IMG/VR virus record: IMGVR_UViG_3300005607_000202
Coordinates: 1-35,326 of that record
Length of the DNA: 35,326 bases
DNA from: a virus
Direction: 5' to 3' (one strand)
This document shows positions 1 through 35,326 of the stretch, one piece after another (the first letter of the stretch is position 1; each line of letters begins with the position of its first letter). Made by a program: the position numbers and the translations under genes. The notes below the pieces were generated by a model. The model worked only from the letters and a program-made list of their open reading frames with translations. It searched no databases and was not told where the DNA came from.

Positions 1-128
1 AAATATTGTATATCAAATAATATTTCGTCCCAGTATAGCCTCTCATACCTGTCAGAATCCATTAGCAGACGGGTGGCAAAGAAATATCTCAGGAGGTAGG
101 TTGTTTGCTGGCCGAACCTTCTAAAAAA
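1..128 (-). CDS. Tail assembly chaperone, -1 frameshift extension (partial, runs off the left edge)
   Basis: This frame is open from a TAA just upstream of the slippery site to the window edge. Read after a -1 slip on the T TTT TTA heptamer it continues the upstream chaperone with about 40 residues rich in Leu, Tyr and Arg, including RYFFATRLLMDSDRYERLYW. An ATG at 62 lies in the same frame and could also start a separate product. In tailed phages the long gpG-T type chaperone is made by exactly this arrangement just before the tape measure gene, which would lie beyond base 1. The frame and site are seen; the frameshift itself is inferred. Confidence 0.65.
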
Positions 129-436
129 TTATCTGCAACGGCCATATGTATTGCATTGTATTCCTGCACCAGTCTGTTGTATACTGCAGGTGGCAGGGCG
201 GCCACTCGCTCTTCATTCATTGATATTTCGCTAACACCATCTTCCTTGAATTCAGTAGTTGACATGTTGAACCTCTTTACCCATATCTTTGGCCAGTCAG
301 GGACAGATACTCCACTAGGAAAATATTTTGTAAATTCCTGTTGTATCTGAAGGTCCGTATGACCTGTTAGCTGTTTCATTCTGAAAACCCGCGGCTTGCC
401 TTCGTCACTTAGGACAAATTTGATATCTTTAGGCAT
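89..436 (-). CDS. Tail assembly chaperone (short, gpG-like form)
   Basis: A 115-residue acidic, soluble protein with no membrane segment. It follows the tail tube gene and a miniprotein, the position occupied by tail assembly chaperones in siphoviruses and myoviruses. Its C-terminal part carries an in-frame T TTT TTA slippery heptamer, and the -1 frame stays open beyond its own stop, which is the hallmark of the gpG/gpGT system that chaperones the tape measure protein. No sequence motif was recognised, so the function rests on position and the frameshift signal. The ATG overlaps the end of the preceding 38-residue gene by eight bases. Confidence 0.6.
   Translation of the reverse strand: MPKDIKFVLSDEGKPRVFRMKQLTGHTDLQIQQEFTKYFPSGVSVPDWPKIWVKRFNMSTTEFKEDGVSEISMNEERVAALPPAVYNRLVQEYNAIHMAVADNFLEGSASKQPTS
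122..128 (-). promoter_or_regulatory. Programmed -1 frameshift slippery site T TTT TTA
   Basis: On the minus strand the zero-frame codons are AAT TTT TTA GAA, giving the canonical X XXY YYZ heptamer TTTTTTA in register with the chaperone gene. The same heptamer is used by HIV-1 gag-pol. A weak AGGTT/AACCT stem can form a few bases downstream. The -1 frame is open on the far side to the window edge, while the zero frame stops 31 bases later. Confidence 0.7.
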
Positions 437-545
437 GTTTCAAACTGTCCCTCTCTTCTTGCAGATGGCAACCACCGCAGACGGCCTGACCGCAATGTCT
501 ACACCTAAATTCGGCAGATTTTTCATTGCATACCCGACAAGACAT
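429..545 (-). CDS. 38-residue Cys-rich zinc-finger miniprotein
   Basis: Starts at an ATG 26 bases downstream of the centre of a CTTTTATTC promoter, so the mRNA would be leaderless. The protein is MSCRVCNEKSAEFRCRHCGQ followed by AVCGGCH, with CxxC pairs at residues 3/6, 15/18 and 23/26 plus a His, resembling a B-box or cross-braced zinc finger. It overlaps the start of the chaperone gene. Promoter placement and the regular Cys spacing argue it is real. Function unknown; a nucleic-acid or protein-binding role in virion assembly is possible. Confidence 0.6.
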   Translation of the reverse strand: MSCRVCNEKSAEFRCRHCGQAVCGGCHLQEERDSLKHA

Positions 546-566
546 GCAAAAAGGATTGGAGAAATA

Positions 567-575
567 GAATAAAAG
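567..575 (-). promoter_or_regulatory. Archaeal TATA-type promoter, CTTTTATTC class
   Basis: The minus strand reads CTCTCTTTTATTCTATTT; the CTTTTATTC core is centred 26 bases before the ATG at 545. The identical core at the same distance is found before four other genes, so it is a virus promoter class for leaderless transcripts. Confidence 0.6.
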
Positions 576-590
576 AGAGAAGATAGGACG

Positions 591-1463
591 CTAGGCGATG
601 GAGATCGATGTTGGTGTCCAGTCGAATCTTTTACCTGACATGCCAGTTACAGGGCTTTTGACGTTTAGCGAATTCATGACGCAATTGGTGAATGTGAAGG
701 TCCTTGCGCTAATTAACAATACTATATTTATCAAAGTGGCCGCTCTGGCCGCAGAGTAATCAGCAGAGTCGGATCCCTGAGTTGGCTGGATATAGTAGAC
801 GGACCACGTGCGATTGGCCACTTTTATTGTGTTTATCTCCCATCTGGCATCAGAGTTGTTATAGGTAGGCATGGCCAGAAGGTTGTAATCCACAGTGAAG
901 CCACACTCCCACCAGTCGGTTACGCTGACTCCACCGCGCTGCACTGTCACGTCACTGTAACTTATCACGGTCGCCGAAGCAGTGTTGTAACTGGGATTTG
1001 TCAGAGCAGTATAGAGGATATTGATGGCCCATACTGTAAGGTCCAGGGTAGCAGGCCCGTAGCTGGCTGAAGTTCCTGAGAAGTTTCTGGCCGCAAAAGT
1101 GGCCGTCTTTATCTTGCATCCCACAAGCCTGCAGATAATCGTCCCATCATTGGCCTTTAGGATAATCTGAAAAGTAGTGGGTTGAGTAGAGGTGGCCATA
1201 TAGTTATACACAAAGTCTCGGCCGTCTAAATCATCAAGTTCGAGCCTTAAGGTGGCCGAAGGTGTGGCAATACCATATTTGAGTGCGGCAGGATCAACAT
1301 CGCCTGTTTTCTGAGTCATTACCGGCGTAGGATTGTAGAGATATTCTTTGTCGATTAACTGGCCTAAAACCTTGTGAACATTAGGATTTGAAGTAGGATC
1401 TTGGCCTTCCGCTGGCTCTGAGATGTAATAGACTACAACTTCACGGCCTGTATAATAAACCAT
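591..1463 (-). CDS. Probable tail tube (major tail) protein
   Basis: About 290 residues, rich in Thr, Ser, Tyr and beta-strand pattern, with low charge. The C-terminal stretch (near NCVMNSLNVKSPVTG followed by KRFDWTPTSISI) has the feel of tail-tube proteins, in which the last strands pack into the tube. Position supports this: it follows the gp10-like and tail terminator genes and precedes the chaperone genes, the usual siphovirus/myovirus order. The ATG at 1463 is preferred to a TTG at 1472 because a T-rich element (AGTTTTTTCC) is centred about 23-26 bases upstream. The assignment is by position and composition only. Confidence 0.55.
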   Translation of the reverse strand: MVYYTGREVVVYYISEPAEGQDPTSNPNVHKVLGQLIDKEYLYNPTPVMTQKTGDVDPAALKYGIATPSATLRLELDDLDGRDFVYNYMATSTQPTTFQIILKANDGTIICRLVGCKIKTATFAARNFSGTSASYGPATLDLTVWAINILYTALTNPSYNTASATVISYSDVTVQRGGVSVTDWWECGFTVDYNLLAMPTYNNSDARWEINTIKVANRTWSVYYIQPTQGSDSADYSAARAATLINIVLLISARTFTFTNCVMNSLNVKSPVTGMSGKRFDWTPTSISIA

Positions 1464-1501
1464 AAAGGGCAAGCGGTTGCGGAAAAAACTAAAGAATTAG
1501 T

Positions 1502-2017
1502 TTAAGAGTTATACATCTCCACTAGCAGAGTAATTTCCAGACCGTCTACCACTGTATGGTTGCCTAGGCTTCCAGGTGGCAGCATATTTGTTATTTCTTC
1601 TCTGTTATGCTTGACCAATCCGACAGTATCATTAGGATCCGAAGGATTTGTCAATTTCTGATTTGATTCCAGCGTATCCAAAACAACCTTGTGGATTGCA
1701 AGTAGCTTGATAGATACCGCCTCCGGATCGTCGCCTGAAACCATCAAAAACAACTTGAATCTGATGTAATTATACCATGTTGCTGGCCCCATGATATCTT
1801 TCTTTTTCAAAGGCTGGCCAGGCACCACGCCAAGCCATGGGAATGTCTTTGGGACACCGTTTCCACGGGGAATGGCCTTATCAATTCTGTTAATCAGGGT
1901 TGGAGAAGATGGCCCTTTCAATCCCTGCTTTCCCCCATCCCAGAGGGCAGAATTTGACTGGATGATGGCTATTATTCTATCTCGTATTGCATTCAGATCG
2001 ATGTTTGAGACTGTCAT
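1502..2017 (-). CDS. Probable tail terminator / tail completion protein
   Basis: 171 residues, starting with a helix (NAIRDRIIAIIQSN) and with alternating helix and strand pattern typical of the gpU-type tail terminators that cap the tail tube. It lies between the gp10-like gene and the tail tube gene, where the terminator is normally found. The ATG lies two bases from the stop of the upstream gene, so they are translationally linked. No diagnostic motif is visible, so the name depends on gene order. Confidence 0.5.
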   Translation of the reverse strand: MTVSNIDLNAIRDRIIAIIQSNSALWDGGKQGLKGPSSPTLINRIDKAIPRGNGVPKTFPWLGVVPGQPLKKKDIMGPATWYNYIRFKLFLMVSGDDPEAVSIKLLAIHKVVLDTLESNQKLTNPSDPNDTVGLVKHNREEITNMLPPGSLGNHTVVDGLEITLLVEMYNS

Positions 2018-2018
2018 T

Positions 2019-2462
2019 TTAGGCGCCCTGCTTTATTCTTGAAAATATCTGTCTACCCAATGACTCCAAAGGCGATCTTGCCGCATCTATCGTAGCATCT
2101 ACAAAGTGTGCCCCACGGGAACCAGGATGGTAGATCTGCCTTCGGAAAATAACCTGACTTCCAACTTGGAACCTGAGTGCTTTGCCTCTTTTGGCTCTTA
2201 TGACATGAGTGTCAGATCCTTGGTCGACAAACTGGCCATATCCGGAATTGGTTCTTATCTCTGCCGTCAGGTCATTTCTAAAAGACAGTGTAGAGCTGGC
2301 CAGCATTCGGCCACTTTTAACAGGCATGAAAACCCTAAAGAGGCCGAATACTACATCACCGCCCTTTGAAACCCATTCCCTTGTCGCTTGTGGAATAAAG
2401 TTTTTGAGGAATTGCATTTTGATGTTGGAATTTGTGGAATCTACTTCGATCCTGATTGACAT
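2019..2462 (-). CDS. HK97 gp10-like neck/tail completion protein
   Basis: 147 residues with the pattern of the HK97 gp10 family: FMPVKSGRMLASS near residue 45, then a YGQFVDQGSDTHVI segment, a basic FRRQIYHPGSRGAHFV segment and a C-terminal helix. Members join the head connector to the tail tube. The PVxSGxL-type motif and the YxxFVexGt-type motif are well matched here. The gene sits just before the tail terminator, as in HK97-like phages. This is one of the better supported tail assignments in the window. Confidence 0.75.
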   Translation of the reverse strand: MSIRIEVDSTNSNIKMQFLKNFIPQATREWVSKGGDVVFGLFRVFMPVKSGRMLASSTLSFRNDLTAEIRTNSGYGQFVDQGSDTHVIRAKRGKALRFQVGSQVIFRRQIYHPGSRGAHFVDATIDAARSPLESLGRQIFSRIKQGA

Positions 2463-2471
2463 GATTTATCT

Positions 2472-3572
2472 CTACCACTCAAATATACCGAAAAAGAACT
2501 TCCAAAAATTCCAAGGTTTGGGAGGTGAAGCTCGGACAGGATAAGCAATTAATGCCATATTCTTTAGGCTTTCCTGAAGTGACTGATTGCTATCCTGTAG
2601 ATCAGTTCCTTGCAGTGGCCAGGCCAGAGCGCCATAATATCCCTGCTTTAATGCTAGGTTTACAATTGTTTTGGCCACAAACGGCCCCTGAATTTTTAGA
2701 GCTATATTCTGGCCACTTACAACAGGATATCCACATTCGCCAATAATACAGGGTTTGCCATCAAAATCCTCTCTGTAATATTGAGGAAGGTCGGCTCCAT
2801 AGTTGTTGTAAAAGTGAAAGTCAGAAAAGTCTGTAAGGTAGGAATACTTAATTGCATTTTCTCTTCGCATCCATCCGACCGAAAACGGTCTTTGAACCCG
2901 AATTGATCTGATTGTGTCTGCACAGAATTTAATGTATCTAACGATATCCATCTCTGAACAATGGCCATTTTCAAACAAGCCTTCTGGCTCATTCAGTAAG
3001 TCAAAGCCGTATAGGGCCGGATGGTTCATTACCCTCGCATACAACGTTTTCAAAACTCTTGTGCAAAAGTCAGTAGGATCGGCCACTATGCCCTTCAGTA
3101 TCGAAGTCATTGTATTGTATAGTATATCATAACTGGTGGTTCTGGCAGGATTGTTCTTGAACTGATCAGGTAGATTGTAATGACTGTCCCACGAATTTAG
3201 CAGACAGAAATAGATCTTCAATCCTCTCTCTTGAGCGAGATCAAGTATCTCTTCAACCACATCGAGCATTTGTGTATCAATCCCTCCAATCCTGCCATTT
3301 TGCAGAAAAACTATGCCTTCCAGGTGTTCAAAAAGCCAGATTCTTACTACATCCATGCCCTTGAACTGATCGAGTGTCTTTGCTAGGATGATAGGATCCT
3401 CCAAAGCAAGTGGCAGGGGTGGATTCGGGTCAGGCTTGGAAAAATCAAAATCTATGGGGTCAGAATACGGCCACTTCCACAACTGTTGTCCGGAGAATTG
3501 ATTGTATGACAGATCCGTTCCGTATCTATCTTGTAACCAAGGCTGATTGAATCCTACAGAGAACTTGACCAT
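2472..3572 (-). CDS. GH5-like glycoside hydrolase (cellulase/mannanase-type TIM barrel)
   Basis: 366 residues with the clan GH-A layout. VVRIWLFEHLEG (about residue 75) matches the strand-2 region, GFDLLNEPEG carries the expected acid/base Glu (E195 in LNEP), and PCIIGECGYP carries the expected nucleophile Glu (E279). The catalytic Asn before E195 is present. No signal peptide is seen. It lies among baseplate and tail genes, with its own CTTTTATTC promoter 25 bases before the ATG, so it is probably a virion enzyme that cuts cell-surface or extracellular polysaccharide during entry. The substrate cannot be told; cellulase, mannanase and other GH5 or GH2-related specificities are all possible. 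Confidence 0.75.
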   Translation of the reverse strand: MVKFSVGFNQPWLQDRYGTDLSYNQFSGQQLWKWPYSDPIDFDFSKPDPNPPLPLALEDPIILAKTLDQFKGMDVVRIWLFEHLEGIVFLQNGRIGGIDTQMLDVVEEILDLAQERGLKIYFCLLNSWDSHYNLPDQFKNNPARTTSYDILYNTMTSILKGIVADPTDFCTRVLKTLYARVMNHPALYGFDLLNEPEGLFENGHCSEMDIVRYIKFCADTIRSIRVQRPFSVGWMRRENAIKYSYLTDFSDFHFYNNYGADLPQYYREDFDGKPCIIGECGYPVVSGQNIALKIQGPFVAKTIVNLALKQGYYGALAWPLQGTDLQDSNQSLQESLKNMALIAYPVRASPPKPWNFWKFFFGIFEW

Positions 3573-3592
3573 GTAAAATCGGGCAAAATGGA

Positions 3593-3601
3593 GAATAAAA
3601 G
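3593..3601 (-). promoter_or_regulatory. CTTTTATTC promoter of the glycosidase gene
   Basis: The minus strand reads CTCTCTTTTATTCTCC, centred 25 bases upstream of the ATG at 3572. It fits a TATA box driving a leaderless mRNA. Confidence 0.6.
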
Positions 3602-3608
3602 AGAGGGC

Positions 3609-3929
3609 CTATTTGTTGGGGTCGTATATGATGATGTAGCCAGGTTCAGTGTATCTTACCATTGATAGGCCAGTAGGATCTGTTATCTCAGCCCTGATCT
3701 TGTAGTCTGTCACAGTATCAAATACTGTGGCGTCTGCCGGCTGGAATTGAATTCCTCCGTTTGTAGGATCTACAACACTACATACAATGGTTTTATTGCT
3801 TCCCACACCTCGCATGTCAATCAGGATAAGGGTAACATTGGTATTTGTCAGATCCTCCGGGTCGCCTGCTGTATTTTTGAGAACTGTAAGCGGTTGAATA
3901 AAGCCAAAAGCTCCTTTGGCAAATTTCAT
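3609..3929 (-). CDS. Small BppU-like / Ig-like baseplate protein
   Basis: 106 residues, all beta pattern. The order TVLKNTAGDPEDLTNTNVTL, VDPTNGGIQF, TVTDYKIRAEIT and a final GYIIIYDPNK strand is close to the N-terminal domain of phage upper baseplate proteins (BppU type), small Ig-like folds attaching receptor-binding parts to the tail. It starts five bases after the stop of an upstream 43-residue gene and lies next to the glycosidase, suggesting an adaptor for tail-tip parts. Family resemblance is by eye. Confidence 0.5.
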   Translation of the reverse strand: MKFAKGAFGFIQPLTVLKNTAGDPEDLTNTNVTLILIDMRGVGSNKTIVCSVVDPTNGGIQFQPADATVFDTVTDYKIRAEITDPTGLSMVRYTEPGYIIIYDPNK

Positions 3930-3934
3930 TTCTT

Positions 3935-4066
3935 TTATTCGTCAGCCTCCATCGTGGGGGAATTATTCAGAGTATAGAGGATTTTATTTGGCAGCGTCAA
4001 CAATTGAGTGATATACCACTGAATATTCCGAATTGTCCATATTCTACGAAATCCAAAGTATGGCAT
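3935..4066 (-). CDS. 43-residue hypothetical protein
   Basis: Begins MPYFGFRRIWTIRNIQWYIT and ends in an acidic SPTMEADE tail. It is aromatic and basic in its first half. It fills the gap between two structural genes, with its TAA five bases before the next ATG, consistent with coupled translation. No clear promoter was found in front of it. It is not recognised. An opposite-strand CTTTTATTC match overlaps its stop codon. Confidence 0.4.
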   Translation of the reverse strand: MPYFGFRRIWTIRNIQWYITQLLTLPNKILYTLNNSPTMEADE

Positions 4067-4081
4067 TATCTCTCTCACCGA

Positions 4082-4408
4082 TTAGATCTTCTCAAAGTAA
4101 TAGTCAAAGTTTTTGTATCCGCCTGCTCCCTGAGCCGTCTGCTGAATTGATACTTCTATGCCATATGGTATGAACATTGAAGGGAAGGGCAGCATTGGAT
4201 TTGCCTGAGCTCCCGAATAGGTAGCCTGCCAGTGCTGGATCTTGTTTCCACCACTTTTGATTTGAATTTTGTATGTAACGATAACAGTATCGCCAGAAAC
4301 CATGTTTGACAAGTCAAGAAAGCCACACACCCATTTTGTAAGCAAAATATTGACAAGATCCTGAACTGTTCCATCGGCCAGTTTTGTGCCCTGAGCTAAA
4401 GTCGCCAT
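4082..4408 (-). CDS. Small structural protein, beta-rich, unknown
   Basis: 108 residues with regular beta pattern (VSGDTVIVTYKIQIKSGG, then a YGIEVSIQQT strand) and no charge clusters, typical of small virion surface or baseplate proteins. A T-rich element reading CTTTTTACC on the minus strand is centred about 25 bases before the ATG, so it probably has its own promoter. Its neighbours are tail fibre, baseplate-like and glycosidase genes. It is not recognised; a decoration or receptor-binding role is an inference from context. Confidence 0.5.
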   Translation of the reverse strand: MATLAQGTKLADGTVQDLVNILLTKWVCGFLDLSNMVSGDTVIVTYKIQIKSGGNKIQHWQATYSGAQANPMLPFPSMFIPYGIEVSIQQTAQGAGGYKNFDYYFEKI

Positions 4409-4455
4409 GACGGCAAAAGTAAAGAAAAAGGTAAAAAGAAATGGTTGGTTAGGAA

Positions 4456-5067
4456 CTAGTTTTCTATTGTTTGTGCCTCTTCTGATTCGGCCACTTTTGG
4501 TTTAGCCGATTGCTTGTCATCTTTTTTCTTCTCCTTATCCTTCTCTGACTCTTTTGGTTTCTCTGCAAAAACTGCTCTCTTTTCTTCCTGAAGATCTTTT
4601 GTGAGCATGACTGCTCCACTATCTCTAAGGGCAGCATTGAGGACATTATCGATATATGCTTCCACACAGGTATATCGTGGATTTCCACCTGCCTTTCTTG
4701 TTATCGCATTTTCTAGGGCAGCTCCCTTGCATAGCGAATTGAACAACAGGCTCGATTCTGTCACATTAATTATATTCAGTTTGACACCTTCTCTCTCAGG
4801 AAGCCATTTCTTATCAGAACCCACGACCTCTGCGTCCAACTCTTTCTTTGAAAGTTTCATTGTTTGGCCGTTTTGTAGAGTTACCCTTCCCTCATCATAT
4901 ACCGAGTTGACACCGATACTTCCCATCACTGCGGCCTTTGTCAGTTCGTCAAAAGCCCACTCCCTACCATCTTTTGGTTGTTGGCCGGTTTGCCTACCTA
5001 CAGAGGCCAGAATATCAGCTAGCTGAGCCCTTTGCTTTTCCGTTTGAAAATACCTTATCTGTTGCAT
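4456..5067 (-). CDS. Hypothetical protein with charged low-complexity tail
   Basis: 203 residues. The first 150 look like a folded alpha/beta domain; the last 45 are Lys/Glu/Ser-rich low complexity. A CTTTTATTC promoter is centred 25 bases before the ATG. The gene lies directly downstream of the tail fibre gene, so a tail fibre chaperone or tail-tip protein is possible, but there is no motif to support either. The low-complexity tail includes a KVAE sequence encoded by the recurrent GTGGCC motif of this virus. Confidence 0.5.
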   Translation of the reverse strand: MQQIRYFQTEKQRAQLADILASVGRQTGQQPKDGREWAFDELTKAAVMGSIGVNSVYDEGRVTLQNGQTMKLSKKELDAEVVGSDKKWLPEREGVKLNIINVTESSLLFNSLCKGAALENAITRKAGGNPRYTCVEAYIDNVLNAALRDSGAVMLTKDLQEEKRAVFAEKPKESEKDKEKKKDDKQSAKPKVAESEEAQTIEN

Positions 5068-5087
5068 GGTGAAAAGTGAGAAAGAAG

Positions 5088-5096
5088 GAATAAAAG
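5088..5096 (-). promoter_or_regulatory. CTTTTATTC promoter of the 203-residue protein gene
   Basis: The minus strand reads CACTCTTTTATTCC with the core centred 25 bases before the ATG at 5067, as in the other copies. Confidence 0.6.
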
Positions 5097-5117
5097 AGTG
5101 GCAGAAGGGATTTCACA

Positions 5118-8100
5118 CTAGTTTTTAGATATCAGCCTGCGCAGTTCTTCATTTTCATTTTCTAGTTTCTGCACCTTCTCATTGAGTTGGAGTATTGCTC
5201 TAGTGTTGTATGGCACCAGGAATTGATAATCAATTGCCCAGTTGTTATCCAGATTGTCTGGCTTGATTACCAAATGCTTCCACTCTGGTAGCTGGTAGAG
5301 TTGCTGAGCCACCATTCCAAGCCATATAGTTGAGCTTCTGTCTCTGTAGTGTGTGGCCGCATCTGTCCATCTGAAATCTACCAGTGGTAAGGTGTGGAGC
5401 ATAGACAGAGCATCAATCTTAGTGGACCCGAAGACCTGTTTGAGTTTGGCATCTGATGCTGTAACATTGATCGAAGAGTTGCCAATATACATGGTAGTTG
5501 ATGCAGAACCCTGAGATGCTGTAGATATCTGGTTGTTTGTCGAATTTGCTCCAATCTCTATTGCACCGCCAAAGTAACTGACACCAGAATTTACCCAGAT
5601 TGTCCTTGAATTGGTCAGAGTCACAGAACCTCCTGCCTGCGGCGGACCGTCAAAGTATGCACTGCTTGAATTGGTAACTGTCACTGCGCTGCTATCTGTG
5701 ATTGTAGGCTTGTTGAAGTAATGCTGTACCCCTTGTAGTGCTGTTACGGTTGTTGTTCCTGTCAGTGTTATGGTCGTAGCAAAGTCTTTTATCATGTTGT
5801 ATGTCAAACCTGCAGCTGAGGCTAGCGTAGGGTTGGGACCATTCCATATCAATATACTGGCAACACTTGCCTGTCCTGTTCCTGCTAGCTGTATTGTAAG
5901 GTTCGACCCTCTGTTAGTTCCGTTAACCCAAGTTTCTGTAGCAGATGAGTAGATAGACACTGCATCCTGAAATCCACCGCCATCGTAACCCTGCCATTTT
6001 ATTCTGCCAATAGTTTCGGTATTTTGAATAGATGTAGGAGACGCTTTTGTCCCATCAGCTCTTCTAAGTAACCAGTTTGTTATACCCCCATAACCATGTG
6101 TCATAAAGATACCTCTCTCAGCTGTCAGTGCATCGTCATTGATTGAAAGCACAGCATTTGTATCTGTCACAGTAATAGTCTGAGCTGCTGTGAACGTCTG
6201 TGCAATATTAACGCCTGCTATCTGATAGGTAGAGTCTTGGAAAGTAAATGTTCTCTGTGCAGTCAGACCAGAATCAGATAACTTGCCCCTCAGATTACCA
6301 GAAGCGCCAAATTGGAATGTTCCATCACCATTAAACTGCGCTGTAGCGGCTACACTGGTGGTTCCACCAGCTGTGGTAACTATTGCCACTGTAGCACTAT
6401 GATCAGTTCCGCTCCAATTGTTCAGTGCATTGAATTGAATATATGCCCCATCTGCAAAGGTGGTGCCATCATAACCTCTACCGGTTAACCTGCCAAGTCC
6501 CTGATTGGTAGTTGTAGCGGTTGGAGCAGCCAAAGTTCCATTGGCGCTTCTCAAAGAGATACCGGTAAAATTACCATATCCTGTAATCAGAACGACGTTT
6601 CTAAAAGTGGTCATGGCATCGGCATTTACGTTAAGAATACCAGTTGTATCCGTCATTGTCATTGTTTGGACGGCCGTAAATGTTTGAGTGGCAGCAAGAC
6701 CGGCCAATTTAGTTGTGGTGTCTGGGAATGTGAATGTCCTTTGAGCAGTAAGACCGCTATCATTCATTAACAGATTTCTATTGCTGCTTCCAAACTCGAA
6801 ACTACCATCTTGCTTGAATTTTGCAACAGTGTTTTGTGTTGTAGTAGCATTTGCTACAGTGACAAATTCGATATCTGAACCATGAGCTATAGCACTCCAA
6901 TTCTCTGTTGCGATCATATTAATTTGTGGGCCAGAGCTAAATGTCGAGCCATCATACCCTTGAGTTACGAATATTCCTATTGTCTGACCACTTGTTATTG
7001 GCGTAGGTGCTGCCTTCGTGCCATTTGCACGTCTTATGTTCAAAAATCCAGGATTTGCATACACATCTAATCTGATACCGGCGTTTGCTGTGGTCTGATC
7101 GTTTATGATCACAAGTGGATTTAAAACATTAGTTACGCTGATTGTTACCACTCCTGTAAAAGTTGGTGTGCCTGCGATATTATTGGTGCCATAGTTAATG
7201 GCTGCAGTTCCAAATTTACCTCCGCTAAAATCTATACCATAAGTATAGTTTGTTGTTGAATTGTTGAAATTAATAGCAGTTGGAGTGGTTGAAGATGCAG
7301 GTTCACCGAATGTAATACCTGCCGACTGCATATCTCTGATATTGATACCAGTCCCGATCAGACTAGTGGTTCCAGATGTCATCCATCCACTCGCCGCTCC
7401 ACCAATCTGAATTGCAGTGGTGAAACTGTTCAGGCTTGCGCCTCCCACAATACCGGATTTACCACCTATGAATAATCCGATATCTACAGGGAACGTTCCT
7501 GTAGTGGTATCTGCATTTGTATGCTCTGTGGCCTTGCCGGCGCCTGTGCCTTTGTTACTTACGATGGCCATTCCTGTGGCTGCAATCTTGGATGGAGAAC
7601 CATTGTAGTAGTTGTTGATGGCTATTGTAGCGCCAGTCATTAGGCTCATTTGTGTGCCCACTGATGTGTTGACTGTATAGTCAGTCATCCAAATGTCACC
7701 AATCGAGCTGTTGGTCGCAGTAATCCATCCCATATATCCTCCAAATTCATTGTTTGCTTGTGCCGAACCTTGAATCAGAATATTTGATGTGAATGCCTGG
7801 ACGGTTCCTACTGCTGGTGATACTTGGTTTGTTCCGTAGGTAATTTTAGACTGGATTCCCAATAGCGCTAGGTCGAATGGATTTGTCGGGTCTGTTGCTG
7901 TATATGTTTGGATAACTGCTAGAGGAGCATAGTCAGGAGCAGTCGCACCGGCCGAATTGAGAGTATATGCTATACGTAATGCTTCAGAACCAACTATATT
8001 GTTATTTGTAATCGTGATTGTCTGGTTTGTTGTAAAGTTGTTTGCGAAATTCTGTCCTGCTACGATCGCCGTAGCGTCTGGGAAGGTGAAGGTTCTCTGT

Positions 8101-9563
8101 GCAGTGAGGTTATTTGAAGAAAAGGTAAGTCTGCTTGTCGGACCTATCTTTATCGTCTGATCCTGATCTATGACAAGTGCTGTTGCAATGCTCTGAGAGC
8201 CGTTAGGGGTGACCTGGAAGGTGAATTTGGAGCCTCCGTTTGTTGTATTAACAAAGTTCTCAGTAGCAATTACCTGAATAGTTGCAGTGTTATAGAATGT
8301 CGATCCGTCATAACCCCAAGCTCTATTTTGTGCTATTATCTGACCACTTGTTATTGGCGTAGGTGCTGACAGAGTCCCATTGGCTCGCCGTGTGTCCACA
8401 CTGACTACGTTTGCATAACCTGTCAGTGTCGTATTTCTGCCACTCGTCATTGCATCGACGTTGATCGTTAATGGATTGGCATCTGTAACTGTGATTGTCT
8501 GGCTCTGAGTGAATGTATTGGCTACTGCTAGCCCTGCAAGCTTTGTTGTAGCGTCTGGGAAAGTAAATGTCCTTGCGGCCGTAAGACCGGAACCTGAGAG
8601 TATACCATTTGTGTTAAAAGTTACTACACCATTAAAATCTACTTGGAATCTAGGAGCAACTGCACCAAATTGCAAAAATGCGTCTCCTGCATTTGTGCCC
8701 AAAGCTGTAATATCCATATAGAAACCTCTGTGGAACAAAGCCCCTGCGCCACTGACAGCAACATATACTGCAGAAGTTACATTCGAAGTGCCATCTGCTA
8801 CTATATGGAGGCCATATTTTGATGTGCTTGTTCCTACTCCGGCCTGATCAGTTCCGAAGTTTGTGATTGTCAGCTCTTCAGCATACGCCAATCCGTCTGT
8901 TCCGGATGCTACGTTTGCTTCGTGATATGCACCCCAAATCCTACCAGTGGTTATGGTGCCGGAAGTGTAGGCTTTTGTGGAAAGTGCGGAAGCATCCCTA
9001 GTTATGCTACCTGGAACACTTGGATCTGCAGTCACTATTCTAGTGCCAAATGCTGCCTTTGTGTAAGATACCAGGGAGTTTGTCACAGGGATATTGCTCT
9101 CTATCATGAGGACGCGTTGGTTTGCACTACCGGCCACCAGAGAGCCTACAAGCGATAGGTCATTGCCAATCCTGAAGAAAGACTGAGCCCATATCTGAGT
9201 ATCTGATAATGTGACTGAATAACTAAGTGTATTTTGCTGTGGAAGATTCACCCCTGTTCCATCGATAGTAAAGATGGAAGTGCTGCCAAGTTGTAGATTT
9301 ACCAGCTGATTGGACGGGGCGCTGAGATTCAGGCTTGTCCCTGTATAGGCTTGAACTGTATTTCTGAATGTGGCCACACCGTTAACATCTAGTGAAGTTG
9401 TCGGGGAGCTTGTCCCAATTCCTAATCTATGATTTACAGAGTCCCAGTAGAGATTGGCATTATCCTGATTAAATATGCCATTAGAATCAACGAAGAGAAC
9501 GGATCCGCTAGCATAGTTGAATACACTTGAAAGTGATTTAGGATCTATTCCAAAATCAAGCAT
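5118..9563 (-). CDS. Giant tail fibre with C-terminal intramolecular chaperone (peptidase S74-like)
   Basis: 1481 residues. The N-terminus (DFGIDPKSLSSVFNYASGS, then SVNHRLGIGTSSPTTSLDVN) is the usual fibre start. The middle holds repeats built round LTAQRTFTFPDATTKLAG, near residues 324, 484, 936 and 1096, alternating with ANGTxxAPTPIxSGQ and GYDGSTF segments, a beta-rich fibre shaft. From about residue 1369 the sequence ASDAKLKQVFG, WLGMVAQQLY and a final heptad helix match the S74 trimerisation chaperone, with Ser1370 and Lys1373 as the probable self-cleavage pair. It should act in host-cell binding. It almost wholly lacks the GGCCAC motif that is dense elsewhere, which hints at separate acquisition. 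Confidence 0.9.
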   Translation of the reverse strand: MLDFGIDPKSLSSVFNYASGSVLFVDSNGIFNQDNANLYWDSVNHRLGIGTSSPTTSLDVNGVATFRNTVQAYTGTSLNLSAPSNQLVNLQLGSTSIFTIDGTGVNLPQQNTLSYSVTLSDTQIWAQSFFRIGNDLSLVGSLVAGSANQRVLMIESNIPVTNSLVSYTKAAFGTRIVTADPSVPGSITRDASALSTKAYTSGTITTGRIWGAYHEANVASGTDGLAYAEELTITNFGTDQAGVGTSTSKYGLHIVADGTSNVTSAVYVAVSGAGALFHRGFYMDITALGTNAGDAFLQFGAVAPRFQVDFNGVVTFNTNGILSGSGLTAARTFTFPDATTKLAGLAVANTFTQSQTITVTDANPLTINVDAMTSGRNTTLTGYANVVSVDTRRANGTLSAPTPITSGQIIAQNRAWGYDGSTFYNTATIQVIATENFVNTTNGGSKFTFQVTPNGSQSIATALVIDQDQTIKIGPTSRLTFSSNNLTAQRTFTFPDATAIVAGQNFANNFTTNQTITITNNNIVGSEALRIAYTLNSAGATAPDYAPLAVIQTYTATDPTNPFDLALLGIQSKITYGTNQVSPAVGTVQAFTSNILIQGSAQANNEFGGYMGWITATNSSIGDIWMTDYTVNTSVGTQMSLMTGATIAINNYYNGSPSKIAATGMAIVSNKGTGAGKATEHTNADTTTGTFPVDIGLFIGGKSGIVGGASLNSFTTAIQIGGAASGWMTSGTTSLIGTGINIRDMQSAGITFGEPASSTTPTAINFNNSTTNYTYGIDFSGGKFGTAAINYGTNNIAGTPTFTGVVTISVTNVLNPLVIINDQTTANAGIRLDVYANPGFLNIRRANGTKAAPTPITSGQTIGIFVTQGYDGSTFSSGPQINMIATENWSAIAHGSDIEFVTVANATTTQNTVAKFKQDGSFEFGSSNRNLLMNDSGLTAQRTFTFPDTTTKLAGLAATQTFTAVQTMTMTDTTGILNVNADAMTTFRNVVLITGYGNFTGISLRSANGTLAAPTATTTNQGLGRLTGRGYDGTTFADGAYIQFNALNNWSGTDHSATVAIVTTAGGTTSVAATAQFNGDGTFQFGASGNLRGKLSDSGLTAQRTFTFQDSTYQIAGVNIAQTFTAAQTITVTDTNAVLSINDDALTAERGIFMTHGYGGITNWLLRRADGTKASPTSIQNTETIGRIKWQGYDGGGFQDAVSIYSSATETWVNGTNRGSNLTIQLAGTGQASVASILIWNGPNPTLASAAGLTYNMIKDFATTITLTGTTTVTALQGVQHYFNKPTITDSSAVTVTNSSSAYFDGPPQAGGSVTLTNSRTIWVNSGVSYFGGAIEIGANSTNNQISTASQGSASTTMYIGNSSINVTASDAKLKQVFGSTKIDALSMLHTLPLVDFRWTDAATHYRDRSSTIWLGMVAQQLYQLPEWKHLVIKPDNLDNNWAIDYQFLVPYNTRAILQLNEKVQKLENENEELRRLISKN
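6232..8590 (-). repeat. Repeated shaft modules inside the tail fibre gene
   Basis: Four copies of the LTAQRTFTFPD-type module lie near 8550-8590, 8070-8112, 6714-6756 and 6232-6275. Linked segments are also repeated; a nearly identical stretch containing ccacttgttattggcgtagg occurs near 6988 and 8343. Such repeats allow recombination to lengthen or shorten the fibre. Confidence 0.7.
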
Positions 9564-9612
9564 TTGAATTCAGAGCAAAAGACAAAACGAAAGAAAAAAG
9601 GAAGTTGTTTGT

Positions 9613-10011
9613 TTAGGAAGTCTTGGCTGGAGGTGTGGTGGCCGATCCTGCACTCGAAGTCAGTGCCGCCGATATGGCCTTGGTCTTGAAGGCTCCAATG
9701 GCTGCAAAGATTGGCGCTATATCAAGCCCGAATTGGTCTGTATATTTTATGGCCAGAGCCTTTCCCTGCTCCATCAGCTGGTCGAATTCTTCCTGCGTAG
9801 TTTTGCCGTCTGCATTGGCCTGAATTGCACCTGTAATGAAACCTACAAGATCCTGTATTACCTGCTCACGGAAGTTCTTGTCCTCTATATGCTGGATAAT
9901 CTCCTTTCCCTGCTCGCTTCTGACTTTGTTGAGGAATGTTGTGGTGGCTGCCAGAATAGCTGCTATAAAGCCAGCTATTACCGTTGAGTCTATGCCAAAT
10001 ATTTCTGACAT
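9613..10011 (-). CDS. Membrane protein, holin-like candidate
   Basis: 132 residues with one hydrophobic segment near residues 9-27 (STVIAGFIAAILAATTTF), a soluble helical middle, a second mildly hydrophobic stretch near 98-108, and a Ser/Thr/Pro-rich tail. A CCTTTAGC element lies about 26 bases before the ATG. Next to it is another small membrane protein, and the pair precedes the tail fibre gene, a position often used for holin-type genes. Archaeal virus lysis genes are poorly known, so holin is only a suggestion; a membrane-anchored virion protein is equally possible. Confidence 0.45.
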   Translation of the reverse strand: MSEIFGIDSTVIAGFIAAILAATTTFLNKVRSEQGKEIIQHIEDKNFREQVIQDLVGFITGAIQANADGKTTQEEFDQLMEQGKALAIKYTDQFGLDIAPIFAAIGAFKTKAISAALTSSAGSATTPPAKTS

Positions 10012-10072
10012 AGTGGCCAGTTTGATGGCAAATGCTAAAGGAATTGATTGGTAGATTATCGGCTGACCTACT

Positions 10073-10081
10073 CTTTTATTC
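10073..10081 (+). promoter_or_regulatory. Plus-strand copy of the CTTTTATTC promoter
   Basis: The plus strand reads CTACTCTTTTATTCCC, the same element as on the minus strand before genes. A start 26 bases on falls at about 10103, where a strong hairpin begins and no ORF is present. Confidence 0.45.
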
Positions 10082-10102
10082 CCTTCAAGACAACAAAAAA
10101 CG

Positions 10103-10150
10103 CCTGTGTGGTAGCGCCCCCGCCTTGTTCACCACACAATTATTTTTTCA
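10103..10150 (+). ncRNA. Short hairpin RNA or bidirectional terminator
   Basis: An inverted repeat TGTGTGGT (10105-10112) / ACCACACA (10131-10138) encloses an inner GCG/CGC stem. On the plus strand it is followed by TTATTTTTT, giving a possible RNA of under 50 nt from the promoter at 10073. On the minus strand it is followed by TTTTTT (10100-10095), which would end the transcript of the gene stopping at 10151. The structure is seen; whether it is an RNA, a two-way terminator or both is inferred. Confidence 0.45.
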
Positions 10151-10450
10151 TTAGTGAGATAGTTTGAGTGTGATCAGAATCATAGTGCTGATAACTGTAG
10201 ATGCAATGGCCAGAATAAAGCCCATCACGGCCACTCTATTATCATGCTTTTCCTGCTTTTTGTCCTCATAGTCGGCTAATATGGGAGAAACTACTTGCTT
10301 TAGATTCTGAAATTCCTTTGCTGTGTCTGAAAAATTATTTTCTATTCTTTCGATACTGCTCATTATGGCCCCGACAACGTTTTGGAATTCTCCACGGGTT
10401 ATATGTTCAGGGCCAGAGCCATTTCTTCCATTATTTATGGCATCGGCCAC
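10151..10450 (-). CDS. Small C-terminally anchored membrane protein
   Basis: 99 residues. Residues 1-70 form a soluble helical region with a probable coiled coil (SSIERIENNFSDTAKEFQNL), followed by a charged stretch and one transmembrane helix at about 74-95 (VAVMGFILAIASTVISTMIL). This layout resembles the XhlA/haemolysin-type proteins that accompany phage holins. It starts three bases after the TRAM gene ends and is followed by a hairpin with a T run. The function is inferred from topology only. Confidence 0.5.
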   Translation of the reverse strand: MADAINNGRNGSGPEHITRGEFQNVVGAIMSSIERIENNFSDTAKEFQNLKQVVSPILADYEDKKQEKHDNRVAVMGFILAIASTVISTMILITLKLSH

Positions 10451-10453
10451 TTC

Positions 10454-10672
10454 CTAGATTACCTCCGCCATTCCAAATCTGGCCCTAACCTGGACTATTC
10501 TAGCTTTGACTGTTTTGCCCTTATATAGCTGGTTAAAATCTGCATCCTTGACAAAAATAACAAATCGCTCAACGTGAGTCACACCATCGCCGTGTTTTGA
10601 GATATCTTCAATGACAAGATCTAGCGTCTGTCCCACGTAAACTGGTTTGTTAGAACCAAAGCCTATGGCCAT
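10454..10672 (-). CDS. TRAM-domain protein
   Basis: 72 residues that form little more than a TRAM domain: PVYVGQTLDLVIEDISKHGD, then VTHVERFVIFVKDAD, then GKTVKARIVQVRARFGMAEV. TRAM is an OB-like RNA-binding fold, and stand-alone TRAM proteins are common in archaea, where they act as RNA chaperones. The ATG at 10672 is chosen over ATG 10687 and upstream starts because a TTCTTTTTTCCC element sits about 26 bases before it and the size then matches stand-alone TRAM proteins. A TRAM protein among head and tail genes is unusual; it could regulate host or virus RNA. Confidence 0.8.
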   Translation of the reverse strand: MAIGFGSNKPVYVGQTLDLVIEDISKHGDGVTHVERFVIFVKDADFNQLYKGKTVKARIVQVRARFGMAEVI

Positions 10673-10715
10673 GCTGGCAGTTCGCATAAAAAGGGAAAAA
10701 AGAACTTGTCGACTA

Positions 10716-11078
10716 TTACACTTGATTGTTGACGTTGCCACTTGTAACATACATCAGAGCCGGTTCAGCAATAGTGGCATTCTGTCTCTTCTTGGCTTCG
10801 ATATACGCCTGCACGAGCTTGTCAGATATACCCATGAAGTAGGCCGCCCTTTCATGGTCCTGTTTTTCTATCCTCTTGGCCTTTACCCTATAGTTGCTTG
10901 CAGATTTTAGTTCTGCGGGCGCAGGGTCGGCTATTGGGGTGGTGACATAGGGTGCTAGAAAGATATAGATCTCTTGGTCTGCCTCTAACCCCTGATTTAT
11001 CAGTTCATTTTCCTGTATTTCGTCAAATGGATCGATATCAAAAAACTGCATGAGTTCTTCGAGATTATATAATGCCAT
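10716..11078 (-). CDS. Probable head-tail connector protein
   Basis: 120 residues, mainly helical, beginning MALYNLEELMQFFDIDPFDE. It follows the major capsid gene, where HK97-like phages encode a gp6-type connector, and the acidic helical start fits that family. A CCTTTTTATTTTC promoter-like element is centred about 24 bases before the ATG. No strict motif is seen, so the call depends on position and helical pattern. Confidence 0.45.
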   Translation of the reverse strand: MALYNLEELMQFFDIDPFDEIQENELINQGLEADQEIYIFLAPYVTTPIADPAPAELKSASNYRVKAKRIEKQDHERAAYFMGISDKLVQAYIEAKKRQNATIAEPALMYVTSGNVNNQV

Positions 11079-11129
11079 ATCTGTTAAGAAAAATGAAAAT
11101 AAAAAGGAAAAAGAAGTAGCTCTCAGAGT

Positions 11130-11147
11130 CTAGTTTAGTTTAGTTTA
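11130..11147 (-). repeat. Tandem CTAAA repeat ending the capsid gene
   Basis: After the capsid stop the minus strand continues as CTAAACTAAACTAAACTAG, a five-base unit repeated three times and ending in TAG. It supplies further stop codons in other frames. Confidence 0.5.
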
Positions 11148-12230
11148 GAGCCCCGTTATCTTAAAGCCGGATTTTGTGAATCCTGCCTGCTGGTCAAATC
11201 TCATCGATGTGGATGCTCCCACCAGGCCCTTCAGCGTATCGTTCCAGTCCTCAAACTCCAAGTCCTGGCGAAGGCCGATGATAAAGTTCTTTTGGCTATT
11301 GAACACAAGTGCTGTGCCCTGTGTGGCCCATGGAGTCACGAACAGATTCTTAACACCAATCAGAGCTGCAATTCCTGGTCTGCTGATATTGTCGCCTGCT
11401 CTATCCAAATACTGTGCTGACAGTAGCGGGATAGGTCCAGCAGTTCCCCACTGCTCTACTTTTGTGTTATAGGCATCTGTCGGGTTCATGATTATGGTGT
11501 CTGGCATGTATCTGTTGGTTGGGATCTTGCTCTCTACTACGTTTATGAACGCCTGCAGTCTGGTCCCTGACGAGCCTTTCAGGTTGTTGAGAGTATCAGT
11601 TTGTGCACCAGTCAGAGCGGCGGCGTGTTTTGTAAATTGGAACTGACCCACGTTCCAATACCATGCTTCGCCCAGTTGTTTCAGATGGACTTCCAACGCT
11701 CTGAAGTTATTGTCCTTTATCCAATTGCGCTTCACCTGTGCGGCCACTGCATAATAGCCGTTATCGTCTGAGCAATCAAACGATATTGCAGTTACTTGAC
11801 CACCTTCTATCTTTTTGTTTCCACCATCAGTGAATTTCAGGTCAGCAAATGAAGGCATGAGGTCAGAGCTGCTCGACGCTGGAAGGTTGAGTTTTGGCTC
11901 ATCCATTGTCTCGATACGCCAGCATTGCTTCCAGTAGCCATAGGCTTCTGCTCCCTCCAGTATAACATCGGCCACTTTGACCTGCGCCAGAGCTGTTGTG
12001 ATGTTGAGCGTTTCTTTTATTTGCGGATATAGAGCGCGGAGTCCTGGAATCTCTTTGCGAAGCTCCTCAGTCTCCATGTCTTTTACAAGGCCACGCAACG
12101 GGATGTTGCGAATAAACTGGCCAGGATCGATAGAGTGGCCAATCAGGGTTTCCCTGATAGCCTTGAGCCCGTCCAATTGTGGCTCTTCCATATACAGTTG
12201 TGAGCGGCCTATCGTGGAACTGCGAGCCAT
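11145..12230 (-). CDS. Major capsid protein (HK97 fold)
   Basis: 361 residues from the ATG at 12230 (MARSSTIGRS), which directly follows the stop of the decoration gene; an upstream TTG-type start at 12260 would overlap it. The N-terminal third is helical (ETLIGHSIDPGQFIRNIPLR), as expected for the scaffold-contacting or N-arm part. The rest alternates strand and helix and includes MPDTIIMNPTDAYNTKVEQW and NLFVTPWATQGTALVF, the pattern of the HK97 P and A domains (a MNPxd segment and a late vTP strand). It sits downstream of portal, protease-scaffold and decoration genes. Terminase-portal-protease-capsid order makes the call firm. Confidence 0.85.
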   Translation of the reverse strand: MARSSTIGRSQLYMEEPQLDGLKAIRETLIGHSIDPGQFIRNIPLRGLVKDMETEELRKEIPGLRALYPQIKETLNITTALAQVKVADVILEGAEAYGYWKQCWRIETMDEPKLNLPASSSSDLMPSFADLKFTDGGNKKIEGGQVTAISFDCSDDNGYYAVAAQVKRNWIKDNNFRALEVHLKQLGEAWYWNVGQFQFTKHAAALTGAQTDTLNNLKGSSGTRLQAFINVVESKIPTNRYMPDTIIMNPTDAYNTKVEQWGTAGPIPLLSAQYLDRAGDNISRPGIAALIGVKNLFVTPWATQGTALVFNSQKNFIIGLRQDLEFEDWNDTLKGLVGASTSMRFDQQAGFTKSGFKITGL

Positions 12231-12231
12231 C

Positions 12232-12741
12232 TTAGGCCACCTGCCCTCCCTGTGTGACAAATACAGGGATTATGTCTCCACTGGCCGTGCTTGCCATCAA
12301 AGCCGTGGCAAACGGTTTTTTCGCTACAGCGTCAAAAGCCGACTGTAGGTTTGCTTGGTTGACTGTTGCCGGAGCTGCAAAGTGATCACATTTGATAGCC
12401 ACACCTGCTGCCGACTTGGTTTGAAGCATGTCAGCTATCGCAATGTTATCGCTAGATCCATCAACAGTGCATTTGCATATTCCAAAAACTACAACATCTA
12501 CGCTCTGCCCAGCAGAATCGGCCGCATTGCCAGTAGACCTTTTTGGACCAACGGCCACCCCGATGTGGGTAGTATCGCCGGCAGTGGTGGTTGTTTGCAC
12601 TCTGGGCAGATTCTCATTTGTCCCTGCTGCCGCCGTCACCACAGGCGACCACATGGGAATTAACCCAGCTGCGATGAAGGACTCAACTATAGCGCCTTTA
12701 GTTATAGCCCCTTCCTTCACATTAGTAAAAGATTCAGTCAT
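12232..12741 (-). CDS. Capsid decoration protein (DUF2190/gpD-like)
   Basis: 169 residues rich in Ala, Gly, Val and Thr with the pattern of small capsid-stabilising proteins: GAITKGAIVES near the start, VGVAVGPK-like strands, VDVVVFGICKCTVDGSSDNI and a final DIIPVFVTQGGQVA. It lies between protease-scaffold and capsid genes, the usual place for gpD or DUF2190-type proteins, and its stop abuts the capsid ATG, so the two are coupled at high expression. An AT-rich element (CAAAATAC) lies about 25 bases before its ATG. Confidence 0.65.
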   Translation of the reverse strand: MTESFTNVKEGAITKGAIVESFIAAGLIPMWSPVVTAAAGTNENLPRVQTTTTAGDTTHIGVAVGPKRSTGNAADSAGQSVDVVVFGICKCTVDGSSDNIAIADMLQTKSAAGVAIKCDHFAAPATVNQANLQSAFDAVAKKPFATALMASTASGDIIPVFVTQGGQVA

Positions 12742-12796
12742 AAACGCAAGGTGGCCGATTGTATTTTGAAAGAAGTAAGTTGTTAGCAGTGGCCAT

Positions 12797-13048
12797 CTAT
12801 TGCGGTTTTGGCGTAGGATTCATTCTCTGGCCAGTTTCTAGGTTTATCAATCCGTGGCCGTTATTACACATGGCCACATCTACAATAATCGATTTCTCTA
12901 GGATTTTCTGCAACTCTTTGACTGACAGAAAGAGGGGATTTAATTTCTGCAGATCTTCTCTTGCGATCGCAAATACTGGCTCTAGTTCTCTATCCTTCCA
13001 GCCTGCATCCAGGCATATGGGACATAACGACTTTTCAAAGAAATCCAT
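12797..13048 (-). CDS. Zinc-binding miniprotein in the head operon
   Basis: 83 residues with CPIC at 9-12 and a C-x4-H pair near 60 (MCNNGHGLINLETGQ), a potential zinc site joined by a helix (REDLQKLNPLFLSVKELQKI). It has its own CTTTTATTC promoter 26 bases before the ATG and follows the protease-scaffold gene. It is not recognised. Placement suggests a head assembly or regulatory factor. Confidence 0.5.
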   Translation of the reverse strand: MDFFEKSLCPICLDAGWKDRELEPVFAIAREDLQKLNPLFLSVKELQKILEKSIIVDVAMCNNGHGLINLETGQRMNPTPKPQ

Positions 13049-13069
13049 GCAAAGTGAAGTTAAAAATCA

Positions 13070-13078
13070 GAATAAAAG
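13070..13078 (-). promoter_or_regulatory. CTTTTATTC promoter upstream of the capsid block
   Basis: The minus strand reads CTCTCTTTTATTCTG, with the core centred 26 bases before the ATG at 13048. It probably initiates transcription of the zinc miniprotein, decoration and capsid genes. Confidence 0.6.
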
Positions 13079-13096
13079 AGAGAGTGTGATACTGCC

Positions 13097-14692
13097 TTAT
13101 CGGCCATATTGGATGTGTTTGTTTATTATCTCTCTGGCCTTCTCTGGATCGTTTATTGGGATTGTGGGTTGGTTATCTGGGACGTCTATTGTCTCTCTTA
13201 TTCTCAATCCAGTTTTTGAAGTAGCGGCCGCCTTGGCTTCTTTGAATGTCTCTGTCACCTGAGTGCTGAGTCTCTGCATTGATTCTTTGATTGAAGATAT
13301 CTCTGGCGCTGTCTTGACAAGCTCGGCCACCCTTTGTTCCATCAACTTGGAAACTTCAGCTACTATGACACTCTGGATTTCGGCCACTTTGCTGGCCACT
13401 TCCTTTGTGATTGTGTCCATAATCTTTGCATCTACTTTCATGTTGTCGTTATCTTTTACCCTGTTTGCATCTTCTGTAGGCGGCTTTACGTTAGTGGCTG
13501 TCGGCTTTTCTCTTCCATCTGCATTATCCGGTCCTGTATTTGGATCATGAGTTTCCTTTGTCTGACTGTCCTTATCGCCAGGTGGCCTCTGAGCCGGTGG
13601 CACCGGTTGTTGCTGGCCGGAACTAGTTTGGCCATTGCCATGATATTGATCAGATGCAAGAACCATCAGAGCACCTAGAGCATCGCCAGAATTCATTTTG
13701 TCCTGGAATGCCTGCAGATCCTCTTTTACGAGGTATTTTTCAGGCTCCTTGACCATTTCGGCAATCCTTTTTCTGCCCATCGATTCGGCCATTTTTATGA
13801 GTGCTTCCCTTGTGATCGGCTGAGTGGAACTATCAGTTGACATATGGCCACTTGCACGGCCAGCGCTGTTTAATGAATTAGTTTCCAAGACATGGATCGA
13901 ACTGTTCCAGTCGCCAGGTGGGGCAGCAGGTATTGGTCTGCCGTAGTAGGTGGCACCTTCCCTTGTGACCACATAGGCCAGAGAAGAACCATTGGACTCT
14001 CCAAGCATGACGCCTTCGGGCACTTTATGGCACCTACAGCCAGTAGTTCCGCAGGAATCACACTTTGTTGTCTCTCGACGAGCCTGACCGTCAATTGATA
14101 CTTTTGTGATATAGTTCTCTTTAATCAGCCTCAAAATTTCAGGATCAGATTCATAGACTATCATTTCTCCTGCATGGACTTTTTCGTTATACTCCGAATC
14201 GGTCACTACATGCATATACCGAGGATCTAGCTGGATTTCATGATTGATTGTCAGACCCTTGCCGGCGCCCGTGCGCATGGTTTTCATTAATTCCGTTTCT
14301 GTCCACATTCGTGAGCCGTGGCCCTGATTGAAAGCATCTGTAACCATGGGGTGGATTGCTTCGATGAGCAGAAATTTTCCTCCCTTATTTTTGGACAGTT
14401 CCTTTAGCTTGTTAAGGTCGGGCTCCCAGGAGAAGTGGCCTTGTGCTATCCTCTCCTGTAATGTGGCCTCTAATGTCTCGGCCACTCTGATAGATCCTGC
14501 AAGATGGACGGTTTCAGCCTGCCTTTTGATAGTCCCACAGTAGGCATACGGATCAGCCTTGTCGCCATTGCTACGGACACAAGCATCAAAATCTTTGTAG
14601 CCTGCAAATGGCTCTCCTAAAGATTCGGCAGAGAATCTAAAGCCTCTATAATGAAGATACATAGCATATGCGGTATTGGTATGAGTTGCCAT
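13097..14692 (-). CDS. Prohead protease-scaffold fusion
   Basis: 531 residues from ATG 14692, chosen because a TTTCTTATCACC element is centred 24 bases upstream. Residues 1-70 carry an ACVRSNGDKADPYAYCGTIK segment. The protease-like core runs to about 250: GLTINHEIQLDP supplies the probable catalytic His and KVSIDG the probable Ser, as in herpes/HK97 S78-type prohead proteases. A Cys cluster (CDSCGTTGCRCH) follows directly. The middle is Pro/Gln/Asp-rich linker and the C-terminus (after about 410) is a long coiled coil (ITKEVASKVAEIQSVIVAEV), the scaffold. The protease should clip itself and the scaffold after shell assembly. The fusion of both parts is seen; activity is inferred. Confidence 0.75.
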   Translation of the reverse strand: MATHTNTAYAMYLHYRGFRFSAESLGEPFAGYKDFDACVRSNGDKADPYAYCGTIKRQAETVHLAGSIRVAETLEATLQERIAQGHFSWEPDLNKLKELSKNKGGKFLLIEAIHPMVTDAFNQGHGSRMWTETELMKTMRTGAGKGLTINHEIQLDPRYMHVVTDSEYNEKVHAGEMIVYESDPEILRLIKENYITKVSIDGQARRETTKCDSCGTTGCRCHKVPEGVMLGESNGSSLAYVVTREGATYYGRPIPAAPPGDWNSSIHVLETNSLNSAGRASGHMSTDSSTQPITREALIKMAESMGRKRIAEMVKEPEKYLVKEDLQAFQDKMNSGDALGALMVLASDQYHGNGQTSSGQQQPVPPAQRPPGDKDSQTKETHDPNTGPDNADGREKPTATNVKPPTEDANRVKDNDNMKVDAKIMDTITKEVASKVAEIQSVIVAEVSKLMEQRVAELVKTAPEISSIKESMQRLSTQVTETFKEAKAAATSKTGLRIRETIDVPDNQPTIPINDPEKAREIINKHIQYGR

Positions 14693-14725
14693 GGCCACTT
14701 TTAGACTGGTGATAAGAAAGGAAGT

Positions 14726-16306
14726 TTATGCATTCAGCTTGGGAAGTGGCCGTTTCTGTCCATTTAACTGACTGTTGCCTGTTCCCGGGCCATGCGTTGG
14801 GAATTGTGGCTTCTTTTGGAACTGATTGAGTTGATTGCCAAATGGGCTGGCACCTGGTTCTGCAGGGTTCGGATTGGTGGCCGAGGGAATAGCCGTGCCA
14901 TGGCTATCTGTAGGCAACAGTTGTTCAGCCGTCCATGTATCCGGCATTAGCTCCACTCCGCCCTGGCTGGCATAGTTTCTAACTTCTTGGTCGCTAAATG
15001 CTGATGGCCTTGCCTTTAACAAGTCTACAAAAGTGGCCGCTTCCATCTTGGGCTTCTCAGCCATGCCCCAGTGGAGAACAAGTTTGGCCTCTTTCCATGG
15101 AATGGCCACACCGTTAGCATCTGTGTAGGGATTTGCCATATACCATGGCTTGAATATCTGAAGCATAAAGTCACGAGACATTAGGCGCTGAAATGCTCCA
15201 AAGTGCATCAATGCAGTTTCTTTGGCCACGTTGGAACTTGCTTCAGTCAGGGAACCATCTTCGTAGAGCTTCGACACTGGAGTGGCCAGAGCCTTGATAA
15301 TTTCATTTTTGGCCAGTTTATCGAACGACTCCAAGTCGATGGCTCTGGTGTTTCGGCCAAGTTCAAAGACATTGGTTTCACCACTCATTACCATGTCCTG
15401 CTCATCTAAGAGGTTGTCCACCTTGGCCTGCATGTCTGAAGCCTGCTTTGGAGTGGCCGCCTTTGCATTGTAGACATTGCGAGGAACGTAACGCTTGGCT
15501 ATCTTGTGGAAAGTATCCATGAATGAATTTTTGATATCAAACAGGCTCATTCTCTGCCTTGTTTCGTCCTGGCCGTTTCTTGTGTAGGTATACTGTGTCT
15601 TCGAAATGATGGGTGCCAAAAGCCCAAGGCCGAAGGGCTGAGCGTTAGAAATGCGCCAGCGGAAGTGTATCAGTTCTGCAGGAATCATCCTAACAATGGT
15701 ATAGCCTCTGAATTCGTAAAACCCAACTGTATTGTTAATTCCAGGTCCATTCCACCAGATTCTCTTCAGTGATGTCAGGGGCATGGGCTCTATTCTGTCG
15801 AACGATTTTTCCTGCAGGCTCTCTTCCTTGTAGGTCCACAATGAATTCCCATATCCTAGCGCTTCTCTGCCTGCCACCAGGGCTATTTCGTCCAGATTGA
15901 TGTTTTCTGCAAATTGTGTGATATAGTCAACAATCCCGGTATTCTGAATGCCGGCAGTGAAGTGATAGCCGACACCAACTGTCACAGCGGTGGCCCAGTC
16001 CAAACCGAAGGCGATTTCGGCATCATTTTCGTAAGCGTAAAGCATTTGTGCAAAAGAGTATTTTGGCTCTATAAACTGCGAAAAGGAAGTAAGCGGCCTA
16101 TAGATCGGATCCTGGAGAAGTGGTGGAGTAAGCATACCCCATTTGAACCAGGTTGATAAGCTCGTTAGAGGGATATTCAGACCAGTTCGGCCACTTCCAG
16201 AAGTTCCGATATCATAATTGTTTGCGCCTATTGCGGGAGCCGTCAGAGTGGATTCTTTCTGCTGTGGCTGGCTGGCTCGGCTAATGCTCAGAGGACCTAG
16301 TTTCAT
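14726..16306 (-). CDS. Portal protein
   Basis: 526 residues, the usual size for portal proteins. Recognisable parts are a long helix-rich core with GNSLWTYKEES and IEPMPLTSLKRIWW strands, IPAELIHFRWRISNAQPFGLG (the family's hxxhRxs-pfG segment), a stem and clip region near DMQAKVDNLLDEQDMVMSGE, the crown helix KLYEDGSLTEASSNVAKETA, and a disordered Pro/Gln tail. It forms the dodecameric DNA gate at one vertex and docks the terminase. The minus-strand sequence 24-30 bases upstream (CCTTTTTCCC) could be its promoter, and also the end of the RNA candidate before it. Confidence 0.85.
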   Translation of the reverse strand: MKLGPLSISRASQPQQKESTLTAPAIGANNYDIGTSGSGRTGLNIPLTSLSTWFKWGMLTPPLLQDPIYRPLTSFSQFIEPKYSFAQMLYAYENDAEIAFGLDWATAVTVGVGYHFTAGIQNTGIVDYITQFAENINLDEIALVAGREALGYGNSLWTYKEESLQEKSFDRIEPMPLTSLKRIWWNGPGINNTVGFYEFRGYTIVRMIPAELIHFRWRISNAQPFGLGLLAPIISKTQYTYTRNGQDETRQRMSLFDIKNSFMDTFHKIAKRYVPRNVYNAKAATPKQASDMQAKVDNLLDEQDMVMSGETNVFELGRNTRAIDLESFDKLAKNEIIKALATPVSKLYEDGSLTEASSNVAKETALMHFGAFQRLMSRDFMLQIFKPWYMANPYTDANGVAIPWKEAKLVLHWGMAEKPKMEAATFVDLLKARPSAFSDQEVRNYASQGGVELMPDTWTAEQLLPTDSHGTAIPSATNPNPAEPGASPFGNQLNQFQKKPQFPTHGPGTGNSQLNGQKRPLPKLNA

Positions 16307-16329
16307 TCAGACGGAATTCGGCCACTTGG

Positions 16330-16518
16330 GAAAAAGGAAGTTGTTAGAATAGATAGGCTGGCTCTGGCCACCATCACAGGTGATCAACCCTGCTTATGCG
16401 GCCATCATCGCCTATTATTTTGGAATCGTAATCAAGTCATTGCCTTTGTTGTAGGCTCGTTACGATCTCAATTGTCAGGCGATGGAGCCAGTTGGAACAA
16501 CAGACCGCTATCTGTTGA
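16330..16518 (-). ncRNA. Candidate structured noncoding RNA between terminase block and portal
   Basis: A perfect CTTTTATTC promoter (16540-16548) has no ORF at the usual distance; instead a hairpin begins where transcription should start. Helices on the minus strand: 16498-16504 with 16511-16517 (7 bp); 16485-16491 with 16358-16364 (7 bp); 16477-16484 with 16406-16413 (8 bp, directly stacked on the previous helix); 16460-16466 with 16425-16431 (7 bp); 16453-16456 with 16442-16445; and a small hairpin at 16369-16382 in the third arm. They are nested and form a three-way junction. A TTTTT run at 16335-16331 may end it. Length about 185 nt. It could be a packaging-type RNA, a portal mRNA leader or a regulator. 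Confidence 0.5.
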
Positions 16519-16539
16519 TAGTTACACATGGAAGATAGG

Positions 16540-16548
16540 GAATAAAAG
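16540..16548 (-). promoter_or_regulatory. CTTTTATTC promoter with no ORF behind it
   Basis: The minus strand reads GATCTTTTATTCCC, identical in core to gene promoters here. Start predicted at about 16518-16519. The nearest ATG (16529) opens only 30 codons and is too close to the element. Confidence 0.55.
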
Positions 16549-16581
16549 ATCACTTCTTGGTTTTCTTGCTTGGAGTGGTCG

Positions 16582-17040
16582 TTATCCGATTCTGTCCGGT
16601 GGCCCTTGAACCGTAGGTCCCGCAGTGGTTGACCCTGTGATATTCTGTGCCAGATCGGAGGCGGTTGTCGCCATAGGTAATTGTTCTGCTGCTATAGTGG
16701 CCATATCGACCTGCGCCGGTGTCTCTCCCTGCGGCTCTGTCTCTGTAACAACTGGCCCGGGTGGGACTTGCTGGAATACTTTCAGATATTGCATCACCTG
16801 ACCGATAACGTATTCCGTCTGACTGTCAGACATGGGGCCGCCGTGCCACGCAACAAGCAGGCGGGGTTCTGATCGGCCACTTGAATCCACCGGGTGGGAT
16901 ACAACTCTGGCGATCGTGTTTGGCTTTTGGATGTGAAAATAGTTCAGTAATTCTTCGTCCAGCAGGTTTTCGATATCCTTCATTGTGCCCAAAGTTAATT
17001 TTGTTTCGTCATACCCTTGCACATCGATTAGAAGATACAT
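16582..17040 (-). CDS. Hypothetical protein downstream of large terminase
   Basis: 152 residues. Residues 1-95 look folded (MYLLIDVQGYDETKLTLGTM, then RVVSHPVDSSGRSEPRLLVA), and the remainder is Pro/Thr/Ala-rich and probably disordered. The ATG lies three bases after the terminase stop, so the two are co-translated. Its place between terminase and portal suggests a packaging or head assembly accessory. It is not recognised. Confidence 0.55.
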   Translation of the reverse strand: MYLLIDVQGYDETKLTLGTMKDIENLLDEELLNYFHIQKPNTIARVVSHPVDSSGRSEPRLLVAWHGGPMSDSQTEYVIGQVMQYLKVFQQVPPGPVVTETEPQGETPAQVDMATIAAEQLPMATTASDLAQNITGSTTAGPTVQGPPDRIG

Positions 17041-17043
17041 CGA

Positions 17044-18597
17044 TTAACGCCTAGTCACGGGAAGTATATTGTAATTTCCTACACCCTGCTTCCAGACTTC
17101 AAAGGCGATCTTGGCATAGTTGCAACCGTGCAAAGCATCGTCTGGCTGTTCTTGCGGATGGTCATACCTCACATATGTTTTGCCCGATGGTAACTGCACA
17201 TTCTGAGCCTCAATGGCCGTAAAGTGATCTATTATCCAGTCGACCTTATCGGCTTCCACATGTGGAATCAGAATGCGGTTATGGCCATCTACGGCTGGCC
17301 TGGTGATTAAATCAATGATGGATTCAATGCCCCATGTGCGGTCAGTCTTGATGGCATTGTGGTCATAATCTATCTCTAAAGGCTGTCCTGGCCTTTCTGT
17401 ATAGAAATTCATGAGAGTTCTAAGCCCGTAGCGGTCGGCTAGCTTTTGGACCTGCCTTGTGCCTCCGCCAGCATCCATCACTACTTGGTCAGGATCGTAG
17501 GAATCTATAAGCTGTATGGCCATATCTGCCTGTTTTTCAGTATCTTTTTCGGCCACTTTTGATAGGTAAAGCACTCTGAATCTAGGAATGTCGGTGGCCA
17601 CGGCCTGCCATACCCAAAAGATAGTGTAGGCTTTGGTTCCACCACCCCAATCTATGCCCATAAAGACAGGTCCTTGGCCTTTGTTTACCGAGACGGCAGG
17701 GACAAAGTGTAGATTGTTATCAAATAGGGCTCGAATGGCCGCTTCTGATAAGGGTTTCTCTGCGCCCTTGAAGAACCAGCCTTCGACTTCAGTAGTGAAG
17801 AGACGTGGCAGGTATTCCCTCCGCTTGCGCTCTATCTCTTCGGCAGAGATCCATGGAACTACCCATTGTGGTAAATGATATGAGCTGGCCACTTTGATGT
17901 TCTCAGGATGTTTGGCCACCCAGGCTTTAGCCTGCGGATCCCATTCCTTCTGGTCGCCAGTGAGCCAGAGTTTGTGCCATGCATCGCCTTCTAAACTTCC
18001 AGTCCCTAGCACAAGTTTTCTTTTGAATTTACTGTGGCTCTGGGCTTCATCAATAACATTGATGGCTCTCAATTCCTGGTTCTGTGCTTCGTCTATCACG
18101 GCCCAATCAATCGTGAATTGCCTAGACATCTTGAATTCCTTAAAGCCGGAGAACATATACAGATGCGAGCCGTTCGGCAGGCCCATATGGTGAACAGAGC
18201 CATCATCAACAAACATTTGGCGCAGGATGGGAGAGTGGCCGATCGCCTGTTCCTTCAGTCTGACCATCGAAAACGAAGATACTTTCTCTAAAGTATCGGT
18301 GGCATAGAATCCAGTCGTAAACGGATTTTTGGATAAATGAAAGAGAAGCCAATTGATGGCAAATTCCGTAAACTCTACCTGCCTCCCCTTCACAACGTAA
18401 ACGTTGGGGTGAGTATCTCGATAGATTGGCAGAAGATATTCTCTCCTGTCAAAAGTGAATGGCTCACCCTTTAGCCTGCGGATCTGTGTTGTCCAGATGA
18501 CGATATCATCAGAAGTGGCCACTTTATCTTTGTCAATATCGGTTTGGAATACACCAGATAGGCCACTCAGATCGATTCTAGGATTCAGGCCGAACAA
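17044..18597 (-). CDS. terL: Terminase large subunit (packaging ATPase-nuclease)
   Basis: 517 residues with the two-domain terminase layout. The ATPase part has a degenerate Walker A at about 70-78 (KGRQVEFTE, as in many archaeal virus terminases), Walker B at 163-172 (IDWAVIDEAQ) and a coupling-type LGTGS near 197. The RNase H-like nuclease follows with Asp316 in GIDWGGGT, Asp375 in VVMDAGGGT and an Asp pair before ALHGCNYAKIA near 486. It should cut concatemers and drive DNA into the prohead. It starts with TTG at 18597, immediately after an in-frame TAG, and overlaps the small subunit gene by 20 bases. Confidence 0.9.
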   Translation of the reverse strand: MFGLNPRIDLSGLSGVFQTDIDKDKVATSDDIVIWTTQIRRLKGEPFTFDRREYLLPIYRDTHPNVYVVKGRQVEFTEFAINWLLFHLSKNPFTTGFYATDTLEKVSSFSMVRLKEQAIGHSPILRQMFVDDGSVHHMGLPNGSHLYMFSGFKEFKMSRQFTIDWAVIDEAQNQELRAINVIDEAQSHSKFKRKLVLGTGSLEGDAWHKLWLTGDQKEWDPQAKAWVAKHPENIKVASSYHLPQWVVPWISAEEIERKRREYLPRLFTTEVEGWFFKGAEKPLSEAAIRALFDNNLHFVPAVSVNKGQGPVFMGIDWGGGTKAYTIFWVWQAVATDIPRFRVLYLSKVAEKDTEKQADMAIQLIDSYDPDQVVMDAGGGTRQVQKLADRYGLRTLMNFYTERPGQPLEIDYDHNAIKTDRTWGIESIIDLITRPAVDGHNRILIPHVEADKVDWIIDHFTAIEAQNVQLPSGKTYVRYDHPQEQPDDALHGCNYAKIAFEVWKQGVGNYNILPVTRR

Positions 18598-19147
18598 CTA
18601 TTTGCAATCCACCATTATTTTCCAGTGCTTTCAGCCTGCGATAATCTGCCATGACCCTGGCCGCTTCTTTTGTTACCGGCCCGTGTTCTGATAACTTCAC
18701 CAACGCCATGGCAGCCATGCCAGCCAGCCTAAGCCATTCAGAACCACTTTTGCGCTTTATAGTTGTCGAGATCTCCATTTGGCCACCTTCGGTTAGATCC
18801 TTCATTGTATGATGTTCTTCTTTTTCTCCCTGTTCATAGCGCTGCCATGCTTCTTTGATTATCATTTCCATATTGCGTGTGGCCACTTCGAAGTGATGGC
18901 CGATATCCGGCAGGAACCTGGCAGCTATATACTCTGCAGAATGTTCTTTGATAAACTGAACATCATCATAGACCGTCTGTTTGGTCAGATAGAAATATTC
19001 TGGATAATCCTTCTGCAACTCTCTGATTATCTCTTCGGCCACTTTGCCCCTGGCCACTTTGTAGGCCACTCGCTCACGTCTAACTAGGATGTGTGCCTTA
19101 GATGGCCGATATTTCTTTGGCTTAAGTGGCCGCTCGTCTGCTGACAA
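18578..19147 (-). CDS. terS: Terminase small subunit
   Basis: 189 residues. A basic N-terminus leads into a helix-turn-helix-like region (VARGKVAEEIIRELQKDYPE, then YLTKQTVYDDVQFIKEHSAE), followed by long helices for oligomerisation and a C-terminal basic tail. This is the small terminase pattern: DNA recognition first, ring formation next. It directly precedes and overlaps the large subunit gene. The start is a TTG at 19147; a GGTGAT Shine-Dalgarno-like sequence sits nine bases before it, suited to an internal operon gene. Confidence 0.75.
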   Translation of the reverse strand: MSADERPLKPKKYRPSKAHILVRRERVAYKVARGKVAEEIIRELQKDYPEYFYLTKQTVYDDVQFIKEHSAEYIAARFLPDIGHHFEVATRNMEMIIKEAWQRYEQGEKEEHHTMKDLTEGGQMEISTTIKRKSGSEWLRLAGMAAMALVKLSEHGPVTKEAARVMADYRRLKALENNGGLQIVVRPES

Positions 19148-19163
19148 ATGGATAAATCACCGT

Positions 19164-19301
19164 TTACTTTTGGATAGAACTGTCGGAATAATGGGAACTA
19201 GTTTTCCTACGCTTGCGTTCCTTCAATACATCATATACTATCCCACTTGCGAAGCCTATAATCATCCAAATACCAAAAGTGGCCAAATCATCTAATATCA
19301 T
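19164..19301 (-). CDS. 45-residue single-pass membrane protein
   Basis: Starts at an ATG immediately after the stop of the upstream gene. Residues 7-26 (ATFGIWMIIGFASGIVYDVL) form one transmembrane helix and the rest is a basic then polar tail (KERKRRKTSS). N-outside/C-inside orientation is expected from the charges. It lies between a zinc miniprotein and the terminase genes. Role unknown; coupling to its neighbours supports it as a real gene. Confidence 0.5.
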   Translation of the reverse strand: MILDDLATFGIWMIIGFASGIVYDVLKERKRRKTSSHYSDSSIQK

Positions 19302-19427
19302 TTAGGCCACTCCTGCAGGCGCTTGCTTCTTCCGTAAATGGTCATGCCATGATAGACACTTGGGACAGAGGATATTACCCCAATTGGTTTTCTGGCCACC
19401 TGAACGGCCACATAGTTGACAATTCAT
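19302..19427 (-). CDS. 41-residue zinc-ribbon miniprotein
   Basis: MNCQLCGRSGGQK and later ILCPKCLSWHDH give two CxxC knuckles, 15 residues apart, so a single zinc ribbon. Its ATG overlaps the previous stop (TAATG) and the next gene follows directly. Many such ribbons occur in archaeal virus genomes as nucleic-acid-binding or adaptor proteins. The target is unknown. Confidence 0.55.
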   Translation of the reverse strand: MNCQLCGRSGGQKTNWGNILCPKCLSWHDHLRKKQAPAGVA

Positions 19428-19690
19428 TAACCAAAATACCTCTTTTCTCTGGCCAGTTCTGCTTCTAACTCTTTGACTTCCTCGCTATCCGGTCCGTGCG
19501 CAGATCTTACGTGGCGCAATTTGTTTTCAAGAAAGGCTCTGCGATAATTGGGATTTGATAGGATCATGCTCTTATTGCGCTCTTGCTGGCGTGTGTGCTG
19601 CTTCTGTAGCGGGCATTTATCGTTAACACAGCGGCCATTTACAAGGGATTTCTTGCATCTGTCACATCGCTGAATTGGCACCGCTATCAC
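19427..19690 (-). CDS. Zinc-knuckle protein with basic helical region
   Basis: 87 residues starting with GTG at 19690, whose GTGA overlaps the upstream stop. CDRCKKSLVNGRCVNDKCPL near residue 9 provides four Cys (CxxC, then C-x4-C) for one zinc ion; the rest is helical and highly charged (EVKELEAELAREKR). It has the look of a small nucleic-acid-associated protein. It is part of a chain of overlapping genes upstream of the terminase subunits. Confidence 0.55.
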   Translation of the reverse strand: MIAVPIQRCDRCKKSLVNGRCVNDKCPLQKQHTRQQERNKSMILSNPNYRRAFLENKLRHVRSAHGPDSEEVKELEAELAREKRYFG

Positions 19691-19866
19691 TTCTCCTGTA
19701 ACAATTGCAAAAGCCGCCTTAACTCTGCAATCTCTAGTTTTTTCGCAGGGATCTTTTTATCCAAGAGTTCCATTGCCGCCTCATGTTCCAGCCTATCGTG
19801 AATGTCTTGCGCCAGTTCTGCTTCCAGGCGATGGATTGTATCTTTTAGAATGTCCGCCGCCGTCAT
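19687..19866 (-). CDS. 59-residue coiled-coil protein
   Basis: The ATG at 19866 overlaps the preceding stop (TAATG) and the stop overlaps the next GTG. The whole product is amphipathic helix with heptads (ILKDTIHRLEAELAQDIHDR, then KKLEIAELRRLLQLLQEK). It probably dimerises or forms an adaptor helix. Function not recognised. The double overlap and uninterrupted heptads make it a credible gene. Confidence 0.55.
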   Translation of the reverse strand: MTAADILKDTIHRLEAELAQDIHDRLEHEAAMELLDKKIPAKKLEIAELRRLLQLLQEK

Positions 19867-20981
19867 TATTCGGCCGCTTCCTCCTTTGTTGATTCGGGGA
19901 TTGGCATTCCTTCTTTCTGCAGGTAGATCCTCGCAAGCCCGTTCTTGTCTGCAGATATCTCTTCAAATGCTTTTTTCAAAAGTTTGGGATTGAATAACTG
20001 ACCGCAGTTGGCACATCGCCACTTCCATGTTCCATCAATGGCCGGATGCATTTGCATTAGGTGGCACTTCTTCGGATCTGTCTCTTTCTCTATGCAATTC
20101 GGACACGGGATAAAGTCGCAATAGCCCCAGGTGCGGGGATCGTCCGCTACAAAATTAAGAAACGAGGCGTATGTATCTTCAGAACTTTCAAACTGTGTAA
20201 TTTTTTTGGTTGTGATATCTTCCTTGCGCTTAAACATTACATAGTATTTCTTACCAAAGTGGGCTTTTGATATGATATCACTCCTGGCCTTGATTGGAAA
20301 GATCTTCCATGGCATTAACGCTTGCCGGCCATCGAGGTAGTATTTTTCGATAACTGTCTGCATCTTTACCTGAAGCCTGCGCAACGCCTGAAAGAATGCA
20401 TCCACGACTTCTGGCGGGTCCGTCACCAGGTGGCCGTTTATATCAACAGAGGCGAAAAGGTGGTCCCATTTTCGAGGGTTGCTCAGATCGGGCTCGATTT
20501 TGCCCGTCTCTGGATCTTCCTTATCTTCATAATTCTTTTCAAGTTCGTCTATAATTCGCTGATCTATTCGCTGATCATTTTTCAAAAGCAAGATGTAGGG
20601 AATCCTATTGCCAGCATAAGGTGATGCGACCCACGTTTTCGGATCGTCAATGTCCAACCTTACGGGAAGTATTGGGGAACTAGTTTTGTTCCGCCCTTGG
20701 GCGGAAGTTTCATTCCCAGCAGGAGTGAAGCCATGTTCCTTCACCACACGCCAATAGTGGCCGCTGTCCCACCTAGCATCAGGATCGTCCGGGAATTTAA
20801 GATCTCTGATGATCTTGGCGAAGGCAGTTGCACATTTTTCCTTCTGCACGCCCTGCATCCAGAGCGCTTCACAGCCCTTAATGTAAAGTTCCTGAATGTA
20901 TGCAGAATCTTCCGCTTCGTTCAGAGCGGCCACAACCTTCTCTGCAATGATCTTGGCATCATCTGACTCTGAAATAGACAC
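19866..20981 (-). CDS. Hypothetical zinc-containing protein upstream of the packaging genes
   Basis: 371 residues from GTG 20981. This start is chosen over TTG 20987 because a CTTTTATTC promoter is centred 25 bases before it. The N-terminal 90 residues are helical. The middle has a mixed fold with KWDHLFASVDINGH and LVTDPPEVVDAFF. The C-terminal 90 residues carry two Cys pairs (PCPNCIEKETDPKKC and WRCANCGQLF), a zinc ribbon. It begins the operon leading to the terminase genes. Not recognised; DNA binding through the ribbon is a reasonable inference. Confidence 0.6.
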   Translation of the reverse strand: MSISESDDAKIIAEKVVAALNEAEDSAYIQELYIKGCEALWMQGVQKEKCATAFAKIIRDLKFPDDPDARWDSGHYWRVVKEHGFTPAGNETSAQGRNKTSSPILPVRLDIDDPKTWVASPYAGNRIPYILLLKNDQRIDQRIIDELEKNYEDKEDPETGKIEPDLSNPRKWDHLFASVDINGHLVTDPPEVVDAFFQALRRLQVKMQTVIEKYYLDGRQALMPWKIFPIKARSDIISKAHFGKKYYVMFKRKEDITTKKITQFESSEDTYASFLNFVADDPRTWGYCDFIPCPNCIEKETDPKKCHLMQMHPAIDGTWKWRCANCGQLFNPKLLKKAFEEISADKNGLARIYLQKEGMPIPESTKEEAAE

Positions 20982-21001
20982 TAACAACGTGTGGAAAAAG
21001 G

Positions 21002-21010
21002 GAATAAAAG
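21002..21010 (-). promoter_or_regulatory. CTTTTATTC promoter of the packaging operon
   Basis: The minus strand reads TATCTTTTATTCCC, centred 25 bases before GTG 20981. It is just downstream of the tRNA gene, so it separates the late packaging block from the early block. Confidence 0.6.
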
Positions 21011-21041
21011 ATAGATTGTAGGTCGAAAAGAAAGGTTTAAG

Positions 21042-21127
21042 CGCCGGGCAGGGGATTTGAACCCCTGTATCTTGGGAAAGATACCCGCTCTTCAGGCGGG
21101 CGCCATACCTTACTAGGCGAGCCCGGC
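21042..21127 (-). tRNA. tRNA with GAA (Phe) anticodon on a type II, serine-like body
   Basis: An 86-base cloverleaf. Acceptor GCCGGGC pairs fully with GCCCGGC. The D arm is GCC/GGC with A14, G15 and G18G19; the anticodon stem is CCCGC/GCGGG with loop CTGAAGA, so U33 precedes anticodon GAA. A long variable arm has the stem TATCTT/AAGATA around TCCC. The T arm is AGGGG/CCCCT with loop TTCAAAT. The base after the acceptor (discriminator) is G and no CCA is encoded. Loop CTGAAGA is typical of archaeal tRNA-Phe, whereas the long variable arm and G73 are serine identity features. It may be charged with Ser yet read UUC/UUU codons, or be a highly altered Phe tRNA. Confidence 0.85.
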
Positions 21128-21137
21128 ACTTTTTTTA

Positions 21138-21153
21138 TCGGGCTTGCGCCCGA
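21138..21153. other. Perfect hairpin next to the tRNA
   Basis: TCGGGC and GCCCGA pair around TTGC, 10 bases upstream of the tRNA 5' end in the direction of its transcription. It is followed by a run of seven T on one strand only in the wrong order for a plus-strand terminator. It may help separate the tRNA from the upstream gene or assist its 5' processing. Confidence 0.4.
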
Positions 21154-21174
21154 CACTATACGTTACGTATAGTG
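21154..21174. promoter_or_regulatory. 21-base palindrome CACTATACG-TTA-CGTATAGTG, probable operator
   Basis: A perfect 9+9 inverted repeat immediately after the AbrB-like gene and upstream of the tRNA. A related palindrome with CTATAC/GTATAG arms is at 22209-22225, in front of the gene cluster that encodes the AbrB-like protein. The pair may bind one regulator. Confidence 0.5.
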
Positions 21175-21175
21175 G

Positions 21176-21457
21176 CTATATAGATGTTTCTGCCAAGCTG
21201 ATGTTGATTTCCTCACCGGCGAGTTCGCACGGAATCCTGGCCACATAGGCATGGTCTTTATTTTTGCCAAGACCATGGACCTTTTCAGTTCTGGAGCCAT
21301 CTTTGCCAGGGAATGAAATGATAACAGTTTTGTCGATCCAGTCTTTTGGCACTGAGGCGTAGCAGCCACCAGATGGCCACTTTTTGACGGTGGCCACTAT
21401 CGCCACTGAGCGATAACTGGGAGTTTGTTTACTCGACCTTTTCTTTGCTTTTTGCAT
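21176..21457 (-). CDS. AbrB-like DNA-binding protein (DUF2080 type)
   Basis: 93 residues from the ATG at 21457, whose TGATG overlap with the upstream gene fixes the start. The core VKKWPSGGCYASVPKDWIDK followed by TVIISF is the swapped-hairpin AbrB/SpoVT signature found in archaeal DUF2080 proteins (pattern GxsxxvxVPKxWxGKxVxvi). The N-terminus is basic. Such proteins bind AT-rich operators as dimers. A perfect palindrome lies just past its stop and a related one before its gene cluster, so self-regulation is plausible. Confidence 0.65.
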   Translation of the reverse strand: MQKAKKRSSKQTPSYRSVAIVATVKKWPSGGCYASVPKDWIDKTVIISFPGKDGSRTEKVHGLGKNKDHAYVARIPCELAGEEINISLAETSI

Positions 21458-21591
21458 CAGATATCCAGCCATTTTGTCTTTCCAACTGCCACATTTAAAA
21501 AGTGGCCGTTTATATCAAGAGCCACTTCTTGTTCTGTTGTAATTTCGTTGAAGCGGATCTCTCTGACTTTGACTTCAATTCTTCTTGCCAT
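21457..21591 (-). CDS. 44-residue basic miniprotein
   Basis: Starts MARRIEVKVREIRFNEITTE and shows alternating strand pattern (EVALDINGHFLNVAVGK). Its stop overlaps the ATG of the AbrB-like gene (TGATG). It could be an antitoxin-like or adaptor partner of that protein, but there is no family match. Coupling on both sides supports it as real. Confidence 0.5.
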   Translation of the reverse strand: MARRIEVKVREIRFNEITTEQEVALDINGHFLNVAVGKTKWLDI

Positions 21592-21600
21592 TGCAGCCAC

Positions 21601-21822
21601 CTAAGCGTATTTTGGCAGGACCTCTATAGTTCCAAAAGCCTGCACATGTGCATCGACCTTTATCTTCTTAGTCTTTTTGGTCCATTCGTGAAGAACTATT
21701 ACTTCACCGTTGACTTCTATGACAACAGAGCGCTGGCCATTGGCAGCAGTGATAAAAGATAGGGCTTTGATTTCTATCTCAGCTCTGCCATCCCCATCGT
21801 GGCGATATTCACGTTCGGCCAC
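21601..21822 (-). CDS. 73-residue beta-rich hypothetical protein
   Basis: Starts with GTG at 21822, one base after the stop of the preceding gene; an upstream start would overlap that gene by about 30 bases. The protein is acidic-basic alternating beta (RAEIEIKALSFITA, SVVIEVNGEVIVLHEW, KIKVDAHVQAFGTIEV). Not recognised. It belongs to the early operon of miniproteins running from 22197 to 21176. Confidence 0.5.
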   Translation of the reverse strand: MAEREYRHDGDGRAEIEIKALSFITAANGQRSVVIEVNGEVIVLHEWTKKTKKIKVDAHVQAFGTIEVLPKYA

Positions 21823-21823
21823 T

Positions 21824-22024
21824 TTATTCGCCCCTGCCTTTTTCAATTGGCGCAACGGGGATCTGCTTTTCTTGCAATTTCTTTAGAGTAGATTCGTAAA
21901 GCCCAATAGCCGTGTCCTGTGCTTTTTGTGGATCATTGTCATAGCAGTGGACTGTGATTCTAGCGCCTTTGGCCGTCTGTTCAAGCTTGACTGAATTTTG
22001 GAATTGTGGCTCTTCTGCTGCCAT
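21824..22024 (-). CDS. 66-residue hypothetical protein
   Basis: The ATG at 22024 overlaps the preceding stop (TAATG), so the longer frame reaching 22072 is not needed. Sequence pattern is strand (ARITVHCYDND) followed by one long helix (QKAQDTAIGLYESTLKKLQE). No family recognised. Its fold would be a small alpha/beta unit. Part of the early miniprotein operon. Confidence 0.5.
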   Translation of the reverse strand: MAAEEPQFQNSVKLEQTAKGARITVHCYDNDPQKAQDTAIGLYESTLKKLQEKQIPVAPIEKGRGE

Positions 22025-22197
22025 TACTGCTTCACTCCACTGTATTTTTCGTGTCTGGCCAACCACATCCATTGCCCGGTGGCCGAAGGCTCCAAGACTG
22101 AAACATCAACTCCCAATCTGTCTGAAACACAGTATGGGCAAAAACAATCGTGTTCCAGCTCTTCTTTTGACTTTTTTGCCTGTGTGGTATTTGACAT
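22024..22197 (-). CDS. 57-residue Cys-containing miniprotein
   Basis: ATG 22197 is preferred to GTG 22209 because the CTATACATA element lies about 23-26 bases upstream of it. The product has CFCPYC near residues 22-27 and an aromatic stretch GQWMWLARHEKY. It leads the early operon of five small genes that ends with the AbrB-like protein. Its promoter overlaps a palindromic operator. Function unknown. Confidence 0.5.
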   Translation of the reverse strand: MSNTTQAKKSKEELEHDCFCPYCVSDRLGVDVSVLEPSATGQWMWLARHEKYSGVKQ

Positions 22198-22208
22198 GTT
22201 ATATGTCA

Positions 22209-22225
22209 CTATACCGTATGTATAG
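22209..22225. promoter_or_regulatory. Palindromic operator overlapping the early promoter
   Basis: CTATAC and GTATAG arms flank CGTAT. Read on the minus strand it contains the TATA-like CTATACATA at the correct distance from ATG 22197, so a bound regulator would block transcription. Arms match the perfect palindrome at 21154-21174. Confidence 0.5.
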
Positions 22226-22233
22226 GGTCATAT

Positions 22234-22419
22234 TTAGCCCTTCTGGTTCCGAAGTTTGATGAGCATAGAGGGTCTTTCATGTCTGAAAAGATAAGTTCTG
22301 TAGCCAATCACGCCTTGACATTTTCTCAAATGTCGTAACATTCTCGGAATACTGATCAGGTATGAGGCGTGACAAAAGATGCAACAGCCTCGATATTTGA
22401 ACTGTTTTGGATTTGTCAA
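22234..22419 (-). CDS. 61-residue C2H2/BED-like zinc-finger protein
   Basis: Start TTG 22419 overlaps the preceding TGA (TTGA), the junction used throughout this operon; a longer frame from 22464 would overlap that gene. RGCCIFCHASYLISI then MLRHLRKC provides a C-x2-C with a later H-x4-C, like BED or classical fingers. The tail is basic. Probably DNA-binding. Confidence 0.55.
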   Translation of the reverse strand: MTNPKQFKYRGCCIFCHASYLISIPRMLRHLRKCQGVIGYRTYLFRHERPSMLIKLRNQKG

Positions 22420-22565
22420 TCTTCTAACGATTTCAGTTGTGCAACCATCATCTTGGTCGCACAAGACATGGTCTCTTCCTTTGTATGCTTGCTGAACTTT
22501 TTTTCGCAGACAGGACAGGGCATGCCCCTGAACTTTTTGTAGAATTTGTCGGTGTTGGTGGTCAT
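22416..22565 (-). CDS. 49-residue zinc-finger miniprotein
   Basis: ATG 22565 is one base after the stop of the preceding gene. MPCPVCEKKFSKHTKEETMS gives a C-x2-C, a His, and a further Cys shortly after, so a small zinc finger. The N-terminus is basic (KFYKKFRG). Unrecognised, probably nucleic-acid-binding. Confidence 0.55.
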   Translation of the reverse strand: MTTNTDKFYKKFRGMPCPVCEKKFSKHTKEETMSCATKMMVAQLKSLED

Positions 22566-22566
22566 G

Positions 22567-22965
22567 TTATAGAATATGTGATTCGTGTTTCAGCCTGCCC
22601 GCAAGCCATTTACACGTAAGACAATTGCAATTGTTGATTTGAGATTGTATTTTGAGTCTATCTTCTGACCTTTGAACTGTCTTTACCTGATGCAGCGCCT
22701 TCTTCAGAGTAGTTTGGGATAGAGTTGGAAGGCCCATGTCTTTCAGGAAGTGGTAAAACTCGTTTCTTTTCGTATCAATATTGTGTTTTTTATAGATTGC
22801 CTGAAGTGGCATTCCGCCATAATAATCAAGCAGTATAGGAACAAATCTATCAAACCGTGCGGCTTCCTTCTCTGCCACCTTATCTAGAATTTTTTTAATT
22901 GCTTTTTCACGGGCTGTGGCTATCAGATTCTCTACACTGATTATATCTTCTTTATCACTCTCCAT
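22567..22965 (-). CDS. Helical protein with C-terminal Cys cluster
   Basis: 132 residues, almost all helix, with ENLIATAREKAIKKILDKVA at the start, a helix-turn-helix-like segment near 55-90 (MPLQAIYKKHNIDTKRNEFY) and a C-terminal NCNCLTCKWL cluster. The HTH-like segment suggests DNA binding. It follows the HNH gene by two bases and belongs to the same operon. Not recognised as a known family. Confidence 0.5.
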   Translation of the reverse strand: MESDKEDIISVENLIATAREKAIKKILDKVAEKEAARFDRFVPILLDYYGGMPLQAIYKKHNIDTKRNEFYHFLKDMGLPTLSQTTLKKALHQVKTVQRSEDRLKIQSQINNCNCLTCKWLAGRLKHESHIL

Positions 22966-22967
22966 CT

Positions 22968-23322
22968 CTATACGGCAGGAATATCTACCAACTTCAAAAT
23001 CTCCTTGTAGATCTTCTGAATGTCAGGGTTGGTTTCATGATCAAATCCTTGATGGCAGGTTTCACACAACAGGCGATAGCATTCCGGATGTTTTTGAACA
23101 TCTTTGAGCCTGGCATAAGATCCACGACCACCCCCATCCAAGCTCGTAGGCTTGACGTGGGCAAACTGTAATTCTTCATAGGTGGAATTGCCACATACTT
23201 GGCAACGGCCGCCCCACTTCTGAATTTCTCTCTGTCGTTCTTTTGCAATCCATTTACCATAATATGATTTGGGTCCCAAACTGTTTTTTTTTTGGTTCGG
23301 GTTGCTCCAGACTACTGGCCAC
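22968..23322 (-). CDS. HNH endonuclease, apparently split by an A10 tract
   Basis: The HNH core is intact downstream of TTG 23279: CQVCGNSTYEELQFAHVKPT, a Gly-rich loop, then YRLLCETCHQGFDH, with Cys pairs binding the structural zinc and His in FAH as the catalytic centre. A better start is GTG 23322, which abuts the upstream stop (TAAGTG) as elsewhere in the operon, but its frame reaches the HNH frame only if the A10 run at 23293-23284 is read as nine. Either transcriptional/ribosomal slippage makes a 117-residue protein, or the tract is a sequencing error, or the gene starts at TTG 23279 (103 residues). It should nick or cut DNA. Confidence 0.65.
23284..23293 (-). other. A10 homopolymer inside the HNH gene
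   Basis: Ten consecutive A on the minus strand (PKK-coding region). Loss of one restores a frame from GTG 23322 through the HNH domain. Runs of this length cause polymerase slippage and sequencing errors. Confidence 0.6.
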
Positions 23323-23424
23323 TTATCGTTTTAGTTGCCAGATTATCTGGCGGCCAATATACTCGGTATATGCAGGAGGAATGGCCTGAGTCAGCTCTTT
23401 CCTAGTTGCGCCGAATATGCCCAT
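23323..23424 (-). CDS. 33-residue protein resembling the tail of a phage DNA methylase
   Basis: ATG 23424 has a GGGAGAT Shine-Dalgarno-like sequence five bases before it. The product MGIFGATRKELTQAIPPAYT continuing EYIGRQIIWQL resembles, by memory, the end of some phage DNA methylases, where an AIPPAYTEYIG segment is seen. It lies between the Dam-like methylase and the HNH gene. It may be a remnant of a larger methylase or a detached subunit. The same frame is open upstream to the Dam stop but has no start codon there. Confidence 0.35.
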   Translation of the reverse strand: MGIFGATRKELTQAIPPAYTEYIGRQIIWQLKR

Positions 23425-23458
23425 TGCAATCTCCCAGTCCTCAACCTTGTCTAATCAT

Positions 23459-23905
23459 CTAGGATTTATGAAAAATTACTACCATTGATGGGAATGGCGC
23501 TGGATAGGGTTTTGGATATTTCGGATTGTTGAATTTCAATCTACCTTTCAGGAAGCGGATTTCGACCCTCGGCTTGTTATAGATATAGTCGTGAAACCAT
23601 CTCGTATCTGTCCTAGCGGGTAGAAGCATTACCACTTCAAAATTTAATCTTATGTTGTGTAGATATGCCCTCCTGACCCAATCTGCGATTTTTCTACCAT
23701 AGGGCGGATTGACAAAGGAGTGGTCATACCAGAATTGCTTCAATCCATCATCTCTCTCGGTAAAGAAATGTTTTGCTCTTAGTGGATTGTCTGGTGTTGT
23801 GCAAGGGTCGCACATGAAGTGAAACTCTGCGTTCAGTTTGTCGTATAGGTCTCTCGGTGTCTGCCACTCCCATGTTTTGCTGGAAAATAGCGATTTGTTG
23901 ATCAA
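23459..23905 (-). CDS. Phage-type DNA N6-adenine methyltransferase (Dam-like)
   Basis: 148 residues matching the small phage Dam family: EWQTPRDLYDKLNAEF at the start, DPCTTPDNPLRAKHFFT (AdoMet region), SFVNPPYGRKIADWV with the catalytic NPPY at 66-69, and VVMLLPARTDTRWFHDYI with FLKGRLKF later. It would methylate viral DNA and protect it from restriction. The TTG start directly follows the MCM stop. Its target is unknown; an adenine in the over-represented GGCCAC motif is one thing to test. Confidence 0.85.
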   Translation of the reverse strand: MINKSLFSSKTWEWQTPRDLYDKLNAEFHFMCDPCTTPDNPLRAKHFFTERDDGLKQFWYDHSFVNPPYGRKIADWVRRAYLHNIRLNFEVVMLLPARTDTRWFHDYIYNKPRVEIRFLKGRLKFNNPKYPKPYPAPFPSMVVIFHKS

Positions 23906-25933
23906 TCAGCCGCGGATCCAGCGGAAATTGTCTCTGCTGGTTTCCATTATCATCCTCTGCTTCTTCGCCTCTTCTATCAGCTCTGAAGCCTCATAGACGT
24001 TTTTGATCCATCCCTGCTTTTGCAGCTGCTCTATCAATCTATCACGTGAGATGTCTGCATACCTATCGCCATTGCACAAAAAGAGAAAGATTGATTTGAA
24101 TGCTTTCAATAGATCTTGCTTGCTTTTCTGCGAGCCTGTCAGTATACCAAGGTCGACTTCTCCCGTTCTGGGGTCGATACCAATCTTACCGATGATTGTT
24201 GTGACGTGAAGTATAGCCTTCTCTGCGTCCTCTTTTGTGACTGTATCCCTCAGATGTAGAACTGCCCTAGCGATAGCCTGACGCCACAAGCCGTTAAACT
24301 GGCGGTTGCTGAATTTTATCCCTGAATCGAGAGCTTGTTCTAATCGCTTCATGTCCTTCTGAAATGTCTTGAAAACATCTCTGACGTTAGGCTCAAACTT
24401 TATCTGCTTGATAGACCTTGCACAAGCGATATGCTCTCTCAATTCCTGATCGATAACGATCTTGCCAACTCCCTTTTCAAATCTATCACTCTGTGCATCC
24501 ATTATGGCATTTTCTAAATCTTCGTCATAAGTGGCCGCAGGATCGATATGATATAGATCTATTCTGTCAAGAAAATCCTCCGGCAGATTGATGTTCCAGG
24601 CCAAGCTTTGCTTCGGATCATATTTCTTCGACTTGAAGTTGCCAAATGCCGCCCACGGACTGGCCGTTTCAAATCTCTTGTTCAGGATCTTGGTCTCTTG
24701 ATAAAATCCCTTATCTAACGGTGTGTTTAACTGCGAAAGATATTCCCGCTTTATTTTGTCTACCTCATCAAAGTAAATCGGCAGTTTATTGAACAAGATC
24801 GCAGCGCCCGCTTTGGCCACTTTCTTCTTTGTCCTTTCGTCATTTTCCAGTCCAACAACCAATCCAACGGCAGAGGCCCCTGCAGAGTCTACATATCCGC
24901 CGCCTGTAAGCGCAGACATATACATCGCCAGATCTGTTTTGGCTCGGCCAGGGTTGCGTAACACTAGGATGTGGATATCTGTTCTTTCTCCCACGTTCTC
25001 AACAGCGCCACTCACGGCCTGCCTCAACAGAGAGAGTTTCAATAGATCTTCTCCAACTATAGAGGGAGCAAGCTTGGCCACCAGCTCTGCCTCAACATCT
25101 TTCTTTTCCTGCAGGCATTTTGATACCCATTTTTTGCGAGCGGCCACCAACTCGGGCGTAACGGCCACCTTGTCTTTGGTGGCCGTGGCCACCTTTTGGA
25201 TCGTATTAACTTCAAGATAGAGGAAGAAAGTGGCCGTATTGCCTATGGGTTGCCTGTCTTGATTCTTTGATAGCCTGACAAAACCTGATACTATCCATGT
25301 CTCACCAAAATCCGGAGTTTCAAATGCCTTTTCGCCCCTGATATCGAGCCAGTATTTTAGCGACTTGTCAGTGGCCATTCCCTGCTGGTCTAAAATAACC
25401 TCGATGTAGCGTTGATCCTGCAGGTTATCAGCGGCCACTTCTTCTTCCAAATCTTTTTCCTCACATTGTTCACACTTCGATTTTGTCCTCGACAGCTCGC
25501 CACAGTGCCAGCAACGATAAACTACCCTGCTCTTGATATGCTGTAAAGGTTCGATTGCGTGGACCTGACAGGGGCCCAGCGCTACAAACCTGTCTAGCAT
25601 TGTCCTATCCAGGCGCTTGACTGGAGGGAGATCATAGATCTCTATCTCAAGATGGCGTTTCAGAAGTTTAACAAACTCTTTCTCTCCTTTCGTCTCGAAA
25701 TGTTCTGTGATGGCCGCTTTCATAGCTTCAAAGAAAGTGGCCGCTTCATTCAGCAGACAGGTGGCCAACGATGCTGATATCTGGTAATGTTTTATCTTGA
25801 ATGTGGGATGCTCAAGTGTCTGCAGTTGCGTCATTTGCTCGAAATAGATAAGGTGGCCTTTATCGCTGAAATTATGAATCCAGTATAGACATTCGTCCTT
25901 CCACCCTGCAAGGGTGCTTTCCTGCTTTGACAA
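23906..25933 (-). CDS. mcm: MCM-family replicative helicase
   Basis: 675 residues. The N-terminal domain contains a zinc site (C141, C144, C154, C157) and an OB region. The AAA+ part has Walker A at 327-333 reading NPGRAKT (usually GDPGxAKS), Walker B IYFDEVDK at 386-393, and an arginine-finger segment NLPEDFLDRIDL near 449-460 matching the MCM LLSRFD box. A C-terminal winged helix follows (DRYADISRDRLIEQLQKQ). It should unwind DNA at the viral fork. The lost G-D before P-G and Ser-to-Thr change in the P-loop are notable. TTG start, four bases after an RHH gene. Confidence 0.9.
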   Translation of the reverse strand: MSKQESTLAGWKDECLYWIHNFSDKGHLIYFEQMTQLQTLEHPTFKIKHYQISASLATCLLNEAATFFEAMKAAITEHFETKGEKEFVKLLKRHLEIEIYDLPPVKRLDRTMLDRFVALGPCQVHAIEPLQHIKSRVVYRCWHCGELSRTKSKCEQCEEKDLEEEVAADNLQDQRYIEVILDQQGMATDKSLKYWLDIRGEKAFETPDFGETWIVSGFVRLSKNQDRQPIGNTATFFLYLEVNTIQKVATATKDKVAVTPELVAARKKWVSKCLQEKKDVEAELVAKLAPSIVGEDLLKLSLLRQAVSGAVENVGERTDIHILVLRNPGRAKTDLAMYMSALTGGGYVDSAGASAVGLVVGLENDERTKKKVAKAGAAILFNKLPIYFDEVDKIKREYLSQLNTPLDKGFYQETKILNKRFETASPWAAFGNFKSKKYDPKQSLAWNINLPEDFLDRIDLYHIDPAATYDEDLENAIMDAQSDRFEKGVGKIVIDQELREHIACARSIKQIKFEPNVRDVFKTFQKDMKRLEQALDSGIKFSNRQFNGLWRQAIARAVLHLRDTVTKEDAEKAILHVTTIIGKIGIDPRTGEVDLGILTGSQKSKQDLLKAFKSIFLFLCNGDRYADISRDRLIEQLQKQGWIKNVYEASELIEEAKKQRMIMETSRDNFRWIRG

Positions 25934-25937
25934 CCGC

Positions 25938-26357
25938 TTATTTTAGAATGATCGCCCGTTTCTCTGAAGGTGGAAGCATTGAGAGAGGTGGCTTGCCTGC
26001 CCTCAATCTCATTTCGTCAAATACGATAGTTGCTAGAGCATCCAGCTGATCAGGTGTCAGACTGGCCACATAATCGACTATCTGTCTTTCTCGCAACTGG
26101 GCTTTCAGCTCGGCCACTAGCATAGGATCTTCAATCTTGTCTATATGGTTTAGAACAATAATTCCGACATCCAAGGCCTTGGGATTCTGTAGGGCCTTCA
26201 GACCCAGTGGCAGGATTTCGGCCAGTGCGTCTGTGCGTGTGTAGGTTTGTCCCGGCCTTTCCTTCACACGATCGGCCACCAAAATGTCAAGTTCTTTCAG
26301 TATGGCTGAATCGATCCTAGCAGTTATGCTTGTTGTATCTTTACTTGGTTTGGCCAT
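25938..26357 (-). CDS. RHH-type DNA-binding protein upstream of MCM
   Basis: 139 residues. The first 55 fit a ribbon-helix-helix: a strand TSITARIDSAI, then helix LKELDILVADRV and a second helix TRTDALAEILPLGLKAL. The rest is a helical domain (EDPMLVAELKAQLRERQIVD). RHH proteins bind DNA as dimers. Sitting directly before mcm, it could recruit the helicase to the origin or repress this operon. ATG overlaps the previous stop (TAATG). Confidence 0.6.
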   Translation of the reverse strand: MAKPSKDTTSITARIDSAILKELDILVADRVKERPGQTYTRTDALAEILPLGLKALQNPKALDVGIIVLNHIDKIEDPMLVAELKAQLRERQIVDYVASLTPDQLDALATIVFDEMRLRAGKPPLSMLPPSEKRAIILK

Positions 26358-26530
26358 TATTTTCTACAATCACAATTAGGAATGTCCCAACAGTCATGTA
26401 ATCCCTCACGAGTATGGTTCCACAGATGGAATTTATCTGAACAATTGCATTTTTGCCAGGCGATATAAGAGAGCTCCCTGATACAATCTTCATGATTTCC
26501 GAGGCGACAGTAATTGCAAGTATTATCCAC
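26357..26530 (-). CDS. 57-residue Cys/His-rich miniprotein
   Basis: GTG 26530 lies two bases after the upstream stop, and its TAA overlaps the next ATG. It has nine Cys/His ligands in regular spacing (TCNYCRLGNHEDC, then KCNCSDKFHLWNH, then DCWDIPNCDC), enough for two zinc ions. Not recognised. Very likely folded around metal. Confidence 0.55.
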   Translation of the reverse strand: MDNTCNYCRLGNHEDCIRELSYIAWQKCNCSDKFHLWNHTREGLHDCWDIPNCDCRK

Positions 26531-26532
26531 TT

Positions 26533-26688
26533 TTAATATCCTTCAAATTTGTGATGATTCTTTCTATTTCTATGACGGCTTATCCCAATATAGGATCTAA
26601 ATTCTCGACCGCATACAACACATTTTTTCTTTCTTCTCTTAGTATCGTAAGGGGAATATCCTTCGTCTCGTGAAGACGGTTGTGTCAT
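26533..26688 (-). CDS. 51-residue C2H2 zinc-finger protein
   Basis: ATG 26688 is chosen because the longer frame (to 26748) overlaps the polymerase-X gene. KKCVVCGREFRSYIGISRHR NRKNHH is a clear C-x2-C ... H-x4-H finger with a basic lead. Probably sequence-specific DNA binding. It is part of the chain of genes between the polymerase-like gene and mcm. Confidence 0.65.
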   Translation of the reverse strand: MTQPSSRDEGYSPYDTKRRKKKCVVCGREFRSYIGISRHRNRKNHHKFEGY

Positions 26689-26701
26689 GACCAATGTATA
26701 G

Positions 26702-27505
26702 TCAAGAGAAATATGTCTCCCTATCAGCAGGCTCGACATATTCGCCAAGCACTTTTTCTATAATATCTCGCTCTCGCCATGCCTCAAGCCTCGCAGGATT
26801 GATTATCCAGCTTGATTTTCTCCTGCCTTTCTTGTCTGTAACCCATGATCTGACTGCGCCATAAAGGCCAAACAAATCCATATCCAAGCTATCGTCATGA
26901 GAGAAACGGATAGTCATTCCCATATTCTGCGCCTCAATGAGCAGATTACGGTGAAATTCTGCCGTTCCTGTCCTGATGAATTTCAAGACTTCAAATTGCT
27001 GTTCGGTCTTGGCGATGTTGATTTCAAGCGGAATGTGGTTATACCAAAACCGGTATAATTTGCACTCTTTTGGCTTGGCCGCTCTTTTGGATTTTCTTTT
27101 TCTCTTTTTCTTTTCCTTTCCCTCCTCCGGCTCTTCCTTCCTCAACTCTTCGTCCATGAATTTGATGTTACCCTGCTGTGACTGATCCTTCAAAATCTCA
27201 GTTAGTTTGTGCTGGAAAGATAGCATTGTATCAGGACTGGGGTAGTAGCGCAGCCATACCACCAGATCGCCATCGTGGACCATTGTATTCCCACGCCTAA
27301 AGCCCCCGCATAATTCCCATTGATAGACGAAATTGCCCAGTTTGGAGATTACCTGTGCGGCCACTTTTTTCACATCTTCGGCCTTGTGAAGTTGTTTCCT
27401 TACATCAGAGGACCTTTTGAATCCTGCCGGTTCTTCTCTGGTATATAGCTCATAGTCTGACTGCATTTGATTGAGGAATTCCTCAGAATAGCCTTCCAGA
27501 CTCAT
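26702..27505 (-). CDS. Polymerase X-like nucleotidyltransferase
   Basis: 267 residues. CGGFRRGNTMVHDGDLVVWL carries the GG-x3-G helix turn and the metal Asp pair D78/D80; PLEINIA near 160 gives the third acidic position (Glu instead of the usual Asp). FIRTGTAEFHRNLLIEAQNM matches the thumb segment (sGsxxhnxxLr) of family X, and YVEPADRE ends as in PolX. There is a Lys/Arg/Glu-rich insert at about 123-147. The usual N-terminal HhH and 8-kDa regions are short or missing. It could do gap filling, end repair or terminal nucleotide addition. Its ATG overlaps the preceding stop. Confidence 0.7.
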   Translation of the reverse strand: MSLEGYSEEFLNQMQSDYELYTREEPAGFKRSSDVRKQLHKAEDVKKVAAQVISKLGNFVYQWELCGGFRRGNTMVHDGDLVVWLRYYPSPDTMLSFQHKLTEILKDQSQQGNIKFMDEELRKEEPEEGKEKKKRKRKSKRAAKPKECKLYRFWYNHIPLEINIAKTEQQFEVLKFIRTGTAEFHRNLLIEAQNMGMTIRFSHDDSLDMDLFGLYGAVRSWVTDKKGRRKSSWIINPARLEAWRERDIIEKVLGEYVEPADRETYFS

Positions 27506-27675
27506 CTATTCTGATTGGAATCCCCTCTGGACTTCGATGGATTGTATTTCCATCTTCCATCTTTGCCCTTCTTGACTCCAAAGTAGTCTCTCATTTTCTG
27601 CAAACAACTAGGACAAACAATCTGATTTATGCCACCAACTCTGCCACAAATATAACAGATCTTCTTCCATTCCAA
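27502..27675 (-). CDS. 57-residue zinc-ribbon protein
   Basis: TTG 27675 lies four bases after the upstream stop; the TGA overlaps the ATG of the polymerase-X-like gene. KICYICGRVGGINQIVCPSC is a CxxC-x10-CxxC ribbon, followed by a basic tail (VKKGKDGRWKYNPSKSR). It may bind DNA beside the polymerase. No family is recognised. Confidence 0.55.
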   Translation of the reverse strand: MEWKKICYICGRVGGINQIVCPSCLQKMRDYFGVKKGKDGRWKYNPSKSRGDSNQNR

Positions 27676-27679
27676 TTAC

Positions 27680-28096
27680 CTATATGGTAACTGGCAGTAT
27701 GAAGCATACCCGCTGTCTCTTGCCACAACGCTCACAGTGATAATTCAACGGAATGCCAGTTTCTTGCGATTTTTTCCATTCTTCCTTCAATGACATATCG
27801 AAGGCTCTATGCGTGTGGCCACATATCACGAGCACTATCAAGAATCTGATTCTGCCTATTCTTTTTGCAGAGTCGGCCTTGTGCTCTAGTTTTCGCCTGC
27901 GAACCTGAAAGTTGCAACAAGGGCAGAGGTCTGGCCTATTCCTTGCAATTGGCAGGACCATATGTATGACGCAGTGGCCACAATAGCAGTGATCCGGCTC
28001 TAGCCATGCAGAAGATCTTGCCTTATGCTTAAGACAGCGGCCAGCACAGCCAAGAGCCGAGTTTTCAACGGGCGTAGGATCGGCTAGTGTTGACAT
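27680..28096 (-). CDS. Multi-zinc-finger protein
   Basis: 138 residues with at least three Cys clusters: CAGRCLKH, then HCYCGHCVIH with DLCPCCNF (RING-like spacing), then YHCERCGKRQRVC at the end. A hydrophobic RIRFLIVLVICG lies between. It overlaps the preceding nuclease gene by 13 bases. It could be a RING-like adaptor or a nucleic-acid-binding protein. No firm family. Confidence 0.55.
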   Translation of the reverse strand: MSTLADPTPVENSALGCAGRCLKHKARSSAWLEPDHCYCGHCVIHMVLPIARNRPDLCPCCNFQVRRRKLEHKADSAKRIGRIRFLIVLVICGHTHRAFDMSLKEEWKKSQETGIPLNYHCERCGKRQRVCFILPVTI

Positions 28097-28494
28097 ACTA
28101 GTTTTTTCTCTAGCCAGTGATTAATCTCTAGCATAATCTGGGTGTCTGACTCTGGCTTGTCGCCTACCAACCAGCTTGTTTGCAGCCTGACGGTTGCTAT
28201 TCCGAACTTTTGTAATGTTCTGTCTCTGAAATCATCATCTATCTTGTTGTGCCTGCTGCTATGGCCTTGCCCGGGCTCCTGGCCATCAATCTCTATGATA
28301 AAACATCGGCCGCTTGGAGTTTGAGCAAAGATATCAGCCGTCCATTCTCTGCGGTCTTTGTCTGTCATTATAGTTGGAAATTTGTATCCACCAATGCCTC
28401 TTGACCAATCATTTTCGTATATGTGATATCCTCTAAGCCTCAAAATGGTCTTGGTCCAAGCCACTGCTTCCCTATGTCCCCGACCCTCAGCCAA
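28084..28494 (-). CDS. PD-(D/E)XK-type endonuclease (VSR/DUF559-like)
   Basis: 136 residues. The layout is TADIFAQTPSGRCFIIEIDG (acidic residues D-x(n)-E-x-D), then HNKIDDDFRDRTLQKFGIAT and VRL, matching VSR/DUF559-type nucleases, where E-I-D-G is followed by H, D-x3-RD and a final strand. The first 55 residues hold a helix and GYHIYEND segment. It may cut mismatched or branched DNA, or invading DNA. TTG 28494 overlaps the stop of the preceding miniprotein gene. Holliday junction resolvase is an alternative. Confidence 0.6.
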   Translation of the reverse strand: MAEGRGHREAVAWTKTILRLRGYHIYENDWSRGIGGYKFPTIMTDKDRREWTADIFAQTPSGRCFIIEIDGQEPGQGHSSRHNKIDDDFRDRTLQKFGIATVRLQTSWLVGDKPESDTQIMLEINHWLEKKLVCQH

Positions 28495-28606
28495 TCCGTT
28501 TGGATTCTCTGACTATCATTTTTGCACGATAATCGATTTTTTCAAAAGTCGCTACAAATGCACTTGCGATTTGCTCGTCTGTGTATTTTTGATAAGGGTC
28601 TATCAT
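28487..28606 (-). CDS. 39-residue hypothetical protein
   Basis: The ATG overlaps the HerA stop (ATGA) and its TGA overlaps the next TTG. It begins MIDPYQKYTDEQIASAFVAT and continues as one helix ending basic (IVRESKRIG). Helix-only miniprotein, possibly a partner of the translocase or nuclease. No family match. Confidence 0.45.
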   Translation of the reverse strand: MIDPYQKYTDEQIASAFVATFEKIDYRAKMIVRESKRIG

Positions 28607-30321
28607 AGCGTCAGTAATTCAGGGTTCAGCCTGATCTTTCCATCCCGCTTTTCAATCAGTGTCAAAGTGGCCAGATTGGAAAGGTATGTTCCAAATGTCC
28701 CTGATTCAGCAGTGAAATCCGTAGCAGCGGCCAATTCTTCCTTCGTCCATTCCTTGCCCGGCTCTCTGAGTATCGTTTCATAGATACGTTTCTGGCCGCC
28801 ATTTCCCATCTTGTTCAGCCAGGAGGTTAAAGCCTGTATGGGTGTATTAAATTGTATAGGCTCAACATCGGCAGGAAGTGTTTTCAGCCTGTATGTCTGA
28901 CCATTTTGTTCTATAAAGTCGGCAGTTTTCAACCCGCTAAGATATGTTCCAAAAGTGCCGCTTTCGGGAGCAAAGCCGGTCATTGCTCCAATCTGGCTTT
29001 TTGTGAAGAATCTATCAGGCTGCAGGGCCAAGAATTGCAGGATCTTTTTCTGGCCGCTATTGAGTTTGGTCTCTTCAATGGCCGGCGATGTTATCTCCGC
29101 CGATTTTGTGGCAGTTGGAAGAGATATTGGTATTGCTTTCGCTGGTGGACTGTGGCGAGTGAGATCTGGTGGGATGACTGGCTCTGGTTTCAAATATGTG
29201 TTGTTTAGAACTGCCATAACCTGAGAAGAGATATTTTCCAATACAGCCAGCAATTTTCTCTCTCTTAGAAGATATGACTCTTTAATTCTATTCGCCTCAG
29301 CTAATCCTCTATCGAATCCCGCTCTCTCTGCCTGTCTAACAATAGTTGGATCTATTGCTGGTTTTGCCTGTTGCACAGCGTTGCGCAGCCTGTAGACTTC
29401 AGACTGTAATTCTGAATTCTTGCGCTGATAATCTGCAATTGTCCTCAATTCTGCTTCCGCCTGCTGTGGTAGATCGGCCAGTTTTGCTAGGATGGTCTGA
29501 GCCTTCTCTGTCTCTACGGCCTGAAAGTGGCCGACTTTGCCAGGCTCTAGATGCCTTGTCTTGACCGGCCCCGCCTTGATTAGAATGACTTCGTTGGATA
29601 TCGCTGGACCGACTGCATAGAATTGGTGCTTAATTTTGGTCAGGCTCATTTCCTGTTCTCTGTTGGTGAAGCCTAGCTCACTAGCTGAGCGCTTGCGGTC
29701 CACATCCATGCTGGCCAATCCTACAAGTTTATTCTGGCACTGGCTGGCGGCATCTTTATTCAGTTTTGCGGGTCGTTGAGTGGCCAGAACCCCACATAGA
29801 CCCCGCTTCCTGCCTCGGCTCATCAACTCATTGATGGCCTCAGTGGCCTCACTTTCGCCATGGCCTTTCTCTGGACAGAAAACATGGGCTTCGTCTATGA
29901 CCACCAGCGTTTCTCTGTTCCAAAGGTCTTTTGGAGTTTCAATGAGACTTTCTAGGAAGAGGCGGACGAACTTCTTTCTGTCCTGCTGAGTGAGTTCAGA
30001 TAGGTCGATTATGATGTTTGCATTGAGTTCCAACACCTTGCGAGCAAGTAAAGTGGCCGACCTAGTATCTGCTGGAATTTGGCCACCTTTCCCTGCCAGC
30101 AGGTATTCGAACTTTTCTCGCAGAGTCACGAAATCCCCTTCCATGTCCAGGATTATCTGCTGAACTTCGCCATGTGTTTCTTCAAGCAGTTTGCGAATGA
30201 TGTAGGATTTCCCACCGCCACTGGTAGCCTGAACTAACAGACGGCCCTTGATCAGCTCGTGAATATCGATCAAGACTGGCTTTCCTGTGGCCACTTCCAG
30301 CCCGATTATTATGTTGCTCAA
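28603..30321 (-). CDS. HerA/FtsK-like DNA translocase with two winged-helix repeats
   Basis: 572 residues from TTG 30321 (TTGA overlap with the preceding stop; TTG 30351 is an alternative). Walker A is QATSGGGKSY (31-40), Walker B is LVVIDEAHVF (139-148), followed by the HerA-like segment RGRKRGLCGVLATQRPAKLN. After a coiled coil (near 300-340) two similar winged-helix domains occur: KKILQFLALQPDRFFTKSQI and RIYETILREPGKEWTKEELA, each followed by an ESGTFGTYLSxL repeat. HerA partners in archaea include NurA, absent here; the downstream nuclease may replace it. Roles in end processing or genome segregation are possible. Confidence 0.8.
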   Translation of the reverse strand: MSNIIIGLEVATGKPVLIDIHELIKGRLLVQATSGGGKSYIIRKLLEETHGEVQQIILDMEGDFVTLREKFEYLLAGKGGQIPADTRSATLLARKVLELNANIIIDLSELTQQDRKKFVRLFLESLIETPKDLWNRETLVVIDEAHVFCPEKGHGESEATEAINELMSRGRKRGLCGVLATQRPAKLNKDAASQCQNKLVGLASMDVDRKRSASELGFTNREQEMSLTKIKHQFYAVGPAISNEVILIKAGPVKTRHLEPGKVGHFQAVETEKAQTILAKLADLPQQAEAELRTIADYQRKNSELQSEVYRLRNAVQQAKPAIDPTIVRQAERAGFDRGLAEANRIKESYLLRERKLLAVLENISSQVMAVLNNTYLKPEPVIPPDLTRHSPPAKAIPISLPTATKSAEITSPAIEETKLNSGQKKILQFLALQPDRFFTKSQIGAMTGFAPESGTFGTYLSGLKTADFIEQNGQTYRLKTLPADVEPIQFNTPIQALTSWLNKMGNGGQKRIYETILREPGKEWTKEELAAATDFTAESGTFGTYLSNLATLTLIEKRDGKIRLNPELLTL

Positions 30322-30812
30322 CGTTGGAGTTTTAACTCCAGCTGCAGGCAACCCGCAGCATCAATTCCCACAACCCTTCGGATTCTGGGCGTTTTCTTGA
30401 TTCTCTCATAAAATTTGGCTAGTATTTCTTCCATTATAGCCGTTCCATAATATCGCTTCAATTCTTCCATGTGGCCTTTTGCGATCCTGCGTCTGATATT
30501 GCGCAACTCTTGTTTTTCCCTGCCTGTCAGAACATTCCACATAGGCAGCACCATATCCCTTGATCCGCCGTAGCCACCGAATTTGCTTGTAACCTTAGTA
30601 GCCATTGAAGGGTTCTGTTTCTCAGCCTTAGCCTTCTGCCTGGCCAACTCTTTGCGCAGTTTTTTTCCTTCCTCCGATGAGAGTGTGGGAATGAGAGCAT
30701 TCAATTCCATATCTCGACCATCTATCTCCACCATGGAGATCCTGCATGTGGCCATGTCCAACTCAGGGTCTATGGCCAGAACTTCGATTTTTTCGCCGTA
30801 GATGATGGTCAT
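30318..30812 (-). CDS. Hypothetical protein upstream of HerA
   Basis: 164 residues. An N-terminal beta part (GEKIEVLAIDPELDMATCRI) is followed by a highly basic helical part (KKLRKELARQKAKAEKQNPS, then EKQELRNIRRRIAKG). The charge pattern suggests nucleic-acid binding. ATG overlaps the preceding stop (TAATG) and its own stop overlaps the HerA start. Not recognised. Confidence 0.55.
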   Translation of the reverse strand: MTIIYGEKIEVLAIDPELDMATCRISMVEIDGRDMELNALIPTLSSEEGKKLRKELARQKAKAEKQNPSMATKVTSKFGGYGGSRDMVLPMWNVLTGREKQELRNIRRRIAKGHMEELKRYYGTAIMEEILAKFYERIKKTPRIRRVVGIDAAGCLQLELKLQR

Positions 30813-31921
30813 TAGACTGGCTCCCCTACCTTGAATTGAACGGCAAACTTTCCATCCGTCCTGATTGAAAATCCGCTCTGTTTTTTGTCCCAGTTCATCT
30901 TGTCGATTGTGGCCGCTATCTCTCCCACTTTCTTGCGAGGGACAAAGATCCAGAAATCGAGGATTTTATCGGCCGTTGTGAACTGGGCCTTAGCAAGCTG
31001 GTCCTTCAGATCGGCCACTTCTGCTTTGTATTCTTCTATCTCACGCTTCAGAAGGTCTATCTTCTCTGATTCGTCTCTTGTCAGCCTAGTGACCAGCTCA
31101 TCTTCCAATTCTTTGATTTGCTTCCTAGCCGATTCTAACGCTTCTGAAAGGTTCTCTTTCTCTTTCGTGCGCTGTAGGTCCGAGGCAATCTTATCGTAAT
31201 GCTCAGCATCGTGTTTGTATCCTCTCAAGGCCTGTTGAACAGGATAATGAGGGTCGTCTTCAGGCAGACATCGGCCGTAAAGGAGTTGTTCTAAAAGTGG
31301 CCGATTGTCCTGTGTTATAGTGTTGGACACTTTCTCTTCTGCGGATAGGAATTCAGAACAACAACATTTCTTTTCACAGCAATATCCCTCATCGTCATGT
31401 TCACTTCGTTTATGGCCGCAGATATCTCTTGCACAGATATCGATGCCTTCCGCAGAGGTGGCCGCTGACTTGCCATCCCCTTCCTTCCTTACGCCAGCGG
31501 CCACTTTCTCCTTCTTCTTTTCCTCCGGCTCAGATTCTTCTTCTGTTTCAATCTCTGTAATGTAGAAGGTTTCGCCACAACCGGAACAGACTATTTCACC
31601 TAGATCCTTCGGGTTTGGAGTCTTTGCATGGCAATCAGGACATTCCTCCATTTTCCCACTCTGGGATTTTGCGCCACCCACTGACTTGGAGGCCCGCTTA
31701 TATTCAGGCCCCAGGTATTTGCGAAACCATCTATCGCCCTTCCCCGTGCTAGGCCCTAGTTGTTCGGCTATATAGGCACAGATATCACACTTATCCATCG
31801 AGCCTGATTGCTCGATAATCAGAGCCAGATCCCGCAAGGCATCGATGGCCACTTCTGCAGTTTCGGCCTTTTTGATGGCCTCTCCTGCCTTTTTGCATAA
31901 AAGCTTCAAGTCTGCAGCCAT
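30812..31921 (-). CDS. Zinc-ribbon and coiled-coil protein
   Basis: 369 residues. It starts with a helical segment, then CPDCHAKTPNPKDLGEIVCS (zinc ribbon near residue 92), an acidic Glu/Lys linker, a Cys-rich patch CARDICGHKRSEHDDEGYCC, a long coiled coil (about 225-310, LSEALESARKQIKELEDELV), and a C-terminal folded domain ending QFKVGEPV. Multi-domain scaffold for DNA or RNA processing is the likeliest role. No exact family. Its ATG follows the preceding stop directly. Confidence 0.55.
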   Translation of the reverse strand: MAADLKLLCKKAGEAIKKAETAEVAIDALRDLALIIEQSGSMDKCDICAYIAEQLGPSTGKGDRWFRKYLGPEYKRASKSVGGAKSQSGKMEECPDCHAKTPNPKDLGEIVCSGCGETFYITEIETEEESEPEEKKKEKVAAGVRKEGDGKSAATSAEGIDICARDICGHKRSEHDDEGYCCEKKCCCSEFLSAEEKVSNTITQDNRPLLEQLLYGRCLPEDDPHYPVQQALRGYKHDAEHYDKIASDLQRTKEKENLSEALESARKQIKELEDELVTRLTRDESEKIDLLKREIEEYKAEVADLKDQLAKAQFTTADKILDFWIFVPRKKVGEIAATIDKMNWDKKQSGFSIRTDGKFAVQFKVGEPV

Positions 31922-32218
31922 TTAGAGGACCTCGATTATCCCATCAAACAACCTTCTAGCCAGTAGGTATTCCTGCGTCATTACTTGATATTCTGCCTTC
32001 ATGAGGTATCGGTAGAGCCAACGCAAATCTTTCTTCAGCTCTTCCCGCTCCATCATGTAGAATTGGCTCCTGTTGAGTGCTGAAATGAGATTCTTCGCAT
32101 CGATGGCATGATTCATTTCTGGCTGGCTCTGTATCTGCTTGGCCACTGAGGCCACGATATTGAGCCTCAATTGGATGTGTTCTAAATCCCTGATTGGCTG
32201 TGATTCCCCTGCTTGCAT
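31922..32218 (-). CDS. 98-residue helical protein
   Basis: Nearly all helix (LEHIQLRLNIVASVAKQIQS, MEREELKKDLRWLYRYLMKA). A GGGTGAG Shine-Dalgarno-like sequence lies a few bases before the ATG, as for internal operon genes. No motif; a small dimeric regulator or adaptor is possible. Confidence 0.5.
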   Translation of the reverse strand: MQAGESQPIRDLEHIQLRLNIVASVAKQIQSQPEMNHAIDAKNLISALNRSQFYMMEREELKKDLRWLYRYLMKAEYQVMTQEYLLARRLFDGIIEVL

Positions 32219-32230
32219 TCTCTCACCCTT

Positions 32231-32713
32231 TTAGTCAGCCTTTTTGTGCTTGACCATAAAGAGGCCGTTTACCACATCTGGTTCTGGTGCTTCGGCCACT
32301 TTCTTTGCAAATGTCCCCACCTGCAAGCCGTTATCGCCCCAGACCGGCTGGAAGCCTGAAGCGATCAATGCGTTGACTTCCTGCACAGTGGTGGCCACAT
32401 CGAATGCCTCTACAGTTGGGTGACGGGGACCACCGAATTTGCTCTTGAATCCTCCCTGCCTGTTTTTGTCGTTATCGAGCTCTTCTTTTGATTTCTGAAC
32501 AAAGAACTTGCCCTTGCCGTCCTTGCTGGCCTCAGTCCTGTAGTAATATCCCTGATATTCGATCCATTCTCCGCCAGGATTATTGAGAGAAGCGGCCAGT
32601 TTTGAAACGAGATCCGAAGGCATTTTTCCGAGGTCATCAGTCTTGGCCCAGTAGCGCCCATTCTCATTTGTCTTGTTGAAGGGCGGGCAAAGTGGCCGTG
32701 TTTGCTGACTCAA
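32231..32713 (-). CDS. 160-residue hypothetical early protein
   Basis: TTG 32713 overlaps the preceding stop (TTGA). Sequence pattern is NENGRYWAKTDDLGKMPSDL, an aromatic strand pair (EWIEYQGYYYRTEAS), a basic Gly-rich linker (GGFKSKFGGPRHPTVEAF) and a C-terminal alpha/beta segment. Aromatic-rich strands with a flexible tail could suit single-stranded nucleic-acid binding, but this is a guess. No known family. Confidence 0.45.
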   Translation of the reverse strand: MSQQTRPLCPPFNKTNENGRYWAKTDDLGKMPSDLVSKLAASLNNPGGEWIEYQGYYYRTEASKDGKGKFFVQKSKEELDNDKNRQGGFKSKFGGPRHPTVEAFDVATTVQEVNALIASGFQPVWGDNGLQVGTFAKKVAEAPEPDVVNGLFMVKHKKAD

Positions 32714-33582
32714 TTAACCTTCCCCTCCGGGAAAATTGTATGACCATTCCAAGGGCAGTCAGGTTCACATTCTTTCTTGTGAAGCGCAATCAGAGCGTCA
32801 ATGTCATTTCTGTTCATTGCCTTGGCGGCAGCCTTCTGGTCCTGCACTTTTCGCAGAAGTTTAAGACGAATTGGAACTTCTTTGGGGTCCTTGTTTTCTT
32901 TGATATATGCAATTCTGTTTTCGATTGGCTCATAAGTTCGCTCAATTAGCATTTCATGATGGATGTGCCAGTAAAGCTCATGGGTTATTGGATTGGGAGG
33001 AGCAACTTCTCCTAGTATCACATCTCCCTTTTTGACTTCAGCCTCGACCTTTTGCAGATTTCTATTATCAAATCCTACGGCTATTCTCAGGCCGGAAACA
33101 AACTTTGCCCTTATTCCGTAAAGGAGCGATATGATCCCCTGCCCAGCCTCGATTCCTTCTCCAGCCTTGATTCCCTGCCCAGCCTTGATTCCCTGCCCAG
33201 CCTTGATTCCCTGCCCAGCCTCGATTCCTTCTCCAGCCTTGATTCCCCATCCAGCCTTGATTCCCTGCCCAGCCTCGATTCCCCATCCAGCCTTGATTCC
33301 CTGCCCAGCCTCGATTCCTTCTCCAGCCTTGATTCCCCATCCAGCCTTGATTCCTTCTCCAGCCTTGATTCCCTGCCCAGCCTCGATTCCCTGCCCAGCC
33401 TCGATTCCTGTTCCAGAACCCGCGACAATGGAGTGTGTGGCACTGATTCCAAACTTGAAGATGACCCACCCTAGATTGGCTTCAATCTTTATGCTTCCGT
33501 CAACTGAAAGGTTGGAATCGTAATGGAGAAAACCTGATTCCTCTCTAAAGTCTTGCCTGCTTAGAATCTTATCTTCTGTCAT
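32710..33582 (-). CDS. Protein with 15 six-residue GIxAGx repeats (beta-helix-like)
   Basis: 290 residues from ATG 33582 (ATGA overlap; longer frame ignored). Residues about 58-150 consist of 15 units GIKAGQ/E/W or GIEAGQ, encoded by 18-base direct repeats. The regular Ile-x-Ala-Gly spacing fits a beta-roll or left-handed helix. After this come a beta segment (VKKGDVILGEVAPPNPITHE) and a charged helix. Repeats of this type are known from phage and archaeal virus proteins but their role is unclear. Unit number should vary between isolates. Confidence 0.65.
   Translation of the reverse strand: MTEDKILSRQDFREESGFLHYDSNLSVDGSIKIEANLGWVIFKFGISATHSIVAGSGTGIEAGQGIEAGQGIKAGEGIKAGWGIKAGEGIEAGQGIKAGWGIEAGQGIKAGWGIKAGEGIEAGQGIKAGQGIKAGQGIKAGEGIEAGQGIISLLYGIRAKFVSGLRIAVGFDNRNLQKVEAEVKKGDVILGEVAPPNPITHELYWHIHHEMLIERTYEPIENRIAYIKENKDPKEVPIRLKLLRKVQDQKAAAKAMNRNDIDALIALHKKECEPDCPWNGHTIFPEGKVN
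33135..33411 (-). repeat. 18-base tandem repeat array, about 15 units
   Basis: Units such as attccctgcccagccttg are repeated head to tail with two main variants (cccagcc versus tccagcc). All six frames stay open because the unit is a multiple of three. The array is coding on the minus strand and is not a CRISPR array: there are no unique spacers. Confidence 0.85.
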
Positions 33583-33932
33583 TGGCCACCAACCGCCTGC
33601 AGGTATTCCTGCACAGTCCATTCATGAGCCTTCACCTTCAAGGGATAGTTCTGATTGACCTTCAGAATTACAAAATTGATAATTTCTGGTTGGATAGGCC
33701 GCAGATTGAGAGTCTGTTCAGCAACATAGCTTTCGTTCCATAGATGATGATGTTGAACTATTTTGGCAGCCCAATAGATGCATTCAGCACAGAATGGATC
33801 GAATTGGTCTGCTAAAGTATGGCTGCCTGCATGATATGTCAGATCGAAAGACAATTTTGAAATATGGTCCTCAACCTTCTGTCTGGCGGGGGATAGAGGT
33901 CTTTTTGGTGCCTGTGTGGTAACTTGTGCCAT
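33579..33932 (-). CDS. 117-residue hypothetical protein
   Basis: Helical, with a Cys-His-containing middle (DPFCAECIYWAAKIVQHHHL) and C-terminal helix (LKVKAHEWTVQEYLQAV). The CAEC plus HHH cluster might bind a metal. ATG overlaps the preceding stop. It lies second in the leftward early operon. Not recognised. Confidence 0.5.
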   Translation of the reverse strand: MAQVTTQAPKRPLSPARQKVEDHISKLSFDLTYHAGSHTLADQFDPFCAECIYWAAKIVQHHHLWNESYVAEQTLNLRPIQPEIINFVILKVNQNYPLKVKAHEWTVQEYLQAVGGQ

Positions 33933-34153
33933 TAAGCCTCAATTCCCCTTTCTTTCAACATCTCTGGGAGTGGCCATCCATTCTTTCTGCAGACTTCTCT
34001 GAGCTTCGTTTCTGAAACCCTTTGAATTCCGCCATCTTTGAGCGTCTTTTCCACCTGGCCTGTGATGGACCGGTCCTCTTCCATCTTTTTGATGTAGAGG
34101 CCGAAATAGAGTTCTGTGTCAATTGTAATGACACTATGATTCTTCAGCGGCAT
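33932..34153 (-). CDS. First gene of the leftward early operon, 73 residues
   Basis: ATG 34153 is chosen over the upstream GTG 34261 because the sequence between contains operators and A/T-only codons unlike protein. The product (MPLKNHSVITIDTELYFGLY, then a helical, basic C-terminus KLREVCRKNGWPLPEMLKER) resembles a small winged or HTH regulator, but the family is unclear. It faces the RHH gene across three palindromic operators, so it may be its counter-regulator or first early protein. Confidence 0.5.
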   Translation of the reverse strand: MPLKNHSVITIDTELYFGLYIKKMEEDRSITGQVEKTLKDGGIQRVSETKLREVCRKNGWPLPEMLKERGIEA

Positions 34154-34159
34154 TCCTAT

Positions 34160-34174
34160 ATAGTAAAATACTAT
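34160..34174. promoter_or_regulatory. Operator 1: ATAGTA-AAA-TACTAT
   Basis: Perfect palindrome six bases before the ATG at 34153, where a bound dimer would block leftward transcription or translation. Confidence 0.6.
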
Positions 34175-34214
34175 AGGAGTATTATTGTTTATAGTATTGG
34201 AAGATTCAACCCTG

Positions 34215-34227
34215 TAGTAAAATACTA
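34215..34227. promoter_or_regulatory. Operator 2: TAGTA-AAA-TACTA
   Basis: Perfect palindrome with the same arms and centre as operator 1, about 54 bases to its right. A half-site ATAGTA lies between them. Confidence 0.6.
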
Positions 34228-34273
34228 TATACAAGCTATTATCTACTAGAATCAAAGACACCTATTTTTATAG

Positions 34274-34282
34274 TAGAATATA
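34274..34282 (+). promoter_or_regulatory. TATA element of the RHH gene
   Basis: AGAATATAG, centred about 26 bases before ATG 34304, partly inside operator 3; autorepression is likely. Confidence 0.45.
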
Positions 34283-34294
34283 GTAACATACTAT
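34280..34294. promoter_or_regulatory. Operator 3: ATAGTA-ACA-TACTAT
   Basis: Perfect palindrome ending nine bases before the plus-strand RHH gene's ATG and overlapping its TATA region. Confidence 0.6.
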
Positions 34295-34303
34295 ACACAG
34301 CAA

Positions 34304-34693
34304 ATGCCGAAGAAAGGTTCTGGATGGACAAATTTGACAGTCAGGGTAGAAGTCAAACATCAGCTTGAAGCTATCTACAAGAAGGACGATAAGAGGCCGC
34401 CCAATCAGACATTCAATGCCTATATCGATAATTTTTTGATGGATTACATAGATTACAATAAAAAACTAAGGGAGTACGGTGCTTTTCTCGAATTCAATAA
34501 TGCTTTCGACAACCACATTTTGCTGACTGATAATTTTCTACACAAGCCGGTTGTTGTTACTGTCAAGGCAGAAGCCAAAAAGCTCTGGTGTGAAACACAT
34601 GATAACGACTGTTGTGTCCATATTGGTTTCTGTTTTGGAATCAAAAAGGTTTATGAAAAATTGATAGATAATGGTTTCAGGCCACCAAAGTAA
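34304..34693 (+). CDS. Ribbon-helix-helix regulator, likely autorepressor
   Basis: 129 residues. GWTNLTVRVEVKHQLEAIYK followed by PPNQTFNAYIDNFLMDYI matches a ribbon-helix-helix fold: a basic strand then two helices. The C-terminal half has a WCETHDNDCCVHIGFC Cys/His cluster, possibly zinc-binding. The gene is leaderless and divergent from the early operon, with three ATAGTA-N3-TACTAT palindromes between. RHH dimers insert their strands into such palindromes. It is the best candidate for the switch protein controlling early genes. Confidence 0.7.
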   Translation: MPKKGSGWTNLTVRVEVKHQLEAIYKKDDKRPPNQTFNAYIDNFLMDYIDYNKKLREYGAFLEFNNAFDNHILLTDNFLHKPVVVTVKAEAKKLWCETHDNDCCVHIGFCFGIKKVYEKLIDNGFRPPK

Positions 34694-34705
34694 TCATTAA
34701 TCATA

Positions 34706-34825
34706 CTACATTTTCTTTACCATATCGATAATTATTTTTGTGATACTTGTAGACTCCATCGCCGCTTTTATCTTTAACTTTCTGTGAATTTCGTCAGGAA
34801 CTATGATAGTCAATTTCTTGGCCAT
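34706..34825 (-). CDS. 39-residue RHH (CopG/Arc-like) protein
   Basis: MAKKLTIIVPDEIHRKLKIK AAMESTSITKIIIDMVKKM is an almost minimal ribbon-helix-helix: strand KLTIIVPDEIH, helix, turn STSITK, second helix. AAGGAGAGC before the ATG is a good Shine-Dalgarno, so the transcript has a leader, probably from a TTTATAG at 34891-34885 shared in reverse with the gene to the right. It faces the longer RHH gene tail to tail. Likely a repressor. Confidence 0.7.
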   Translation of the reverse strand: MAKKLTIIVPDEIHRKLKIKAAMESTSITKIIIDMVKKM

Positions 34826-34884
34826 GCTCTCCTTACCTATCCTGTCTGCCTGCATGCGATAGGCTGGGTTCTACTATTAAACTG

Positions 34885-34892
34885 CTATAAAT
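34885..34892 (+). promoter_or_regulatory. TATA box of the rightward gene
   Basis: CTATAAAT centred 26 bases before ATG 34915. Its complement ATTTATAG could serve the leftward RHH gene. Confidence 0.6.
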
Positions 34893-34914
34893 CTGTAAAT
34901 ACAGATATACAGTG

Positions 34915-35097
34915 ATGCCAGACCGAGAAGAAATTGATTTGAGAGGAATGAAACGTATAGCAATTATCACAGGAAATGAAGCTGAAGCGATTATCAAGGC
35001 TCATAGATTTTTCAATTCGCATTGCTGGATTGATAGAAGCACAACTGATTTAGCAATTGTAGAACTCTGGGTTGACAATGAAGAAGACAAGATCTGA
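34915..35097 (+). CDS. 60-residue acidic protein
   Basis: ATG 34915 is chosen over GTG 34912 because the TATA box is 26 bases before it (leaderless). Sequence: MPDREEIDLRGMKRIAIITG then a helix NEAEAIIKAHRFFNS, a Cys-containing turn and strand IVELWVDNEEDKI. A small alpha/beta protein, acidic overall. No family recognised. It is separated from the main blocks and might be an anti-host or regulatory factor. Confidence 0.5.
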   Translation: MPDREEIDLRGMKRIAIITGNEAEAIIKAHRFFNSHCWIDRSTTDLAIVELWVDNEEDKI

Positions 35098-35204
35098 CAG
35101 AAAAAAGAATCTGTAAGCAATCACATCATTACTTATTATTACTTACAAACAAACAAGTACAGTACATTATCTTATTTTATTATTCTATCATCATTATCAA
35201 AAAT
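35098..35204. other. AT-rich noncoding stretch
   Basis: About 107 bases, mostly A and T, with short direct repeats (ttattatta, acaaacaaac, catcattatc). There is no ORF. It could be an origin or promoter region; nothing decisive is seen. A TTTTATTATTC at 35174-35184 resembles the virus promoter. Confidence 0.4.
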
Positions 35205-35300
35205 AGGGGGTGTAAACCCGTCTATAGGCAGGGTTTATAGGTCTGAAAGACCGAGTACACCATACTTATGCAAGCATCGGCGACGTGCTACTTGTGTAAG
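35205..35300 (+). ncRNA. Candidate structured RNA at the right end
   Basis: About 26 bases after a TTTTATTATTC element the sequence folds into a three-way junction: GGTGTA (35209-35214)/TACACC (35256-35261), AACCC (35215-35219)/GGGTT (35231-35235) and GGTCT (35240-35244)/AGACC (35248-35252) with a GAA loop. A second stem-loop follows: CTTA (35265-35268)/TAAG (35297-35300) and CAAG (35271-35274)/CTTG (35291-35294). No ORF is present. Its 3' end may lie beyond the window. The helices are seen; strand and function are inferred. Confidence 0.4.
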
Positions 35301-35326
35301 GGTAATGTTTTGATAACCGATCCACA

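Follow-up and report, generated by a model that had tools for sequence, protein, structure and literature searches.

A promoter-linked, multi-helix RNA predicted beside the portal gene of a probable archaeal tailed virus

Background

The packaging RNA (pRNA) of phi29 has a length of 174 nt, is described as unique to phi29-like phages and partners a terminase with a vestigial nuclease domain (PMC11476376). Its three-way junction motif and the connector assemble into a ring (PMC6765105). Among pRNAs, little sequence is shared while structure is kept (PMC5340915), and a pRNA covariance model misses divergent members such as the pRNA of Cp1 (PMC6266182). Two other kinds of described element invite comparison with the locus reported here, namely the small non-coding RNAs encoded by viruses and the structured 5′ leaders of late viral or cellular operons.

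We analysed a virus record window of 35,326 bases (the window is the whole stretch of DNA studied), in which the majority of genes lie on the minus strand. To our knowledge, structured non-coding RNAs of archaeal tailed viruses have hardly been described. A preliminary description of this DNA had proposed that a promoter drives a multi-helix RNA next to the portal gene of what is probably an archaeal tailed virus, and that this RNA is something other than an ordinary ORF; our analysis supports this core proposal. We read the region as a stand-alone, lineage-specific accessory gene for a late non-coding RNA and give this reading about an even chance of being right.

Results

The virus and its packaging genes

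The features of the locus are listed in Table 1. The large terminase subunit matches phrog_675 (E 1.7e-64) and retains the nuclease aspartates at the invariant positions D316, D375 and D486/D487, which on sequence criteria makes it a canonical full ATPase–nuclease. The ORF directly before it is small-terminase-like by position and helical content; this is a candidate identity and not a proven one, and the structure model of this ORF gave no significant structural match. The portal was identified by comparison with phage-portal profiles (probability 95%, E 1.7e-8) instead of from its AlphaFold model, which was unusable (pLDDT 32). The RNA had been placed between the terminase and portal genes: it does lie beside the portal, but the 152-aa ORF separates it from the large terminase.

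An MCM helicase gene is also present in the window, and its matches in phage records were to archaeal viruses only. Starting from genomes reached through archaeal 16S loci, we found terminase relatives with 35–58% identity, including partial ones, in the phylum to which a Nitrososphaeria genome belongs and little elsewhere. In an alignment with bacterial phages, terminase relatives were at most 31% identical, except for one 38-residue fragment-type match from a later scan. Because the MCM matches are archaeal viruses and the terminase relatives come mostly from the Nitrososphaeria phylum, the host most probably belongs to the Thermoproteota, an assignment drawn from gene relatives, and the virus is probably a tailed virus of these archaea. 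Single-protein scans of IMG/VR with the large terminase subunit, the portal, the MCM helicase and a candidate capsid protein gave no close relatives; the MCM alignment was too divergent for use as a scan query.

Table 1 Coordinates of the predicted RNA, its neighbours and the further promoter copies that lack a gene
Feature	Position	Strand	Remarks
Third orphan exact promoter copy	3931..3940	+	No unusual structure after it
Second orphan promoter	10072..10081 (element 10072..10150)	+	Hairpin from 10102, then UUAUUUUUUC
Portal protein gene	14726..16306	-	526 aa; profile–profile match to phage portals
CCTTTTTCCC tract	16328..16337	-	Putative U-rich RNA end and/or weak portal promoter; 31 nt from portal ATG
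Predicted non-coding RNA	16329..16519	-	+1 at 16519; end at or near U tract; both ends predicted
Three-way junction core	16358..16491	-	P1, P2 arm (16484-16406) and P3 arm (16404-16365)
5′ hairpin	16498..16517	-	8 bp, loop AGCG
Promoter box TCTTTTATTC	16540..16549	-	Exact copy of virus consensus, ahead of predicted RNA
ORF, function unassigned	16582..17040	-	152 aa; between large terminase gene and RNA
Large terminase subunit	17044..18597	-	517 aa; ATPase and nuclease motifs present
ORF, mostly helical	18578..19147	-	189 aa; position of a small terminase subunit, directly before large terminase

A promoter box with a fixed spacing

Exact copies of TCTTTTATTC occur eight times in the window, compared with 0.21 expected from dinucleotide shuffles, none of which (0/100) reached eight. 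Six are on the minus strand. A start codon follows 30–31 nt downstream of every one of the five minus-strand copies at 576, 3602, 5097, 13079 and 21011, the first of which precedes a 39-aa zinc-finger-like ORF that we identified by reading the sequence itself; this spacing fits promoters whose messages are leaderless and begin at +1. No start codon lies 30–31 nt from the copy at 16549, the only one on the minus strand to break the rule, which confirms the earlier remark that a perfect promoter copy stands here with no ORF at the right distance. Taken together, this copy and the spacing rule therefore predict a +1 at 16519. A 38-aa ORF (16437-16553) that overlaps both the promoter and the RNA was rejected because every start codon it has precedes the predicted +1. 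A late promoter box from which a transcription start is predicted although no gene follows amounts to a testable promoter rule; if it is transcribed, the region would extend the late programme of this poorly known virus lineage by a new RNA.

The two plus-strand copies (3931 and 10072) also lack genes and lie in intergenic gaps. That these exact copies are likewise geneless, and that one is followed by a hairpin and a U run, is in line with a separate RNA at 16519. Downstream of the copy at 3931 (3931-4081, plus strand) there was no ORF of at least 45 aa starting 20–70 nt from the promoter and no unusual fold. The hairpin of the 10072-10150 element carries T6 at both sides, one per strand; this element could be a short RNA of about 45 nt, possibly antisense, or a two-way terminator.

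Predicted fold of the RNA

The 5′ hairpin, previously described as 7 bp long and beginning at +1, is present, but it has 8 bp including one U–G (16517-16510/16505-16498) and begins at +3. After it, helix P1 (16491-16485/16364-16358, 7 bp) and helix P2 (16484-16477/16413-16406, 8 bp plus a G–U) have abutting 5′ strands, and their 3′ strands are separated by 41 bases that hold a hairpin of their own, exactly as first reported. This hairpin is P3 (16404-16398/16371-16365, then 5 bp). The predicted fold agrees with the proposed three-way junction and its further nested helices, which lie in the P2 arm. The junction is compact, with linkers of 0, 1 and 0 unpaired bases, and pair probabilities are mostly 0.9–1, with one dominant structure predicted.

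The 135-nt core folded at -60.1 kcal/mol compared with a shuffle mean of about -33 (z -7.5); with 1,000 shuffles, z was -7.1 and the best shuffle reached -51.0 kcal/mol. For the 191-nt region, z was -6.4. The lowest z among 400 random 135-nt windows drawn from this genome was -5.3, and when the minus strand of the whole window was scanned in fixed 190-nt steps, the RNA region ranked 4th of 586, with the tRNA region first. Such a strong fold with a single dominant structure argues for a separate RNA, as does its dependence on strand: the strand opposite the promoter's folded 10 kcal/mol worse (-49.9 kcal/mol, z -4.3). Given this strand bias and the G–U pairs, it is therefore RNA, not DNA, that looks selected, and folding energies point to the promoter's strand as the functional one. 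A DNA-level element, such as a site for packaging or recombination with inverted repeats that simply look like an RNA, would suit the nearby terminase genes and the folding of the repeats on both strands; the strand-specific stability and the rightly placed exact promoter favour RNA, and we regard a DNA element as very improbable.

The 3′ end and the portal start

The junction ends before the CCUUUUUCCC tract, which itself lies 31 nt from the portal ATG, and the sequence that follows the junction is CUAACAACUUCCUUUUUCCC. The CCTTTTTCCC tract matches the promoter box at 6/10 bases, and its distance to the portal ATG is the leaderless spacing; it may be the end of the RNA and a weak leaderless portal promoter, both at once. 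A separate RNA is favoured by this U-rich closure of the structure ahead of the portal ATG and by a T-rich box at the leaderless distance. The box is, however, a weak match that may be no promoter, in which case the RNA would be the leader of the portal message. Short gaps between late genes also commonly carry T- and C-rich tracts, which could either terminate the preceding gene or act as weak promoters for the next, and this weakens the argument from the tract.

The region would in that case be a structured 5′ leader of the portal operon, with the promoter at 16549 driving the portal and the next gene. A leader of this kind (213 nt) would control how stable the RNA is, how it is translated or what fraction of transcripts terminates at the U tract, limiting the portal dose. 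Of the exact promoter copies, this one is closest to the portal, towards which it is directed; going downstream, the next is met at 13079, and the unit would thus comprise the portal and a 533-aa gene. The position is also that of structured leaders in late viral and cellular operons, between promoter and structural gene on the same strand with a U tract between, where partial termination could occur. By contrast, the other minus-strand promoter copies start what look like leaderless mRNAs, and a 213-nt leader with no evident Shine–Dalgarno sequence would be atypical for this virus. The fold also differs from structured leaders in being single-state and off the start codon: it stops about 50 nt before the ATG, which it leaves uncovered, and a candidate box precedes the portal itself. 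We hold a portal leader to be a serious possibility, although one with clearly less than an even chance.

If instead the RNA is separate, as we prefer, RNA polymerase would start at 16519 from the same TATA-like promoter as that of the leaderless late genes of this virus and produce a transcript of about 190 nt that terminates in the U-rich tract near position 16335. With its 5′ hairpin and compact three-way junction, this transcript would be stable, adopt a single state and probably act in trans late in infection, binding a protein or another RNA. Expression of the portal gene would then depend on read-through or on a weaker leaderless promoter belonging to that gene. We infer all three of transcription, the ends and independence from the portal mRNA. 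Such an RNA would resemble virus-encoded small non-coding RNAs in its stable fold, its U-rich end and, as in an independent viral non-coding RNA gene, a promoter of its own with no ORF at the spacing of that promoter; it would differ from them in that no described Rfam family matches it.

Relatives of the locus

Searches for homologues of the RNA by blastn in phages, and with a single-sequence covariance model in 50 other loci, in 201 genomes of the order holding the terminase relatives and, with filters off, in two syntenic relatives, all gave no match; a model of this kind is weak, and the negatives speak to close homologues only. Homologues were thus not found in the sets searched and hence no covariation supports conservation of the fold, which counts against a separate RNA gene. 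In Rfam, no family reached its gathering score in the RNA region; weak C/D-box snoRNA hits were far below gathering score and were rejected. A DNA pattern derived from the P1–P2 strand found 23 loci, about the chance number by our own estimate.

Three relatives (L220, L262 and L263) have weak tblastn portal homologues downstream of their terminase gene. The terminase–portal gap is 45 nt in L220. In L262 and L263, in which the terminase is 41% and 35% and the portal 24% and 22% identical, respectively, about 1.6–1.7 kb holding small ORFs lie between the two genes, and these intervals contained no window below z -2.5 and no covariance-model hit. As judged from these sequences, a comparable RNA is absent from all three despite homologous terminase and portal genes, all of them in distant relatives. 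To the extent that such distant relatives can tell, the packaging module thus does not regularly include the RNA, which looks like a lineage accessory rather than a conserved component of that module, consistent with a separate RNA gene.

Two further candidates were rejected. In L228, a virus whose terminase is 38% identical, a junction-like fold (10655-10750) precedes a 587-aa ORF, but this ORF is not recognizable as a portal and z is only -2.9. In L232, one window reached z -5.1, yet a 261-nt refold around it gave z -1.3.

Large-terminase genes with a small-subunit-like ORF in front were also seen in L203 (12084-14157), L218 (4362-6504) and L219 (8720-10818). No recognizable portal homologue lies near them and their contigs look chromosomal; the L203 gene adjoins an apparent 23S rRNA, judged by eye. 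These terminases are possibly stranded or domesticated.

Comparison with packaging RNA

The preliminary description had likened the RNA to phi29 pRNA in size and location; a packaging RNA of this kind would form a ring on the portal and help the terminase to dock. The likeness in shape and place remains: both are virus-encoded and of similar size, with a three-way junction bearing two arms, the junction core here (134 nt within a predicted RNA of about 190 nt) falls among pRNA-type RNAs (three-way junction, about 120–174 nt), and the locus adjoins the gene of the head–tail connector. The P2 and P3 loops (ACAACAA and GUUGAUCA) could pair over 4 nt (GUUG/CAAC), as interlocking pRNA loops do, although a match of this length arises by chance in 6–11% of cases. 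The features that define the pRNA family are absent or in part uncertain. Neither sequence nor covariance searches connect the two, and the pRNA family of Rfam gave no match up to E 5 in the 321-nt region searched. The terminase, accompanied here by a small-terminase-like ORF, is a full ATPase–nuclease that retains its nuclease aspartates, in contrast to phi29 gp16 with its vestigial nuclease domain, and pRNA is reported to be unique to phi29-like phages (PMC11476376). The RNA is also not conserved with the packaging genes in the three distant relatives above, which have the same genes and no such RNA. A phi29-like packaging-RNA interpretation is thus not supported, and we consider an analogous packaging RNA improbable. 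Equally improbable, in our estimate, is the independent evolution in an archaeal tailed virus of a three-way-junction RNA with a place on the portal and a role in DNA packaging.

Other features of the window

Further observations concern the rest of the window. In the tail region, 2472-3572 (minus strand) weakly matches glycosyl hydrolase family 5 with a score under the curated cut-off, and 18-base tandem repeats occupy 33047-33404 (minus strand) inside the ORF 32710-33621. A tRNA gene at 21041-21127 (minus strand) has a Phe anticodon (GAA), yet its long variable arm and G discriminator are features of a serine tRNA body. Finally, AAGTGGCC/GGCCACTT occurs 48 times in the window (17 on the plus and 31 on the minus strand), compared with about one expected from arithmetic. 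It is found in coding and non-coding sequence alike, with examples at 16196, 16327, 16882 and 19044, and is possibly a binding or recognition site.
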